DNA from: a gamma proteobacterium HTCC5015
GTDB lineage: Bacteria > Pseudomonadota > Gammaproteobacteria > HTCC5015
Assembly: GCA_000155715.1 (NCBI GenBank)
Contig: DS990599.1
Coordinates: 218,419 to 282,418, forward strand
DNA: 64,000 nt
Reading direction: 5' to 3'
Made by a program: the position numbers and the translations under genes. Positions within the stretch are counted from its first letter, which is position 1. Each line of letters starts with the position of its first letter. Of the stretch, positions 1-64,000 are shown in pieces. The notes below the pieces were generated by a model. It was not told the DNA's origin. It ran no database searches and saw nothing but the letters and a program-made list of their open reading frames with translations.

Positions 1-1
1 G

Positions 2-811
2 GGCAGCGTGAGTTGGTTGTACTACTCGGATCGCTTGGTCGAATTTCCTTTGGGGGTGTTTGGCGTCGCCGTGGGTACGGTGATTTTGCCCGCTTTGTCG
101 CAGCGCCACGCGGCCAACAATCCCGAGAGCTTTTCTCACACGTTGGATTGGGCCTGGAAGTGGGTGGTGGTCATTTCGCTGCCCGCCATGGTGGGCTTGA
201 TGGTGTTGTCGGGGCCGATGTTGTCGACGCTATTTCAATACGATGCCTTTGGTGAGCGCAGTGTGGCAATGTCGACTTGGAGCTTGATGGCCTACAGCTT
301 GGGCCTGCCCGCCTTCATTCTCATTAAAATTTTTGCCCCCGCTTTTTTTGCGCGCCAAGACAGTAAAACCCCCGTCCGCATCGGTGTGCAGGCCATGGCG
401 GTGAATATGCTATTTAACCTAATCTTTGTCGGTCTGATGATCTATTGGGATTTTGAAGCGCCCCATACGGGCTTGGCGCTGGCGACGGCGGCATCGGGGT
501 GGCTAAATGCGTGGTGGTTGTATCGCACCTTGCGCCGCGAGGGCGTGTATCAGCTTGAAAAAGGCTGGTTGGCTTTTTGGGGGCGCACGTTGTTGGCCAG
601 TGGGGCGATGGCGGCGGCCTTGTACTGGGCAGTGCCGCTGGTGTTGGAGGCGCAGGCCTCAGGAGCGAACTGGAGCGCATGGTTGTGGTGGCAACGAGCC
701 GTTTGGCTGCTGGCTTTTGTCGGTTTAGGAGCGCTGGTATATGCTATCGCGCAGTGGTTAATGGGGCTGCGCCCCCGCGATTTGCTGGAGCGTCCCAGCA
801 CAAAAGATTAG
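2..811 (+). CDS. murJ: Lipid II flippase MurJ, C-terminal part
   Basis: MurJ (MviN) is the inner-membrane flippase that moves lipid II to the periplasm for peptidoglycan synthesis. Only the last 269 residues are in the window; the gene starts beyond the left edge, since the frame is open to the first base. The visible part opens with GSVSWLYYSDRL and EFPLGVFGVA, a conserved MurJ stretch, then shows several hydrophobic helices with short loops, as expected for the second half of a 14-helix MOP-superfamily protein. It ends 12 bp before ribF, in the murJ-ribF-ileS-lspA order common in gammaproteobacteria, so these genes are probably co-transcribed. The identification is secure. Confidence 0.95.
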   Translation, partial: GSVSWLYYSDRLVEFPLGVFGVAVGTVILPALSQRHAANNPESFSHTLDWAWKWVVVISLPAMVGLMVLSGPMLSTLFQYDAFGERSVAMSTWSLMAYSLGLPAFILIKIFAPAFFARQDSKTPVRIGVQAMAVNMLFNLIFVGLMIYWDFEAPHTGLALATAASGWLNAWWLYRTLRREGVYQLEKGWLAFWGRTLLASGAMAAALYWAVPLVLEAQASGANWSAWLWWQRAVWLLAFVGLGALVYAIAQWLMGLRPRDLLERPSTKD

Positions 812-823
812 GCTCCAAATATT

Positions 824-1789
824 TTGAGTAATTCCTCTCTGTCTATTCAAATTCTTCGCCGCGCGCCTGCTCCCGGTGCTCATCGCCGCGAGCAAAAGGG
901 TTGCGTGGCGACGATCGGCAATTTTGATGGTGTTCACCGCGGTCATCAGAAAGTGATTGCGGGCTTGCAGGTGGCGGGTGCTCGCTTGGGGCTGCCTAGC
1001 GTTGTGATTAGCTTTGAGCCGCTGCCACGGGAGTATTTTGCGGGTCGGCAATCTCCACCGCGCCTCACGCGCTTTCGCGAAAAGGCCGAGCAGTTGGATC
1101 AATTGGGCGTAGCGCGTTTTTTGTGTATGCCCTTCGACGACGGTTTGGCACAGCAGTGTCCCGAAGACTTCATTCAGCAAGTGCTGGTGGAGGGCTTGGG
1201 TGTACGCTACTTAGTGGTGGGTGACGACTTTCGATTTGGTCGCGATCGCGCTGGGGATTTCGCTTTGTTGAAGCGGGCGGGCGAGCGCTACGGCTTTGAA
1301 GTGATTGACACGCAAACGGTAACGGAAGACGCCAAGCGTATCAGTAGCACGCGAATTCGCGAGTTGTTAGAGCGGGGCGATTTGGATGAAGCCGCCGAGC
1401 TACTGGGCCGCCGTTACGCCATGTCGGGTCGCGTCGCACACGGCGACAAGCGAGGCCGAATCATGGGGTACCCCACGGCGAACATTCACATTCACCGCCA
1501 AAAAACACCGGTACAGGGCATTTTTGTCGTGCGCATGCACGGCCTCGAAGAGGGACCGGTCGACGGCGTTGCCAGCCTTGGCGTGCGGCCCACTTTCGAA
1601 GGCGACGGCAAGGCCGTGCTCGAAGTGCACCTGTTTGATTTTGCCCGCAGCATCTACGGCGAGCATGTGCAGGTCGAGTTCTTGCACAAAATTCGCGACG
1701 AGGAAAAGTTTGATTCCATGGAAACCCTCATCGCCGCCATCGACGACGACGCCCGCTGCGCCCGCGCTTGGTTTGCGTCTGCTCGTTAG
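824..1789 (+). CDS. ribF: Bifunctional riboflavin kinase / FAD synthetase RibF
   Basis: RibF phosphorylates riboflavin to FMN and adenylylates FMN to FAD. The 321-residue length fits the family. The N-terminal nucleotidyltransferase domain has the ATP-binding GNFDGVHRGH motif near residue 33 and an ISSTRIR motif near residue 170; the C-terminal flavokinase domain has GYPTANI near residue 215. The first codon in frame that gives the usual N-terminus is TTG at 824; no ATG lies upstream in frame, so the exact start is uncertain. The TAG stop at 1787-1789 is part of the left end of a 198-bp inverted-repeat element, so the native C-terminus could have been slightly altered by insertion. Confidence 0.93.
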   Translation: MSNSSLSIQILRRAPAPGAHRREQKGCVATIGNFDGVHRGHQKVIAGLQVAGARLGLPSVVISFEPLPREYFAGRQSPPRLTRFREKAEQLDQLGVARFLCMPFDDGLAQQCPEDFIQQVLVEGLGVRYLVVGDDFRFGRDRAGDFALLKRAGERYGFEVIDTQTVTEDAKRISSTRIRELLERGDLDEAAELLGRRYAMSGRVAHGDKRGRIMGYPTANIHIHRQKTPVQGIFVVRMHGLEEGPVDGVASLGVRPTFEGDGKAVLEVHLFDFARSIYGEHVQVEFLHKIRDEEKFDSMETLIAAIDDDARCARAWFASAR

Positions 1790-1983
1790 CCACGGAGAGC
1801 ACTGAGAGCACAGAGGGTTTTGGGTCATTCCGAAAAGCGCGTAGCGCTTATTCGGAATTTCTAGATTTTTGTAGCGCGACAGTGACAACGGCACATCGCC
1901 CTGTGTTTGTCGGAAGTGGCTATACTGCATCCGCCCTACGCCCACTGAAAAGCCTCTGTGTTCTCGGTGCTCTCTGTGGCTAA
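1786..1983. repeat. 198-bp inverted-repeat element after ribF
   Basis: The two ends (1786-1816 and 1953-1983) are 31-bp inverted repeats with three mismatches, beginning TTAGCCACGGAGAGCAC and ending with its near complement. Inside lies a second hairpin at about 1830-1862 (ATTCCGAAAAGCGC / GCGCTTATTCGGAAT, one-base bulge). No transposase is encoded. A single end of the same type (CTCGGTGTTCTCTGTGGCTAA) recurs at about 39175-39195 before tkt. The left end contains the ribF stop codon. It looks like a non-autonomous, MITE-like palindromic repeat; mobility is inferred only from structure. Confidence 0.6.
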
Positions 1984-2064
1984 AACCCAAATACTGATAA
2001 ATTCTGCAAAAATCGTTAAGATTCGCCTCTTGTCGATGCAACTCAACCCTGCGGACCCATTGCC

Positions 2065-4875
2065 GTGAGCGATTACAAACACACTTTAAACCTGCCCGAA
2101 ACCGATTTCCCCATGCGTGGAAATCTCGCTAAGCGCGAGCCCGAAATGCTGGAGCGCTGGCAAGCGGATGGGGTTTATCAACAAATGTGCGAGGCGCGCA
2201 AGGGTGCGACGCCATTTTATTTGCACGATGGCCCGCCCTACGCCAATGGCGATATTCACCTCGGCCACGCGGTGAATAAAATTCTTAAAGACATCATTGT
2301 TAAATCGAAAACCCTCGATGGCTACTACGCCCCCTATGTGCCGGGGTGGGATTGCCACGGCTTGCCGATTGAGCTCAAGGTTGAAAAGAAAATTGGCAAG
2401 GCGGGGCAGAAGGTGTCCGCCGCTGATTTTAGAAAGGCGTGTCGCGAGTACGCAGCTCAACAAGTGGATGGGCAGCGCAAAGATTTCATTCGCTTGGGTA
2501 TCGTTGGCGAGTGGGATAAACCCTATTTGACCATGGACTACGCCTTCGAGGCGGACATCGTGCGCAGCCTGGGTCGCCTGGTCAAAGCGGGGCACTTGCA
2601 CAAGGGTTACAAGCCCGTGCACTGGTGTATGGATTGTGGCTCGGCGCTGGCGGAAGCCGAAGTGGAATACCACGACAAGACCTCTAGCCAGATTGATGTG
2701 GCATTTAATGCCGTCGATCCAGTAGACGCGCATCAGCGCTTTGGCGCCACTGGCGACAAACCCGTTGCACTGGTGATTTGGACGACTACGCCTTGGACAT
2801 TGCCTGCCAATCAAGCCGTCGCCGTGCACCCCGAGATGGAGTACCAGCTCATCGACACGGGCGATATGTGTCTCGTATTGGCCAGTGACTTGGCCGAGGC
2901 GGCGCTTGAGCGCTACGACATCGAGAACCCGCGCACACTGGGAACCGCGCTGGGGGCTGCACTAGAGCATATGCCGTTGCAGCACCCCTTTTACGATCGC
3001 CAAGTGCCTACTATTTTAGGCGATCATGTTACGACCGACGCGGGTACGGGCGCGGTGCACACGGCGCCCGGCCACGGTCAGGAAGATTTTGCCGTCGGGC
3101 AAGAGTACGACTTGGACGTTTTTAACCCGGTGATGGGTAACGGCGTTTATCAGTCCGACTTGCCACTGTTTGGCGGCGAGCACATCAACAAGGCCAACCC
3201 CAAAGTCATCGAAGTGCTCAAGGAAAAGGGGGCGCTGATTAAGGCCGCCAAAATGGAGCATAGCTATCCACACTGCTGGCGCCACAAAACGCCGGTGATT
3301 TTCCGCGCTACCCCGCAGTGGTTTATTGCCATGGATCAGGCGAATCTACGGGGCGATGCCCTGCGCGGGGTAGAGCAAACGCAGTGGCTGCCTAGCTGGG
3401 GCGAGGCGCGCATTCGCAATATGATCGAAAGTCGTCCCGATTGGTGTATCTCACGGCAGCGCACTTGGGGCGTGCCGATTGCTCTGTTTATTCACAAGGA
3501 AACGGGCGAGTTGCACCCCAATACGGAGGCCTTGTTCGAGCGTGTGGCCGAGCGCATAGAGGCCGAAGGTATCGAGGCTTGGTTCTCGCTGGAGCCCAGC
3601 GAGTTGCTGGGCGCTGAGGCGGACGACTATGAAAAAGTGACCGACACCTTGGATGTGTGGTTCGACTCTGGCGTGACGCACGCCTGCGTACTCGAACGCC
3701 GCGAAGGCCTAGATGTGCCAGCCGATTTGTATTTGGAAGGCTCGGATCAGCACCGCGGCTGGTTTCAGTCGTCTTTGCTGACGGGCGTGGGCTTGCGCGG
3801 AATACCGCCGTATAAGCAGGTTATGACCCACGGCTTTACCGTGGATAGCCACGGTCACAAGATGTCTAAATCTCAGGGTAATGGCATCGAACCCCAAGAG
3901 ATTATCAATTCTCTGGGGGCGGATATCTTACGCCTGTGGGTGGCCTCTTCGGATTACACCCACGAGATGACCCTGTCTCAAGAAATCCTGAAGCGCACGG
4001 CGGACTCCTACCGCCGCATGCGCAATACCATGCGCTTTTTGTTGGCCAATCTCACCGGTTTTGAGCCCGAGAATGCCTTGCCGTAGGCGGATATGCTGGC
4101 CTTGGATCGCTGGGTGGTCGACGCGGCATCGCAGCTCCAGAAAAAAGTGATCGAGCACTACGAGCACTACAACTTCCACGCGATTTACCAGTTGATTCAC
4201 AACTTTTGCTCCGTGGAGTTGGGCAGTTTCTATCTGGATGTTATTAAAGATCGCCAGTACACCACTCAGGCTGACTCCGTGGCTCGCCGCTCTTGTCAGA
4301 CGGCCATGTTCCATGTGCTAGAAGCTATGGTGCGCTGGTTGGCGCCGATTACGAGCTTCACGGCCGATGAAGCGTGGCGTGCCATGCCCGGTCAGCGCGA
4401 CGAGTGGGTGTTTACACAAACGTGGTACGACGGTCTGTTCGAGCTCGACGAAGGTGAAGCCATGAACCGTGAGTTCTGGTCGCGCTTGCTGAGTGTGCGC
4501 GAGGGCGTCAGCCGCGAACTGGAAGGATTGCGTAAATCGGGTGCTATCGGTTCGTCACTTCAGGCGGAGGTGTCGCTCTATACGGATGGCGTTTTGTTGC
4601 AGAGCTTGGGTGCTCTGGGTGACGAGCTGCGCTTTGTGTTGTTGACTTCAACCGCCGAGGTGGCGAGTTTGAGTGAGGCGCCCTCAGAGGCGGTTGATAT
4701 TGAGCTGGCCTCAGGCGAGGCCCTGAAGTTAGTGGCCGCGGCCTCTAAAGAGGCTAAGTGCGCACGCTGCTGGCACCACCGCGCTGATGTGGGACAGCAC
4801 GCGGATCATCCCGAGCTGTGTGGCCGCTGTGTCGAGAATGTCGACGGTGCTGGCGAGCAGCGCCAATTTACCTAG
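2065..4875 (+). CDS. ileS: Isoleucyl-tRNA synthetase, reading frame split by an amber codon
   Basis: IleRS charges tRNA-Ile with isoleucine and is essential. The frame starts at GTG 2065 and, read through, gives 936 positions, matching the usual length of about 940. Class I signatures are present: [12 protein letters not shown] (HIGH) near residue 60, the CP1 editing domain with [11 protein letters not shown] and [12 protein letters not shown] (about 200-400), and KMSKS at 599-603. The C-terminal zinc site CARC...CGRC starts near 899. TAG at 4084-4086 (codon 674) interrupts the frame in the linker between the catalytic and anticodon-binding domains; six bases later, in the same frame, an ATG (4093) follows. 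Both halves are otherwise intact, so the product is either two polypeptides (673 and 260 residues), a read-through protein, or a sequencing error. The lspA start follows directly. Confidence 0.93.
4084..4086 (+). other. In-frame amber codon inside ileS
   Basis: The codon order around it is GCC TTG CCG TAG GCG GAT ATG CTG GCC. One transition (CAG to TAG) would explain it, and homologs tolerate variable residues in this linker. AGGCGG, a plausible ribosome-binding sequence, overlaps the stop and lies five bases before the ATG at 4093, so termination-reinitiation is mechanically possible. TAG is the normal stop of ribF, of ileS itself and of other genes here, so reassignment of the codon is unlikely. 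Confidence 0.9.
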
Positions 4876-4876
4876 G

Positions 4877-5392
4877 GTGGCTTCCTTGCAAAAAAATGAA
4901 TCTAAATTCATTGCTTGGTATTGCTATGCGTTGGCGGGGTTTGTCATCGCCTTGGATCAAGTCACCAAATTGTGGGCCGACAGCGCCTTGGCGTATCGAG
5001 AGATTGTGCCCGTAACGCCGTTTTTTAATATCACTCTCGCCTATAATAAGGGCGCTGCCTTTAGCTTTTTGGCCGATCACAGTGGCTGGCAGCGCTGGTT
5101 TTTTGCGGCGTTGGCGCTCGTGGCCGCCGTTGTGTTGATCGTGTGGATATGGCGTATTAAGCCAGCAGAGCGCTTGATGTCGTGGCCTTTGTCACTGGTG
5201 CTGGGCGGTGCTATCGGAAACTTAATCGACCGCTTAGCCTATGGCCACGTGGTGGATTTTTTAGACTTTTTCTATGGCCGTTACCACTGGCCCGCTTTTA
5301 ATGTGGCAGACTCGGCGATTGTTTGTGGTGCCGCGTGGCTGATTTGGCTGAGTTTCTTTCCCTCCGCTCGACATAGTTCATTGGATCAGTAA
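4877..5392 (+). CDS. lspA: Lipoprotein signal peptidase LspA
   Basis: LspA (signal peptidase II) is the inner-membrane aspartyl protease that removes signal peptides from prolipoproteins. The family motifs are all visible: DQVTK near the first helix, [24 protein letters not shown] with the first catalytic Asp, VVDFLDF, and [10 protein letters not shown] with the second Asp. Four hydrophobic helices fit the fold. The start is placed at GTG 4877, one base after the ileS stop; TTG 4886 is the alternative, and neither has a strong ribosome-binding site, which suggests translational coupling to ileS. With GTG the product has 171 residues, typical for LspA. In many relatives fkpB follows; here ispH comes next. 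Confidence 0.94.
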
Positions 5393-5459
5393 TTGCCCTT
5401 GTAGCCTGCTTGGTGCCCTGCGCTGTTTTTCCCTCGCCACACTATGGCATAATCGCCGT

Positions 5460-6440
5460 ATGACTCAGCGACTCAATAACGCCACTATCTATCTTGCCAA
5501 TCCACGCGGCTTTTGTGCCGGCGTGGATCGGGCCATCGACATTGTCGAGCGCGCGTTGGAGCATTTTCCTCCGCCGATCTATGTGCGCCATGAGGTCGTA
5601 CACAATAAATACGTTGTCGACGACTTGCGTGAGAAAGGGGCGATTTTTGTTGAGGAGCTGCACGAAGTGCCCGATGATTCCACGGTCATCTTTAGTGCGC
5701 ACGGCGTGTCTCGCGCTGTTGAGGAAGAGGCGGAGCGACGTGGCTTACAAGTGTTTGACGCTACGTGTCCGCTGGTCACCAAAGTGCATATGGAAGTGGC
5801 GCGCTACTCCAAGAAAAACAAAGAAGTCATCATGATTGGCCACGAGGGTCATCCCGAAGTGGAGGGAACCATGGGTCGCTATATTAAATCGGGCGGCAAG
5901 GGTGAGATGTACTTGGTGGAGAGCCCCGAGGACGTTTTGGCACTAGAAGTTAACGATCCCGATAACTTGGCGTTTGTTACGCAAACCACGCTGTCGATGG
6001 ACGATACTTCAGAAGTGATCGAAGCGCTTCAGAGGAAATTCCCTAAACTGGATTCACCGCGCAAGGAAGACATCTGCTACGCCACGCAAAATCGCCAAGA
6101 CGCGATTAAATCTATGGTTAAACAATGTGATCTGCTATTGGTTGTGGGTTCTAAAAATAGCTCGAACTCCAAGCGGCTCGTTGAAATTGGCCTAAAAAAT
6201 GGCGTGGACAGTTATCTGGTCGATAATAAATCAGAAATTGACCCAGACTGGCTCGAAGGAAAGCGTAGCGTCGGCTTGAGTTCAGGCGCCTCCGCCCCCG
6301 AGGTGTTGGTGCGAGAGGTGCTAGATTACCTCAAGGCTGAGGGCGCTGTAGTGGAAGACGGCCTCTATCGCGCCCCCGAGGGCGTGACCTTTTCTCTGCC
6401 AATTGAACTGCGAGATTCGCGCTTAAAAGCCCGCCTCTAA
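5460..6440 (+). CDS. ispH: 4-hydroxy-3-methylbut-2-enyl diphosphate reductase IspH
   Basis: IspH (LytB) is the 4Fe-4S enzyme catalysing the last step of the MEP isoprenoid pathway, giving IPP and DMAPP. The 326-residue protein has the conserved PRGFCAGV near residue 14 with the first cluster cysteine, [10 protein letters not shown] near 100 with the second, the catalytic TQTTLS region near 175, and CYATQNRQ near 205 with the third cysteine. The SGASAPE motif lies near the C-terminus. It starts at ATG 5460, 67 bp after lspA, and precedes the pilin operon, the same neighbour relationship as in Pseudomonas. Confidence 0.97.
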
Positions 6441-6566
6441 GCACCGCTCATCGCGTAAATCACCTGATTTTTTCCGCTTGTCGCGCTAAAGTGCAGCGTC
6501 TGTCTGCTGGCGCTGGCGATTGTTTGTGCCTGTTTCATAATAGGATTGAGCCAAAAGGTTTTGGAT

Positions 6567-7091
6567 ATGTATAGAGAACACGGTTTTACATTGGTCGAGA
6601 TGGTGATCACGATTGTGATTGCAGCTATTGCCTTGGCAATAGCGACCCCATCTATGTTGGGCATGGTCGCCTCCAACAACGCGACTAATGAGGCGAATCG
6701 AATTATTTCTAGTTTGAGCTTGGCTCGCAGTGAGGCGATTAAGCGAAATATGGCCGTTAATGTGGGCTCTAAAGGCAGTGGTACAGACTGGAGTGACGGT
6801 TGGCAGGTGTATAGCGATGCAGACAGCCCTGCCTCTGGTAATACCAACTACTCGGCGGCACAAGATGTGCTGGTCGAAGATGCGGATGAGGTAGCGGATG
6901 GCGTCACCATCAGCGTAGCGCCAAGCCAAAACTGGATTGCCTATGGCGGCAGCGGTTTTTTAATGGAAAGTGGATTGGCTTCGATTGATATCTGGGTGTG
7001 TGCTGACATCAACGGCAATACAGCGCAGCGGCATATCACGATTTCTCGGTCGGGCCGACCTTCTGTAGATGATGCGGGTGGTGGATGCTGA
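6567..7091 (+). CDS. Type IV pilus minor pilin, FimT/FimU/GspH-like
   Basis: A minor pilin that would join the priming complex at the tip of the type IV pilus. The prepilin signature is MYREHG then FTLVEMVITIV: a short basic leader, Gly before the PilD cleavage site, Phe at +1 and Glu at +5, then a hydrophobic helix. The C-terminal region fits the GspH/FimT fold. I chose ATG 6567 because it gives a normal leader; a TTG at 6546 would lengthen it by seven residues. It is the first gene of a six-gene pilus cluster and corresponds by position to fimU of Pseudomonas. Its stop overlaps the start of the next gene. Confidence 0.88.
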   Translation: MYREHGFTLVEMVITIVIAAIALAIATPSMLGMVASNNATNEANRIISSLSLARSEAIKRNMAVNVGSKGSGTDWSDGWQVYSDADSPASGNTNYSAAQDVLVEDADEVADGVTISVAPSQNWIAYGGSGFLMESGLASIDIWVCADINGNTAQRHITISRSGRPSVDDAGGGC

Positions 7092-7618
7092 TGAAACAGC
7101 GAGTGATTAAAAAGCAATCGGGTTTTGGCATGATTGAAGTGCTGGTCGCGGTATTGGTGTTGAGCGTTGGTGTTATCGGTATGGCGGCGCTGCAAATGCA
7201 GACGCTGAAGTCCAGCAATGAAGCCTCGCAGCGCTCAGTGGCACTGCTTGTTGCGCGTTCGGTCATTAGTCAAATGCGCTCCAATGCGGGTGGGGCCCAG
7301 GCCTATGTTGGCGCCTACTCTGGCGCTGATTGCGACGGCGGAGCCCCGAATTCTTGCACAGGTGGGGCGAATTGTACGGAGGCTCAGCTGGCGGCCTTTG
7401 ATGCCTATAGCACCATGTGTGGTTCGGGCGGGAGCGCTAACTCGGGCATGGGCGAACAAATACCCGATGCCACGGTCACGGTGACGTGTAATCCAGCGCC
7501 CTGCGATTTTATTCAAAGTGTCGTAACGGTCGATGTAGATTTTACGGCGAGAAGAAATCAACTAGACAGTGCTGGCGCAGATCGCACGCAGCGTGTTTCA
7601 TTGTCTACGAGGCTATAG
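7085..7618 (+). CDS. pilV: Type IV pilus minor pilin PilV-like
   Basis: The second minor pilin of the cluster, 177 residues. The leader ends in KKQSG followed by FGMIEVLVAVLVLSVGVIG, a class III prepilin segment with Glu at +5; LVAVLVLSVG is typical for PilV. The mature part has several cysteines (CDGG, CTGGANC, CGSGG, CNPAPC), likely forming disulfides in the periplasm. ATG 7085 and ATG 7091 are both possible starts; the gene overlaps the preceding stop, suggesting translational coupling. PilV acts with FimU, PilW and PilX to prime pilus assembly and to display PilY1 (family knowledge). Confidence 0.88.
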   Translation: MLMKQRVIKKQSGFGMIEVLVAVLVLSVGVIGMAALQMQTLKSSNEASQRSVALLVARSVISQMRSNAGGAQAYVGAYSGADCDGGAPNSCTGGANCTEAQLAAFDAYSTMCGSGGSANSGMGEQIPDATVTVTCNPAPCDFIQSVVTVDVDFTARRNQLDSAGADRTQRVSLSTRL

Positions 7619-7621
7619 CAA

Positions 7622-8479
7622 ATGATGTTGAACAGGGTTAAAAAATCAGCCGGCTTCACCTTGATTGAGTTGCTCATCTCAATGCTGATTGGTGCGTTTT
7701 TAGTCGGGGGTATCGCGACATTGTTTGTGTCCTCTAACCAAACGTATTCTAGCGTTGAGCAGCTGAGTCGCCTTCAGGAAAATGGGCGTTTTGCGATGGC
7801 GGTCTTCGATCGCTACCTCTCATTGGCGGGCTTCGATAATTATTACCGCGCCGATCGCCCCAGTGGCTTTTCAACGCCCGTGAGAGTGGTGGGCTGTGGA
7901 GGCGAGCTATGTTCCAGCAATGGAGCTACATCAGACCAGCTGTCCATCGAATACGACCTGCCCATTGATAATCCAACGGCTGCATGGGAATTCATCACGT
8001 GTAATGGAACGACGCTAAATACGGGGTCTCCGACTCGACGCGTGATTGAAACCTTTAGTGTCGATGCCAATCCAGCCGACGACAGTTATGTGCTGCGGTG
8101 TCGCAGTTTTGATGCAGAAACGGAGAATGCTTTGGGCGGATGGGCCGATGTAGTCGATGGCATCAGAGATTTTCAGTTTCAATTAGGCCTGAAGCCAGTG
8201 GCGGTGGGTGCCGCTGGCGCCACTGGCACGCCTTCGGTTACGACGTACGCCAATGCTGGGCAGGCGGCAGCTGTGGGCGATCAGGATACACTCAACGAGC
8301 GCCTGCTTAGTGTCAGGATTGGCATGGTGGTGAGAGCGGGTAATACCACATCGAACAATATGGAGAATGAGGCGGTTGAAACTGACTACCAAGTGCTCGA
8401 TGGCCCAGCCGTTAGCAATGATTCGGGTCAGATCCACTATATTTTTACAGAGACATTTCAGTTAAATAACGCGGTGTAG
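7622..8479 (+). CDS. pilW: Type IV pilus minor pilin PilW
   Basis: A 285-residue minor pilin. The leader ends KKSAG before FTLIELLISMLIGAFLVGG, with Glu at +5 and a long hydrophobic helix. Length and the SSNQTYSSVEQLSRLQENGRFA-type region after the helix match PilW, which is larger than other minor pilins. It starts three bases after pilV and ends three bases before pilX. PilW links PilX and PilY1 into the tip complex in Pseudomonas; the same role is inferred here from gene order. Confidence 0.88.
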   Translation: MMLNRVKKSAGFTLIELLISMLIGAFLVGGIATLFVSSNQTYSSVEQLSRLQENGRFAMAVFDRYLSLAGFDNYYRADRPSGFSTPVRVVGCGGELCSSNGATSDQLSIEYDLPIDNPTAAWEFITCNGTTLNTGSPTRRVIETFSVDANPADDSYVLRCRSFDAETENALGGWADVVDGIRDFQFQLGLKPVAVGAAGATGTPSVTTYANAGQAAAVGDQDTLNERLLSVRIGMVVRAGNTTSNNMENEAVETDYQVLDGPAVSNDSGQIHYIFTETFQLNNAV

Positions 8480-8482
8480 AGA

Positions 8483-9025
8483 ATGAAACTACAGTCATTA
8501 AACAAACAAAGCGGTGCGGCCCTCGTCGTCAGTATGGTTCTGCTGGCCGTGATGACTTTGCTGGCAGTAACCGCCATGCGATCGACCGGCATTGATGAAA
8601 AAATGGTGGGTAATATGCAGCAAGTGACAGAGTTAAGAGAGGCTGTGCAAGGCGAGCTGAGGGCGCACGTCTGGGAGTTGGCCGTTGACTCGAGTGTCGG
8701 CAATACGGATATCACGGCGGCGGAAAACGCCAACAACCAAGTTGGCAAGCCTCTGTCTCTGGGCGTGAAAAGCGCAAAGTACGTCAATCAGGCCACGATG
8801 ACGAGTTATGGAACAAGTGGCGGCGTGAAAGACGACGACGGCCGTAGGCTTTATGCCGCCCCCAGCTGGTGTAATTCATCGCTTGGCTCGTTTAGTTGCT
8901 ACGCAATGCTCATTCAAGCAGGTGGCGAGCTAGGTAGCACGGGGTTAAGCAATAACCAAGAAGCAGGTTTTGGTGCAGTAGGCCCCGGTGTTGAGGGCGA
9001 TGTCAATGTTAATCAAGGCAGTTAA
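8483..9025 (+). CDS. pilX: Type IV pilus minor pilin PilX
   Basis: A 180-residue PilX-type protein. The leader NKQSG is followed by AALVVSMVLLAVMTLLAV: here +1 is Ala and +5 is not Glu, which is the usual state of PilX and GspK-like tip pilins, because they do not need to pair with a preceding subunit. AMRSTGIDEKMVGN after the helix is the typical PilX region with conserved Met and Asn. It lies between pilW and a small exported-protein gene that precedes pilY1. Confidence 0.88.
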   Translation: MKLQSLNKQSGAALVVSMVLLAVMTLLAVTAMRSTGIDEKMVGNMQQVTELREAVQGELRAHVWELAVDSSVGNTDITAAENANNQVGKPLSLGVKSAKYVNQATMTSYGTSGGVKDDDGRRLYAAPSWCNSSLGSFSCYAMLIQAGGELGSTGLSNNQEAGFGAVGPGVEGDVNVNQGS

Positions 9026-9041
9026 TGCACAGGAGATGGCA

Positions 9042-9410
9042 ATGAAACAGTTAGTGTTTGCAATGTTAATGGTGGTGCTGGCCGGTTCGGCGAGCGCGGC
9101 TGAAAAGGTCAAGTACCAAACGATGAAGATGGTACCTGGAGACCGCACGGTGATCGAGGCAGTCAATATCATGGTGGTGCCAGAGAACTCGGATAAAGGT
9201 CTCATTCGCTATAAAGTGTGTGAAGACTGTGAGTATAAGGGCGTGGAATATGATGAAGAGACGCAGTTTGTCGATCAGCATCATACTGAAATATCGCTAA
9301 AGCAGCTCAAGGCATTGGGTGGTGTTTCAGCGGTTTTAAGAATCGAAGAGGGTGAGGAGAAGCTGCATACCGTTCGTGCTAACCGCGCTCTCAGTGGAGG
9401 TGGATCATGA
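9042..9410 (+). CDS. Small exported protein of the pilus operon, family unknown
   Basis: I do not recognise this family. The 122-residue product begins MKQLVFAMLMVVLAGSASA, a clear Sec signal peptide with an AxA cleavage site, so the mature protein of about 100 residues is periplasmic. It contains one CEDC motif that could form a disulfide or bind metal and is otherwise charged and probably beta-rich. ATG 9042 is preceded by AGGAG at good spacing. The gene ends four bases into pilY1 (overlap 9407-9410), which implies translational coupling and a role linked to PilY1. In Pseudomonas a small gene, pilY2, lies after pilY1 rather than before it, so any equivalence is speculative. Confidence 0.75.
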   Translation: MKQLVFAMLMVVLAGSASAAEKVKYQTMKMVPGDRTVIEAVNIMVVPENSDKGLIRYKVCEDCEYKGVEYDEETQFVDQHHTEISLKQLKALGGVSAVLRIEEGEEKLHTVRANRALSGGGS

Positions 9411-12400
9411 AACGCTTTTTACCAATAGTTAGCAGTTTTATCTTTTTTGTTACAGCCGTTATGTCGGTGCCTGCTTGGGCGGATGACATTGAAATTTTCC
9501 GCGCCTCAGCCACACAGCAGAGCAGCGTCCCCAACTTGCTGATGGTGGTTGATACCTCGGGCAGTATGGGCACAAAAGATGTGACGGTGCCTGCCGAAGC
9601 CTATGACGCCACGAAAACCTATAGTGGCCGCTTTGACACGGGGGATTGGTACGCATTGGTGAATTGTGGGCGCTACGGTTGTGATGCTCACCGCATGGAT
9701 AAATCCTTGAACCAGTGTGATGCGGCCGCCGCTGAATTGGCGAGCAATGGTGTTTTTGATGGCAATATGGCTCGATTGGTCGAGGGTGAAAACAGGACCG
9801 TCACCGAACGAGTTTGTGAAAATGTGTGTACTCGTTGGTTTTGGGGTTTTTGTATTCGCAGCGAGAGACGCTGTGAAGACCAAACCACCACTTATAGTGA
9901 GCCGAGTCGATGGGAGACTATTGAAGAGAATCATAGCAATGATGAGGTCGCCTACGACTGTGAACGCGACGAAGTGGGCAACTCTGTGACGGAGTACGCA
10001 GCGATCAACGGAAGCTTTGATAATTCAACCGGTGGTGATTTGCCCAGTGCGGCGTACACGTCGAGTGAAGACTTTGAAGATCGTTTAAATTGGTCGTCTG
10101 AAGATTACAGCGCGCGCGTTGTGACGGGCAATTACCTGAACTGGCAAGAAAACCACAATGATGAGAAGACGGTCACGCGCCTGAAAGCGGTGCAAAATGT
10201 GCTGCACGATGTCATTGGCGGCATGGATAATGTGAACTTTGGTCTGATGGATTTTTATGGCAAAGGCCGCGTTATCTACCCTGTTAGCTTAGTGAACGAC
10301 GACCGAGTACAGCTTCTGAAAACAGTGGATGACTTGGAGGCCAATGGTGGCACGCCGTTGCAAGAAGCACTGCATGAATCGGGGCGTTACCTGATGGGAG
10401 ACACCTATTATTATGGGGAGCGTGGTGTGTCTAGTGCATTTGAATCGGATGGTAAGACTTACGACAGCCCGATTCTCAATGAGTGTCAAGCGAATGCGGT
10501 TGTGTTACTCACCGATGGTGAGCCGACAGATTATGGAACGGATAATGTCATCCACGATATGATTAAGCCCGTCCATGAGAAAAACGGCACGAGACGCTGT
10601 ACTAGCTATAGGGATAACGGTAACGATTACACGCGCTACTGCTTGCCTGAAATTGCTCAGTTTATGCGCGATTTTGACCTGAGTTCTGGCTTAGACGGCG
10701 ATCAAACGGCACAGACCTTCACGGTTGGCTTTAAGTCGGACCAAGAACTCCTGCAAGATACGGCCTCTAAAGGTCAGGGCAACTACTTCCAGGCGAATGA
10801 CTCTGTCGAGCTGACTCAGGCTCTAAAAGATATTGTTCGCAAGATCAAATCGGAAAGCAGTACCTTTACAACGCCCGGTGTTGCGGTGAACAACTACGGC
10901 CGCCTCACTAACCGGGAAGAAATTTATTACGCCCTTTTCCTACCTAGAGAGAGCGATCGCTGGGGCGGGAATTTGAAGCGTTATAAAATTACCAACGACG
11001 GTACCATTGTCGATCAAGATGGCCAGCCTGCAGTTGATGAGGCGACGGGCTTCTTTAAGGCATCGGCGAGAAGCTACTGGAGTTTGCGCAACGACGGCAA
11101 TGAAGTTGAGAGCGGCGGTGCGGCTTCAAGGCAGAGCGTGCCGCGCAAAGTCTATACTTATACGGATGGCTCTGCGCCTAAAGATGCCTCTCTCGCGATG
11201 ATGCCTTCAGCTCAGCTTGAGCCCGGCAACTCTGATATCGAAGCAGAGGACTTAGGGCTTGGCCCCTCGCAAACGGCACTGAGAACGCGAGTGCTCCGTT
11301 GGGCGCAAGGTTATGACACAGAGGACGACGATGGTGACGGCTCCACGTCTGACGTCTATGGTTACATTGGCGATCCTTTGCATTCATCGCCAACGCTCGT
11401 GACGTACTCACAAACTGCCACTGGGTCGAATTCGACGATTTTCTTTGGCAGCAATGAAGGTTTTGTCCACGGCATTGATGCCGAAACGGGGGCAGAACAG
11501 TTTGCCTTTATGCCGAAAGAGTTGCTGGGTAATCTCAATGCATATCGCGCCGATAAAGATGCGGTAGTGGTGGATACCAAGCCTTACGGTATGGATGCAG
11601 AGATAGGCGTCTGGGTGAACGACCTCAACCAAGACGGTTCGTTGCATACCAGTGGCGGCTCAATTCAAGGTGCGGGTACTAGCGAGCAGGAGAGTGCCTA
11701 TATCTATGCGGGTATGCGTCGAGGTGGCCGAAGCTACTATGCGCTGGATGTGACAATGCCCGATGCGCCTGTACTCAAGTGGCATATCTCAGGGGATGAC
11801 AGCCACTATCTATCGTGGTCGCAACCTGCGGCGTTTAAAGAGCTCGGCCAAACTTGGTCCAAGCCATTGGTCTCTCTTGTGAAATGGGGTGGCGACGATG
11901 GCGATCCAAGAGTCGTGCTGTTCTTTACTGGTGGCTACGATGAAGATCAAGACGATGCCACCGATGTTGTCGCTGATGATGTCGGTCGAGCGCTTTATAT
12001 GGTTGATGCAGAAACCGGCGAACTGTTGTGGTCTGCTGGTCCCACGGCGGCCCACGACTTGCAGCTATCTGGCATGCAGTACAGTTTCCCTGCGACACCA
12101 GCAGTGGTCGATACGACGGGTGACGGTTATGTGAATATGGTCGTTGCGCCTGATGTAGGGGGTAACGTATGGCGCTTTGACATCGATAATGAAAACGAGG
12201 GTAGTGAAGATGTGAAGGTGACTGGCGGTAAAATTGCCGAGTTGAGCCAATCGGGCGAGCCTGTCAAGTTCTTTGCTAGCCCCGATGTGTCGATCATTCA
12301 GAAAGAAGGGGTTACGCCCTTCTTGTCCATCGCTTTGGGTTCAGGCGCTCGTCCCAGCCCGCTGAGCAAGAAGGTGCAAGATGCCTTCTTCATGATCAAG

Positions 12401-13000
12401 CAGAAGGACTTTACAAGTGCGCCTAAAGATAGCTCAGGAAAAGTAGCGTATGACACGATAAGAAAGTCTGATCTTTATAATTCTTCATCGCTCAATATGG
12501 ATGCATTAAGCACGACTGAGCAAGCGAAGGTATTGTCAGATATCAGCAAAGCTAATGGCTGGTATATGGACTATGATGTAGACGGTGAAAAATCATTAGG
12601 TGCATCACTCACCTTTAATGGTCAAATCATTTTTACCAGCTTTTCACCGGGTGGTTCAGGTACCGGTTGTGGTCCAGATACGGGTACCAATAGACTCTAT
12701 ATTCGCGATGTGTTGACGGGTACGACCACTATCCAGACCAACAACGGCACGCTCGACAACCAAGAGCTGCAGCAACCAGGTATTGCGCCAGAGCCTACGG
12801 TCTTATTCCTGCGCAAAGAGGAAGATGGCAAGGTCACTCAAGTGCCGCAGATCATTGTTGGTACGGAAGTGATTAAGGATCAAGATGGTTGTGGCATCGC
12901 TGATGCTTCCTGTGGTAACGGAAGCAATAATGGAAATACGAAAGACAGAGATAGCAGTAACACAAGCTCTAAAGTTCAGTTCTGGTTTGAGGAGCGCTAG
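9407..13000 (+). CDS. pilY1: Type IV pilus tip adhesin PilY1
   Basis: PilY1 is the large tip-associated protein that, with minor pilins, primes pilus assembly and mediates adhesion and surface sensing. The 1197 residues start with a signal peptide ending VPAWA. A von Willebrand A domain follows with the MIDAS motif DTSGSMG near residue 50 and a second element LLTDGEPT near 365. The domain carries many cysteines in residues 85-190. The C-terminal half (about 640-1150) is the PilY1 beta-propeller, with repeated blades such as YIGDPLHSSPTLV and FFGSNEGFVHGID. Acidic loops (DTEDDDGDGS, DLNQDGS) are possible calcium sites. It sits between the small exported protein and pilE, the Pseudomonas order. 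Confidence 0.94.
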   Translation: MKRFLPIVSSFIFFVTAVMSVPAWADDIEIFRASATQQSSVPNLLMVVDTSGSMGTKDVTVPAEAYDATKTYSGRFDTGDWYALVNCGRYGCDAHRMDKSLNQCDAAAAELASNGVFDGNMARLVEGENRTVTERVCENVCTRWFWGFCIRSERRCEDQTTTYSEPSRWETIEENHSNDEVAYDCERDEVGNSVTEYAAINGSFDNSTGGDLPSAAYTSSEDFEDRLNWSSEDYSARVVTGNYLNWQENHNDEKTVTRLKAVQNVLHDVIGGMDNVNFGLMDFYGKGRVIYPVSLVNDDRVQLLKTVDDLEANGGTPLQEALHESGRYLMGDTYYYGERGVSSAFESDGKTYDSPILNECQANAVVLLTDGEPTDYGTDNVIHDMIKPVHEKNGTRRCTSYRDNGNDYTRYCLPEIAQFMRDFDLSSGLDGDQTAQTFTVGFKSDQELLQDTASKGQGNYFQANDSVELTQALKDIVRKIKSESSTFTTPGVAVNNYGRLTNREEIYYALFLPRESDRWGGNLKRYKITNDGTIVDQDGQPAVDEATGFFKASARSYWSLRNDGNEVESGGAASRQSVPRKVYTYTDGSAPKDASLAMMPSAQLEPGNSDIEAEDLGLGPSQTALRTRVLRWAQGYDTEDDDGDGSTSDVYGYIGDPLHSSPTLVTYSQTATGSNSTIFFGSNEGFVHGIDAETGAEQFAFMPKELLGNLNAYRADKDAVVVDTKPYGMDAEIGVWVNDLNQDGSLHTSGGSIQGAGTSEQESAYIYAGMRRGGRSYYALDVTMPDAPVLKWHISGDDSHYLSWSQPAAFKELGQTWSKPLVSLVKWGGDDGDPRVVLFFTGGYDEDQDDATDVVADDVGRALYMVDAETGELLWSAGPTAAHDLQLSGMQYSFPATPAVVDTTGDGYVNMVVAPDVGGNVWRFDIDNENEGSEDVKVTGGKIAELSQSGEPVKFFASPDVSIIQKEGVTPFLSIALGSGARPSPLSKKVQDAFFMIKQKDFTSAPKDSSGKVAYDTIRKSDLYNSSSLNMDALSTTEQAKVLSDISKANGWYMDYDVDGEKSLGASLTFNGQIIFTSFSPGGSGTGCGPDTGTNRLYIRDVLTGTTTIQTNNGTLDNQELQQPGIAPEPTVLFLRKEEDGKVTQVPQIIVGTEVIKDQDGCGIADASCGNGSNNGNTKDRDSSNTSSKVQFWFEER

Positions 13001-13002
13001 TC

Positions 13003-13446
13003 ATGAGGTCAAGCGTAAAAAGTAAAGGCTTTTCTTTGCTGGAGCTGATGATTGTTGTTGCTATCTTGGGCATTATTTCCGCTGTGGCCTATCCGAGCTA
13101 TGTGGAATATGTCCTAGAGTCTAGGCGAGGCGACGCTCACAAGGCCTTGCTGATGGTCATGCAGGCGGAGGAGCGTTTTTATAACAACTCCGGCACATAC
13201 AGCTACACCACCACTCTGGGTGGTGCGGCTGGCACTGGCTTGCAGTTAGATGTGGTAGGGGGGGCTTTTCAGACAGAAGATGCCACTTACAATATAACGG
13301 CTGCTGCCTGTGGTGCTGGTATCGCACAGTGTGTTCAGTTAACGGCAACGGCGATTGGCGATCAGGCTGAGGATACGGATTGCGCGACTATCACCTATCA
13401 GTCGACGGGTACTAAAGGTGGTACGAGCGGCTTAAATTGCTGGTAG
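13003..13446 (+). CDS. pilE: PilE-type type IV pilin
   Basis: A 147-residue pilin with leader ending KSKG then FSLLELMIVVAILGIISAVA, a textbook class III signal with Glu at +5. The rest fits the ComP_DUS/PilE group: YPSYVEYVLESRRGDA follows the helix and a C-terminal disulfide loop is likely between CATIT and the last residues, LNCW. It starts two bases after pilY1 and closes the minor-pilin operon, as pilE does in Pseudomonas. It is probably a minor rather than the major pilin, judged from position. Confidence 0.88.
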   Translation: MRSSVKSKGFSLLELMIVVAILGIISAVAYPSYVEYVLESRRGDAHKALLMVMQAEERFYNNSGTYSYTTTLGGAAGTGLQLDVVGGAFQTEDATYNITAAACGAGIAQCVQLTATAIGDQAEDTDCATITYQSTGTKGGTSGLNCW

Positions 13447-13464
13447 CTCTTTAGCTTGCTTACA

Positions 13465-14565
13465 CTAGCCCGCGGCAGCGGGCTGGTGTTCTTGAGCTAG
13501 ATACTCTTCGGATTGCATTTCCAACAATCGGCTGGTGGCGCGATCAAACTCAAAACTTAATCGCTTACCCGTATAGAGTTCATTAGCTGTCGCCTCTGCA
13601 CTGATAATGACCTTGACGCGGCAGTCGTAAAAAACATCCAGTAGATTCAGAAATCGGCGAGCGGCATCGTTATTGTCATCGTTCATTTGAGGCACATTGC
13701 TGATGAATACACTGTGGTGCTCAGCGGCAATTTCCAAGTAATCGTCTTGAGAGCGGGCGGATTCACACAGCTCGCTAAATTCAAACCAAATAGCACCCTC
13801 TGATTCACCGTGATGGGCAATGTCTCTGCCATTGATGGAAATAAAATCGGCTTGATAGTGAGTGTTACTGACAATGGCTCGAAAGCATTGTTTCATTGCC
13901 GCTTCAGCGTTGGAGTCCAGTGGGCTGTGATAGGTGTTCTCAAGCTGTAGAGTGCGCAGTCGATAGTCGGTCTGGTTGTCCAGTTCGATTACGGAACAGT
14001 GTGCTTTCAGTGCCTCAATGGCGGGTACAAAGCGCGCCCGCTGTAAACCATCTTTATACAAATCGTCGGGTGGGCGGTTGGAGGTCGTAATCAGCGTAAC
14101 CCTTCGCTGAAATAAGGCCTCAAGCAGTGTGCCCAGTATCATGGCATCGCCAATGTCATTTACATGAAATTCGTCGAGACACAAAACGCGGGCTTGCTTC
14201 GCAATTTTGCGCGCCACGGCAGTGAGTGTATCGGGCTGATGGCCCAGTTGACGCAGCTCGTCGTGGACGTAGGCCATAAAGCGGTGGAAGTGCATGCGCC
14301 AGATATCAGGGCGTTGAGCGGCTTGGGAAAAAATATCCATCAGCATGGTTTTACCACGACCCACACCGCCCCAAATATAGAGCCCGCGAATATCGTGACG
14401 GCGGGGTTTAGCGCGTCGAGTGACGGGGCGCTTGAGAGGATTTTCAGACTCGTAGCAGAGTGCTGCTTGAATGGCATCGTACTCCTGCATGAGGCGATCC
14501 TGGCCTGAGTCAGGTTCTAAGTGGAGTTCCGCTTTTTTCGAAAGATACAATTCAGACGGTTTCAT
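13465..14565 (-). CDS. zapE: Cell division protein ZapE (AFG1-like ATPase)
   Basis: ZapE is an AAA-type ATPase of the AFG1 family that acts at the Z-ring during late division in gammaproteobacteria. The 366 residues have the Walker A GGVGRGKT near residue 66, Walker B LCLDEFHVND near 130, and the family stretch FHRFMAYVH between them. The length is normal. It is encoded on the opposite strand, tail to tail with pilE (18 bp gap), and heads a minus-strand run. Confidence 0.95.
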   Translation of the reverse strand: MKPSELYLSKKAELHLEPDSGQDRLMQEYDAIQAALCYESENPLKRPVTRRAKPRRHDIRGLYIWGGVGRGKTMLMDIFSQAAQRPDIWRMHFHRFMAYVHDELRQLGHQPDTLTAVARKIAKQARVLCLDEFHVNDIGDAMILGTLLEALFQRRVTLITTSNRPPDDLYKDGLQRARFVPAIEALKAHCSVIELDNQTDYRLRTLQLENTYHSPLDSNAEAAMKQCFRAIVSNTHYQADFISINGRDIAHHGESEGAIWFEFSELCESARSQDDYLEIAAEHHSVFISNVPQMNDDNNDAARRFLNLLDVFYDCRVKVIISAEATANELYTGKRLSFEFDRATSRLLEMQSEEYLAQEHQPAAAG

Positions 14566-14610
14566 AGTTACCTCGTTCGAGGCAGCTATTATAGCGACTA
14601 GCTCGCCCTA

Positions 14611-15822
14611 TCAGCTAGGGCGCGCCGTGTGCTCTGAGGGTTCGTTTTCCAGTGTTTGTTGTAAATCGTGAAGCAATTGCTCTTGCAGAGTATCTAATGC
14701 CTGCTGCTTACTCTTCGCTGCGTCGCCCAACCAATCGCCCAGCTCTTTCCGTTTACTATTGAAGTAGTTCAAAATAAACGCTTCAGATTTGAACATAAAG
14801 CGAATGGTATCGGCGGGATCCACTTGACAGAACGGCGCGTTCGCCACCTCTCTAGCGGCATTTTCTTGAGCGCGGCAGTAGCGGACGAGAAGTTGAAACA
14901 GTGCCATTTGGGCTTGTTGAAATGATTCGGCATGCTGAGTAGAGGAAAGGCTATTGATACTGGCGTCGACAACCATGTCGAGCCACTCGAGCAATTGAGC
15001 TTCGCTGATAAAGCCCTGTAGTTGCTTTAGTTGTTCTCGCAGATCTTGGGCTTTACTGCGCAGCATTTGGATGTCGCTATTCGCTCTCGCCTGTTCATCG
15101 GAGAGCTGATAGACATGGACTAAGTCGATGGCTTTTCTATCTAGAATACGGATTTCTCTCTCCAAAGAGCGAATGTCCGCCTCGTTTTTATTGGCGTTCT
15201 GATTGGCTCGCTGCAACTCCAAGCCCTGCGTCAGCAGGCGCAGTGTAAAGTACTCGCTGATGGCCTGCTGCGTCGCGTTCATTTGATGCTGTAAATCAAT
15301 CGAAGCGGCATGAATTTCTTTGCGGTCATCTGCGTTAATGTCCGGAATGTTATCCAATGCCGCCTTGCATGCCGCAATATTCTGGGCCTCAGACTTAAGG
15401 TCGCGGCTAACGCTTTCGAGTTGTTCTAAGCCCGAGTCGAGTTGCTGGCGGGAGTGGCTATCGGCGTGAATTTGCCAGTGCGTATAGGCAATTTGTAGGG
15501 TTTCAAGCCGAGGGATAAAGCGTTGTTTCAGCGTTTTGCTATTGCCTTCGGCGGCCATGGCAACGGCGTCGGCAACGAGTTCGCCATAGCGCTCAGACAG
15601 AGCAATGCGGTGTCGCAGACGCAGAGAAGCCGACTCGAATATACGATTTTCTAAGACTTCCCGCTTGTCTTCACTGAGTTGGTCGAGCCACTCATCTGGC
15701 ACTTGATCTGGAAATTGCTCAATGGGCAGAGAGGCTAAATCATTTGTGCTCATCGAGTTTAACATCCGCCAAAACAACGATTGAGGCAATTGGGCTTTAT
15801 TGATGTGGTGTACGCTTCCCAT
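14611..15822 (-). CDS. Uncharacterised coiled-coil protein (paralog of its neighbour)
   Basis: I do not recognise this family. From ATG 15822 the product has 403 residues, no signal peptide and no membrane helix, so it is probably cytoplasmic. An N-terminal region (FWRMLNSM...LASLPIEQFPDQVPDEWL...DKREVLENRIF) and a C-terminal region (LLEWLDMVVDAS...ALFQLLVRYCRAQENAAREVA...FILNYFNSKRKELGDWL) match the neighbouring gene at 15994-17169 position by position. Between them lie long heptad-like, Gln- and Glu-rich helices (about residues 120-270). The upstream in-frame extension to 15939 lacks the shared N-terminal motif and is probably not translated. A tandem duplication that diverged is the simplest origin. 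Confidence 0.8.
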   Translation of the reverse strand: MGSVHHINKAQLPQSLFWRMLNSMSTNDLASLPIEQFPDQVPDEWLDQLSEDKREVLENRIFESASLRLRHRIALSERYGELVADAVAMAAEGNSKTLKQRFIPRLETLQIAYTHWQIHADSHSRQQLDSGLEQLESVSRDLKSEAQNIAACKAALDNIPDINADDRKEIHAASIDLQHQMNATQQAISEYFTLRLLTQGLELQRANQNANKNEADIRSLEREIRILDRKAIDLVHVYQLSDEQARANSDIQMLRSKAQDLREQLKQLQGFISEAQLLEWLDMVVDASINSLSSTQHAESFQQAQMALFQLLVRYCRAQENAAREVANAPFCQVDPADTIRFMFKSEAFILNYFNSKRKELGDWLGDAAKSKQQALDTLQEQLLHDLQQTLENEPSEHTARPS

Positions 15823-15993
15823 AAGACCGTCCCCTGTTTTTCCTTTTGTTTGATCTTCGACAGAACTGTCTTGGCCTCGACAAAAATGGCTGTCTTGTGT
15901 CGAAAAAGCGGCTAAGACGGTTCTTACACAGGGAATCAATCAAAATGTGCGCCACTTTGGGCGCAATAGGGGCAGAAGGCGACAAGCGGTCGC
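15823..15993 (-). other. Gap between the two coiled-coil paralogs
   Basis: The 171-bp gap contains a stem-loop candidate near 15868-15915: outer arms GTCTTGGC and GCTAAGAC (one mismatch) enclose TCGACA and TGTCGA. It has no T-run typical of an intrinsic terminator. It may be part of the leader of the downstream gene; no clear promoter was found. Confidence 0.35.
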
Positions 15994-17169
15994 TTATTCG
16001 GCGTCAGCGGTGCTGTCGCGAATCAGGTCGAGAACCTCGTTTTCAAATTGCTCAAGGCGAGAGAGGGTATCTTCGCTGACCCCCCAGCCTTTCACATCGA
16101 CATCTTTGTTTTTAAAATATTTCAGAACAAAGCGCTCGGTTTCCAGCATATAGCGTCGGTTGGCATCGCGATCGAGCGTGGTGAATTCGCGAGTAGCGAC
16201 TTGCTCTGCAGCGGCGACTTGAGCCTCGCAGTAGCGTTGAAGCAATTTGAACAAGCTATCTTGTGCGTTCTTCTGGGCTTGATTGAGAGACTCGTCGCCT
16301 TCAATGGGGCTGATATGGGCGTCGATCACAACATCCATCCACTGTGTAAGATCTTGCTCGGGGATGATCAAGTCATACTTCGGCTTCTCACTTTCCATCA
16401 GTTGTAACTCCGTGCGGAGCTCTTGAATGAAGTGATTCTGGTTGATCTCAGTGCCCTTGAGCCCCATGGCTTTGGTAGAGGACTCGATGCGCTTTTGGAT
16501 TTCCCCGATCTCCCAGTAAATGCCTTTCAAGCGTTTCAGTTTGGTTTCAACTTCCACGGCCTTTTCATTCAGCTCTTTGCAGACGAGCTTAAGCCGACTC
16601 TCGTTGATGCGCGCCAGCCAGCTGTTGGACACTTCCAGCTGCTTTTTTATCACGGCGATGGCATCTTTAAACTCAGGTTGATACTGCCCGGAAAGATGAA
16701 AGCCGTTTCGGAGCATATCAAACTGTTCTTGCAGTTTTTGCATCTCCGCGCCAGCGGCAATAATAGAGCTGCGCATACTCTTGATGTGCGCCTGAATAAT
16801 CTCTTCATTATTGTGGGACGGGTTGCTGAGCTGCTCTTCCACCAGCTCTTCAAGGCGCTCCACCGACTCTTTAAAAGGGGGGGGGACGATGTCTTCAGGC
16901 TCGACCTTCACTCGGTCGAGAGCGGGAATGAGCTCGGCACCAAAGATTTGTTCTAGGGCGAGACGCTCAGACACGTGGTGGGAGTTGGCCTCGAATAAAA
17001 GGTCGTCGAGAATCTCGCGGCGCTCGCCGCTAATGCCGCGCAATAGATCTTGAGGAATTTCCCGGGGCAGCTTGGAAGCGGGTAGCTTTCGCAGCTCTTC
17101 AACCGGCATGGTCTTCACCATTTTGGCGAAGACGGGAAGAGGAATGCGGGGTAGTATTTTGTCACTCAT
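15994..17169 (-). CDS. Uncharacterised coiled-coil protein (paralog of its neighbour)
   Basis: An unrecognised 391-residue protein without signal peptide or membrane helix. It starts MSDKILPRIPLPVFAKMVK; the region PVEELRKLPASKLPREIPQ and the following RREILDDLLFEAN correspond to the same positions in the 14611-15822 product, as do LTQWMDVVIDAH, SLFKLLQRYCEAQVAAAEQVA and RFVLKYFKNK near the C-terminus. The middle (about residues 100-270) is predicted coiled coil, rich in Glu and Lys. The gene is transcribed before its paralog, after pepN and the glutaredoxin-like gene. Two coiled-coil paralogs side by side suggest hetero-oligomer formation, which is inference only. Confidence 0.82.
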   Translation of the reverse strand: MSDKILPRIPLPVFAKMVKTMPVEELRKLPASKLPREIPQDLLRGISGERREILDDLLFEANSHHVSERLALEQIFGAELIPALDRVKVEPEDIVPPPFKESVERLEELVEEQLSNPSHNNEEIIQAHIKSMRSSIIAAGAEMQKLQEQFDMLRNGFHLSGQYQPEFKDAIAVIKKQLEVSNSWLARINESRLKLVCKELNEKAVEVETKLKRLKGIYWEIGEIQKRIESSTKAMGLKGTEINQNHFIQELRTELQLMESEKPKYDLIIPEQDLTQWMDVVIDAHISPIEGDESLNQAQKNAQDSLFKLLQRYCEAQVAAAEQVATREFTTLDRDANRRYMLETERFVLKYFKNKDVDVKGWGVSEDTLSRLEQFENEVLDLIRDSTADAE

Positions 17170-17261
17170 TGTTTTTTAGCCCTACTCGAGTTCAACCCAT
17201 CCTTGTTGTTAGAGGGATCATTGTAACGGAAAAAAACGCGATTGTTCACCGTTGATGACCG

Positions 17262-17576
17262 CTAGTTGGTCTCGGCAATGCGTTGATCAATAAACGTGAT
17301 AATGTCTTTAGATTCATAGAGCCAGCGCTCCTCCTTGCCAATGTACAGGCAGGGAACGGTGGTGCGCCCGCCGCCTTGCTGTAACGCGTTGCGGTGCGCG
17401 GTACTGGCGCTGATATCACAGAGTTCGACCTCCAGTTCTAGCGCTTGAAGGTGGCGCAGAACGCGCTGACAAAAAGGGCAGCTCGAAAAGTAGTAAAGCT
17501 TGAGGTCGGCGAGTTGCGCCTGAGCCTGCTCAGGATTCTCGGGCGGTGTGGCTGTCGGTGTACTTCGGAAAAACAT
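17262..17576 (-). CDS. Glutaredoxin-like protein
   Basis: A 104-residue protein with a thioredoxin-like fold of the glutaredoxin/GST-N type. The active site is SSCPFCQRV near residue 34, the cis-proline loop is TTVPCLYIG near 73, and ESKDIITFID near the C-terminus is the usual glutathione-side helix. It starts two bases after the pepN stop on the minus strand and so is very likely co-transcribed with pepN. It would catalyse glutathione-dependent disulfide exchange in the cytoplasm. A short Pro/Thr-rich N-terminal tail precedes the domain. The specific substrate is unknown. Confidence 0.88.
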   Translation of the reverse strand: MFFRSTPTATPPENPEQAQAQLADLKLYYFSSCPFCQRVLRHLQALELEVELCDISASTAHRNALQQGGGRTTVPCLYIGKEERWLYESKDIITFIDQRIAETN

Positions 17577-17578
17577 AG

Positions 17579-20209
17579 TTACTCCTGATTGGCGGCTAGC
17601 GCTCGGTCGGTTACCTCAAACACGTCATTGCTGAGACCATGGCTACCGTGAATTCGTTCAATTTCGCGTTGCATGGCGGACTTAAGTGTGGGGGTAAAGC
17701 GTTGATACTGGCTGAACACGCCCGCTAAACGTGCGGCAACCTGAGGGTTAATGCCGTCGAGTTCTAAAATAATGTCTGCGACGAGGCGGTAGTGCGCGCC
17801 ATCGGCCTGGTGAAAGTGCAGGGGGTTGGCGCGGCAAAACGTACCGATCAAGGCGCGCAGGCGGTTGGGGTTTTTGAGTGTAAACTGCTCGTGCCTCATC
17901 AGCTCGCGCAAACGCTCTGGCGTGTCGGCGGCGTGACTAGCCGCTTGCAGTGCAAACCATTTGTCGAGCACTTGGGCGTCGTTTCGATATTCGGTGTAAA
18001 ACTGTTCGAGCACTTCGTCGCGGACCGCGCCGGGCTCTTCACACAAGAGACTGAGAGCCGCTAAGCGATCGGTCATGTTGTCGCTGTCCTGTGCTTGGCT
18101 GAGGCACAGTTCGAAGCTATCGCTGCGAGACAATCGCATGAGATAACTCAAGCACAGATTTTTTAAACGGCGCTCGGCGATATCGTCGGGGTGAATGCGA
18201 TAGTGGCTCTGTGCATTGTTCTCGTGGTAGATCTCGTGCCACGTCTTGCGCAATGCCTTGGCCAGCTCAGTGGCCACAAATTCGCGTACGCGGTGAATGG
18301 CCGCTGGATCGACCACATCGACGCACTCGGCAATGTATTGTTCAGAGGGCAACGTCAGAGCGGCGGCGATGAGCGCTTTGTCCTCCCCGCCCTCGTAGAG
18401 TGCGTGTTCAAAACTCTCGATGAGCAGTGGGTCGAGCGTGAGCTCGCGCCGCTCGGCGCCATCGCTCAGCAAGGCGAGGAGGATGTCGAGGGCCAGCCGC
18501 TGGGCGGCTTCCCAGCGGTTAAAGCTGTCTTCGTCGTGCTGTGCCAGAAAGGCGAGCTGTTCGCGGCTGTAGTCAAAGTGCAGTTTGACGGGCGCGGAAA
18601 AGCCACGCAGCAAAGAGGGCGTGGGGTGTTGGGCGATGCCCTCAAATTCCAGCGTTTGTTCGCCTTGGGTGATGTCGAAAACGCGGTGGGTGTCGCCCTG
18701 TTCATTTAATGGCATTGCCTTGCCGTCGGCATCGATTAAGCCGAGGGCAAAGGGAATGTGCAGCGGCGCTTTATCCGTTTGTCCCGGGGTGTCGGGCGTG
18801 TGTTGTTTTATGTGGAGCGAGTAGCGCTGACGACGGGCATCGTAATGCGACTCTACACTCAATTCGGGCGTGCCCGCCTGAATGTACCACTGTTTAAATT
18901 GCTCGAGATCGACATCGTTGGCGTCGCTCATGGCGGCGATAAAGTCTTCGCAGGTGACGGCTTGTCCATCGTGGCGTTCAAAGTAACGCTTGAGTCCCTT
19001 TTGGAAGCCCGTTTCGCCCAGCAGTGTGTGCTGCATGCGGATGACTTCGGCGCCCTTCTCATAAACGGTGAGTGTGTAAAAGTTATTGATTTCCAAATAG
19101 TGATCGGGGCGGATTGGATGGGCCATGGGGCCCGCGTCTTCGGCAAACTGCAGGGTGCGCAGCATACGCACATCTTCAATGCGCTTGATGGCGCGTGCGC
19201 CGACGTCGGCACTAAACTCTTGGTCGCGAAATACGGTGAGCCCCTCTTTGAGGCTGAGCTGAAACCAGTCGCGACAGGTCACGCGATTGCCCGTCCAATT
19301 GTGGAAGTACTCGTGCGCAATAACGGACTCAATATTTAAGTAGTCGGTATCCGTGGCAGTGTCGGGCCGCGCTAGAACAAATTTAGAGTTAAAAATATTC
19401 AGCCCTTTGTTTTCCATGGCGCCCATATTGAAGTCGTCGACCGCGACAATCATGTAGATGTCGAGGTCGTACTCCAAGCCAAAACGCTGCTCGTCCCATT
19501 GCATGGCTTTTTTAAGGGAGTTCATGGCGTGATCGCACTTATCGATATTGTGCGATTCCACGTAGATGCGCAGGGTGACATCGCGCCCAGATGCCGTGGT
19601 GTAGTGGTCTTCAATGTGGCTGAGCTGCCCCGCCACGAGTGCAAATAGATAGCAGGGTTTAGGGTGTGGGTCGTGCCACTCGGCGTAGTGGCGATTGTTA
19701 TCGAGATCGCCGCTGTCGCTGAGATTGCCGTTGGACAGCAGCACGGGGCACTGATCTCGGTCGGCTTCGATACGCGTAGTAAAGGTGGTCAGCACATCGG
19801 GGCGGTCGAGGTAGTAGGTAATGCGGCGAAAACCCTCGGCCTCGCATTGTGTGCAGTAGTTGCCACTGGATTGGTAGAGGCCCTCCAAAGCGGTATTGGC
19901 AGCGGGGTTGAGGCGCGTCACGACGGTGAGCTCAAACGCGGTTTGCTCGGGCTCAATACGCAGCTCGTTGTCACTCAGTTGGTAGTCTCGGTCTGAGAGT
20001 TGGGTGCCGTCAATGGCAACGGATTCCAGTGTCATGTGCTCGCCATTTAAGATCAGAGGGGCACTGTCCACTCGACGCTGCCAATAGCTAGTGGCGGTGA
20101 CTCGGGTGCCCTCTGGGCTCAGTTCAAAGCGCAAGTGCAGTCGATCGACTTGAAAGTCCGGTGCGCGATAGTCTTTCAGGTAAACGGTGGGTTGTGCTTC
20201 GCTGCGCAT
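17579..20209 (-). CDS. pepN: Aminopeptidase N
   Basis: PepN is the M1-family zinc metallopeptidase that trims N-terminal residues from peptides in the cytoplasm. The 876-residue length matches bacterial PepN. Motifs in order: the substrate-anchoring GAMEN (within NMGAMENKGLNIF, near residue 260), the zinc site HEYFHNW with the third ligand Glu in LKEGLTVFRD, and the catalytic Tyr region ending FYTLTVYEKGAEVIRM. The C-terminal half is helical, as in the family. It starts at ATG 20209 and reads toward the glutaredoxin-like gene. Confidence 0.97.
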   Translation of the reverse strand: MRSEAQPTVYLKDYRAPDFQVDRLHLRFELSPEGTRVTATSYWQRRVDSAPLILNGEHMTLESVAIDGTQLSDRDYQLSDNELRIEPEQTAFELTVVTRLNPAANTALEGLYQSSGNYCTQCEAEGFRRITYYLDRPDVLTTFTTRIEADRDQCPVLLSNGNLSDSGDLDNNRHYAEWHDPHPKPCYLFALVAGQLSHIEDHYTTASGRDVTLRIYVESHNIDKCDHAMNSLKKAMQWDEQRFGLEYDLDIYMIVAVDDFNMGAMENKGLNIFNSKFVLARPDTATDTDYLNIESVIAHEYFHNWTGNRVTCRDWFQLSLKEGLTVFRDQEFSADVGARAIKRIEDVRMLRTLQFAEDAGPMAHPIRPDHYLEINNFYTLTVYEKGAEVIRMQHTLLGETGFQKGLKRYFERHDGQAVTCEDFIAAMSDANDVDLEQFKQWYIQAGTPELSVESHYDARRQRYSLHIKQHTPDTPGQTDKAPLHIPFALGLIDADGKAMPLNEQGDTHRVFDITQGEQTLEFEGIAQHPTPSLLRGFSAPVKLHFDYSREQLAFLAQHDEDSFNRWEAAQRLALDILLALLSDGAERRELTLDPLLIESFEHALYEGGEDKALIAAALTLPSEQYIAECVDVVDPAAIHRVREFVATELAKALRKTWHEIYHENNAQSHYRIHPDDIAERRLKNLCLSYLMRLSRSDSFELCLSQAQDSDNMTDRLAALSLLCEEPGAVRDEVLEQFYTEYRNDAQVLDKWFALQAASHAADTPERLRELMRHEQFTLKNPNRLRALIGTFCRANPLHFHQADGAHYRLVADIILELDGINPQVAARLAGVFSQYQRFTPTLKSAMQREIERIHGSHGLSNDVFEVTDRALAANQE

Positions 20210-20378
20210 AGTGACTCATCGTTGGAAAAACAAAAAAACATTATGCCAGAGAGAAACAGAAAAAATGGCTAAGAAACGCATAGGACGGGCACTAAATGTG
20301 TGCAAATGGAGAAAAATCACTACGAGCGGCATGGTGCGACTTTAAAGACTCGCCTATGATCAACCAAGGAAGGGGCTT

Positions 20379-21548
20379 ATGCATCAAGATATCGTTTTTT
20401 CGATTTTTATTATTTTTGCGGGCGCGGCGGTGTTCGCTACGCTGGCGCTGGCCGTGCGGCAGTCGCTCTTGGTGGCTTATATGGTGCTGGGTTTTTTGGT
20501 GGGGCCCTATGCTTTGGGGTGGGCCAGTGATATCCAAACCATCGAAAACATTTCCCATATCGGCATCATTTTTTTGCTCTTTTTGCTGGGTTTGAATTTA
20601 GAGCTGCGCGGTCTTCTGGTGATGATGCGCTCGGCCACCATTGTCACTCTGCTGAGCGCCATCAGTTTTGCACTCGTCGGCACGGCGCTGGCCAATGCCT
20701 TTGGTTTTCGTTGGATTGATTCATTGCTAATCGGTTTGTGCTGCATTTTTTCTAGCACGATTATTGGCTTAAAGCTGTTGCCCACGACCGCGTTGCACCA
20801 TCAGCATATGGGCGAAATTATTGTCAGTGTTCTGCTGCTACAAGATGTGCTGGCGATTATTGCGCTTATCGTGATCCAAGGCAGCGCTCAGGGTGAGGCC
20901 GCCCAAGGTATGGCGCTACTCAAGTTGGCGTTGAGTCTGCCGGCCTTGGTACTCGTTGCCTTTGTGGCGTCTCGCTACATTTTGCAGAACCTACTGGCTC
21001 GCTTTGATCGAATTCAAGAGTATATTTTTCTGCTCACAGTCGCTTGGTGCTTGACGATGGCTGAGCTGGCTAATTATTGGGGCTTGAGCTACGAAATTGG
21101 TGCCTTTGTCGGCGGTGTCAGTTTGGCTATATCGCCCATTGCCCGCTATATCGCCGAGCACTTAAAGCCGCTGCGAGATTTTTTTCTGGTGATGTTTTTC
21201 TTCTCGCTGGGAGCGCAGTTTAACCCGACCATGTTTGCCGAAGTGGCTCTGCCCGCTGGCTTGTTGGCGGTGTTGCTGATGCTGTTTAAGCCCTGGGTTT
21301 TTGCAAAGCTTTTAAAACGGCAGGGAGAGCGTCAAGAGATCGCCGTGCAGGCGGGTACGCGTTTGGGGCAAGTGAGCGAGTTTTCTCTATTGATCGCGGT
21401 TATTGCCGTACAGGCTGGCGTGATGAGCGATTCCGCCTCCTATGTGGTGCAGCTGTCGACATTGATCACCTTCGTCGTCTCTTCCTATTGGATTGTCCAC
21501 AAATACCCGACTCCCGTTTCCACGAATGAGCGCCTTCGTATGGACTAG
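20379..21548 (+). CDS. CPA2-family monovalent cation:proton antiporter, KefB/KefC-like membrane domain
   Basis: A 389-residue polytopic membrane protein of the Na+/H+ exchanger superfamily. About 12 hydrophobic segments are visible, with the family features VAYMVLGFLVGPYALGW near residue 33, SSTIIGLKLL near 125 and the transport-site region LLLQDVLAIIAL near 155, and GAFVGGVSLAISP near 240. It ends after the membrane domain: the cytoplasmic RCK (TrkA-N) domain of KefB/KefC is missing, so gating by NADH or glutathione adducts is not expected. AAGGAAGGGG lies just before ATG 20379. The transported ion (K+ or Na+) cannot be told from sequence. Confidence 0.87.
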   Translation: MHQDIVFSIFIIFAGAAVFATLALAVRQSLLVAYMVLGFLVGPYALGWASDIQTIENISHIGIIFLLFLLGLNLELRGLLVMMRSATIVTLLSAISFALVGTALANAFGFRWIDSLLIGLCCIFSSTIIGLKLLPTTALHHQHMGEIIVSVLLLQDVLAIIALIVIQGSAQGEAAQGMALLKLALSLPALVLVAFVASRYILQNLLARFDRIQEYIFLLTVAWCLTMAELANYWGLSYEIGAFVGGVSLAISPIARYIAEHLKPLRDFFLVMFFFSLGAQFNPTMFAEVALPAGLLAVLLMLFKPWVFAKLLKRQGERQEIAVQAGTRLGQVSEFSLLIAVIAVQAGVMSDSASYVVQLSTLITFVVSSYWIVHKYPTPVSTNERLRMD

Positions 21549-21601
21549 CTTCTTCGAAGGCCTTAAGCTGGTTTCACTATAAAAATTGCAACGGTTACTG
21601 C

Positions 21602-24600
21602 ATGGATCTTTCTACTCTAGAGCCAGAGCACGCACAGGTTTTGCTGGCCCACAAGCAGGTGGATCAAGCGCGTCTTTTTGCCGGTGGTTTTAATCAGGTG
21701 AGCGGCTGCGATATTCGCATGACGATGGCGCACAGCGTCGACGATGTGATTCGCGAGCTCGAAACGGCACGCTTCGATTTAGTCCTCTGTGATCGCCGTT
21801 TGTTAACGGTTAAATTGATTGAGGCGTTCAATCGCCTCCGCGCGCGAGGCGAGCATATCGCCACGGTATTGTTGAGCAACGAGGCCGACGATCAGGTGCG
21901 CAACACAGGGCGCGCGATTGGCGCGCTCGACGCCATTCCACTTTCCGTCGTTAGTGGTGAGGCGTTGGCCTACTATCTCAACGTCGCTTTGCGTCTAGGT
22001 GCCTTGGCCCGTCAGGAGCGGCAGGCAGGGCAGGTTATGGGCGCGATTGGCTCTTTTGGCGATGTGTTCTTCTTTCGCGCCCGCTTAGAGCAGGATCGGC
22101 CACCGATACTCGATTGGATTTCTTCCTCTTTTGTCGATGTGAGTGGTTACCCAACGAGAGATTTTCTCGAGCGCGAGGACGGCGTTTGGTCGCTGGTGGA
22201 GGAAGAGGATCGGAGCTTGGTGCAAGATTGGATCGAAGCACTCAGCGGCAATCGCCGCGCCGCCTGTGAGTTTCGCTTGATAGATCATTTGGGGCGCGCT
22301 CTGTGGGTAGAGGCCAAGGGGCACCCCATTTGGAGTCACGAGCGCCAGTGCGTGACGGGTATCCTCGGTCGCGTCAGTCAGATCGGTGCGCGCCGCCATT
22401 TAGAGGCCCGCGCCGAACACGCCGAGGCCCGCCGAGGCCTATTGCACGATTTTATCCAGTCCGCGCTCAATGCGACGTCGAGTTCAAGTTGGCAGCGCGC
22501 GATTCCCCAAAAACTACAAGCGCTATTGAAGTCGGATGTCGTTGGATTGTTCGAGCGCAAGGGAAATCAATTCGCCATGGTGGCGGGTGCGGGGTGGAAG
22601 CTCAATGCGCCGAGCGACCGTTTCTTGCACGGGCAATTGCAGCATGAGCTGAGTTTTACACTGGAGCGGCAAGAGCCCGTTCTGATCGAAAAAATGCAGA
22701 GCGAAACACGCTTCTCGCCCTCCCATATTGCACTGGGCAGCGGCGTGGTCAGTGGCGTGTGTTTAGCCATTAAAGGCCCGAGTTTCGAAGGGGTTCTGGC
22801 GGTGTATTTTCGCGAGTCGTACATGCCGCTAGACGCCGATGACTTGAATTGGCTACAGCTGCTGGCGGATTGGCTGGCGGGCCAATTGGGAGAGGGTGTT
22901 AGCGCGACTGCCGAGAGGCTTGAGGATAACAACAGTTATTTGCAGATTTTGATGGATGTAGGCGACAGCCTGCTTAACGCGCCCGACTGGCGCCGCGCGA
23001 ATGCCAGCGTATTAAACCGTGTAGGTGTGGCGCTAGATGCGCGCAGTCTAGCGTGCTTTCGCTTTTCGGCGTCGCAAGCCGAGGAGCAAGCGGCCACCGT
23101 GGCTTGGAGTCAGCAGTGGCAAGCCGAGGGGCAAAAGGCCTCTGCGCCGTCAACTCGCTTGTTGAAGGGCGTGTTTGCCGGAGAGACGCAGCAAGAGAAG
23201 GACATCTGTGCCGTGCCGATTCGCGCCGACGGCAGTGTCTGGGGCGGTGTTGTTGTCGAGGGCTTACAGGCGGATTCAACGCGGTTGGCCCTGCTTAAAC
23301 AGTTGGCTGATTTGATCGGTGCGGTGGCAGAGCGAGAGGCACAGGCCGCGCGCTTGAAGGCCTTGTCGACCGCCGCCGATTCCACGCAAGATATTTTGGC
23401 GTCGACGCTACACTGGCTCGGTGCCAGTGGGACGTGTTTTTGGCCCAGCCAAGGTCAGGCAACGTGGTATACGCCCCACCCTCGCCTGCGCGAGGCCGTT
23501 GAGCGTTTGGGGAGCGATGCCTCGCCTGTTGCCACTGCCTTTGAGGGCGAGCCCATCGCCTTTTTCCCCGAGGGTTTGGCGGTGCCCGATCCCGCTTTAC
23601 AACAGCAGCCCGCACTGGCCTTGCACTTTGAACAGGGCCGCTGGCTGCTGTTTTGGGAAAATGCCGTGCCGCTGTTAGGTGAGCGCGACTACAGCGCGTT
23701 AAAGCAGCTATTCAAGCGCGTGCTGACTTCACTGAGACAGGAGCAAGAGACCGAGAGTGCACCAGTAAACTCGGTGGAGGCCAACCCACTACCCTTTGCT
23801 GTGTTTGACTCGCAGGGTGAGCTGCAGTCGAGCAACGCCAGTTTCGATGAGATCTGGAAACAGGAGCTATCTCGCCCCGAAGAGCATCGCCGATTGGTTC
23901 AAACGGTGGCTGCACAGACAACCCCTGAGAGCGTTTTACACGACGCGGTAACGCCAGCACTGCTGTGGAGTTACGCCCCCGATCGCAGTGGCAGTGTGTT
24001 TGTCCAGGTGCAAATTGTGCCCGAGTCCGAGGCGGAGCAGCATAGCGATGCCTTCCACGATTTTCTCACGGGTTTGCCGAATCGCGAATTCTTCAAAAAG
24101 TTATTGTCCCACTCGCTCGAGCAATCCCAGCGCAATACGCAGTATGAGTTTGCCGTTCTGATGCTCGACCTCGATCGCTTTAAAGTCATCAATGATTCGC
24201 TCGGCCACGAAGAGGGCGATCGCGTCTTGCAAGAGGTTGCGACGCGCCTCGTCGAAGCGGTGCGAGCAGGCGACTATGTCGCTCGCCTCGGGGGCGACGA
24301 GTTCGCTATTTTGCTCGATGGTATCGGCGACGATATGGATGCCTCGGACATCGCCAGTGATATACAGCGCGAGTTGCAAAAAACACTGCATCTCGGTGAA
24401 CACGAGGCCGTGTCCAGTGCCAGCATTGGCATTGCTTTGAGCAGCCGAGGCTACCAGCATGTGGAAGATTTGATTCGCGATGCAGACAGCGCCATGTACC
24501 ACGCTAAAAACCACGGCAAGGCACAGCACTCAGTGTTTAGTCAGGAAATGCATCAGCGCGCCCTCGATCGCCTACAGCTGGAGGCCGATTTAAGACGCTC

Positions 24601-25354
24601 TGTCGAAGCCAATCAACTGCGGGTGCATTACCAGCCGATTATCGATTTGGCACAGGACAAAGTGGCTGGGTTTGAGGCCTTGGTCCGCTGGCATCACCCC
24701 AGCCGAGGCTTGCTGTTCCCCGACGACTTTGTGCCGATGGCCGAAGAGACGGGCTACATTCGCAATATCGATCGCTGGGTGCTGGACAATGCCACAAACA
24801 CTCTGACCCAGTGGCGCCAAATGGAAAGCCAAGCCAACGACTTGTTCTTGAGTTTGAATTTGTCAGGCCTGCACTTCGACAACATGGCAATACTGTCGCA
24901 TATCGGTAATTTGCTCAGCAGCAAAGACTTGAGTGGCCGACTGAAACTAGAACTGACAGAAAGTATTTTGATGCAGAACTCCAGTCGCGCTCTGGAAATG
25001 TTTAACATTCTCGCGGCGCGCGGTTTGCATATCAGTATTGACGATTTTGGCGTCGGTTATTCATCGCTCTCGCGGATTCGTCGCCTACCGCTCAATACGC
25101 TAAAAATTGACAAGAGTTTTGTGCAGGACATGCAGCGAGACCAGGGCGCCCTCGATATTATCCGCGCCATTATCGACTTGGCTTACAACCTCAAGATGGA
25201 GGTAGTGGCCGAGGGGATCGAAACAGCCCATCAGTACACCTTGCTTAAACGCTTGGGTTGCCACTACGGCCAGGGCTATTACATGTCGCGGCCTCTGCCC
25301 GAGGATCGTGCGCTGGAGTTTTTGCAAACGCCACTAGAATTAAAGCGCGCTTGA
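21602..25354 (+). CDS. Large multidomain GGDEF-EAL c-di-GMP signalling protein
   Basis: A 1250-residue cytoplasmic sensor-effector for cyclic di-GMP. The N-terminal 130 residues resemble a receiver domain with Asp in LVLCDRRL, although the usual acidic pair is not obvious. A PAS-like domain (about 140-265) and two or three GAF-like regions (about 285-440, 450-580, 590-720) follow. The GGDEF domain has RLGGDEF at 897 with the I-site RAGD just upstream, and the EAL domain has GFEALVRWHHP at about 1023, ELTESIL, DDFGVGYSSL, LKIDKSFV and VAEGIE. Both catalytic sites look intact, so it could make and break c-di-GMP. No transmembrane segment is seen. It lies 53 bp after the antiporter gene and ends at a strong terminator. 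Confidence 0.9.
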   Translation: MDLSTLEPEHAQVLLAHKQVDQARLFAGGFNQVSGCDIRMTMAHSVDDVIRELETARFDLVLCDRRLLTVKLIEAFNRLRARGEHIATVLLSNEADDQVRNTGRAIGALDAIPLSVVSGEALAYYLNVALRLGALARQERQAGQVMGAIGSFGDVFFFRARLEQDRPPILDWISSSFVDVSGYPTRDFLEREDGVWSLVEEEDRSLVQDWIEALSGNRRAACEFRLIDHLGRALWVEAKGHPIWSHERQCVTGILGRVSQIGARRHLEARAEHAEARRGLLHDFIQSALNATSSSSWQRAIPQKLQALLKSDVVGLFERKGNQFAMVAGAGWKLNAPSDRFLHGQLQHELSFTLERQEPVLIEKMQSETRFSPSHIALGSGVVSGVCLAIKGPSFEGVLAVYFRESYMPLDADDLNWLQLLADWLAGQLGEGVSATAERLEDNNSYLQILMDVGDSLLNAPDWRRANASVLNRVGVALDARSLACFRFSASQAEEQAATVAWSQQWQAEGQKASAPSTRLLKGVFAGETQQEKDICAVPIRADGSVWGGVVVEGLQADSTRLALLKQLADLIGAVAEREAQAARLKALSTAADSTQDILASTLHWLGASGTCFWPSQGQATWYTPHPRLREAVERLGSDASPVATAFEGEPIAFFPEGLAVPDPALQQQPALALHFEQGRWLLFWENAVPLLGERDYSALKQLFKRVLTSLRQEQETESAPVNSVEANPLPFAVFDSQGELQSSNASFDEIWKQELSRPEEHRRLVQTVAAQTTPESVLHDAVTPALLWSYAPDRSGSVFVQVQIVPESEAEQHSDAFHDFLTGLPNREFFKKLLSHSLEQSQRNTQYEFAVLMLDLDRFKVINDSLGHEEGDRVLQEVATRLVEAVRAGDYVARLGGDEFAILLDGIGDDMDASDIASDIQRELQKTLHLGEHEAVSSASIGIALSSRGYQHVEDLIRDADSAMYHAKNHGKAQHSVFSQEMHQRALDRLQLEADLRRSVEANQLRVHYQPIIDLAQDKVAGFEALVRWHHPSRGLLFPDDFVPMAEETGYIRNIDRWVLDNATNTLTQWRQMESQANDLFLSLNLSGLHFDNMAILSHIGNLLSSKDLSGRLKLELTESILMQNSSRALEMFNILAARGLHISIDDFGVGYSSLSRIRRLPLNTLKIDKSFVQDMQRDQGALDIIRAIIDLAYNLKMEVVAEGIETAHQYTLLKRLGCHYGQGYYMSRPLPEDRALEFLQTPLELKRA

Positions 25355-25370
25355 TGGCTGATAGGTGGAA

Positions 25371-25404
25371 CAAAAAAAGCGCGGGATAACCCGCGCTTTT
25401 TTTG
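25371..25404 (+). terminator. Intrinsic terminator after the GGDEF-EAL gene
   Basis: AAAGCGCGGG and CCCGCGCTTT form a perfect stem around ATAA, followed by a T-run. An A-run on the left side means it can also serve the convergent desaturase gene. Confidence 0.9.
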
Positions 25405-25433
25405 TGTCCTGCAATCGTGGTTCCAGCAGCCTA

Positions 25434-26450
25434 TTAAGCGGCCTTGGCGTAGCGGTTGGCGCGCTTGAATGTGCCCAAGTCGTTAAAGCGAACACCGCAT
25501 TCGCGCATCACCTCGTGCGCGCGGCTCTTGCACAGCGAGCGCAGATAAAAGGGCTGGCTCACTACAAAGTGATGAATGCTGTGCGTACTGCCAAAATTCC
25601 AGCAAAAGGCCTGTAGTGGCATGAAGTACCAAGGGTTCAACACTTGGGTTTGTTTCATTAAGCCATCTACATCGCCGTAGTAGTGCATGTTGGTCGTAAT
25701 GAAGTTCAGGATGGCCTGGCGCAAAATATTGGGAATGATATTGGCGACGGCAATCACATTCACAATGGGCATGGCCTGCTCACTGATCCAAGCGGGTAGC
25801 GAGATGGTGTAGCCCAGCTCAGGGCCGATGAGCGTCACAGCGTGGTAGGCCAAGAAAGCATACCAAGTGCCATAAAAGAGAAAGCCCAGAGGAAAACCGC
25901 CGACGTACTGCACATAATCGGATTTAAAGGTTTTTAAATCGCGGAACAGGTGGCGGAAAATCGAGCCCGAGGCAGCGGCGTCAAACATAATAATCATTCG
26001 TGCGAAGCCGTACTTGAGCCCGTTGCCCAGTAGGCGCTCTTCCGTGTCGTCCACTGTGCCCGAGACTTTGTGATGGTGTAGGTGGATTTTGCGGCGCACC
26101 CAAGGGTTAATAATGTTGCCGCGGAAAAGCCAAACACCCGCCATCATCAAATTTTGCATGAAGGGCGTTTTTTTGAAATACATAAAGTGGATTAAGTCGT
26201 GCTCGAGTTCGTGTAGCAACGAAGTGAATAGAGCACTGCTGATCACACACAGCCATGCGGGGATCACCTCGGTTACATACAGATAGCCCGAGCCGATAAT
26301 ACCGACAATGGCAAAACAAAAAATACCAAAGCCAATGGCGTTTTGGCGGTCGAGAATGGGGTAGCGCTGGCGCAATCGCTTCTCCTCATCTTTGACCGCC
26401 GCTCGAATACGCTGCACTTTTTGGCTGTCGTTGAGTGCTTGTTCTGACAT
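25434..26450 (-). CDS. Membrane fatty acid desaturase
   Basis: A 338-residue integral-membrane di-iron desaturase/hydroxylase. The three histidine boxes are HELEHDLIH (near 90), HLHHHKVSG (near 130) and HSIHHFVVSQPFY near the C-terminus, with paired hydrophobic helices between them. ATG 26450 is chosen because GGAAGAG precedes it at good distance and the longer frame up to 26543 has no site. It would insert a double bond into an acyl chain to tune membrane fluidity; the substrate and position are not predictable here. The gene is convergent with the GGDEF-EAL gene. Confidence 0.9.
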   Translation of the reverse strand: MSEQALNDSQKVQRIRAAVKDEEKRLRQRYPILDRQNAIGFGIFCFAIVGIIGSGYLYVTEVIPAWLCVISSALFTSLLHELEHDLIHFMYFKKTPFMQNLMMAGVWLFRGNIINPWVRRKIHLHHHKVSGTVDDTEERLLGNGLKYGFARMIIMFDAAASGSIFRHLFRDLKTFKSDYVQYVGGFPLGFLFYGTWYAFLAYHAVTLIGPELGYTISLPAWISEQAMPIVNVIAVANIIPNILRQAILNFITTNMHYYGDVDGLMKQTQVLNPWYFMPLQAFCWNFGSTHSIHHFVVSQPFYLRSLCKSRAHEVMRECGVRFNDLGTFKRANRYAKAA

Positions 26451-26585
26451 CTTATCTCTTCCTGCGTTGTGGTTTCTTGCAGTGTGTCGAATTTGATGCG
26501 TTTTGATAGAGGCTGTGACACCTTTGCCGACCGCCTGTCGCATGCAGTGAGTGGTCTTGTCGCCTCTGTAAGTTTGCTGTCGTTC

Positions 26586-27446
26586 TCACTTAATTGTGCG
26601 GCGTTTTTGCAGGGCGAGTACGCCGGCGAGGGCAATCAAAAAAGCGCCGATGACAAATTGCTGGCTCAAGGTTTCCTGCCAAAAAATGTAGCCGTAGCCG
26701 GCGCCAAACAAAACCGAACAATAGGTGAACGCTCCAATACGGGAAGCCTCGCCAATGGCGTAGGCGCGCGTCATGAGCAGTTGTCCTCCCGTTCCCGCAC
26801 AGGCGAGGAGTGCCAAAAGCCCCAGCTGTTGGGCCGAGGGTGTGACCCACGCCCAAATCAAGGGTATGGAGGAAATCACACTGGATAGGGCGGCGAAGTA
26901 AAACACGGTGCGGGCGACGGGTTCACTGCGGCCCAAACGCCGCAGCGCCGCTTTGGCTAGAGCCGCGAGTGCGCCACCCGCCAAGCCCACTAGGGAAACC
27001 CAATTAAACGCCCCGGTGGGGTCGAGTACGGCCCAGACGCCGGCAAAGCCGATGGGGATGGCGATGAGTACGATGGGTGGCGAGGTCTCGCGCAATAACA
27101 GCCAGGCAAATAGCGGCATAAATAAGGGCGTGGTCATTTTTAAAATCATGCCCTCGGCCAAGGCTAGGTGGCCGAGGGCAAAAAAGAAGCAGTACATGGC
27201 CGACAGGCCAATCCCCGCCCGCAGTAAATGCCAGTGGGGAATGCGCGTTTTCAAGTTGTCGAGGCCGCCCTGATTGAGAGCGAGTGGTAACAAAAGAAGT
27301 GTGGCGATGGCATTGCGGAAGAACACAATCATCTCGTTGGGCAGGCCCACCGAGGCGGCTTTGACGGCGGCGCCCATCGTGGCAAAAAGAAGTTCGGCGG
27401 CGACGATGAGCGCCGCGCCGAGTAGGGCGTTTTGGGGATACAGCAA
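26586..27446 (-). CDS. EamA/DMT-family exporter
   Basis: A 286-residue protein with ten hydrophobic segments arranged as two EamA repeats, the drug/metabolite transporter architecture. The first repeat shows FFRNAIATLLLLPLAL and SAMYCFFFALGHLALAEG, the second GRSEPVARTVFYFAAL and FTYCSVLFGAGYGYIFWQE. Such proteins export amino acids, purines or other small metabolites across the inner membrane; the substrate cannot be assigned. It lies 23 bp after the Dyp peroxidase gene on the same strand and is probably in one transcript with it. Confidence 0.88.
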   Translation of the reverse strand: MLYPQNALLGAALIVAAELLFATMGAAVKAASVGLPNEMIVFFRNAIATLLLLPLALNQGGLDNLKTRIPHWHLLRAGIGLSAMYCFFFALGHLALAEGMILKMTTPLFMPLFAWLLLRETSPPIVLIAIPIGFAGVWAVLDPTGAFNWVSLVGLAGGALAALAKAALRRLGRSEPVARTVFYFAALSSVISSIPLIWAWVTPSAQQLGLLALLACAGTGGQLLMTRAYAIGEASRIGAFTYCSVLFGAGYGYIFWQETLSQQFVIGAFLIALAGVLALQKRRTIK

Positions 27447-27469
27447 GGGAGCCTCGTGGCAGCGTTTGC

Positions 27470-28387
27470 CTAGCGGTAGTGGGATTCGTCTTCTAAAAAC
27501 TCAACGGGCGGTGCGAAAAAGGATGCCCCAGTAACGGCCTGAGTGAATTGCAGCAGTTTGTCGGTGTGGCCGTGACCATCGCCTTCCACCATGCTTCTTA
27601 AGATGCGGGGAAAGTTGTCGCCGCGATGGGCGTAGGCGATGAACACTAGGCCGTATTCGCGAACGGTGCCGAACGGCAGACTGTGGCGAAGCAGTTCGAC
27701 CGGGCTGCCATCGTCATTTTTGAGGTTGGCACGCAGGGTGTGGGCGGTGGCTTGTTTGTCGACTTTATCAAACTCGACGTCGTCGATTTTTGTGCGACCG
27801 TAGACGGCCTCTTGCTCTTCGATATCCATGGTTTCCCACTCGGGGAGGTTGTGCAAATAGTGTTGCAAGTGGATATAGCTACCCTGACTTAGTGCATCGT
27901 TGCCGGGTGTGAGTGCAACCTCGGCGCGATGCTCCCCTTCGGGGTTTTCCGTGCCGTCGACAAAGCCGGTTAGGTCGCGGCTATCGAGATAGCGAAATGC
28001 GTGGGTCTCTTTTTCAACGGTTAGGTCTTGGCCAAACTGTTCGATCAGTTCACGGGCGAGCTCGAAATTGATGTCGTGGCGCTCGGAGCGCAAGTGAATG
28101 AGCACATCAAAAGGCGTGTGAGGCATTTTCCCGTCGTTATTTTCCAGCTCGGGGAAAGCGCGCAGTTGGTCTGGCCTGTCGCCGTTGAACACACGCTCCC
28201 AAGCTTCGCTGCCGATCGCGATGACGCCACTTAACTGGGCTCGGGGGAAGCGCTGGGACCAATTGCTCACTTCGCGGTGAAAAAAGCGCAACAGCCATTG
28301 AAGCGATTGTGGCTCCTTGGCGCTCAGACACAGGAGGTAGGCGTGGCTATTGGGAGTGGGCAGAATACCGCTTTGGGCCGTGTTCAT
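27470..28387 (-). CDS. Dyp-type heme peroxidase (YfeX-like)
   Basis: A 305-residue dye-decolorising peroxidase. The family motif GFVDGTENP (distal Asp of the GxxDG motif) is near residue 147, and the C-terminal half carries the conserved HSLPFG and a following EYGLVFIAYA region around the heme. There is no Tat or Sec signal, so it is the cytoplasmic, YfeX-type group of about 300 residues. It would use hydrogen peroxide to oxidise phenols, dyes or porphyrinogens. The EamA exporter follows closely; whether they share a function is unknown. Confidence 0.92.
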   Translation of the reverse strand: MNTAQSGILPTPNSHAYLLCLSAKEPQSLQWLLRFFHREVSNWSQRFPRAQLSGVIAIGSEAWERVFNGDRPDQLRAFPELENNDGKMPHTPFDVLIHLRSERHDINFELARELIEQFGQDLTVEKETHAFRYLDSRDLTGFVDGTENPEGEHRAEVALTPGNDALSQGSYIHLQHYLHNLPEWETMDIEEQEAVYGRTKIDDVEFDKVDKQATAHTLRANLKNDDGSPVELLRHSLPFGTVREYGLVFIAYAHRGDNFPRILRSMVEGDGHGHTDKLLQFTQAVTGASFFAPPVEFLEDESHYR

Positions 28388-28487
28388 AGCGCTGTCTCAA
28401 CTGGTTTCTAGAGGTCTATCTTAACGCAGGCGGGGCGTTGTCCCAATGGGGCTTTTTCAGCAGCCTGCTAGAGGCTAGTCGATGGGC

Positions 28488-29471
28488 TTAACCGTTGACG
28501 GAGTTAGATTTTTTTTTTGCGAGTTTCTTTTCAAGCACTTGCTTGCCGAGCTGAATGTTCTGCTGGTCCGTCATGTCTTTAGGTGGGATGGATACCAACT
28601 GATGCAGAATGTGGGCGCTCTGCTGCTCGGGATTTTTCTCACAAAGTTTTAGACAGGCCTTGCCGTACTCCAATAACAGAGCCGTGCTTTGGGGCGACTC
28701 GCTGGTGGCGGCTTCAAAGTCCTCTAAAGCGCGGTCGCGATTGGAGCCGTAGAGTAGGCGGCCAGTAAATCCGGCGTGTTGGGTGACTTCAGAGTGGAAC
28801 ACCGCCTTAAACATCATGGCCTCAACGTTGTTGGGTGCTAATTCAGCGGCGCGGTAGATGTTCTTTTTCAATTTGCCGCCTAAACCCTTGGTGAAAGCGG
28901 AAACGGGATTGATTTCCTGTCCGTAGCGACCGATGGCAAACGCCTTTAGTAGGTAAAAGGCGGGCATCTCCAGATCGAATTTTTCCTGCATGCGCTCCAT
29001 GTGCTTAATCAATCCAGCAAAGGCGTCTCGGCGGGCATCACCCGGCGGTACAAAAAAGTGGTGGTGAATAGAGAGGCTGCGCAGCTTGGGCAGTGCCCCG
29101 GCTAAACCGAGGGTATCGGCTAACTCGTAGGCGCTTTTATATTGCCCTGCGTGGTACAGGCGCCAAGCTTCAGCGACTCTGGGCGCGAGTTGGCTGAAGT
29201 CCCCGTTAAATTGATCGGGCAGTGCTTCGTCTTGGTGCTCGGTGCCAAAAAAGGGAGAGAGCAGGGCGCTGAGTTGGTCGGCGCTGGGGTAGTCGACGGA
29301 GTCTCGGTAGTGCAGCTTGCCCCAGTTTTTTTGCAGTTGTTCGCCTTCGTAATAGTACTGCATACCCTCGGGGTAGTCCTGTAGCAAATCGGCACCCAAA
29401 TAGACGTCACCGCGCGCGGTGTTAGCCAGCGCGAGTAAGGCTATTAAAATGAATGTAAACCGATTGAGCAT
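28488..29471 (-). CDS. Exported TPR-like helical protein, function unknown
   Basis: I cannot assign a function. The 327-residue product starts MLNRFTFILIALLALANTARG, a Sec signal peptide, and is therefore exported. The body is alpha-helical with repeat-like pairs (VAEAWRLYHAGQYKSAYELA, AALLLEYGKACLKLC-type), reminiscent of tetratricopeptide repeats, and ends in a Lys-rich tail. ATG 29471 is preferred over GTG 29486. It is transcribed away from the sensor kinase at 29610 and close to two solute-binding-like genes, which suggests a shared role. TRAP-transporter-associated TatT proteins are also TPR-like, so a link to those binding proteins is a reasonable guess, not more. Confidence 0.75.
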   Translation of the reverse strand: MLNRFTFILIALLALANTARGDVYLGADLLQDYPEGMQYYYEGEQLQKNWGKLHYRDSVDYPSADQLSALLSPFFGTEHQDEALPDQFNGDFSQLAPRVAEAWRLYHAGQYKSAYELADTLGLAGALPKLRSLSIHHHFFVPPGDARRDAFAGLIKHMERMQEKFDLEMPAFYLLKAFAIGRYGQEINPVSAFTKGLGGKLKKNIYRAAELAPNNVEAMMFKAVFHSEVTQHAGFTGRLLYGSNRDRALEDFEAATSESPQSTALLLEYGKACLKLCEKNPEQQSAHILHQLVSIPPKDMTDQQNIQLGKQVLEKKLAKKKSNSVNG

Positions 29472-29609
29472 GTATAAAATGGGCACAAGCCTGTAAGTTG
29501 CATTAGACTATGCTCAGGCACGCGGGGAGAAAAGTGCCACTGGTCACAAAATATGAATGACCATCGTCATATACGCAACCACACGCTTTTCTGTTCCAAT
29601 GGCGACACA

Positions 29610-30875
29610 ATGATTAAACAAACGCTACGACTATTCGCACCTGCTGCACTTTTCGAGTTCATGGGGCGGTTCCAATGGATCGGTGATCCGGATCGCGCTC
29701 GAGACCTTGTGCGCCTAAGCTTCTTTTACGGTGCGGGCACACTCATTTGGTGGGTTGTCGCCTATGAGATTTACTGGTTTGGCCGTTTCGGCGCCAGCTC
29801 GCAACAGGAGATCATTTGGGCGTGGTCGCTGTTCGGCACGTTTGTGGGCGTGCTCACCTTGGTCGGAATCGTCGTTGGCGCCAGCTATCTTGGTTACTAC
29901 CGCTACCCTTTCAAGATGATGCACCGCCACAAAGCGGTGGTGGCAAGTATTTTCTTATTGTATCTATTGATGCCTGTGCTGGCGGCGAGTGTTAACAGCG
30001 TTGATGTCGATGGTTCGCACATGCTGATGCCTTTAGTGACCATCGCGCCACTGGCCAGTATCTTGCCCATTCCTCTCGGTCTGTTGTTGATTACGCTGTC
30101 CACTTTTGGTGTGGCGGCCTTTTATGTGCCCGACTTGGCGCCCATTACCGCGGGCTACGCGGTGCTCCAACAGTTGGTTTTGCTATGGATGACACGCGCC
30201 GTTACCAACGAAAAATTTGCCAAAGAAGATCTCTATCGCCGCAACGATGAGCTCGGCGCCACACAGGCCTTGCTGAGTCAGGCATCCAGACAAAATGAGC
30301 GCTTGAGAATTGCGCGCAATATTCACGATTTGGTGGGTCACCATGTGGCTGCTTTGACTCTCAATTTGGAGGTGCTCAGTCACAAAACCGAAGGTGAGAT
30401 AAAACAAGAAGTGACCGAGGCCTTGGGGATTTCTAGAGATTTGATGGACAAGGTGCGCGCTGCGGTCAGCGAGTACCGTATGGATGTCGCCCTGCCTGTC
30501 TCGGACATACTCGCCGAACTGATTAACCACGCGCCGCGCATCGACATTGACCTCGACCTCGATGAAAACTTGGTGATTCGCGATGCGGCGACCGCGGAGG
30601 CCGTATTGCGCTCGGCTCAGGAAATCGTCACCAATACGCTCAAGCACTCCGAGGCCACACAGCTTTTTATGCAGCTCAAAGAGCGCGAGGGCTGGTTGCA
30701 GTTTCGCTCTATGGATGATGGCCAAGGGGCTAAAAAATCGCTGCGATACGGCAATGGCCTAAATGGCATTAAAGAGCGCGTCGAAGACCTAGGCGGGACG
30801 ATGTCGGTCGATCAGCAGTACCAACAAGGTTTCAAGGTCACATTTAGCATTCCGCTCTCGGGAGGCGTCGTGTGA
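29610..30875 (+). CDS. NarL-type membrane sensor histidine kinase
   Basis: A 421-residue sensor kinase with about six hydrophobic helices in residues 35-200 and no large periplasmic domain, so it may sense a membrane or intracellular signal. The phosphoacceptor helix is ERLRIARNIHDLVGHH near residue 235, the HisKA_3 type used with LuxR-family regulators. The ATP-binding domain follows with an N-box-like EIVTNTLKHSEA and GNGLNGIKERV (G-box). ATG 29610 was chosen over the upstream ATG at 29553 because the protein then opens with a normal MIKQTLRLF start. It overlaps the response-regulator gene by four bases. Confidence 0.92.
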   Translation: MIKQTLRLFAPAALFEFMGRFQWIGDPDRARDLVRLSFFYGAGTLIWWVVAYEIYWFGRFGASSQQEIIWAWSLFGTFVGVLTLVGIVVGASYLGYYRYPFKMMHRHKAVVASIFLLYLLMPVLAASVNSVDVDGSHMLMPLVTIAPLASILPIPLGLLLITLSTFGVAAFYVPDLAPITAGYAVLQQLVLLWMTRAVTNEKFAKEDLYRRNDELGATQALLSQASRQNERLRIARNIHDLVGHHVAALTLNLEVLSHKTEGEIKQEVTEALGISRDLMDKVRAAVSEYRMDVALPVSDILAELINHAPRIDIDLDLDENLVIRDAATAEAVLRSAQEIVTNTLKHSEATQLFMQLKEREGWLQFRSMDDGQGAKKSLRYGNGLNGIKERVEDLGGTMSVDQQYQQGFKVTFSIPLSGGVV

Positions 30876-31513
30876 TTCGCGTTGTTATCGTCGATGATCA
30901 AACGTTAGTGCGACACGGCATTGCCAATTTGTTGGGCATGTCGGACAAGGTTGAGGTGGTCGGCGAGGCGGGCGATGGTGAAAGCGCGCTGTATCTTATC
31001 CCCCAAGTCAGCCCCGATGTCGTGCTGATGGATATTCGAATGCCCGGTCTGAGCGGCCTAGATGTACTGCGCAAGCTGCGCGCCTCTGACGACAACACGC
31101 CGCCGGTGATTTTGCTGACCACCTTTGAAGATCAAGACACCTTGCAACAGGCTATTCGTCTAGGTGCCAAAGGCTATCTACTCAAGGATGTGACACTCGA
31201 TAACCTGTTGGCCAGCTTGGAGCTAGTGATGGCGGGTCAATCGGTGTTTGATAATCGCATTAATCACCGCACCGATGATGTGTCGGCGGCTTCGCGCAGC
31301 CAGGCTAGCTTGGGCGACGCCTACGATTTGACGGCTCGCGAAGTGAACATAATCGAATTGATGAGCGAGGGCGCCAGTAATAAAGAAATCGCCTTCCGTC
31401 TCGACTTGAAAATGGGCACGGTAAAAAACTATGTATCTAGCGTGCTGCTTAAGCTCGGTGTGCGCGATCGCACTCAAGCTGTCATCAAAATTAAAGAGGA
31501 AGGCTGGTTTTAA
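30872..31513 (+). CDS. LuxR-type response regulator
   Basis: A 213-residue NarL/FixJ-family regulator. The receiver domain has VDDQTLVR, the phosphorylated Asp in VLMDIRMPG near residue 54, and the conserved Lys in AKGYLLKD. The C-terminal helix-turn-helix includes LTAREVNIIELMSEGASNKE and KMGTVKNYVSSVLLKL. GTG 30872 overlaps the kinase stop, so the two are co-translated and form a cognate pair. The next gene, 55 bp downstream in the same direction, encodes a solute-binding-like protein that may be a target or part of the same transcript. Confidence 0.94.
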   Translation: MIRVVIVDDQTLVRHGIANLLGMSDKVEVVGEAGDGESALYLIPQVSPDVVLMDIRMPGLSGLDVLRKLRASDDNTPPVILLTTFEDQDTLQQAIRLGAKGYLLKDVTLDNLLASLELVMAGQSVFDNRINHRTDDVSAASRSQASLGDAYDLTAREVNIIELMSEGASNKEIAFRLDLKMGTVKNYVSSVLLKLGVRDRTQAVIKIKEEGWF

Positions 31514-31568
31514 CGGGAACTCTATGCTCCAATCAGCCCACGAATAGAAAATAACCACTGAGGCCACT

Positions 31569-32585
31569 ATGAATACACTGCTTAAAATCACTTTAGCGCT
31601 ATTTGCGCTCACCCCCGCTTTATCGATGGCAAACAATGATGCCGTCAAGCGCTCTATGTGCTTGTTTGACCCCGTGGGCAAAGGCGGCGATATGTACGCC
31701 ATGCTCAAAGAGTTTCAGGCCGAAGTGCTCAACCTCGGGGTTCGACTTGAGTTGAAGCCCTTTGACAGTGAGAGCGTCATCGTTAACGAGCTAAAAGCGG
31801 GCCAGTGTGATGCGATTGCCGTGACAGGCATGAAAGCTCGCCCCTTTAATACGTTCACGTCCACGATTGAAGCCGTGGGTGCACTGCCTAAATACGAAGA
31901 CGTGCGCCTGCTGATGAAAACCGTTGTGAGCCCCAAGTTGCAAGAAAAAATGGTGCAGGGTGAGTACGAGGTAGCGGGCATTATGCCTGTCGGCAACGTG
32001 TACACATTTGTGCGCAACCGCGTTTGGGCGGAAGAGGGCTTGCAAGAGCACTTTCAAGGCAAAAAGGTGAGTGTGTTTGAAGGCGACGGTGTCTCCTTTG
32101 AAATGGTGCGCAACATGGGGGCGACGCCCGTTATGGTCGACACGACCTCCTTCGCGGGCAAGTTTAACAATGGCGCGGTCGATATTACCTTCTCGCCTGC
32201 CGTGGCCTACGAACCCCTAGAGCTCTATAAGGGGCTGGCCAATAACGGCGGTATTATTCGCACGCCAATGATTCAGCTGACCTTCCAAATGGTCATTCGT
32301 CACAAGCGCTTCCCCGATGGCTTCGGCGCCAAGGTGCGCAAACTCGCCTATGACCGCATGGGTTACGCCATGCAGTATGTGCACATGACGGAAAAGAAAA
32401 TCCCCGAAAAGCATTGGGTTGAATTGCCTCTGCGCGAAGTGGCGGGCATGGCGGAAATTATGCGCCAGAGCCGCGTCAAGCTGCGCGATCAAGGCGTTTA
32501 CGATGGCGACATGCTGAGCATCATGCGCAAGATACGTTGTCAGCGAGATCCCCGCCACTTTGAATGCGTCGATAAAATCGAATAA
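31569..32585 (+). CDS. Exported solute-binding-like protein (copy 1)
   Basis: A 338-residue protein with signal peptide (cleavage near LSMA) and a periplasmic-binding-protein look: LELKPFDSESVIVNEL, CDAIAVTGMKARPFN, VAGIMPVGNVYTFV, GKKVSVFEGDGVSFEMV and NNGAVDITFSPAVAYEP resemble the substrate-binding subunits of TRAP transporters. From memory it belongs to a 'putative solute-binding protein' family listed as DUF6091; I could not check this. Two cysteines near each end (MCLFDP and CQRDP...CVD) may pair. The protein at 32742 is a close paralog. No transporter membrane subunits are adjacent, so the binding proteins may work as sensors or with a remote permease. Confidence 0.82.
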   Translation: MNTLLKITLALFALTPALSMANNDAVKRSMCLFDPVGKGGDMYAMLKEFQAEVLNLGVRLELKPFDSESVIVNELKAGQCDAIAVTGMKARPFNTFTSTIEAVGALPKYEDVRLLMKTVVSPKLQEKMVQGEYEVAGIMPVGNVYTFVRNRVWAEEGLQEHFQGKKVSVFEGDGVSFEMVRNMGATPVMVDTTSFAGKFNNGAVDITFSPAVAYEPLELYKGLANNGGIIRTPMIQLTFQMVIRHKRFPDGFGAKVRKLAYDRMGYAMQYVHMTEKKIPEKHWVELPLREVAGMAEIMRQSRVKLRDQGVYDGDMLSIMRKIRCQRDPRHFECVDKIE

Positions 32586-32614
32586 AACGATTTGAAGTCA
32601 TTGCAACAACGAAA

Positions 32615-32642
32615 GGGCAGCCTCAAGGCTGCCCTTTTTTGT
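32615..32642 (+). terminator. Terminator between the two solute-binding-like genes
   Basis: GGGCAGCC and GGCTGCCC form a stem around TCAA, followed by TTTTTT. It should separate copy 1 from copy 2, so copy 2 needs its own promoter within 32643-32741. Confidence 0.85.
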
Positions 32643-32741
32643 GGCACTCATTTTCTAAACCCCTGTGACCTCTGGCACTGTTCAATCCAAACGCGATGGC
32701 GACAATGGTAAAAATCACTAATAAATAAGGCTTAACTGACT

Positions 32742-33761
32742 ATGTCGATTCACACTCATCGCGTTTTTATTGCACTCGCAACGATACTGGTGGCGATCTT
32801 TTCTACACAGGCGTCGGCCGAGCAGCGCAGTTTGTGTTTGTTTGACCCCGTTGGCGAGCGTGGCGATATGTACGCCATGTTGAAAGACTTTCGAGTCACA
32901 GTGAAAGATTTGGGCGTCGATTTAGAACTCAAGCCGTTTGACAGCGAAAGCGTGATCGTCAACGAATTTAAAGCGGGGAAATGTGATTCGATTGCGGTAA
33001 CGGGTATGAAGGTGCGGCCCTTCAACCAGTTCACGGCCACCATTGAGGCGGTGGGGGCCCTGCCCGCCTACGAAGACGTTCACTTGTTGATGAAAACCAT
33101 GACCAACCCGGGCCTGCAAGATAAATTGGTTCAGGGTGAATACGAGGTGGCGGGTGTTTTGCCCGTGGGTAATGTCTACACCTTCTTGAAGCGAAAAAAA
33201 TGGGCTACGCAGGGTTTGCAAGATCATTTGCAAGGCAAGAAAGTCAGCGTGTTTGAAGGGGATAACGTCTCCTACGAAATGGTACGCAATATGGGCGCGA
33301 ACCCTGTTGTCGTAACGACCACCTCATTTTCGGGCATGTTTAACAACGGTGCAGTGGACATTACCTTTGCCCCTGCCGTCGCCTACGAGCCGATGGAGTT
33401 GTACAAAGGCTTGGCAAACAATGGCGGAATTATTCGCACGCCTTTGATTCAGCTCACTTTCCAAATGGTGATTCGCCACAAGCGCTTCCCCGAAGGTTTT
33501 GGTCAAAAGCTGCGCGAAATTAGCTATCGCTACATGGGCTTTGCGTTGCAGTACGTACACATGGTGGAAAAGAAAATTCCCGAGCGTCACTGGGTAGAGT
33601 TGCCCATGCGCGAAGTGGCGGGCCTCACTTCTATTATGCGTCAAACGCGCATGCGCTTGCGCGATCGCGATATCTACGATGGCGACATGCTCAATATGAT
33701 GAGAAAAATTCGCTGCCAGCGCGACCCCAGTCACTTTGAGTGTATTCAAAAACTCGAGTGA
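32742..33761 (+). CDS. Exported solute-binding-like protein (copy 2)
   Basis: A 339-residue paralog of the preceding protein, nearly identical over long stretches (for example CLFDPVG, RGDMYAMLK, LELKPFDSESVIVNE, GGIIRTP, QLTFQMVIRHKRFP, KKIPE). The signal peptide is different and ends near TQASAEQ. Cysteine placement is kept, so fold and ligand are probably the same. It is separated from copy 1 by a terminator and followed by repeat-rich DNA. Two separately expressed copies suggest gene dosage or different regulation. Confidence 0.82.
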   Translation: MSIHTHRVFIALATILVAIFSTQASAEQRSLCLFDPVGERGDMYAMLKDFRVTVKDLGVDLELKPFDSESVIVNEFKAGKCDSIAVTGMKVRPFNQFTATIEAVGALPAYEDVHLLMKTMTNPGLQDKLVQGEYEVAGVLPVGNVYTFLKRKKWATQGLQDHLQGKKVSVFEGDNVSYEMVRNMGANPVVVTTTSFSGMFNNGAVDITFAPAVAYEPMELYKGLANNGGIIRTPLIQLTFQMVIRHKRFPEGFGQKLREISYRYMGFALQYVHMVEKKIPERHWVELPMREVAGLTSIMRQTRMRLRDRDIYDGDMLNMMRKIRCQRDPSHFECIQKLE

Positions 33762-34627
33762 TGAAAGCACCACCCTACAGAGGCAATGGCGATTAATTCG
33801 TCATTGCAAGCCTCTTACTGTCATTTCAAATTGGATTTGGAATCTCCACAACCAACCCCCGTCATTCCAGGCTTGATCTGGAATCCCCGCAACCACCCCC
33901 ACGTCATTCCAGACTTGATCTGGAATCTTCAAAACGAAGCTTTGATTGGGAGATTCTGAGGCCTCCGCTCCTTATCGATATCCTTGTAGGCCAATCAAGT
34001 TCAAGATGACGGCGGTGGGGACGAGCAAGAGGATGATAGAGGTTATAAATTGCCACGTCGGCTTTGCCTCCCCGAAATACCCGTCACGCTTCTTATCTTT
34101 AAAATACTCGTCATTCCCGCGCAGGCGGGAATCCAGCGTCTTTGAGTGCGAGGGGTCGTAAAGCCACTAGGCTCCCGCCTGCGCGGGAGCGACGGTGGGG
34201 TAGCTTGTCGGAGGGCGCCTTTATGCCCTTGGGCACTCGGGCCGACAGTACGTCCTCATTGCGAGGAGGCGCAGCCGACGCGGCAATCTGTTGGTGTGTT
34301 CGATGAGCAGAATGCCTCACTACGTTCGAAATGACGGCGCACTGTCGGCCCGAGGCGGGCCTCCCACAAGTGAGTTTCATGGTCGTTGTCCGAAGTGGTC
34401 CTCCCACAAGCATTGGTGGGTTACACCCTGCGGCTAACCCGCGCTGCCATGATATTCCAAACCCTACCCGTCATTCCAAACTTGATTTGGAATCTCCAGA
34501 ACGGAGCCTCGGCCCGTGCACCCAAGGGCATAAAGGCGCAGCCGACGCGGCAATCTATTGGTGTGTTCGGTGGGCAGATTGCTTCGCCTACAGCTCCAAT
34601 GACCGCAAAATGCGGTCCCCGCCACCT
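33762..34627. repeat. Repeat-rich intergenic region
   Basis: No convincing gene. The 866 bp contain several copies of a short hairpin repeat, GTCATTCCAGACTTGATCTG and continuing GAATC, at about 33819-33846, 33859-33885, 33902-33929 and 34470-34498. A two-hairpin repeat lies at about 34110-34198 (TCCCGCGCAGGCGGGA and its partner). A third motif, CGCAGCCGACGCGGCAATCT, occurs at about 34267 and again at about 34535, each time followed by a TTGGTGTGTTCG stretch. Short open frames across this region overlap the repeats on both strands and have no ribosome-binding site or family resemblance. Confidence 0.75.
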
Positions 34628-35701
34628 CTACTCAATCACCAGCGATCCAGACTCGGGCAGCTGCGAGACCAAATCGCTTCCAACGAGTGTGGACGGTGTA
34701 TAGGTGCCGCCTTGTACGCTGTGCGCCATTAAATGCTCGATCACCGCCAGCGAACCCGTAATCGTTAAACTGTAGCCGTTGGCAGTTTGAATGCGCGCCG
34801 TTTTAACGTTGCCCTTGGCATTGCGCGCTTCACCCCATACAAAGGTTGGCATTTTGGCTCGCTGTTGTTCGTTGGGGCCTTTTACCGTTTTGGCAATTCG
34901 GGCTTTAATCAGTTTCTGAACCCACGAAAAACCTAAGATAGGGCGAATATAATTGGCTCGCTTGGCGCTCTTAATCAGCTTGGGTGAGCCGGGCATAAAT
35001 ACCTTGATGTTGGGAATGCCCGTGGAGTGGTAGGCGGTGGAGACATCGCCCCAGGGAATGGTCATGGCATCTTTTTCGCCATCGCCAAAATCAATGCGTT
35101 GCACTTCATAAGCCAGTGGCACGGTCGTGATGACGCCATCGCGGCGAATCATGCCACCTTGAGCCAAGCCCTCGACAGAGGTCTTGGCCGTTCCGGGTGA
35201 AAAACCCGAGCGAGAGTCAAAGCCCAACGACAAATGCGTGGCATCGGGGAGGGCGCCCGCCAAGGCTGCGGCGACACAGTCGGTGGGAATAACATCAAAA
35301 CCCACGCCGGGGCAGAGCACGACCCCCGCCGCTTGTGCTTGCTGGCTAAGCGCCTGCGCCGTTTCAAAAACAGCGATTTCGCCGGTAATGTCCAAATAGT
35401 GTGCGCCCGCGATCAGGCAAGCCTTCATCATCGGCTCGGCGGTGGCGGAAAAGGGGCCCGCACAATTTAATACGAGGGAAAACTCGCCGAGTTGCTCGGC
35501 AATGCGCTCAGGCGCATCCAGCGAGAATGCGACAGCCTCTAGTCCCAGCTCTTGGGCGATACCTTGAACCTTCTCTAAACGCCGCCCCGCCAACACGGGC
35601 CGATAACCGCGCCGCACCGCCTCGCGGGCAATCAATTCACCGGTGTAGCCGTAGGCGCCGTAAATTAGCCAGGGTTTTTGCAGAGTGCTTTCAGAGCTCA
35701 T
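34628..35701 (-). CDS. Saccharopine dehydrogenase-like NAD(P)-binding enzyme
   Basis: A 357-residue protein of the saccharopine dehydrogenase / trans-acting enoyl reductase group. The N-terminus has the Rossmann signature LIYGAYGYTGELIA, then AGRRLEKV and LVLNCAGPF, where the loops around the nucleotide are clear. HYLDITGEIAVFE and GVGFDVIPTDCVA are typical for this subgroup. ATG 35701 has GAGGAG eight bases upstream. Relatives take part in lipid or cofactor metabolism, but the substrate is unknown. No operon partner is visible. Confidence 0.85.
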   Translation of the reverse strand: MSSESTLQKPWLIYGAYGYTGELIAREAVRRGYRPVLAGRRLEKVQGIAQELGLEAVAFSLDAPERIAEQLGEFSLVLNCAGPFSATAEPMMKACLIAGAHYLDITGEIAVFETAQALSQQAQAAGVVLCPGVGFDVIPTDCVAAALAGALPDATHLSLGFDSRSGFSPGTAKTSVEGLAQGGMIRRDGVITTVPLAYEVQRIDFGDGEKDAMTIPWGDVSTAYHSTGIPNIKVFMPGSPKLIKSAKRANYIRPILGFSWVQKLIKARIAKTVKGPNEQQRAKMPTFVWGEARNAKGNVKTARIQTANGYSLTITGSLAVIEHLMAHSVQGGTYTPSTLVGSDLVSQLPESGSLVIE

Positions 35702-35831
35702 CAGGGTTACTCCTCGTAGGATGTGTGGCAAATGTTGATAGCCAGTCGAGTTCTAGAGCATGATTTAAGCACAGGCGTATTTCAAATGCCGAATAGCTCG
35801 ATGGGCGTTATTTGCAAGCCAAGGGGAGGGA

Positions 35832-36218
35832 GACCCACTAGGGTAGGGTGAAGACCGCTGCCGTAGGCACGCGAAGCATGGCTTCGCGAGGTCGAAACGC
35901 CAAGCGCCTCTGGCGATTGGCAGGAATAGTCCGATGAGGCTTACCCGCGACCGAAGGGAGTGGTGGGCCCAGTAGGGTGAAGACCGTTGCCGTAGGCACG
36001 CGAAGCATGGCTTCGCGAGGTCGAAACGCCAAGCGCCTCTGGCGATTGGCAGGAATAGTCCGATGAGGCTTACCCGCGACCGAAGGGAGTGGTGGGCCCA
36101 GTAGGGTGAAGACCGTTGCCGTAGGCACGCGAAGCGCGGCTTCGCGAGGTCGAAACGCCAAGCGCCTCTGGCGATTGGCAGGAATAGTCCGATGAGGCTT
36201 ACCCGCGACCGAAGGGAG
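35832..36218 (-). repeat. 129-bp tandem repeats carrying the tRNA-Ile2 3' end
   Basis: Three head-to-tail units of 129 bp (36090-36218, 35961-36089, and a left-degenerate 35832-35960) follow tRNA-Ile2 directly downstream. On the minus strand units join at CCTACTGGGCCCACCA, the 16-nt 3' end of the tRNA including CCA, so the array holds two exact extra tRNA tails plus a degenerate third. Each unit has a hairpin CGCGAAGC-loop-GCTTCGCG whose loop differs between units (ATG or GCG), and a second stem CGCCAAG...TGGCG. 129 is a multiple of three, and one minus-strand frame (36161 to 35838) stays open as a basic 43-residue repeat. The arrangement resembles the rtT repeats of E. coli tyrT. Confidence 0.85.
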
Positions 36219-36295
36219 TGGTGGGCCCAGTAGGACTTGAACCTACGACCAATCGATTATGAGTCGACTGCTCTAACCAGCTGAGCTATGGGCCC
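36219..36295 (-). tRNA. tRNA-Ile2 (anticodon CAT)
   Basis: A 77-nt tRNA with encoded CCA. Stems pair fully: acceptor GGGCCCA/TGGGCCC, D-stem GCTC/GAGC, anticodon stem GTCGA/TCGAT (one G-U) around CTCATAA, T-stem GTAGG/CCTAC. The CAT anticodon could mean Met, but the arm GACTCATAATCG followed by TTGGTCG and the T-loop TTCAAGT resemble the E. coli lysidine-modified tRNA-Ile2, and the position after rpoD matches Pseudomonas. It would read AUA codons after TilS modification. Confidence 0.92.
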
Positions 36296-36326
36296 TTGGA
36301 GTGCGGAAGGGTCGTGAGACCGACAG

Positions 36327-36345
36327 CGCCCCCGAAGAGGGGGCG
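36327..36345 (-). other. GC-rich hairpin in the tRNA-Ile2 leader
   Basis: CGCCCCC and GGGGGCG pair around a five-base loop. On the minus strand it lies between the predicted transcription start and the tRNA and is not followed by a T-run, so it is more likely a leader structure for tRNA processing than a terminator. It could still help end rpoD transcripts. Confidence 0.5.
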
Positions 36346-36348
36346 TTG

Positions 36349-36377
36349 ATTGTAGAGACTTGGCGTCGCAATGCCAA
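36349..36377 (-). promoter_or_regulatory. Sigma-70 promoter for tRNA-Ile2
   Basis: On the minus strand TTGGCA (36377-36372) and TACAAT (36354-36349) are separated by exactly 17 bases and lie between rpoD and the tRNA. The GC-rich run just after the -10 box fits a stringently controlled stable-RNA promoter. Confidence 0.75.
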
Positions 36378-36390
36378 GCGGTTGCGAGCT

Positions 36391-38199
36391 TTACTCGTCG
36401 AGGAAGCTGCGCAGTGAGTCAGAGCGGGTGGGGTGGCGCAGCTTGCGCAGGGCCTTGGCTTCGATCTGACGAATGCGCTCGCGGGTGACATCAAACTGTT
36501 TGCCGACTTCTTCCAGTGTATGGTCGGTGTTCATGTCGATACCAAAGCGCATGCGGAGTACCTTGGCTTCGCGCGGGGTTAGGCCGGCGAGAATGTCGCG
36601 AGTGGACTCGGACAGGCCCTCGCCCACAGCGGCTTCAATGGGAGACTCGGCGTTAACGTCCTGCAAGAAGTCGCCCAAGCTCGAATCTTCATCGTCGCCC
36701 ACGGGGGTTTCCATGGAGATGGGTTCTTTGGCGATTTTGAGAACTTTTCGCACCTTGTCTTCGGGCATTTCCATGCGCTCGGCCAGCTCTTCGGGCGTGG
36801 CTTCTCGCCCCATCTCTTGCAACATTTGGCGCGAGATGCGGTTGAGTTTGTTGATGGTCTCTATCATGTGCACAGGAATACGGATGGTGCGCGCTTGGTC
36901 GGCGATGGAGCGAGTGATCGCCTGGCGAATCCACCACGTGGCATAGGTTGAGAACTTGTAGCCACGGCGATATTCGAATTTGTCCACGGCTTTCATCAGG
37001 CCGATGTTGCCTTCCTGAATTAAGTCGAGGAATTGCAGGCCGCGGTTGGTGTACTTCTTGGCAATAGAGATCACGAGACGCAAGTTGGCCTCGACCATTT
37101 CCTTTTTGGCGCGGCGCGCTTTGGCTTGGCCGATAGACATTTTGCGGTTGATTTCTTTGAGGTCGGAAATGCTCAAGCCCGACTCCTGCTCAATGCGAAT
37201 TAGGTGTTGCTGTAATTCGTTGAGGTCGTTGGCGTGGGCGGCAATTTTCTCACCAAATTTTTTGCTCTTGCTGTGGTCTTTAACCCAGTTGGGGTTGGTT
37301 TCGTTTTCTGGGAACGAATCGATAAAGGTTTTTCGGGGCATGCCACAGCGGTGCACGCAAATGGTCATAACATCGCGCTCGAGTTGACGCACGCGGCCGA
37401 CAACATCGCGAACCAACTGAATTTCGCGGTTAATAAAATTGTTGTCGAGCTTGAGCTGCATAAAGAGCTCGCTCAGCTTTTCACTGGCTTTGGCCTCGCG
37501 CTGGTAGATGCCGTCTTTCTTTTTGGTGGCCTTCTCGTATTGCTTGCGCATCTGATTGATGTGCTTGGCCACTTCTTCAAGATCGGGGCCCGTGTCCTCC
37601 TCGGCCTCTTCGTCTTCATTTTTCGGGGCGTTGGGGTTTTGCACTTCGTCGTCATCGGGGTCGATAAAGCCGCCGATCAAATCGGTGATGCGGCCTTCGC
37701 GCTCGATGATGCCATCGTAGGTTTCGAACAGGGCGTTGACGGCGTGGGGGTAGGTCGACAGAGCGGTGACAACTTGGCGCAGGCCATCTTCAATGCGTTT
37801 GGCAATTTCAATTTCGCCTTCGCGCGTCAGCAGTTCGACGGTGCCCATTTCGCGCATGTACATGCGCACGGGGTCGGTGGTGCGGCCAAAGTCGCTGTCG
37901 TTGTTGGCGAGGTTGGCGACGGCTTCATCGGCGTCTTCGTCGTTGGATGTATCGCCTTCCATCATCAACAGTTCTTCGGCATCGGGCGCGCTCTCTAGCA
38001 CCTTGATGCCCATGTCGTTGATCATCTGAATGATGTCTTCGACCTGCTCTGGATCGACAATCTCATTAGGTAGGTGGTCGTTGACCTCGGCAAAGGTCAG
38101 ATAGCCTTGTTCTTTACCCTTTGCAATGAGCAGCTTAATTTGTGACTGCTGTTCTTTGGTAACCTTGTTGCCTTGCTGAGTTTCGTCTTTGTCGCTCAT
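36391..38199 (-). CDS. rpoD: RNA polymerase primary sigma factor RpoD
   Basis: Sigma-70, the housekeeping sigma factor, 602 residues (E. coli 613). Region 1.1 is at the N-terminus; 1.2 includes [11 protein letters not shown]; the acidic, non-conserved insert lies around 190-215. Region 2 has [32 protein letters not shown] and the promoter-melting [14 protein letters not shown]; region 3 [13 protein letters not shown]; region 4 has [20 protein letters not shown] for -35 recognition. Unlike the usual rpsU-dnaG-rpoD operon, dnaG is not next to it; a thioredoxin-like gene is divergently oriented upstream. Confidence 0.98.
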
Positions 38200-38471
38200 A
38201 ACTACCTATTTTATGTAATGCTGACGCGCGGAGGGCGGCGGATTCTATCACAGCTCACCGAGTGCGTGCGCGAAACACACACTGCTGTGACACCGTTGTC
38301 ATAGCCGTTGGCTACATTAAGCCCGCTATGGTTTGCTAGGTTCGGGGCTTAGGTGGGAGAATTCTCCCTTGGTTCTTCCCCGAACGAACGTGCCTTTTAC
38401 GCAAAAAGGGACTTATTTAGACCATATTCGTGATAATGCAAGTAAATTGACAAATTTTTTTAGGAGATAGC
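38200..38471. other. Divergent intergenic region upstream of rpoD
   Basis: The 272 bp must hold the rpoD promoter on the minus strand and the promoter for the thioredoxin-like gene on the plus strand. A perfect 14-bp palindrome, GGGAGAATTCTCCC, sits at 38355-38368 and could be an operator for a dimeric regulator. GATAAT near 38431 is a possible plus-strand -10 box without a good -35. TAGGAGATAG precedes ATG 38472. Confidence 0.4.
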
Positions 38472-39026
38472 ATGGTCAGCTTAGAAACGCCCGTGTGCGA
38501 TTTTGGCCGAAATATCGAAGCGTTTGATCTGCCCGGCGTCGATGGGAAGCGCTATAACGTCTCGAATGTGCGCGGCCCCAACGGCTTGTTGGTGATGTTT
38601 ATTTGCAACCACTGCCCCTATGTTAAGGCTGTGCATGAGCGCATTGTGCGCGACGTGAAGGAGCTGAGAGCCTACGGCATCGGCGCTGTGGCTATTTCCT
38701 CGAACGACCCCGAGGTCTACGAGGAGGACTCCTTTGAAAATATGCAAAAAACGGCAGTCGATTGGGGTTTTGATTTTCCCTATTTGTTCGATGAAGACCA
38801 GTCGGTGGCGAAGGCCTTTGGCGCCGTCTGTACGCCAGATTTTTTCGGATACAACCAAGATCTGAAGTTGCAGTACCGAGGCCGCCTCGACGCCAGCCGC
38901 AAAGAAGCGGCGCCAGAGGATGTGCGCCGAGACCTGTTTGAGGCCATGAAGCGCGTGGCGCTCACGGGCCAAGGCCCCGAAGATCAGATCCCCAGCATGG
39001 GCTGCTCGATTAAGTGGCGGGAGTGA
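38472..39026 (+). CDS. Thioredoxin-like (AhpC/TSA-type) protein
   Basis: A 184-residue cytoplasmic protein of the peroxiredoxin/thioredoxin-like superfamily. The active-site region is MFICNHCPYVKAVHER near residue 40, with Cys-Asn-His-Cys as a thioredoxin-like CxxC. VAISSNDPEVYEEDSFENM and FDFPYLFDEDQSVAKAFGAV-type sequence, then the cis-Pro TPDFFGY, follow the AhpC/TSA fold. The family is widespread and usually annotated only as 'thioredoxin family protein'. It may act as a thiol oxidoreductase or peroxidase; no partner is adjacent. Confidence 0.88.
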   Translation: MVSLETPVCDFGRNIEAFDLPGVDGKRYNVSNVRGPNGLLVMFICNHCPYVKAVHERIVRDVKELRAYGIGAVAISSNDPEVYEEDSFENMQKTAVDWGFDFPYLFDEDQSVAKAFGAVCTPDFFGYNQDLKLQYRGRLDASRKEAAPEDVRRDLFEAMKRVALTGQGPEDQIPSMGCSIKWRE

Positions 39027-39288
39027 GTGCCCCTCTCACCTAGCCCCTCTCCCGCAAGGGGAGAGGGGGATGTGGTCGGGCGACACCGAGGCTTTTGATT
39101 CAGCGTCACCCCGAACTTGATTGGGAATCTCCGCATAAAAGTACTGGCGACGATTTTTTCAAACGCTCTGGGCGCTCGGTGTTCTCTGTGGCTAAGCGAG
39201 AAAATACAAAACGTCTTCTCCCGTGTGGCAATTCAAGGTTATTTCCACGATAATTGCGCCCTCACGAATCCAGCACCTCGGAGTCTCT
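39027..39288. repeat. Short repeats upstream of tkt
   Basis: The region contains a CCCCTCTCCCGC/GGGGAGAGGGG inverted repeat at about 39042-39070 that can act as a terminator-like hairpin, one copy of the short hairpin repeat (CACCCCGAACTTGATTGGGA) at about 39108-39132, and one end of the element seen after ribF at about 39175-39195. The tkt ribosome-binding site GGAG lies at about 39280. Confidence 0.5.
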
Positions 39289-41283
39289 ATGCCCTCTCGC
39301 CGTGAACTTGCCAACGCTATTCGCGCCCTCAGTATGGATGCTGTTCAAAAAGCCAATTCCGGTCACCCCGGTGCCCCCATGGGCATGGCGGACATCGCCG
39401 AAGTGCTGTGGAACGACTATTTACAACACAACCCCAGCAATCCGCAGTGGTGGGATCGCGACCGTTTTGTGCTGTCCAACGGCCACGGTTCGATGTTGAT
39501 CTACTCGCTGCTACACCTGAGCGGTTACGACCTGCCGATCAGCGAACTGAAAAACTTCCGACAGTTGCACTCGAAAACGCCGGGTCACCCCGAGTACGGC
39601 TATGCACCAGGCGTGGAAACGACCACGGGGCCGCTGGGTCAGGGCATCAGCAATGCGGTGGGCATGGCGCTGGCGGAGAAAACGCTGGCCGCTCAGTTTA
39701 ACCGCGATGGCCACGAAGTCGTCGATCACTACACCTACTGCTTCCTCGGCGATGGCTGTTTGATGGAAGGTATCTCCCACGAGGTGAGCTCCTTGGCGGG
39801 CACGCTGGGTCTGGGCAAATTGATCGCCTTTTACGACGACAACGGCATTTCTATCGATGGCGAAGTCGAGGGCTGGTTTACCGACGATACCGCCAAGCGC
39901 TTTGAATCCTACGGCTGGCAGGTGATTCCCGCTGTCGATGGCCACGATGCCGACGCGATCAAAGCCGCCATTGAGCAGGCTCGCGCCGAAAGCGATAAGC
40001 CCACTTTGATTTGCTGCAAAACGGTCATCGGGTTTGGCTCGCCCAATAAGCAGGGCAAAGAAGACTGCCACGGTGCCGCGCTGGGTGAAGACGAAGTGGC
40101 GCTGGCGCGGGAAACGCTGGGCTGGAATTACGGCCCGTTTGAAATTCCCGATGAGCACTATGCCGCTTGGAGCGCCCGCGAAAAAGGCCAAGAAGCGGAA
40201 CAAAATTGGCAGAAATCCCTAGATGCGTATCGAAGTGCTCACCCCGAGCTGGCCGCCGAGTTTGAGCGCCGCATGAAAGGCGAGCTGCCCGAGAACTGGG
40301 CGGCGGACGCCATGGCCTATATTCGCTCGGTGATTGATCAGGGCGAAACCATCGCCTCGCGCAAGGCCTCGCAAAACACCTTGAACGCGTTTGGCCCGAT
40401 GTTGCCCGAGTTGCTCGGCGGCTCGGCGGATTTGGCCGGTTCCAATCTGACGATTTGGCAGGGCTCTAAAGGCATTAGCGCCGACGATGCCAGCGGCAAC
40501 TATGTGTACTACGGCGTGCGCGAGTTTGGCATGGCGGCGATCATGAACGGCGCCGCCTTGCACGGTGGCTTTATCCCCTACGGCGCCACGTTTTTAATGT
40601 TCTCTGAGTACGCCCGCAATGCCTTGCGCATGGCGGCGCTGATGAAAGTGCAAAGCCTGTTCGTATTCACCCACGATTCCATCGGCTTGGGCGAAGATGG
40701 CCCCACGCACCAACCCGTCGAGCAATTGGCGACTCTGCGCTTAATGCCCAATATGGTGAATTGGCGCCCCTGTGATGCGGTGGAGTCGGCAGTGGCGTGG
40801 AAGCGCGCCATCGAGCGCACGGATGGCCCCACCAGTTTGGTGTTTTCGCGCCAGGGCTTGCCCCACCAAGCGCGCGATGCCGAGGCCGTTGCCAATATCG
40901 CTCGCGGTGGCTACACGCTGGAAGACTGTGAGGGTCAACCCGAGGCCATTGTGATTGCCACCGGCTCGGAGGTGGGCATCGCCCGCGAGGCAGTTCAGGC
41001 CCTTAAAGCCAAAGGCAAAGCGGTTCGACTCGTTTCTATGCCTTCGACGGATGTTTTTGAGCAGCAAGACGCCGCCTACCGCGACAGCATTTTGCCGCCC
41101 TCGGTAACGCGCCGCGTCTCTGTAGAGGCGGGCGCCACGGCGGGCTGGTATCGCTACATCGGCTTTGATGGCGTTGCCGTGGGTTTGGATACCTTTGGTG
41201 AATCCGCCCCCGCGGGCGATTTGTTCAAACATTTTGGTTTGACCGCGGATGCCGTGGAAGCCGCTGTGGAGTCGCTCTTTTAA
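39289..41283 (+). CDS. tkt: Transketolase
   Basis: Transketolase moves two-carbon units between sugar phosphates in the pentose phosphate pathway, using thiamine diphosphate. The 664 residues begin [40 protein letters not shown] holds the first catalytic His, [14 protein letters not shown] and [12 protein letters not shown] (TPP-binding GDG) follow, and the C-terminal part has [23 protein letters not shown] 39289 has GGAG upstream; an ATG at 39223 would add 22 residues not seen in the family. It is the first gene of tkt-epd-pgk-fba and ends three bases before the next ATG-less gap, i.e. epd starts immediately. Confidence 0.97.
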
Positions 41284-42330
41284 ATGAGCTTGCGGCTCGC
41301 CATTAACGGCTACGGCCGCATTGGCCGCTGCGTGCTGCGCGCCCTGCACGAATCGCCCCTGCGCGATCAGTTGCAGGTAGTGGCGATCAACGAGCCCGCC
41401 GATTTAAAAAGCATTGAGCATCTGACCAAGTACGATACGACTCACGGTCGCTTCCAAGGAGAGGTTCAGCAGGGCGATGGCGCCTTGATTGTCGATGGTC
41501 GATCTATCGACGTTACGCACCATACGGACATTGCCGATTTGCCCTGGGCCGAGCGCGACATCGATGTGGTGCTTGAGTGCAGCGGTGTCTGGGATGAGCG
41601 CACCGATTTAGAAGGCCACTTGGCGGCGGGTGCCAAGCGCGTTTTGCTGTCTCAGCCAGGTGCCTTTGAAATGCCCGCCATTGTCTACGGTGTCAATCAC
41701 CATTTGTTGGAACAGAACGCGAGTATTGCCACCAACGCCAGCTGCACCACGAACGGCATCGTGCCGGTGATCGATGTGTTGCACCGAGCTTTTGGCATTG
41801 TGTCGGGTACGATTACTACGATTCACTCCGCCATGAACGACCAGCCGGTGTTGGACGCCTACCACCGCAAAGATCTGCGAAAAACCCGCGCGGCAGGGCA
41901 GTCGATTATTCCCGTGCACACGGGGCTGGCCTCTGGAGTGGGGCGAATACTGCCCGAGCTCGATGGCCGCTTTGTGGCGCGTGCTCTGCGCGTGCCCACG
42001 CCCAATGTGTCGGCTATGCAGCTCACCGTCCAGCTCGACAAAGACGCGGACACCGAAGCACTGAACAACGTGCTGTTAGAGGCCAGTGAGCAAGGCCCAT
42101 TAGCGGGCTTGTTGGGCTACACCGAAGAGCCTCTCGCCTCTTGCGATTTTAACCACGACCCGCGCTCTGGCGTGGTCGACGCCGGCCAGAGTCGAGTCAG
42201 CGGCCAACTGGCGACCGTGTTGGTCTGGTTCGATAACGAATGGGGCTACGCCAACCGCATGCTCGATGTGGTCGCGGCGTGGCACGGCCTCCCCACCTCT
42301 GTACAACCTCAAGAAAGCAAAGGACATTAA
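41284..42330 (+). CDS. epd: Erythrose-4-phosphate dehydrogenase (GAPDH family)
   Basis: Epd oxidises erythrose 4-phosphate to 4-phosphoerythronate in pyridoxal phosphate synthesis. The 348 residues have the NAD fold [15 protein letters not shown], the catalytic ASCTTN, and the Epd-type sequence [17 protein letters not shown] with [12 protein letters not shown]-like continuation (here [19 protein letters not shown]), plus [12 protein letters not shown] and [13 protein letters not shown]. The HSAMNDQ segment and the tkt-epd-pgk order favour Epd over GapA. Some such enzymes also accept glyceraldehyde 3-phosphate, so a glycolytic or gluconeogenic role is possible. It starts at the base after the tkt stop. 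Confidence 0.88.
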
Positions 42331-42335
42331 ACACC

Positions 42336-43520
42336 ATGAGTCAGTCTGTTCTCCGCATGAGCGACTTAGACCTAGCCGGTAAGCGCGTTTTAATTCGCGA
42401 AGATTTAAATGTGCCGACAAAAGATGGCGCGGTGACTTCCGACGCCCGTTTGCGCGCCGCCCTGCCCACATTAGAAGCCGCCATCGCGCAAGGCGCGAAA
42501 GTGATGGTGATGTCCCACCTCGGTCGCCCTAAAGAGGGCGAGTACGATGAGAGTTTGTCGCTGCAGCCGGTCGCCAACTATCTATCGGACAAGCTAGGCC
42601 GCGAGGTGAAGCTGGTTAAAAACTGGCAAAGTGGCCTTGAGCTTGAAGACGGCGAGTTGGTCTTGCTGGAAAATGTCCGTTTCAACATCGGTGAGAAAAA
42701 GGACGAAGAGGGGTTGGCCAAAGCCTACGCCGCACTGTGCGATGTGTTTGTTATGGATGCCTTTGGCACGGCTCACCGCGCCCAGGCATCGACCCATGGT
42801 GTGGCCAAATATGCGCCGACCGCGTGCGCGGGGCCACTGTTGGCAGCTGAGCTCGATGCGTTGGGCAAAGCGCTGGATAACCCCGCCCGCCCCATGGTGG
42901 CGATTGTTGGTGGCAGCAAGGTATCGACCAAACTCACGGTGCTGGAGTCGTTGTCGAACAAAGTGGATCAATTGATCGTCGGCGGCGGTATCGCCAATAC
43001 GTTTATTGCCGCCGAGGGCCACCCCGTTGGCAATTCTCTGTACGAAGCCGATTTGGTGTGCGAGGCCACCAAGCTGAGCACTCAGGCTAAGGAGCAGGGC
43101 GGTAATATTCCCGTTCCCGTCGATGTGGTGACAGGGACCGAGTTCTCCGCCGAGGCGGTCGGTCGCACTTGTTCGGTCGACGACGTGGCGGACGACGAGA
43201 TGATTTTGGACATCGGTCCGCAAAGTCGCGCCGAGCTGGCAGAAATTTTAAAGTCCGCGGGCACGATTGTTTGGAATGGTCCTGTTGGCGTATTTGAGTT
43301 CGACCAGTTTGGCGGCGGCACCGAGGCTTTAGCCGCTGCGATTGGCGCCTCTGATGCCTTCACTATTGCCGGTGGAGGCGATACCCTTGCGGCCATTGAT
43401 AAGTACGGCGTCGCCGACAAGATTTCCTATATTTCCACTGGGGGTGGTGCCTTCCTCGAGTTTCTCGAGGGCAAGACGCTACCCGCTGTAGCCGTGTTAC
43501 AAGAGCGCGCCCAAGCGTAG
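42336..43520 (+). CDS. pgk: Phosphoglycerate kinase
   Basis: Pgk interconverts 1,3-bisphosphoglycerate and 3-phosphoglycerate with ATP formation. The 394 residues contain [12 protein letters not shown] near residue 15, [54 protein letters not shown] and the nucleotide-binding WNGPVGVFE and [16 protein letters not shown] 42336 lies five bases after the epd stop and has AAAGGA upstream; the longer frame from 42240 overlaps epd and is not used. It is part of the tkt-epd-pgk-fba operon. Confidence 0.97.
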
Positions 43521-43584
43521 CGGCGCGAACCAATTTTGAAACGATTGACTCGATCGACTATTTAAAGACAAGACGGAGCAAGCC

Positions 43585-44646
43585 ATGCTGATTTCCATGC
43601 GCCAAATGTTGGACCACGCCGCCGAGCAGGGCTACGGAGTGCCCGCATTTAATGTGAACAACTTAGAGCAGATGCACTCCATCATGATGGCGGCGGATAA
43701 AACCGATTCGCCCGTGATTGTTCAGGCGTCTGCGGGCGCTCGTAAATATGCCGGTGCGCCTTTTCTGCGCCACTTAATGCAGGCGGCGACTGAGCAGTGG
43801 CCGCACATCCCCGTGGCGGTTCACCAAGATCACGGCACCAGCCCCGCTGTGTGTCAGCGTTCGATTCAGCTGGGTTTTACCTCGGTGATGATGGATGGCT
43901 CCTTGGGTGAAGATGGCAAAACGCCGACCAGCTACGAGTACAATGTCGACGTCACTCGACGCGCGGTGGAAATGGCGCACGCCTGCGGCGTCTCTGTGGA
44001 AGGGGAACTGGGTTGCCTTGGCTCGCTGGAAACGGGGCAAGCCGGTGAAGAGGATGGCATTGGTGCTGAGGGCACGCTGAGCCACGATCAAATGCTGACC
44101 GATCCCGAAGAAGCGGCGGACTTTGTTCAGAAAACGCAAGTAGACGCATTGGCTATTGCCATTGGTACCAGCCACGGCGCCTACAAGTTCACACGCCCTC
44201 CCACGGGCGACATCTTGGCGATTGAGCGCATCAAAGCCATTCACGCGCGCATTCCCGATACCCACTTGGTGATGCACGGTTCCTCCTCCGTGCCTCAGGA
44301 CTGGTTGAAAATCATCAACGAGTACGGTGGCGATTTGGGGGAAACCTACGGCGTGCCCGTGGAAGAGATTCAAGAGGGCATTAAGCACGGCGTGCGCAAA
44401 GTGAACATCGATACGGATTTGCGCATGGCGTCTACGGGTTCGATTCGCAAGTTCCTAGCTGAAAACCCCAAAGAGTTCGACCCGCGCAAATATCTCGCCG
44501 TCGCGCGCGATGCGATGCGCGATATTTGTATCGATCGCTACGAAGCCTTTGGTACGGCGGGCAACGCCTCCAAGCTCAAGCCCATTTCACTCGAGGAAAT
44601 GGTGTCGTTGTACGACAATGGCAGCCTCGACCCCAAAATTAAATAA
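43585..44646 (+). CDS. fba: Class II fructose-bisphosphate aldolase
   Basis: This zinc enzyme cleaves or forms fructose 1,6-bisphosphate. The 353 residues match the Calvin-cycle subtype of class II aldolases: [13 protein letters not shown] near the start, the zinc and catalytic site [11 protein letters not shown] near residue 80, [15 protein letters not shown] and [12 protein letters not shown] further zinc ligands, and [10 protein letters not shown] for phosphate binding. It follows pgk by 64 bp, and pyruvate kinase, which lies between them in some pseudomonads, is absent. A terminator follows. Confidence 0.96.
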
Positions 44647-44665
44647 ACGATTTAGGGTTGGATTC

Positions 44666-44692
44666 ACGGCCTCCTCATAGGAGGCCGTTTTC
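44666..44692 (+). terminator. Terminator after fba
   Basis: ACGGCCTCCT and AGGAGGCCGT form a ten-base stem with a three-base loop, followed by TTTTC. It closes the tkt-epd-pgk-fba operon. Confidence 0.85.
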
Positions 44693-45186
44693 GTTGAGCG
44701 AAACCTTTGTGGGTGCTGCGCCTTTATGCCCATGGTGGGCAGGGGCCGAGGCTTCGTTCTGGAGATTCCAAATCAAGTTTGGAATGACGAGGCGTGGCAC
44801 TTGTTATTGCGCCCCCGTTGTCGCTCCCGCGCAGGCGGGAGCCCAGTGGCTTTACTACCCCCATTCGCTCAAAGACGCTGGATTCCCGCCTGCGCGGGAA
44901 TGACTTATTTTTTAAAGTAGGCGAGGCTTAAAACTCGTCATTGCAATGACGAGAGTTTTTGTGGGAGTGGTGCCTTTATGCCCTTGGGTGCTCGCTGCGA
45001 CAGACTGAGCCACACAACAGTAATGCATCTTTGAGCCGTGTCGGCCCTGCCCGAGCTGACCGTGGGTTTAACAAGGTTTGGAGTGACTCGTTCGGAGCTT
45101 AGTGGCACACTACTAAACGCTGCAGGATGCGGCGTTTATTGAGGCTTCTTTTAGCCCCTTCGACACCAATCACAAGGACAGTGATC
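44693..45186. repeat. Repeat-rich region between fba and comM
   Basis: No gene is supported. It contains the short hairpin repeat in reverse orientation (GATTCCAAATCAAGTTTGGA) at about 44763-44788 and the two-hairpin repeat at about 44818-44905: GCTCCCGCGCAGGCGGGAGC, a spacer with CCAGTGGCTTTACTACC, then GATTCCCGCCTGCGCGGGAA. CACAAGGACAGTGATC just before ATG 45187 gives the comM ribosome-binding site. Confidence 0.7.
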
Positions 45187-46674
45187 ATGTTATCTACGGC
45201 TTATACTCGTGCTACTCAAGGCATTGATGCGCCACTCGTCAGTGTAGAAACGCATCTCTCCAACGGTTTGCCCGCTTTTCACATTGTCGGCCTACCTGAG
45301 GCGGCTGTTAGAGAGTCCCGCGATCGCGTGCGCGCCGCTATCATCAGCAGCCAATTCGAATTTCCCATGACGCGGATTACCGTTAATCTCGCCCCCGCGG
45401 ATTTGCCTAAAACGGGGGGCTACTACGATTTGTCCATCGCCGTCGGTATTCTCAGTGCCTCCAGTCAATTGCCTGCGGCGGAGCTTGAAAGCTATGAGTT
45501 GGTAGGGGAGCTCGGCCTCAATGGAGAGCTTCGCGGTGAGCGCGGCGTCTTGCCGATTGCCCTTGCGGCCAAGCGCGCGGGCAGGGCGCTCATTGTTCCC
45601 GAGTCGGCGCTCGCCGAGGCCTGCTTGGTGAAGGGGCTAACCGTCTACGGCGCGCGCCACTTATCACAGGTGTGCGCTCATTTGTGCGGCATGGAGCGTT
45701 TGCAAATGGGCGAGGTAGAGCGTCGAGTCGAAGCGCCCACACTGCCTGACTTGGGGGATGTGCGGGGGCAGAGTCAAGCCAAGCGCGCCCTAGAGGTGGC
45801 CGCTGCGGGCGGTCATCACTTGCTGATGGTGGGGCCACCGGGCACGGGGAAAACCATGCTGGCCTCGCGCCTGCCCAGCTTGCTGCCGGCGATGAGCGAT
45901 GGCGAGGCCACTTCAACGGCGGCGGTACAGTCGATCAGTCGCCAAGGGTTCAATGTCAAAAATTGGGCCATTCGCCCGTTTCGTGCGCCGCACCACACTG
46001 TGTCTGGTGTGGCTTTAGTTGGGGGAGGCACGGTGCCCATGCCGGGGGAAATTTCACTGGCTCACGGTGGCGTACTGTTTCTCGACGAGTTCACAGAGTT
46101 TGCTCGGACGACACTGGAGGTGCTGCGCGAGCCCATTGAAACGGGACGCGTGACGATTTCTCGCGCTGCGCGGCAAGCGTGTTTTCCCGCGCGGTTTCAG
46201 TTGGTGGCGGCGATGAATCCTTGCCCTTGCGGTTATCGGGGCGACCCCAAAAGAGCCTGTCGTTGCACCCCTGATCAAGTCGATCGCTACCGCGCCAAAA
46301 TATCGGGCCCGCTGCTCGATCGTATCGATATGCACATCGAAGTGCCCAGATTGAGCGAAGCGGAAATCATGGGCAAAGCGCCGCTGGGGGAGAACAGTGC
46401 CAGCGTGGCAGCTCGGGTCTCTCGGGCGCGGACCTTTCAGCAGCGGCGCCAGCGCTGTAGCAATGCACATCTCGACAGCAATCAGGTCGAGGCCTTCTGC
46501 GCCTTGGATGAAAAAGGGCAAAGTTTGATACAGCAGGCGATGAGCCGTTTGGGCTTGTCGGTGCGGGCCTACCACCGCGTGCTCAAAGTGGCGAGGACAC
46601 TGGCGGATTTGTCGGGGAGCGATGCCATTCGCAGTAGCGATGTCGCCGAGGCTCTAAGCTTTCGGCAGCCGTGA
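45187..46674 (+). CDS. comM: ComM, Mg-chelatase-like AAA+ ATPase
   Basis: ComM (YifB family) is a helicase-like AAA+ protein that promotes integration of foreign DNA during natural transformation. The 495-residue protein starts MLSTAYTRATQGIDAPLVSV; an N-terminal ChlI-like domain shows HIVGLPEAAVRESRDRV; the Walker A motif is GPPGTGKTML near residue 220 and Walker B LFLDEFTEF near 300. NPCPCGYRGDPKR lies in the conserved family insert with Cys residues. ATG 45187 with AAGGAC upstream is chosen over a 20-residue N-terminal extension. Together with the type IV pilus genes here it suggests competence potential. Confidence 0.95.
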   Translation: MLSTAYTRATQGIDAPLVSVETHLSNGLPAFHIVGLPEAAVRESRDRVRAAIISSQFEFPMTRITVNLAPADLPKTGGYYDLSIAVGILSASSQLPAAELESYELVGELGLNGELRGERGVLPIALAAKRAGRALIVPESALAEACLVKGLTVYGARHLSQVCAHLCGMERLQMGEVERRVEAPTLPDLGDVRGQSQAKRALEVAAAGGHHLLMVGPPGTGKTMLASRLPSLLPAMSDGEATSTAAVQSISRQGFNVKNWAIRPFRAPHHTVSGVALVGGGTVPMPGEISLAHGGVLFLDEFTEFARTTLEVLREPIETGRVTISRAARQACFPARFQLVAAMNPCPCGYRGDPKRACRCTPDQVDRYRAKISGPLLDRIDMHIEVPRLSEAEIMGKAPLGENSASVAARVSRARTFQQRRQRCSNAHLDSNQVEAFCALDEKGQSLIQQAMSRLGLSVRAYHRVLKVARTLADLSGSDAIRSSDVAEALSFRQP

Positions 46675-46816
46675 TTGATTTGCGTTAAAATAAATGATTT
46701 AAACGGCTTTGTGGGGTATTAAGCGGCCTTTAAGCGATTTTTGGTGGCACCCCTCGAACCGTGGTTTAGCAGTATTCATAAAGTGCAATAAAGCGACGAA
46801 GCGGCTGGTTTAAGCA

Positions 46817-49219
46817 TTGCAGAAGGATTTACTCAAGAGCGAATCTTGGTACCGAAGCATTTCCCCCATAATGGAATGGGATGCCACGGTGCGCAGCTGT
46901 CTTCCCCTGTTGCTGCTGGTGGGGCTGTTCAGCAGCTATATTGCCTGGGGTTATTGGCTACCGTACTGGAACGGTGGTTACTCGCCTTTTAATCTAACGG
47001 TTTTTGAATCGCTGTTGCCCACGGCGACTTATTTGACGATGGGTGCCGCCGTTTTGCTCGGTGTTGGCGGCTTGATCTATTGGCGTCGCTGGCCGTCTAT
47101 GTGGTTTCAGCACTGTGCGGCTAATTACTATGGCTTGGTGTTGGTTTGGGGCGGTTATCTGACAGGGGGCTTGAGTCTGGCGTCGGGTGTCGCACTCATC
47201 GGCGCGCCGTTAGTGGGGTTTTTATTGCTTGAGCGCCGCGTCGTAGTGGTGGCGTTTTTGGTGTCGTTTAGCACTCTGCTCTACTTTAACTTTGCCAGTG
47301 CCTTCGATTGGATGCCCTATGCGCCGCTTATGGTGGAGCCTCGCGATCGCGCTAGTGTTTTAGCTTGGATCAATACCCATTTGTTCTTTGCCGCGCCGCA
47401 TATTTTCTTTCAGGTGGCGGTGGCTGCGTTAATTTTAGGGCAATGGCGCCTGCGCGAAGCAGAGGCCATTCGCCAGTCGTTGACGGATGCGCTCACGGGG
47501 ATTCACAACCGGCGCAGCCTATTTCAAATTCTCGATCGGCAAGTGGCCCACGCCCACAAGCAGGAGGAGCCACTGGCGGTGGCGCTGCTGGATCTCGATC
47601 ATTTTAAGCGCATTAACGATGAGTATGGCCACCCTACGGGGGATGCTGCCCTGAAGGCGGCGGCAGCTGTATTAGAGAAGGGCTTGTCCGAGGGCGATAG
47701 CGTGGGGCGCTTTGGTGGCGAGGAGTTCATGTTGGTGATGCCAAACTGCTCTCGTAGCCAGTGCCAGCAGCGTTGTGAGGCGCTACGGAAAAGCCTCGAA
47801 CGCGTCGAGTGCTATTCGGAAAACGGCGAGGCGATTGCCTTGCGTGGCAGCTTTGGCGTGGTTTGGTATAGCGGTCAGAGCCAGCGCCCTTTGGTCAGTG
47901 ATGGCGTCGTTCAAGTTGCTGATGCAGCGCTTTATCGCGCGAAAAATGCAGGGCGGAATCAGGTGGTGTTACAAGACATTGACGATGCATTGCTGGCAGC
48001 AATGCCAGTCCGGCAGCAGCGCCCCGCGAGTCGATCAATAGCGCGGCGTTTTAGCGACATCAGGCTCGGTGAGTTTCTTCGCATCAGCACTTGGCGGCAG
48101 GTGATTCAGTCGATCCTCGAATGGTCGCCTGTCAGCAAAGCCTGTTTTGTACTACTGACGTGGATTTACATGGCGGTCAATGCCTTTGGCTGGCTCCTGT
48201 ATCTTACCCAGCGTCAAGATGCCGACGAGATCATCAATTTAAGTGTTGCTGAGCAGATGCTCTACATCTCTGCGGGAGCGGTGCTTTTGAGCGTCATTCT
48301 GCTGGCGGTAGGGCGCTGGCTCAGCCGGGTTAACCGCTACGCCTATTGGTTTCAATCGCTGGTTTTACACCTCTATGGACAGGGCTTGGTGGGCTTTGGT
48401 TACTTCCTCGGCATACTTTATATCCCTACGGGGGCGATGTTGCTGTGCTCGCCAGTGATTGGCTTTTTGATTATTGAGCGCCGCGTGTTGTTGCAGGTGT
48501 TTAGTGGCTGCCTCTTATCGGTGGTGGGACTGGCCTATTTGTCGGCGTTTGAGGTGTTGCCCTATGCGCCTCTGATTTCTGTCGAGGGCACGGCGTGGCA
48601 GCTGAGCTCGCCGTTTTGGGTTGCCAGCTCGTACTTTTTTATTACGTTCTTAAGCCTGTTGGCCTTCGTGTTGATGGGCTATGTGGTAAGCCGCTGGAGC
48701 TTGCGCGAAGCTGAGGTGCGTCAGCTGAGTTTGGTCGATCCGCTCACCCAAATTCATAACCGCTTAAGCATTATGCAAGTGCTCGATCAAGCACTAAGTC
48801 AACATAGACGCGAGGGCAGTCCAATCGCAGTGGTTATGCTGGATATCGATCACTTTAAAGCGATTAACGACAACTGGGGTCACCCCGTGGGCGACCGCAT
48901 ACTCACGAGTGCGGCGAGCGTACTGGCTAATAACCTGCGCGAATTTGACGAGATTGGACGCTACGGCGGCGAAGAGTTTTTGTTGGTACTACAGGGCACG
49001 GATGTCGACGGCGCCGTGGTCATGGCCGAGCGCTGTCGCCAAAGCTTGGCCACGATTCAAGTATTGAGCGACGAGGGCGCGTCTATTGGGGTCAGCGCCA
49101 GTTTCGGTGTCGCCGCCAGCCAAGCGCAACAGCCGACAGATATCGAAGCGTTGATTCAGCGGGCGGATAGAGCGCTCTACCGCGCCAAAGAAAAAGGCCG
49201 CAATCGGGTCGAGCAGTGA
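46817..49219 (+). CDS. Tandem membrane-GGDEF protein: two diguanylate cyclase modules in one chain
   Basis: An 800-residue protein made of two similar halves offset by about 417 residues. Each half has about six membrane helices (residues 25-215 and 440-630) followed by a GGDEF domain (225-385 and 640-800). Matching segments include LTDALTGIHNRRSLFQILD and LVDPLTQIHNRLSIMQVLD, LLDLDHFKRIND and MLDIDHFKAIND. Both active sites read GGEEF (residues 300 and 717) and look catalytic, so c-di-GMP synthesis is expected. The inhibitory I-site RxxD is present in the second module (REFD) but not in the first (SEGD). The start is TTG 46817; ATG 46871 is an alternative. Internal duplication and fusion of a whole cyclase is unusual. 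Confidence 0.88.
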   Translation: MQKDLLKSESWYRSISPIMEWDATVRSCLPLLLLVGLFSSYIAWGYWLPYWNGGYSPFNLTVFESLLPTATYLTMGAAVLLGVGGLIYWRRWPSMWFQHCAANYYGLVLVWGGYLTGGLSLASGVALIGAPLVGFLLLERRVVVVAFLVSFSTLLYFNFASAFDWMPYAPLMVEPRDRASVLAWINTHLFFAAPHIFFQVAVAALILGQWRLREAEAIRQSLTDALTGIHNRRSLFQILDRQVAHAHKQEEPLAVALLDLDHFKRINDEYGHPTGDAALKAAAAVLEKGLSEGDSVGRFGGEEFMLVMPNCSRSQCQQRCEALRKSLERVECYSENGEAIALRGSFGVVWYSGQSQRPLVSDGVVQVADAALYRAKNAGRNQVVLQDIDDALLAAMPVRQQRPASRSIARRFSDIRLGEFLRISTWRQVIQSILEWSPVSKACFVLLTWIYMAVNAFGWLLYLTQRQDADEIINLSVAEQMLYISAGAVLLSVILLAVGRWLSRVNRYAYWFQSLVLHLYGQGLVGFGYFLGILYIPTGAMLLCSPVIGFLIIERRVLLQVFSGCLLSVVGLAYLSAFEVLPYAPLISVEGTAWQLSSPFWVASSYFFITFLSLLAFVLMGYVVSRWSLREAEVRQLSLVDPLTQIHNRLSIMQVLDQALSQHRREGSPIAVVMLDIDHFKAINDNWGHPVGDRILTSAASVLANNLREFDEIGRYGGEEFLLVLQGTDVDGAVVMAERCRQSLATIQVLSDEGASIGVSASFGVAASQAQQPTDIEALIQRADRALYRAKEKGRNRVEQ

Positions 49220-49626
49220 CCGTGGGTCGGCCTTTAGGCCGACATTAAACCGAAGCCACAAAAGCTTGCCCGACCCGACAGTAACGTGCCGATGGGCAAT
49301 TGATGAGGCAAACGCGCTAGCTGCAGCTAATTGGCAGTGTCGGACTGAAGCACCCTAAAGGGCATAAATCCGACCCACGCGACCCTCGGCAAACTGTCCA
49401 CTGCGCCCGCAGTGTAATCAAACGTGTCATCCTGAACTTGATTCAGGATCTCCCTATCAAGGCTCCGTTTTGGAGATTCCAGATCAAGTTTGGAATGACG
49501 AGTATTTTGGACATCCGCGATCTAAGGTTTGGAGGAATGACGGCAAAAAGGCAAACTGTCTACTGCATCTGCAGTGCAGATCCTTGATATAGCTGTTATT
49601 TGAGCGTCGGGGGAAGTGTTTGCGAC
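49220..49626. repeat. Intergenic region with short hairpin repeats
   Basis: No gene is seen. Two oppositely oriented copies of the short hairpin repeat lie close together: CATCCTGAACTTGATTCAGG at about 49427-49450 and GATTCCAGATCAAGTTTGGA at about 49474-49497, so they can pair with each other. The tail of this stretch also contains CTGCAGTGCAGA-like small palindromes near 49569. Confidence 0.6.
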
Positions 49627-49627
49627 T

Positions 49628-49663
49628 CGATAAAAAAACGCCACCCGAAGGTGGCGTTTATAC
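49628..49663 (-). terminator. Terminator after the cytochrome c gene
   Basis: AAACGCCACC and GGTGGCGTTT pair around CGAA, with A-run on one side and T residues on the other, so it ends the minus-strand cytochrome gene and can work in both directions. Confidence 0.85.
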
Positions 49664-49683
49664 AGCAAGAGAAACGCTGCGAA

Positions 49684-50181
49684 CTATTGGCTTTTCTCTA
49701 CCATGTAGTCGACGACGGCTTTGATTTGATCGTCGTTCAAGCTGCTGCCACCGCGGGGCGGCATAGTGCCAATACCGTTAATGGCGTGTAGATACAAAGT
49801 GGCTTTGCCTTGAGCAATACGGCTACTCCAAGCACCTGCGTCACCCATTTTGGGGGCGCCCATAACGCCCGCGGCGTGGCAGGCAGCACAGCTTGTGTTG
49901 TAAGCGCTTTCAGCAGAGAACTCAGCGGGGGCTTCATCGGCAGCAGCCACTTCCACTTTGCCCAAATCGGGGTTGGGGTTGCTGGCTAAATTGACCTGAC
50001 CAACGGGGTTGATGCGAGCCTGAGTTTCTTCCATGTCCATTTGAGAACGCTGGTGAGTGACCGCATTATCGGCAACATTGGCGACCGCGAATGCGACAAT
50101 GGCGATGGCTACCAAAACAACGACGACCGCTGCAATAATGGCCCAAGTTTTGGAATCAGACATGTTTTCGTGATTGTCCAC
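49684..50181 (-). CDS. Membrane-anchored cytochrome c5-like protein
   Basis: A 165-residue c-type cytochrome. An uncleaved N-terminal helix (TWAIIAAVVVVLVAIAIVAF) anchors it in the inner membrane; the heme domain begins with TSCAACHAAGVMGAP, where CAACH is the heme c attachment site, and the axial Met lies in GTMPPRGG, as in cytochrome c5. GTG 50181 is preferred because GAGGAG precedes it by six bases; ATG 50163 lacks a site, and longer frames have no signal. It would carry electrons in the periplasm. No oxidase genes are adjacent. Confidence 0.9.
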   Translation of the reverse strand: MDNHENMSDSKTWAIIAAVVVVLVAIAIVAFAVANVADNAVTHQRSQMDMEETQARINPVGQVNLASNPNPDLGKVEVAAADEAPAEFSAESAYNTSCAACHAAGVMGAPKMGDAGAWSSRIAQGKATLYLHAINGIGTMPPRGGSSLNDDQIKAVVDYMVEKSQ

Positions 50182-50346
50182 GAGTTTCTCCTCAGTCTTG
50201 CAATATAGTAGTTTGGGCCCAGTTTTACTTGGGCGGGCGCAATTATAGCGCCACAAGGCCGCGCTGAACAGGCACATGGACAGGCTGATTCCCAGCGGCT
50301 ATCCTACGCGACCCAACATCGCCGTGTGTTGGGGCTATAAAAGTAT

Positions 50347-50655
50347 GACTTGAGTGCCCTAGAGGCAAAAAAGTAGTACCTAAACATCCGCCCGTAGCTC
50401 AGCTGGGCGGGGCTGGATTAGCAAAAGCACGGCTTTTGCCCAGCACCGCGCCGTGAGCGTACTCGCGAACGGCAGGAACGGATGGCTGGATTAGCAAGAG
50501 CACGGCTTTTGCCCAGCACCGCGCCGTGAGCGTATTCGCGAACGGCTGGACCCGAGCTTGTCTCGGGGAGCGTCGCGCAATGCCTTAGCATTGCAGACTT
50601 GAGTGCCCTAGAGGCAAAAAAGTAGTACCTAAACATCCGCCCGTAGCTCAGCTGG
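50347..50655 (+). repeat. Duplicated tRNA-Arg 5' region with intervening 73-bp repeats
   Basis: A 60-bp segment is present twice, at 50347-50406 and 50596-50655 (spacing 249). It comprises the upstream sequence from GACTTGAGTGCCCTAGAGGC onward plus the first 19 bases of tRNA-Arg. Only the second copy continues as a full tRNA; the first stops after GCTCAGCTGG, leaving a truncated tRNA. Between them lie two 73-bp tandem copies (50411-50483 and from 50484) that each contain the hairpin GCAAAAGC-ACG-GCTTTTGC (one mismatch in the second), followed by two smaller hairpins near 50555 and 50575. Confidence 0.8.
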
Positions 50656-50713
50656 ATAGAGCGTCGCCCTCCGGAGGCGAAGGTCTCAGGTTCGAATCCT
50701 GACGGGCGGGCCA
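50637..50713 (+). tRNA. tRNA-Arg (anticodon CCG)
   Basis: A 77-nt tRNA with encoded CCA. Acceptor stem CCGCCCG/CGGGCGG with discriminator G, D-stem GCTC/GAGC, anticodon stem TCGCC/GGCGA around CTCCGGA (anticodon CCG), T-stem with the TTCGAAT loop. It reads CGG codons. A truncated 5' duplicate lies 249 bp upstream, and the gene at 50744 begins 30 bp downstream. Confidence 0.95.
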
Positions 50714-50743
50714 TATTGATTCGCACCTGCATGAGATCACCCA

Positions 50744-51433
50744 ATGCCTAGCTCCCGACCAGAGACAATGCCCCTGTCTGCGGCGGCCGCGCGCATTACT
50801 CAGCTCACAGGAGCGATGAAAGCGCTGGTGCCGCGCACGGCTCACACGGGCTTTGCCGACCGCTTGGGTGAGCTGTTTGGCATTGGTAACAGCATGGATT
50901 TAGACCTCGCGTTGGCCGCGCCTCAGTGGACTCCATCAGAGAGTGAGCCGCGCTCCGCAAGCGAGTGGCAGCAGCGCCTCGACCAGCTTTGTAAGGAGTG
51001 TCAGCAGCAGTGGCGCGAGGCCGTGGCTGAGTTTGAGCTGCCCGAGCACCCCGACCGCGGCTCGACGCCCTACCAGCAGTTTTATGTTGCACAGCAGCGC
51101 CCCCTTGTTGTGGGCGCACAGCAATTGCGTCACGGCTTGCGCCAACAGCTGGCGGGCCAAAGCGAGAACTTGGCGCAGCTCGCTCAGCTCGATGAATTGT
51201 TTGAACAGACGGTGGGGCATTTTAGCGGGCGAGGCTTTGCTGCATTGGGCCGTGTTTTAAAACGCCGCTACCAGCAGCAGCTAGAGCGCTACAGCGAAGA
51301 GCGGGCCGAACAGTGGCATCGAGCGTGGATGCGAGAAGTCCACTTGCTCCTGCTGGCAGAGTTGCCCCTGCGCATAAAGCCCCTTGAAGGGTTACTGGAC
51401 ACATTGAAAGACGAGGAAAGATCGAACGCATGA
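50744..51433 (+). CDS. DUF3348-like protein, first gene of the ion-channel operon
   Basis: A 229-residue protein with no signal peptide or membrane helix. From memory it fits the DUF3348 family, found in many proteobacteria before a DUF802/ZorA-like membrane gene; I could not check a profile. It is helical and charged, with TGAMKALVPRTAHTGFADRLGELF near the start and a Gln/Arg-rich middle. It starts at ATG 50744, 30 bp after tRNA-Arg, and overlaps the next gene by four bases, so it is translationally coupled. Its role is unknown; it may be a cytoplasmic partner of the membrane channel. Confidence 0.8.
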   Translation: MPSSRPETMPLSAAAARITQLTGAMKALVPRTAHTGFADRLGELFGIGNSMDLDLALAAPQWTPSESEPRSASEWQQRLDQLCKECQQQWREAVAEFELPEHPDRGSTPYQQFYVAQQRPLVVGAQQLRHGLRQQLAGQSENLAQLAQLDELFEQTVGHFSGRGFAALGRVLKRRYQQQLERYSEERAEQWHRAWMREVHLLLLAELPLRIKPLEGLLDTLKDEERSNA

Positions 51434-53097
51434 ACCGCTTTCTCTATGTATTAGCATTGCTACTCGGCGCGGGCGTTATCGCTTGGATTGGCCTAGGATT
51501 TTTTGGCACCGATCACTTGGCCCTAGTCGTTACCACGGTTATTGCGATTGCCTACGCTGTGGGCATCGGCGAGCTACGTCAATTTCGTCACGCCAATGAT
51601 TGCCTTGAACAGCAGTTGCAGCAAGCGCCCGCGGTAGATGCCGTCGACGCTTGGTTGGCCAAATTGCCCGCCGCACTACAGCCGCCCGTTTACCAGCGCC
51701 TACAGGGTCGCCCCGTGGCACTGCCCGGACCTATGATGACGCCCTATTTGTTGGGGCTGTTGGTGATGTTGGGTTTGCTCGGCACGTTTGCCGGCATGAT
51801 TGTGACACTGGGCGGCGCCGCTACGGCACTCGATAGCAGCAGTGAGCTCGACGATATCCGCAGCGCGCTAGCCGCGCCCATTGCGGGCCTGAGTTTGGCC
51901 TTTGGCACGTCCATTGCCGGTGTTGCCGCCTCGGCGGCACTGGGCTTGGCTAGCGCCTTGAGCCGCCGCCAGCGCGTGTTTCTCGGTCGCTATATCGACG
52001 CTCTCGCGAGCCGCTCTCTACAGAGTTTAAACCCCGAGTACCAACGCCGTCAGACCGATGCGGCTCTGGAACAACAGGCCGCGCAAATGCCGCAGCTGCT
52101 TGAGCGTATGCAAAGTGTGGCGGATAGCGTGGAATCTATGGGGCGGGGCATCGGTGAAACGCTGGAGCAAAAGCAACAAGACTTTCATCAAAGCACCGCT
52201 CAACACTATCAAGCGCTGGCGGATTCCGTGGCCAGTAGTTTGCGGCAAAATGTGCAGGACAGCGGTACGGCCTTGAGCGAGAGCTTAACGCCCTTTTTCG
52301 AACGCACTATGGCGAGCTGGCGGGAAGCGGCCGAACAGCAACAGCGCCAGCTGCTAGAGCAGGCCAATGGCAGCCTGTTAAACGCCAGCGAAGCCTTTAA
52401 GCACAATAGTCAAGCTGCGAGTCAGCACTGGCGCGATGGTGTCGACGCTTTGATGCAGCAACTCAAACAGCATTTTACCGAGCTCGAAGCCAATACCGCT
52501 GAGCAGTTGGGACAGTTGGGGCAGGCGCTGGAAGCGCCCGTGGGACACATGTTAGAGCGCGCCGCCGAGGCGCCGCAGGCGGCTAGTGATGTGATTGAAG
52601 CCCTGCGACAGCGATATGTCGATACCGAGCAACAGGAAAACCGCCTCCTCGAAGAGCGCCAGCGATTGGCTAGCGAGCTGGAGCAGCTTATTGGCGAGCA
52701 GCGCGAGGCCGCCCAAGCTCAGCAGCGCGCACTGGAGGAGTTTGTCGATGGTGCGGGTCAAACCATGGCCGATGTGCAGCAGTTGTTCCGCCAGCAAATG
52801 GAGCAACAGGGCGAGCGCCTCAGCGAAGCCGTTGATGAAGTACGCGGCGGCGGCAGTGAAATTCTCAGCTTGAGCGATGCGCTGCAGGCGGCGCTGGAGC
52901 AATTCAGTCAAGCCAACCAAGCCCTGCTCGATGGCTTTAGCCGCATCGAAGAGCAGCTCGGCGCCACGCAACAGCGCAGCGATGAGCAACTGGCCTACTA
53001 TGTCGAGCAAGCGCGCGAGGTGATTGACTACAGCACGCAATCGCAACACGAAGTGGTCGATAGCTTGCGCGCCTTGGCCAAGGGTAAGGCGTCCTGA
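51430..53097 (+). CDS. ZorA/MotA/ExbB-like proton channel subunit with long coiled-coil tail
   Basis: A 555-residue membrane protein. Two helices at about 3-24 and 28-48 are followed by the MotA/TolQ/ExbB core pair at about 104-134 (GLLVMLGLLGTFAGMIVTLG) and 150-175 (GLSLAFGTSIAGVAASAALG). From about 190 to the end there is a long Gln- and Glu-rich coiled coil, the architecture of ZorA, whose tail reaches into the cytoplasm. I recall the tail as DUF802-like. With the next gene it should form a 5:2-type ion-driven stator. It overlaps both neighbours (four bases and one base). Confidence 0.85.
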   Translation: MNRFLYVLALLLGAGVIAWIGLGFFGTDHLALVVTTVIAIAYAVGIGELRQFRHANDCLEQQLQQAPAVDAVDAWLAKLPAALQPPVYQRLQGRPVALPGPMMTPYLLGLLVMLGLLGTFAGMIVTLGGAATALDSSSELDDIRSALAAPIAGLSLAFGTSIAGVAASAALGLASALSRRQRVFLGRYIDALASRSLQSLNPEYQRRQTDAALEQQAAQMPQLLERMQSVADSVESMGRGIGETLEQKQQDFHQSTAQHYQALADSVASSLRQNVQDSGTALSESLTPFFERTMASWREAAEQQQRQLLEQANGSLLNASEAFKHNSQAASQHWRDGVDALMQQLKQHFTELEANTAEQLGQLGQALEAPVGHMLERAAEAPQAASDVIEALRQRYVDTEQQENRLLEERQRLASELEQLIGEQREAAQAQQRALEEFVDGAGQTMADVQQLFRQQMEQQGERLSEAVDEVRGGGSEILSLSDALQAALEQFSQANQALLDGFSRIEEQLGATQQRSDEQLAYYVEQAREVIDYSTQSQHEVVDSLRALAKGKAS

Positions 53098-53711
53098 TGG
53101 ACGAGCTGCAAGAACTCGATGGCCAGTCGGCACCCGTTTGGGCGATTTTTTCCGATTTGATGGCCGCCCTAGTGGGGATACTCGCCCTCATTTTGGTTTG
53201 GGTGATCGCCATCCAGTTTGAGCTCACTCAAGATCTGGAGGCCGAGAAGCAGCGGCGCCAAGCGCTAGAGCGCGCCCTCGCCGATCCCCTCGCCAGTGGA
53301 CGCATCACTTTTCAAGACGGTCGTATCGGCATTAGTGGTAATTTATTGTTTCGCATCAATTCGGCGGACCTGCAAAGCGGGGGCAACCAAGTGCTGCAAG
53401 ATCTCGCCGAGCCGCTGAAGGTGTATCTCAGCCAGCACGACGAATTGCTGATGGTGAGTGGTTTTACCGATGATTTGTCGCTGCACGAGGACAACCTCTA
53501 CCGCGACAACTGGGGGCTCTCCGCCCAGCGGGCACTCACTGTCACGCGCACCTTGGTAGAGCAGGGGCTGCCGCAAGATCGCCTCTTCGCCGCCGCCTTT
53601 GGCGCCAATGCGCCCACCGTACCCAACCGCGATGCCGCCTCGCGGGCTAAAAACCGACGCGTTGAAATCTCCACCGTGCCGCGGCGGGAACACGAGGCCG
53701 CAGTGGACTGA
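53097..53711 (+). CDS. ZorB/MotB-like OmpA-domain stator subunit
   Basis: A 204-residue protein with one N-terminal membrane helix (about residues 14-43), in which Asp20 in IFSDLMAALVG sits where MotB and ZorB have their ion-carrying Asp. A short linker with heptads is followed by an OmpA-like peptidoglycan-binding domain (about 85-195): MVSGFTDD, NWGLSAQRALTVTRTLV, AFGANAPTVPN and KNRRVEIS. It is the natural partner of the preceding channel subunit; the pair would couple ion flow to movement of the long cytoplasmic tail. Confidence 0.9.
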   Translation: MDELQELDGQSAPVWAIFSDLMAALVGILALILVWVIAIQFELTQDLEAEKQRRQALERALADPLASGRITFQDGRIGISGNLLFRINSADLQSGGNQVLQDLAEPLKVYLSQHDELLMVSGFTDDLSLHEDNLYRDNWGLSAQRALTVTRTLVEQGLPQDRLFAAAFGANAPTVPNRDAASRAKNRRVEISTVPRREHEAAVD

Positions 53712-54286
53712 TGGACAGCCAGCAGCTCCAGCGCGAACTACAGCAGCTCGACGAACAGGGCGCGGCGCGACAACATCCCGCGCGCTTTCGCTTTGTGCAA
53801 AGCCTGTCTCAGCGTTTGCTGCACAGTGCGAGGGTGGCGCCCCGCCAGTGGCAGCGCTTAGAAAAACATTTGGCAACACTGCGCAATGCTATGGCATCGG
53901 AAGCTGCCTCAAAACAGCCGCAAGAGCACTCCCCATCGCCCTTAAAGGCACTGGTTGAGGCGCTCAGTCAGCGAGCGCCTCGCACCGTTAGCCCGTCTCA
54001 AAACGGCGATGAGTTCGAGGGCTTAATGCGCCGTGTTTTTGGTGCAGAGCACGCCCAGCGAGAACTGCCTGCCCTCGCTCATCTACGCAAAAGTCGCAGC
54101 GAGCACTACATCGAACAACAAATCCAGCGCGCCATTGACGAAACCCCCGAAGAGGCTGGTCCGCTCAACAGCCGCCGCCTCGTCACCCGCGCCGTGCGCC
54201 AGCTCGACAAAACCGCCCCCCACTACCTGCGCCACTTCGCCGCCTACATCGACACTCTCGCCTGGCTGGAAAAACAGGGTAAGTAA
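53711..54286 (+). CDS. DUF2894-like protein of the ion-channel operon
   Basis: A 191-residue soluble protein that I recall as DUF2894, again without a profile check. It starts MDSQQLQRELQQLDEQGAAR and overlaps the OmpA gene by one base; the middle is Ser/Ala-rich and the C-terminal half is helical, with LRKSRSEHYIEQQIQRAID and APHYLRHFAAYIDTLAWLE. It is the last gene of a tightly packed four-gene operon; DUF3348 and DUF2894 flank the channel pair here. Function unknown. Confidence 0.8.
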   Translation: MDSQQLQRELQQLDEQGAARQHPARFRFVQSLSQRLLHSARVAPRQWQRLEKHLATLRNAMASEAASKQPQEHSPSPLKALVEALSQRAPRTVSPSQNGDEFEGLMRRVFGAEHAQRELPALAHLRKSRSEHYIEQQIQRAIDETPEEAGPLNSRRLVTRAVRQLDKTAPHYLRHFAAYIDTLAWLEKQGK

Positions 54287-54402
54287 TTGCCAACACGCGG
54301 CATGGCCAACGAGTCGCCAGTTGGCTGAGTGGCTTGGGCTGGTCAGTCTGTTCAAAAGCCTTTAGATTGAATACAACTTCGATTGAATGGATTGAAATCA
54401 CA

Positions 54403-54765
54403 GTGAGTTGTATTTTTTGCGAACAAGACGCGGTACTTGAAAACGACCTCGCCTATTGTCGCGTCGATCGCTTTCCCGTGAGTCCTGGCCATTTGTTAAT
54501 TATCCCCAAGCGCCATGCCGAGGATTGGTTCGATTTAAGCAATGCTGAAAAAGTCGCCATCAATGACCTACTGGAACAGGGCAAGCAATGGATTGAAAAA
54601 ACGCATCGCCCCGATGGTTACAACATCGGTATGAACTGCGGTGCCGCTGCGGGGCAAACGGTATTTCACATGCACTGCCACCTGATTCCCCGATACGATG
54701 GCGACACAAAAGAGCCCAAAGGCGGAGTGCGTGGCGTGATCCCTGAGAAAATGCAATATGAATGA
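54403..54765 (+). CDS. HIT-family hydrolase
   Basis: A 120-residue histidine-triad protein. The triad is near the C-terminus: TVFHMHCHLIPRY, i.e. HxHxHxx with Cys in the middle position. CIFCEQD and LIIPKRHAEDWFDL are typical for the family. The start is placed at GTG 54403, which gives the usual CIFC N-terminus; a longer frame from 54334 is less likely. HIT enzymes hydrolyse nucleoside phosphoramidates, dinucleoside polyphosphates or adenylylated intermediates. Its stop overlaps the HNH gene start by eight bases, so the two are co-translated. Confidence 0.9.
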   Translation: MSCIFCEQDAVLENDLAYCRVDRFPVSPGHLLIIPKRHAEDWFDLSNAEKVAINDLLEQGKQWIEKTHRPDGYNIGMNCGAAAGQTVFHMHCHLIPRYDGDTKEPKGGVRGVIPEKMQYE

Positions 54766-55693
54766 TTTGGATTATTACCAGAGGGCTTTTCAGTCACTGC
54801 GCGTGAACCGCGGCGGTGGCGAGCCGAGCCCGCATAAGCCCTGTATGTTGTTGGCAGTGATCGATTACTTTGATGCGACACCGCAGGCAGAGAACCGACT
54901 GAGTTTTTCACCGAACCTGCTAGAACGTTATCGTTCCTATTTCGATCTCGCTGCGGGAGAAAGGGATCGTCCCAACCCGTATATGCCCTTTTTTCACTTG
55001 AAGTCGGAAGGCTTTTGGCAATTAAAAGCGTTACCGAATCGAGAGGAGGCCTTGGGTCGGGTTAAAACGGCAACATCGCCAAAGGATATTCGAGAAAACA
55101 TCGACTATGCGTATCTCGAAGAGGCACTTTTCGAGATACTGAAAAATAAAGAGAACAGGCAACGCCTAACGCGTGTATTGATAGACCATTGGTTTGACCG
55201 CACGCAAGGCGAGATAGAACGCATGCTGGATAAAAATCGGCAAGTGAATCAGTACGAAATGCTGCTTCGCTCACCTGAGTCCGAGCGAAAAGTAGCCTTA
55301 CAGAGACCCGAATACCTGGTACGCAATGCCGCTTTTCGCCGTGTGGTCTTAGAGGCTTATGACTACCGATGCGCGGCAACCGGTACGCGCTTGATATTAC
55401 CCGATGAGTCGGTATTAGTTGAGGCGGCACATCTCGAAGAATTTCGCATTAGAGGCAACGACGAGCCACAAAACGGTATAGCTTTAAGTAAAGACATTCA
55501 CTGGGTAATGGATCGCGGGTTTATCGCTCCCGGCCCCGATTACAAATGGCACATTTCCAAGCAAATCGACAAGCGCTTGCCCGACAATCAAAAACTAATC
55601 GAACTCGATGGCACGGATATTATTTTGCCTAAGCAGCAAAGTTTTTGGCCGAAAGAGGCCTATCTAAAGCATCGTTTGGATGGCTTGCTTTAA
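54758..55693 (+). CDS. HNH endonuclease with a putative DNA-sulfur-binding-like N-terminal domain
   Basis: A 311-residue nuclease. The HNH domain occupies about 195-265: CAATGTRL, then VEAAHLEEF with the first His, NGIALSKDIHWVMDRGFI with the Asn and the third His. The N-terminal 150 residues (PHKPCMLLAVIDYFD, LSFSPNLLERYRSYFD, PFFHLKSEGFW) resemble the sulfur-binding domain of ScoMcrA-type restriction enzymes, by my pattern recognition only. Such enzymes cut modified or foreign DNA, so a type IV restriction role is plausible. It is translationally coupled to the HIT gene and its stop overlaps tonB by three bases. No dnd phosphorothioation genes are nearby. Confidence 0.82.
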   Translation: MNDLDYYQRAFQSLRVNRGGGEPSPHKPCMLLAVIDYFDATPQAENRLSFSPNLLERYRSYFDLAAGERDRPNPYMPFFHLKSEGFWQLKALPNREEALGRVKTATSPKDIRENIDYAYLEEALFEILKNKENRQRLTRVLIDHWFDRTQGEIERMLDKNRQVNQYEMLLRSPESERKVALQRPEYLVRNAAFRRVVLEAYDYRCAATGTRLILPDESVLVEAAHLEEFRIRGNDEPQNGIALSKDIHWVMDRGFIAPGPDYKWHISKQIDKRLPDNQKLIELDGTDIILPKQQSFWPKEAYLKHRLDGLL

Positions 55694-56358
55694 CGCAGCT
55701 CAAACTCCACTGGCACGCTCATGTTGATGGCGTTGCCCTCGACGCTTTCGGGGGGCTTGGGCAGGGGTTGTGCGCGCTCTAAAAGTTCGAGAGTTTCGCG
55801 GTCGAGGCTGCGGTGGCCGCTGCTGGTTTTTAACGCGGCGTTGCTGACGCGGCCTTGGCGGTCGATGGTAAAGCTGACGATGGCGGTGCCTTCGTAGTGG
55901 CGCCGCCTAGCAAGGCGCGGGTAGCGCTTGTGGTTTTCTAAGTGAATCAGTAAACGACCCTGCCAGTCGACGATGGCATCGACTTGATGTTGCGGTTGCG
56001 AGACCCCTTCAATTGTTTCCGATTGTACGGGCTCGCTCGGCGGTGGGGGTTCTTCCACGGGTTGCGGCTCGGGTTCTTTTTCTTCGGGCTCTGGCTCAGG
56101 TTGGGGCTCTGGCTCGGGCAATACGGCATCGTGTTCGGGGGGCGCAGTGGGCAGCGGTTCGGGCTTGGGCTCCGGCTTGGGTTCGGGTTGTGCGGGGGGC
56201 GCCATGTTGATTTCGATGACGGCCGCTTGTGGCGGTGCCACCTGAGGCGTTTTCTGGCTGCTTTCGTGTAATAGCGCGGCACCGACGGCAATATGCGTGA
56301 GGGTGACCAAAGTGCCAGCGATCAGCCAGCTGCTTTTTGCCTGAGTGGTTTGATACAT
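55690..56358 (-). CDS. tonB: TonB energy transducer
   Basis: TonB couples the proton motive force of the inner membrane to outer-membrane siderophore and vitamin receptors. The 222 residues have an N-terminal anchor (SSWLIAGTLVTLTHIAVGAAL), a Pro/Glu-rich periplasmic spacer (about 50-120: repeats of PEPKPEP), and a C-terminal TonB domain with YPRLARRRHYEGTAIVSFTI, QGRVSNAALKTSSGHRSLD and AQPLPKPPE. It is last in exbB-exbD-tonB, read on the minus strand, two bases after exbD. Confidence 0.93.
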   Translation of the reverse strand: MYQTTQAKSSWLIAGTLVTLTHIAVGAALLHESSQKTPQVAPPQAAVIEINMAPPAQPEPKPEPKPEPLPTAPPEHDAVLPEPEPQPEPEPEEKEPEPQPVEEPPPPSEPVQSETIEGVSQPQHQVDAIVDWQGRLLIHLENHKRYPRLARRRHYEGTAIVSFTIDRQGRVSNAALKTSSGHRSLDRETLELLERAQPLPKPPESVEGNAINMSVPVEFELR

Positions 56359-56360
56359 GG

Positions 56361-56789
56361 TTACTGGACTTGTTCGAGCCCCACCAGCGCGACTTTGAGA
56401 TAGCCGATTTGGCGCAGTTGGTTCATGGCTTCCATCAGGTCGCCGTAGTCGACGCTTTCATCGGCACGCAAAAACAAGCGCTGATCTTTGTTGCCATGGG
56501 TGGCGGCGTCCAGTGCGGCCAGCAGCTGGCCCTCTTCGACCGTTTGCTCGTCGACATGGAGGGTCAAATCGGCGCTTAGGGTGACGTAGACGGGGGTTGG
56601 CGGCTTGGGCTGCGCCTCGGCCTGAGCGGCGGGTAAATCGACAGGCACGCTGACGGTGGCCAAGGGTGCGGCGACCATAAAGATAATCAGTAGTACCAGC
56701 ATCACATCGATAAACGGTGTGACATTGATTTCGCTGTTCTCTTGAATGTCGTCACCGCCCGAGTGCGGAGAACCACCCATCATAGCCAT
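56361..56789 (-). CDS. exbD: Biopolymer transport protein ExbD
   Basis: ExbD is the single-helix partner of ExbB. The 142 residues show INVTPFIDVMLVLLIIFMVAAP, where the Asp in the helix is the proton carrier, and a periplasmic domain ending in DLMEAMNQLRQIGYLKVALVG. The N-terminus has GDDIQENSE before the helix. It overlaps the exbB stop by one base and leads into tonB. Confidence 0.95.
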   Translation of the reverse strand: MAMMGGSPHSGGDDIQENSEINVTPFIDVMLVLLIIFMVAAPLATVSVPVDLPAAQAEAQPKPPTPVYVTLSADLTLHVDEQTVEEGQLLAALDAATHGNKDQRLFLRADESVDYGDLMEAMNQLRQIGYLKVALVGLEQVQ

Positions 56790-57706
56790 TAGGCGGCCTC
56801 CGACTGGCTGGCATCGTCTTGTTTTTCAATGGCGCCCATGTCGCCGCGATCGAGATCGCGGGAGACCAGTCGCAGTACTTCGGAGGAGGCGTTGCCAAGC
56901 TGGCCGCGAAAGGCGCCCATACCCCGCGCAAAGTGGTTGTAGATAATCACTGCGGGAATCGCGGCGAGCAGGCCAATGGCGGTGGCGAGCAGGGCCTCGG
57001 CAATGCCGGGAGCGACCACGGCGAGGTTGGTGGTATTGGCGGCGGCGATGCCGATAAAACTGTTCATAATGCCCCACACGGTGCCGAACAAACCCACGAA
57101 AGGCGCGGTGGAGCCAATGGTGGCCAACAGACCCGTTCCCTGATTGAGCTGGCGGCCCGTGATGGCCTCGATGTCTTGTAGGCGCGAGAAGGTGCGCTCT
57201 TTGACGCCGTCTTTGCTCATGGCGCGGTCGGAGGAGAGGTGTAGCTCGTGCTGCGCGGCCTTGGCCAGCATGGGGATGGCGCCCTTGGAGGACTGCAGTG
57301 CCAGCAGTGCCTCTTTGAGTGATTTGGCCTGCTGTAGATGTTGCACCGCCTCTTTGGCGTGGCGCTTGACCGTCATGAGTTGGAGGGCTTTTACCGCCCA
57401 CACGGTCCAAGTGACGACCGAGGCAAACAGCAAGCCGAGCATCACGGCTTTGACCACCCAGTCGGCTTGGCGATACATGCCCATGGGGGAGAGATCGTGG
57501 GGCAGAGAGGCGTTGACACTATGGGGTTCGTCTGCGGCAGCGGCTTCTGGCTCGGGGGCAGCATTGTCGTCGCCCGCTTCAATAACGGGGGCGGGTTCGC
57601 TAGCGGCGGGCGCTGTGGGGGTGTCTGCGTGTGCAGTGAATGTGAGTAATGTGCCGAGCAGCAATGCAATGAATGCCAATCTCATAACAATAGAAGGGTG
57701 ACGCAT
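56789..57706 (-). CDS. exbB: TonB-system proton channel ExbB
   Basis: ExbB forms the pentameric proton channel energising TonB. From ATG 57706 the protein has 305 residues: a signal peptide (LAFIALLLGTLLTFTAHA), a Pro/Ala-rich periplasmic stretch, then three membrane helices, with GTVWGIMNSFIGIAA and LATAIGLLAAIPAVIIYN as the conserved core. This extended N-terminus is seen in the type-1 ExbB group of pseudomonads. The upstream ATG at 57763 would overlap the predicted Fur box and is not used. First gene of exbB-exbD-tonB. Confidence 0.93.
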   Translation of the reverse strand: MRHPSIVMRLAFIALLLGTLLTFTAHADTPTAPAASEPAPVIEAGDDNAAPEPEAAAADEPHSVNASLPHDLSPMGMYRQADWVVKAVMLGLLFASVVTWTVWAVKALQLMTVKRHAKEAVQHLQQAKSLKEALLALQSSKGAIPMLAKAAQHELHLSSDRAMSKDGVKERTFSRLQDIEAITGRQLNQGTGLLATIGSTAPFVGLFGTVWGIMNSFIGIAAANTTNLAVVAPGIAEALLATAIGLLAAIPAVIIYNHFARGMGAFRGQLGNASSEVLRLVSRDLDRGDMGAIEKQDDASQSEAA

Positions 57707-57733
57707 AAAAAACCTGCCAATGAAATCAAAGGC

Positions 57734-57752
57734 GATAATAGTTCTCATTTGC
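57734..57752 (-). promoter_or_regulatory. Fur-like iron box upstream of exbB
   Basis: GATAATAGTTCTCATTTGC matches the 19-bp Fur consensus at 13 positions and reads GCAAATGAGAACTATTATC on the exbB strand. Located 28-46 bp before the exbB start, it suggests iron repression of the TonB system. Confidence 0.7.
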
Positions 57753-57794
57753 GAAAAATACAAGGGGCGCCCCTAATTGGCGGCTTGAATTTGT

Positions 57795-57814
57795 ATATTC
57801 GGATATGCGAATAT
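57795..57814 (+). promoter_or_regulatory. ArsR operator
   Basis: A perfect inverted repeat, ATATTCG-GATATG-CGAATAT, just before arsR. ArsR-family repressors bind such AT-rich dyads, and location six bases before the start supports autoregulation. Arsenite should release the repressor. Confidence 0.8.
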
Positions 57815-57820
57815 ATGCAT

Positions 57821-58165
57821 ATGGAATCAGCCAATATTCAGCCGCCAGAACTCTGTAAATGCTTGGGTGAGAGCACGCGCTTTCACGTGGTAGCGCTGTT
57901 GTCGCGTCACGGCGAGCTTTGCGTATGCGATCTAGTCGAGGCACTGGCCTTGCCCCAGTCAACGGTGTCGAGACACCTCAGCCAGCTTCGGCAGTGCGGG
58001 ATTTTAAGTGCGCGGCGCGCGGGGCAGTGGATGCACTACGAGTTGAACGCCGACTTGCCCGAGTGGGCTTTTGCCGTGATTCAACAATTGACGCAACCCG
58101 CTGTGTTGCCCGAGCTCCCCGACGCTTGTTGCAGCGGCCCATCATCCATTAAGGAGGCCTCATGA
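57821..58165 (+). CDS. arsR: ArsR-family arsenic-responsive repressor
   Basis: A 114-residue winged-helix regulator. The DNA-recognition helix region is LPQSTVSRHLSQLRQCGIL, preceded by the metal-sensing motif ELCVCDL (Cys-Val-Cys-Asp), as in arsenite sensors. ATG 57821 and ATG 57815 are both possible starts; the operator lies immediately upstream. It overlaps the next gene by four bases and begins arsR-arsI-arsC-acr3. Confidence 0.92.
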   Translation: MESANIQPPELCKCLGESTRFHVVALLSRHGELCVCDLVEALALPQSTVSRHLSQLRQCGILSARRAGQWMHYELNADLPEWAFAVIQQLTQPAVLPELPDACCSGPSSIKEAS

Positions 58166-58605
58166 AACGCCTACATGTACATATTGCTGTTGAAACCCTC
58201 GAACAGGGCATTCACTTTTATAGCCACTTATTTGGCGAGTCGCCGACTGTGAAAAAAAACGATTACGCCAAGTGGGAACTCGATGACCCACGAGTCAATT
58301 TTGCAATTTCGGCGCGCGGCGCCAAAGCCGGCGTTGAGCACTTGGGGATCCAGGTAGAAAACCCCGAAGAGTTGGCCCAGGTGCAGTCTCGCATTGCGGC
58401 GGCAGATGCGCCGATGGAAGAGCAGGTCGGCACGGCGTGTTGCTATGCGCGCTCGGACAAGTACTGGACGCAAGATCCCGCCGGTGTGGCTTGGGAGGCG
58501 TTTCACACGCTGGATTCCATTCCCACCTTTAATGAACAGGCGGATTCGTCGGAGGGCAGTGCTTGCTGTACTCCTAAACCTCAGCAAGAGAGCCGTTGTT
58601 GTTAG
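58162..58605 (+). CDS. ArsI/CadI-like vicinal-oxygen-chelate protein
   Basis: A 147-residue protein of the glyoxalase/VOC superfamily, arsenic or cadmium-associated subgroup. MKRLHVHIAVETLEQGIHFY and HLGIQV carry the metal-binding His residues, and GTACCYARSDKYW has the vicinal cysteines used by the C-As lyase ArsI. The Cys-rich tail (SACCTP...SRCC) may bind As(III) too. ArsI cleaves methylarsenicals; without methylated substrate data, metalloprotein of unknown reaction is an alternative. It lies between arsR and arsC. Confidence 0.83.
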   Translation: MKRLHVHIAVETLEQGIHFYSHLFGESPTVKKNDYAKWELDDPRVNFAISARGAKAGVEHLGIQVENPEELAQVQSRIAAADAPMEEQVGTACCYARSDKYWTQDPAGVAWEAFHTLDSIPTFNEQADSSEGSACCTPKPQQESRCC

Positions 58606-58607
58606 CG

Positions 58608-59081
58608 ATGAAAATTCTATTTTTATGCACAGGTAATTCCTGTCGATCCATCATTGCAGAAATGCTCGCCAACCATCTTGGCGAGGGGCGCATTAGTGCA
58701 CTGTCAGCGGGCAGTCAGCCGACGGGGCGTGTGCACCCGCGCGCCTTGGCCGTATTGGAGCGCCACGGTATTCCCGTTGCCGAGCCGAGTTCGGACAGTT
58801 GGGAGCGCTTTGCCGAGCAAAAAATTGATCTGGTGATCACAGTGTGCGACAGCGCGGCGGGGGAGTCGTGCCCGCTGTGGATGGGCGATGTTCCCAAGGT
58901 TCACTGGGGTGTTGCCGACCCCGCCAAAGCCGAGGGGACAGAGGACGAGATCGAGGCCGCCTTTGAAGCAACCTACGAGGCCATGCGACAGCGTATCGAA
59001 CAGCTCGTGGGTTTGGAACTGGCACTGCTAACGCCAAAGCAGGTGGCGTCGGCTTGTCAGGATATTCACGCTTCGGTCTAG
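58608..59081 (+). CDS. arsC: Arsenate reductase, low-molecular-weight phosphatase type
   Basis: Reduces arsenate to arsenite for export. The 157 residues have the P-loop FLCTGNSCRSIIAE near the N-terminus, with Cys as nucleophile, and SAGSQPTGRVHP and ITVCDSAAGESCP with the redox Cys of the thioredoxin- or glutaredoxin-linked family. ATG 58608 gives MKILFLCTGN. The TAG stop is the first TAG of the MITE-like element downstream, so the original C-terminus may have differed slightly. It starts two bases after the ArsI-like gene. Confidence 0.92.
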   Translation: MKILFLCTGNSCRSIIAEMLANHLGEGRISALSAGSQPTGRVHPRALAVLERHGIPVAEPSSDSWERFAEQKIDLVITVCDSAAGESCPLWMGDVPKVHWGVADPAKAEGTEDEIEAAFEATYEAMRQRIEQLVGLELALLTPKQVASACQDIHASV

Positions 59082-59347
59082 GGCCTGTTAACACAAATTT
59101 GATGGTCACTGTTGTGACTAAAAAAGCGCCAATCAAGGCGTAAGGAGCGTGGTTTGGTGAATCCAAATGAGCGACGAGCAACGATGAGTGGCGCTTTTTT
59201 AGCCACAACCCGAAGGGCTGGAGCTATTTTCCGCCCAGCTGCGTTATCAGTCGTTTGTGTAGACGTACTACACGGCACTCCTTCTGCCTTGCTGGGCGGG
59301 AAAATGGCTTCCAGCAGAGATCATAAAATTTGTGTTAACAGGCCCTA
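59079..59347. mobile_element. 269-bp MITE-like element between arsC and acr3
   Basis: Perfect 22-bp terminal inverted repeats (59079-59100 and 59326-59347, TAGGGCCTGTTAACACAAAT then TT) bound an element without a coding region. Inside are nested inverted repeats: GTTGTGACTAAAAAAGCGCC... at 59111-59131 with 59189-59209 (one mismatch), ATTTTCCGCCCAGC with GCTGGGCGGGAAAAT at 59226-59239 and 59291-59305, and a small GTGTAG/CTACAC stem inside that. The element ends in TA on both sides. It interrupts the ars operon, so acr3 may be read through it or rely on another promoter. Confidence 0.8.
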
Positions 59348-59396
59348 AGCCGTGGGCCATCATTAAATACCAGCATTTAAACCGTTTAGAGCGATT

Positions 59397-60416
59397 ATGA
59401 ATCTTTTCGAACGTTATCTATCCATTTGGGTTTTTCTTTGTATTGTTTGTGGCGTGGTTTTGGGTCAGTGGTTTCCCAGCGCCTTCGAGACACTGGGGGC
59501 ACTGGAAGTGGCCAGTGTGAATTTGCCCGTGGCCGTTCTAATTTGGCTGATGGTGATTCCCATGCTGGTTAAGGTGGACTTTTCCACACTCAGTGAAGTC
59601 AAAGCGCACTGGCGCGGTATGGGCGTCACGCTGTTCGTGAACTGGTTGATTAAGCCGGTGCTCATGGCGGTGTTGGCGGCTGTATTCATTAAGGGCGTAT
59701 TTGCCGAGTACTTGCCCGCCCATCAACTCGATTCCTATGTGGCTGGGCTCATTCTGTTGGCGGCGGCACCCTGTACGGCGATGGTGTTTGTGTGGAGCCA
59801 ATTGACCAAGGGCGATGCCAACTTCACCTTGTCACAAGTGGCGTTGAATGACGGCATCATGGTGGTGGCGTTTGCGCCCATCGTGGCAATTTTGCTGGGG
59901 GTGTCGGCGATTACCGTGCCCTGGGACACGCTGGCGATCTCTGTCGGTTTGTATATTGTGATTCCCGTCATCGTTGCGCAGATGTTGCGTTCGATGGCGC
60001 TCAAGCGCGGGGGCGCACCGGCACTGGAGTCGCTATTGGCTAAGCTGGGCCCCGCTGGTATGGGGGCGCTGTTGCTGACACTGGTTTTATTGTTTGGTCT
60101 GCAGGGCGAGCAAGTGGTAGAGCAACCGTTGATCATTGCGCTGTTGGCGGTGCCGATCTTGCTACAGGTGATCGGTGTGTTCATTTTGGCTTATGGTTTG
60201 AATAAATGGCTGGGCGAGCAGCACTGCGTAGCGGGGCCATCGGCTTTAATTGGAGCGAGCAATTTCTTTGAACTGGCGGTTGCCACGGCCATCAGTCTGT
60301 TCGGTTTTCAATCGGGCGCCGCTCTGGCTACCGTGGTGGGGGTGCTCGTCGAAGTGCCGATTATGTTGGCGCTGGTCGCCGTGGTGAACCGCAGCCGACA
60401 CTGGTTTGCTCGCTAG
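59397..60416 (+). CDS. acr3: Arsenite efflux permease ACR3
   Basis: ACR3 exports arsenite across the inner membrane. The 339-residue protein has about ten hydrophobic helices. Family features include the Cys in LAAAPCTAMVFVWS near residue 125 that binds As(III), NWLIKPVLMA, LVEVPIMLALV and GASNFFELAVATAISLFG. The first ATG in frame, 59397, follows the MITE by 49 bp. It completes resistance with arsR, ArsI-like and arsC genes. Confidence 0.93.
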   Translation: MNLFERYLSIWVFLCIVCGVVLGQWFPSAFETLGALEVASVNLPVAVLIWLMVIPMLVKVDFSTLSEVKAHWRGMGVTLFVNWLIKPVLMAVLAAVFIKGVFAEYLPAHQLDSYVAGLILLAAAPCTAMVFVWSQLTKGDANFTLSQVALNDGIMVVAFAPIVAILLGVSAITVPWDTLAISVGLYIVIPVIVAQMLRSMALKRGGAPALESLLAKLGPAGMGALLLTLVLLFGLQGEQVVEQPLIIALLAVPILLQVIGVFILAYGLNKWLGEQHCVAGPSALIGASNFFELAVATAISLFGFQSGAALATVVGVLVEVPIMLALVAVVNRSRHWFAR

Positions 60417-60420
60417 GATT

Positions 60421-60525
60421 GCTGCGTCCCCATCGTCGCTCCCGCGCAGGCGGGAGCCCAGTGGCTTTATTACCCCATTCGCTCAAAGGCGCTAGATTCC
60501 CGCCTGCGCGGGAACGACTCGTTAT
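60421..60525. repeat. Two-hairpin dispersed repeat
   Basis: The best-preserved copy of the composite repeat spans about 60427-60516: GCTCCCGCGCAGGCGGGAGC, spacer with CCAGTGGCTTTATTACC, CATTCGCTCAAAG, then GATTCCCGCCTGCGCGGGAA. Other copies lie at about 34110-34198 and 44818-44905. Its size and paired palindromes recall REP/BIME elements. Confidence 0.8.
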
Positions 60526-60545
60526 TTAAGTAGGCAGCTCGTTGC

Positions 60546-60872
60546 TTACTGCACCGAGGTGAGCTTGAGGCCGGTCACGCCAAGTATGATTAGGCCCATA
60601 AAGGCAAAGCGGCTCAGGGCCACGGGCTCTTGGAAGAGCAACACGCCAAATATCGCGATGCCCACAGCACCCAGCCCCGTCCAAATCGCATAGGCGGTGC
60701 CAACGGGAATGCCGCGCATGGCAAAGGACAGCAAAAACACATTCAAAATGGTGAGTACGGCGGCTGACCCTATGGACAGCGCGCCGGGGTGCAGCTGAAT
60801 CCACTTCAGGCTGAGCGCCCAGGCAATTTCAACCGCCACGGCGACCAATAGTACCGTCCAATAAATATTCAT
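60546..60872 (-). CDS. SMR-family transporter, guanidinium exporter (Gdx/SugE)-like
   Basis: A 108-residue, four-helix small multidrug-resistance protein. Glu15 in VAVEIAWALSLKW is the essential substrate and proton-binding residue. PVGTAYAIWTGLGAVG matches the Gdx (former SugE) signature rather than the EmrE-type, so guanidinium export is likely. ATG 60872 with GGAG upstream is chosen over 60890. A structured leader precedes it. It stands alone on the minus strand. Confidence 0.88.
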   Translation of the reverse strand: MNIYWTVLLVAVAVEIAWALSLKWIQLHPGALSIGSAAVLTILNVFLLSFAMRGIPVGTAYAIWTGLGAVGIAIFGVLLFQEPVALSRFAFMGLIILGVTGLKLTSVQ

Positions 60873-60925
60873 GGTGTTCTCCAACGGCACGGGCTCAGTG
60901 AGAGGGGTGCCGCTGGAAACCCGTT
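60873..60925 (-). promoter_or_regulatory. Structured leader of the Gdx-like gene
   Basis: On the minus strand CCAGCGGCAC (60916-60907) can pair with GTGCCGTTGG (60890-60881, one G-U), placing part of the GGAG ribosome-binding site in the stem. An alternative ACGGG/CCCGT pairing (60924-60920 with 60893-60889) would compete with it. This fits a possible riboswitch or attenuator. I cannot match it to a known guanidine riboswitch class. Confidence 0.4.
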
Positions 60926-61250
60926 AAGAAGCGACACAAAACCATTATAAATGGGGCAAAATCGAAGCAGATCGGTACAAACTGGCTAACTTGGTAGGGA
61001 AAATCGTTAAAATTCGACGAATTGAGTTTTGCGGTCATTCACGTCTGGCGTAGAATGGCCGCCCGCCAAAAGCGGCTTGGATATTCTGATCGGCCATCCG
61101 TTACCGACCAAACAGGCACGAAGCGCCTTTTTTTGCGCGACAGTCGCCTCAGCGTGAGCGACAAACACTACCCCAATGTCGAATTTTTCACGCTTCGTTC
61201 ACTATATAAGTGATGTGTTAATAACGTATTAAAAACTTCGGAGATCGAAC
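60926..61250. other. Intergenic region before fadE
   Basis: About 325 bp without a supported gene; a 63-codon frame at 61022 has no family resemblance. The promoters for fadE and the Gdx-like gene must lie here. GGCACGAAGCGCC followed by a T-run at about 61116-61135 is a weak terminator-like hairpin. CGGAGATCG before ATG 61251 gives the fadE ribosome-binding site. Confidence 0.4.
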
Positions 61251-63704
61251 ATGTCAGCGTTGATGATTACTATTGCTGCCGTGATTGTTGCTTGGGTACT
61301 GGCCTACTATGAAGCTGGTACGCGTTTGTGGACAATCTTCGCCGCCGCCTTGTTAGGCGCGGTACTCTACGCCAGTGGCGCCGGCCAAACGGCTTGGATT
61401 GTGAGCTTTGCCGTGCTCGCTGTGCCAGCCATTATCATGAATATCAAAGCCCTGCGCAGCAGCCTTTTGACGGCGCCCATTTTTAAGGGCTTTAAAGCCG
61501 TGCTGCCCCCCATGACCTCGACTGAGCGCGAAGCGCTAGAGGCGGGCGATGTGTGGTGGGATGCGGAAATGTTCCGTGGCCGCCCCCAGTGGAACAAACT
61601 GCTGGTGGAGCACCAAGCCCCCGAGTTCACCAAGGAAGAACAGGATTTCATGGATAACCAAGTGAACACGCTTTGTTCCATGTTGGACGATTGGGCGATT
61701 GAATTTGAACAAAAAGACCTTCCCGCTGAAGTGTGGGATTACATGCGCAAAGAGAAGTTCTTCGCCATGTTGATCTCTAAAGAGTGGGGCGGTTTAGGCT
61801 TCTCGGCATTTGCGCAATCGGCGGTTGTGACCAAGATCGCGACTCGATCTCTGTCGGCTGCTGTGACTGCCATGGTGCCGAACTCACTCGGTCCCGGCGA
61901 GCTGTTGATGCACTACGGTACCGATGAGCAGAAAAAATATTGGTTGCCCGGTTTGGCCGACGGCACTCATATCCCCTGTTTTGGTTTGACGGGCCCCGAG
62001 GCGGGTTCTGATGCGGGTGCGATTCCCGACATTGGCTTTGTCTGCGAGCAAGAGTTCGAAGGCAAAAAAACGCTGGGCATTCGCCTGACCTTTGCCAAGC
62101 GCTGGATTACATTGGCGCCGGTGGCGACTGTTGTAGGCTTGGCGTTTAAATTGCAAGATCCCGATGGTTTGTTGGGCGATCCCAATAAATCGGATTACGG
62201 CATTACCTGTGCCTTGATTCCCTCAGATCACCCCGGTGTTGAAATTGGTCGTCGCCACTACCCCGGTGCCTTTATGAACGGCCCCATCAACGGTACTGAC
62301 GTGTTCATTCCCGTCGATTGGATTATTGGCGGTGCCGAAAAAGCCGGTGGCGGCTGGCGTATGCTGGTTGAGTGCTTGTCGGCAGGTCGCGGTATTTCAC
62401 TGCCAGCACTATCGGCCGCTGCGTCAAAAGTGGCCTATCGTATGACGGGGGCACACTCCCGCCTGCGTCGCCAGTTCAAAACGCCTATTGGTTTGTTTGA
62501 AGGTGTGCAAGAGGCCAACGGCCGCATTGCCGGCTTGACCTACAAGCTGGAAGCCATGCGAACGCTGACGGCTTCGGCAGTCGATGTTTGCTCGCCGTCG
62601 GTTATTACGGCCATGGCGAAGTACCACATGACGGAAATGATGCGCGTCATTGTGAACGATTCAATGGACGTGCTCGGTGGTCGTGCGGTGCAAATGGGTC
62701 CTCGCAACTATGTGGCGACGGGCTATCACGGTATTCCGATTGCGATTACGGTGGAAGGCGCCAATATCTTGACCCGCAACTTGATGATCTTCGGTCAGGG
62801 TGCGATTCGCTGCCACCCCTACGTGTTCCCCGAAATGGAAGCGGCTCGGGACGACAACCTGTCCGAGTTCGATAAGCTGTTATGGGGTCATATCGGCTAT
62901 TCAGCAAACCGTGGCATCCGTTCGTTTACCTACGCTTTAACGGGCTCGGCGTTTGCCAATACGCCGGTATCGGGCCCGATGGCCAAGTACTACAAGCAGC
63001 TGACACGCATGAGTTCGGCGCTGGCCTTTGTGTCCGATGTGACCATGGGCGTTCTGGGCGGCGACTTGAAGCGTAAAGAAAACTTGTCAGCGCGTTTGGG
63101 CGATGTCCTGTCTCAGCTGTATATGGCATCGGCGGTACTGAAGTATTTCTACGACAATGGCGAGACCGATGAAGATCTGCCTCATGCCGAGTGGGCGGTT
63201 CAGCACTCTCTGTATGAGATCCAGTTGGCGTTTGATGGCTTCTTTGCCAACTTCCCCAACCGTCTCGTTGCTCGCTTTATGAAGCTGGTCACATTCCCAA
63301 CGGGTCGCAGCTATAAGAAGCCTGCAGACGAATTGCACAACAAGCTTGCTCTTATGATGATGGAGCCCACCGCGTTGCGCGATCGTTTGACCAAAGAGGC
63401 TTACTTTGGCTCGTCTGCCGATGATGTCACCGGTCGCATGGAGTGTGCCTACAACGCGTTGATCAAGGTTGAGCCCGTTTACAATCGCTACATGAAAGCG
63501 TTTGGCAAGGGCAAGATCGAAGGTCTCGATACCGAGAGCCGTTTGAAGGACGCGGTAGAGAAGCAGATTGTGACGCAAGAAGAGGCCGATCAAATTGCCG
63601 AGTTTGACAAGCTGCGCTACGACGCGATTCTGACAGATGCCTTTGAAAAAGAGTATTTGATCGGAGCCGAAGTTGAGCATGTAGCCGGGCAAAAAGTGGC
63701 CTAG
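61251..63704 (+). CDS. fadE: Acyl-CoA dehydrogenase FadE
   Basis: FadE catalyses the first step of fatty acid beta-oxidation, FAD-dependent formation of trans-2-enoyl-CoA. The 817-residue length matches E. coli FadE (814). An N-terminal membrane region (ALMITIAAVIVAWVLAYY and a second helix pair to about 60) precedes the dehydrogenase core: FGLTGPEAGSDAGAIPD, FAKRWITLAPVATVVGLAFK, LSAGRGISLPALSA, and GGRAVQMGPRNY with VTVEGANILTRNL-like sequence (here ITVEGANILTRNLMIFGQG). It stands alone and ends at a terminator. Confidence 0.97.
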   Translation: MSALMITIAAVIVAWVLAYYEAGTRLWTIFAAALLGAVLYASGAGQTAWIVSFAVLAVPAIIMNIKALRSSLLTAPIFKGFKAVLPPMTSTEREALEAGDVWWDAEMFRGRPQWNKLLVEHQAPEFTKEEQDFMDNQVNTLCSMLDDWAIEFEQKDLPAEVWDYMRKEKFFAMLISKEWGGLGFSAFAQSAVVTKIATRSLSAAVTAMVPNSLGPGELLMHYGTDEQKKYWLPGLADGTHIPCFGLTGPEAGSDAGAIPDIGFVCEQEFEGKKTLGIRLTFAKRWITLAPVATVVGLAFKLQDPDGLLGDPNKSDYGITCALIPSDHPGVEIGRRHYPGAFMNGPINGTDVFIPVDWIIGGAEKAGGGWRMLVECLSAGRGISLPALSAAASKVAYRMTGAHSRLRRQFKTPIGLFEGVQEANGRIAGLTYKLEAMRTLTASAVDVCSPSVITAMAKYHMTEMMRVIVNDSMDVLGGRAVQMGPRNYVATGYHGIPIAITVEGANILTRNLMIFGQGAIRCHPYVFPEMEAARDDNLSEFDKLLWGHIGYSANRGIRSFTYALTGSAFANTPVSGPMAKYYKQLTRMSSALAFVSDVTMGVLGGDLKRKENLSARLGDVLSQLYMASAVLKYFYDNGETDEDLPHAEWAVQHSLYEIQLAFDGFFANFPNRLVARFMKLVTFPTGRSYKKPADELHNKLALMMMEPTALRDRLTKEAYFGSSADDVTGRMECAYNALIKVEPVYNRYMKAFGKGKIEGLDTESRLKDAVEKQIVTQEEADQIAEFDKLRYDAILTDAFEKEYLIGAEVEHVAGQKVA

Positions 63705-63727
63705 CGCATACTGCTCTCGGCAGTCGT

Positions 63728-63755
63728 AAAGCCCACCATCTGGTGGGCTTTTTTA
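63728..63755 (+). terminator. Terminator after fadE
   Basis: AAAGCCCACCA and TGGTGGGCTTT form a stem with a two-base loop followed by a T-run; a matching A side lets it also serve the META-domain gene on the other strand. Confidence 0.9.
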
Positions 63756-63773
63756 TGCCTTGTTGAAATGCGT

Positions 63774-64000
63774 TTAAGGGCTCTCGTCGGGGAAAGCTTC
63801 GATTAAGACCGCGTCGCCCGCATAAAACATGAGAGCGCCGTGTTCGCTAATATCAAAGCGCTCAACCTTTTCTAAGGCGGCTAAAAACCGCTGTTCCTGA
63901 TTCATAATGGCTTCGGGGCACATCATGCGGGTGGTCGCCGTTTGGCTAAAACTCAATTGATTTTTTTCGGCGGTATATGAGCCTGTCAGCCGATTGCAAG
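63774..64000 (-). CDS. META-domain (HslJ-like) protein, C-terminal part
   Basis: The minus-strand frame is open to the right edge, so the start is outside the window. The last 74 or so residues include CNRLTGSY, LSFSQTATTRMMCPEAIM and EQRFLAALEKV, the typical core of the META/HslJ family, small proteins that are often lipoproteins or exported and linked to heat or novobiocin stress. Two cysteines (CNR and MMC) fit a conserved disulfide or lipoprotein-proximal position. The function remains uncertain. Confidence 0.85.
   Translation of the reverse strand, partial: CNRLTGSYTAEKNQLSFSQTATTRMMCPEAIMNQEQRFLAALEKVERFDISEHGALMFYAGDAVLIEAFPDESP

Follow-up and report, generated by a model that had tools for sequence, protein, structure and literature searches.

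Four open reading frames on the forward strand occupy positions 50744-54286 of a 64,000-nucleotide stretch of the gammaproteobacterium HTCC5015 genome (the window), with successive overlaps of 4, 1, and 1 bases and no interruption of any frame. The first gene (50744..51433) encodes a 229-residue protein that matches the Pfam family DUF3348 (PF11828, 1.3e-25) and the PADLOC model ZorG3 (2e-35). It is followed by zorA (51430..53097), coding for a 555-residue channel subunit with a long cytoplasmic helical tail (PADLOC ZorA3, 8e-181), and by zorB (53097..53711), coding for a 204-residue protein made of an N-terminal membrane helix and an OmpA-like domain (PADLOC ZorB3, 4e-91). The last gene (53711..54286) encodes a 191-residue protein that matches DUF2894 (PF11445, 5.1e-35) and PADLOC ZorF3 (1e-42). 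All four genes are, therefore, matched by the Zorya type III models of PADLOC, and the first, third, and fourth also exceed the Pfam cut-offs for DUF3348, OmpA, and DUF2894, respectively. These assignments bear out the four overlapping genes and the two soluble partners proposed in the initial annotation, which was made from sequence alone. The names of the soluble partners are swapped between sources: ZorF denotes the DUF3348 protein in the text of the paper (PMC8565338), while ZorG denotes it in the PADLOC table (PDLC00652-00658).

Neither of the Pfam channel families MotA_ExbB (PF01618, searched at E 0.01) and DUF802 matches the channel protein (51430-53097), for which Pfam returns only weak coiled-coil-type matches and NCBIfam only subthreshold matches to ZorA. 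A profile of the ZorA family, however, matches the solved ZorA-like chain 8vvn_C (4e-11), and together with the PADLOC ZorA3 and ZorB3 matches, this agrees with the ZorAB-type stator build that had been claimed for the membrane pair. ZorB also matches NF006547, an NCBIfam entry named "hypothetical protein," with 296 bits against a cut-off of 194. Its OmpA-like domain (residues 84 to 187; 53346..53657; PF00691, 3.1e-16) presumably binds peptidoglycan. Asp20 (codon at 53154..53156), the presumed ion-carrying residue, is unchanged in 72 of 72 operons, that of the window included. Thus, the predicted combination of a long helical tail on the channel protein and an OmpA subunit bearing Asp20 was found as described.

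An operon of this composition has a published precedent. Zorya type III was named in the 2021 PADLOC paper, in which 6,401 cases were counted (PMC8565338), and is defined as a ZorAB pair together with flanking DUF3348 and DUF2894 proteins (PMC8565338, PMC11890865). The window holds the ZorA-like and ZorB-like proteins as well as both flanking partners. Because all four genes match models of a system named in 2021, the earlier reading of an undescribed machine fails. The evidence for phage defense comes from a single operon of Stenotrophomonas nitritireducens, which reduced phage plaquing when expressed from a plasmid in Escherichia coli and protected against some phages (PMC8565338). That operon and the one in the window comprise the same four gene families.

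The better-characterized types I (ZorABCD) and II (ZorABE) have in common with the window the ZorA/ZorB stator, the long tail, and the OmpA-type domain of ZorB. A 2025 study solved both as 5:2 ZorA/ZorB ion-driven motors whose long tail lies in the cytoplasm, and found that the tail, ion flow, and binding to peptidoglycan all matter for defense (PMC11890865). In contrast to types I and II, the window has two small helical proteins, in which no nuclease-like fold was found, in place of ZorC, ZorD, or ZorE. None of these three effectors was detected when the products of the operon and of the neighboring HIT and HNH genes (six proteins) were scanned with PADLOC models, nor did any appear among the matches listed for 20 neighbor proteins of the operon, so their reported absence stands. 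The locus thus lacks the ZorC and ZorD that mark type I and the ZorE that marks type II; the downstream HNH protein matches a generic HNH model, not that of ZorE. Sequence comparisons strongly support the identification of the locus as a Zorya type III operon that is genuine, divergent, and to all appearances intact, and we consider it highly probable that it is a complete anti-phage system.

To place this copy among its relatives, genome contigs were scanned with ZorB, yielding 69 loci. Sixty-six of these are close (ZorB identity of 56 to 74%) and belong to Marinobacter, Alcanivorax/Alloalcanivorax, and a few other Gammaproteobacteria. The order DUF3348-ZorA-ZorB-DUF2894 is kept in 63/63 whole operons from these contigs and in 9/9 further operons, six found within the window's class and three carried by large plasmids of Betaproteobacteria. 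Overlaps are kept as well, with 4 bases between the DUF3348 gene and zorA in 62/63 operons and 1 base between zorA and zorB in 58/63. Conservation of gene order and overlaps across genera indicates that the operon is more than a chance arrangement. The proteins in the window reach at most 48% (ZorA), 74% (ZorB), 33% (DUF3348), and 38% (DUF2894) identity to the relatives compared, a set that excludes the phage-tested Stenotrophomonas operon; for the DUF3348 and DUF2894 proteins, mean identity to relatives is about 27 to 33%. In a tree of ZorA plus ZorB, the longest branch is that of the window, which falls among Marinobacter and Alcanivorax sequences.

The distribution of the operon bears on whether defense is its primary function. 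A rival explanation is that the operon encodes a housekeeping-type, ion-driven envelope machine that is vertically inherited in some lineages, and that its action on phages is a secondary one or results from its expression in E. coli. In favor of this, Zorya type III occurs in 32/46 genomes of the Alcanivorax family (30/30 among the first listed) and, in many Marinobacter, at one constant position in the chromosome, adjoining cbpA and the fba-pgk-gap-tkt cluster. Plasmid copies are few (27/72,556), all of them on large replicons of Betaproteobacteria, and phage records gave only generic OmpA matches. Furthermore, among 13 Marinobacter in which fba, gap, and tkt adjoin the operon, ZorB distances follow those of the core neighbors (rho of 0.73, matched or beaten in 0/2000 permutations), with lower correlations for DUF2894 (0.55), ZorA (0.51), and DUF3348 (0.32). 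Such tracking indicates that the Marinobacter operon is vertically inherited while its soluble partners change fast, and vertical inheritance, together with the 30/30 Alcanivorax-family genomes, is less typical of mobile defense genes. The cluster tkt-gap-pgk-fba is also present in the window (39223-44646), where about 6 kb separate it from the operon downstream, in an orientation relative to zor that differs from that in the many Marinobacter where it adjoins Zorya type III.

Nevertheless, several observations run against a housekeeping function. The operon is missing from 63/100 genomes of the genus Marinobacter (37/100 have it) and is patchy in the window's class, being present in 7/369 genomes and absent from 362. 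Within the window's family, it was found in 1/4 genomes, although two of the other three are incomplete. Mean distances among the 13 Marinobacter are 0.16 for ZorB, 0.27 for ZorA, 0.37 for DUF3348, and 0.47 for DUF2894, compared with 0.083 for core genes; DUF3348 and DUF2894 proteins thus diverge 4 to 6 times faster than adjacent core genes, as expected in an arms race. Considering also the published phage protection (PMC8565338), we judge an envelope machine with incidental anti-phage activity to be improbable.

Flanking genes raise the question of where the operon ends and how it arrived. A HIT gene (54373-54765) and an HNH gene that overlaps it (54758-55693) are co-oriented with zor and start about 87 and 472 bases, respectively, after the DUF2894 gene, confirming the adjacency noted in the initial annotation. 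The HNH protein resembles a phosphorothioated-DNA restriction family (118 bits, below the cut-off of 180), and the ZorE protein of type II systems is itself a nickase of the HNH type (PMC11890865). One could, therefore, imagine a six-gene system in which HNH, with HIT, serves as nuclease effector in place of ZorE. However, the linkage between HIT-HNH and the operon did not hold up: homologues of HIT and HNH, like those of ExbB, ExbD, and TonB, stand beside no zor locus outside the window's genome. Among the 369 genomes of the class, DUF3348 and HNH were each found in seven, and the two sets meet in the window's genome alone; HIT lies directly beside HNH in 2/6 HNH relatives, both from DUF3348-free genomes. 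Given also that HNH has no match to the ZorE model, HIT-HNH was rejected as a part of the system and may be a system of its own, and a six-gene arrangement appears very unlikely.

The least credible alternative, an ExbBD/TolQR/MotAB-type transporter or flagellar stator of ordinary function, draws on the likeness of the OmpA domain to those of MotB proteins and on a true ExbB-ExbD-TonB set 1.4 kb from the operon, but it is almost certainly wrong, as evidenced by the top matches of the pair to ZorA and ZorB type III models, by the presence of DUF3348 and DUF2894 in every operon extracted, and by the missing MotA_ExbB match in a channel whose neighboring ExbB matches that family at 1e-30. The outcome that the initial annotation had named as refuting its reading, assignment to an ordinary ExbBD, TolQR, or MotAB pair, did not arise. 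ExbBD-TonB, TolQR, and MotAB are distant stator kin of the window pair, from which they differ in partners and in the long tail of its channel protein, which has no family-level match to them.

Upstream of the operon lies a tRNA-Arg(CCG) gene (50637-50713). The 5' duplicate reported beside it is present as a perfect 60-nt repeat (50347-50406 and 50596-50655) that covers the upstream region and reaches 19 nt into the tRNA; a 72-nt tandem duplication (93%) lies between the copies, and the stretch 50347-50655 is unique in the genome. Both features are thus real, but linkage to a tRNA does not extend to other loci, since a scan of 25 related zor loci turned up no tRNA-Arg. Another genome of the same family has a cytochrome c gene beside tRNA-Arg(CCG) and no zor genes after the tRNA, which marks the tRNA as a synteny break. 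From this single comparison, it is plausible that zor was acquired next to tRNA-Arg. Against integration at the tRNA, the genome gave no further copy of the tRNA 3' end that could serve as an att-like repeat, and no integrase family was among the matches listed for the scanned neighbors.

A point against a role in defense is that the operon lies in no obvious defense island: metabolic and regulatory genes predominate among its neighbors in the window, and likewise in most flanks at other loci. Matches to MzaA and Csa3 near the window probably reflect a sigma factor and general regulators. Among 91 proteins that flank 12 loci, PADLOC matches were largely to AAA-ATPase-type models that picked out the same two proteins. 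At one locus (L068), an AAA ATPase gene (11283-12464) begins 12 bases past the DUF2894 gene, and members of this family occur close to the operon at 11 loci, most of them in one Marinobacter group. A separate observation from the window is an 800-residue protein (46817-49219) with two GGDEF domains, apparently produced by internal duplication of a membrane-GGDEF unit.

The AlphaFold2 model of the DUF3348 protein contains only helices, with a confident C-terminal bundle from about residue 70 (pLDDT of 81, pTM of 0.72), while that of the DUF2894 protein has two all-helical domains joined by a weak linker (pLDDT of 83, pTM of 0.44). By sequence, neither has a convincing solved homologue in the PDB, and a PDB fold search with both models returned nothing at E 0.001. 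A second look gave best fold Z scores of 6.4 for DUF2894 and 9.0 for DUF3348, the latter to a dynamin-like stalk; scores of this size are usual for common helical bundles. No nuclease-like fold was seen in either model, of which residues 1 to 60 of DUF3348 and 70 to 120 of DUF2894 (both approximate) are poorly predicted. On the basis of these models, infection would more likely be stopped by proteins that bind or sequester phage DNA, or by ions leaking through ZorAB, than by cleavage by DUF3348 or DUF2894. The DUF2894 protein in the window is basic (pI of 10.1), and in 71/73 sequences the C-terminal 75 residues of DUF2894 have a pI above 8.

In the 72-operon alignment, the most conserved block of ZorA comprises the channel helices (TM3/TM4-like; residues 101 to 180; 51730..51969), in which T119, T126, T160, S161, and S168 are unchanged in 72/72 operons, including that of the window. 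The mean frequency of the top residue is 0.79 to 0.92 in the channel block, 0.76 to 0.81 in a second, tail block (361 to 420), and 0.49 to 0.66 over the remaining tail, yet it rises to 0.88 at the tip (521 to 540). The tip carries a near-invariant motif, R-x-DEQL-x-YYV-x-QARE-x-I...S...Q (residues 516 to 539; 52975..53046). The tail is acidic (median pI of 4.8), and its middle grows and shrinks, so that ZorA ranges from 503 to 885 residues across operons; the window ZorA is short, at 555 residues against a median of 687. In one Marinobacter contig (L008, 8202-10001), ZorA seems frameshifted or truncated, at 314 residues. A docking site would be expected to look like this, with a fixed motif at the end of a spacer whose length is free, and the tip may bind the soluble partners.

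We propose a working mechanism along these lines. Phage entry would disturb the envelope, whereupon ZorB would grip peptidoglycan and open an ion path via Asp20. Ion flow would rotate the ZorA ring, and the tail would relay rotation to its tip, where DUF3348 and/or DUF2894 might dock and halt infection. The most speculative step is that the basic C-terminal domain of DUF2894 could dock on the acidic ZorA tail or on phage DNA. What goes further than a ZorAB stator that is driven by ions and signals along its tail is our inference. Tentatively, one may go further and picture motor motion passing along a tail of freely variable length to a single fixed docking tip, with helical, noncatalytic DUF2894 and DUF3348 adaptors acting there without a dedicated nuclease, and the machine having become a stable chromosomal trait, instead of a mobile defense gene, in Alcanivorax-like bacteria and some Marinobacter, but this combination as a whole is possible rather than probable.

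The window copy is an unusually divergent case of Zorya type III, and because that system has been known since 2021 (PMC8565338), the discovery value of the locus is ordinary. Details added here include a ZorA tail that varies in length while its tip is nearly as conserved as the channel. Zorya type III looks to be the least understood of the types, and the literature searched assigns no mechanism to its two soluble partners. A conserved tip on a length-variable tail, together with two all-helical partners, thus provides a concrete hypothesis of how the motor might signal to its partners.
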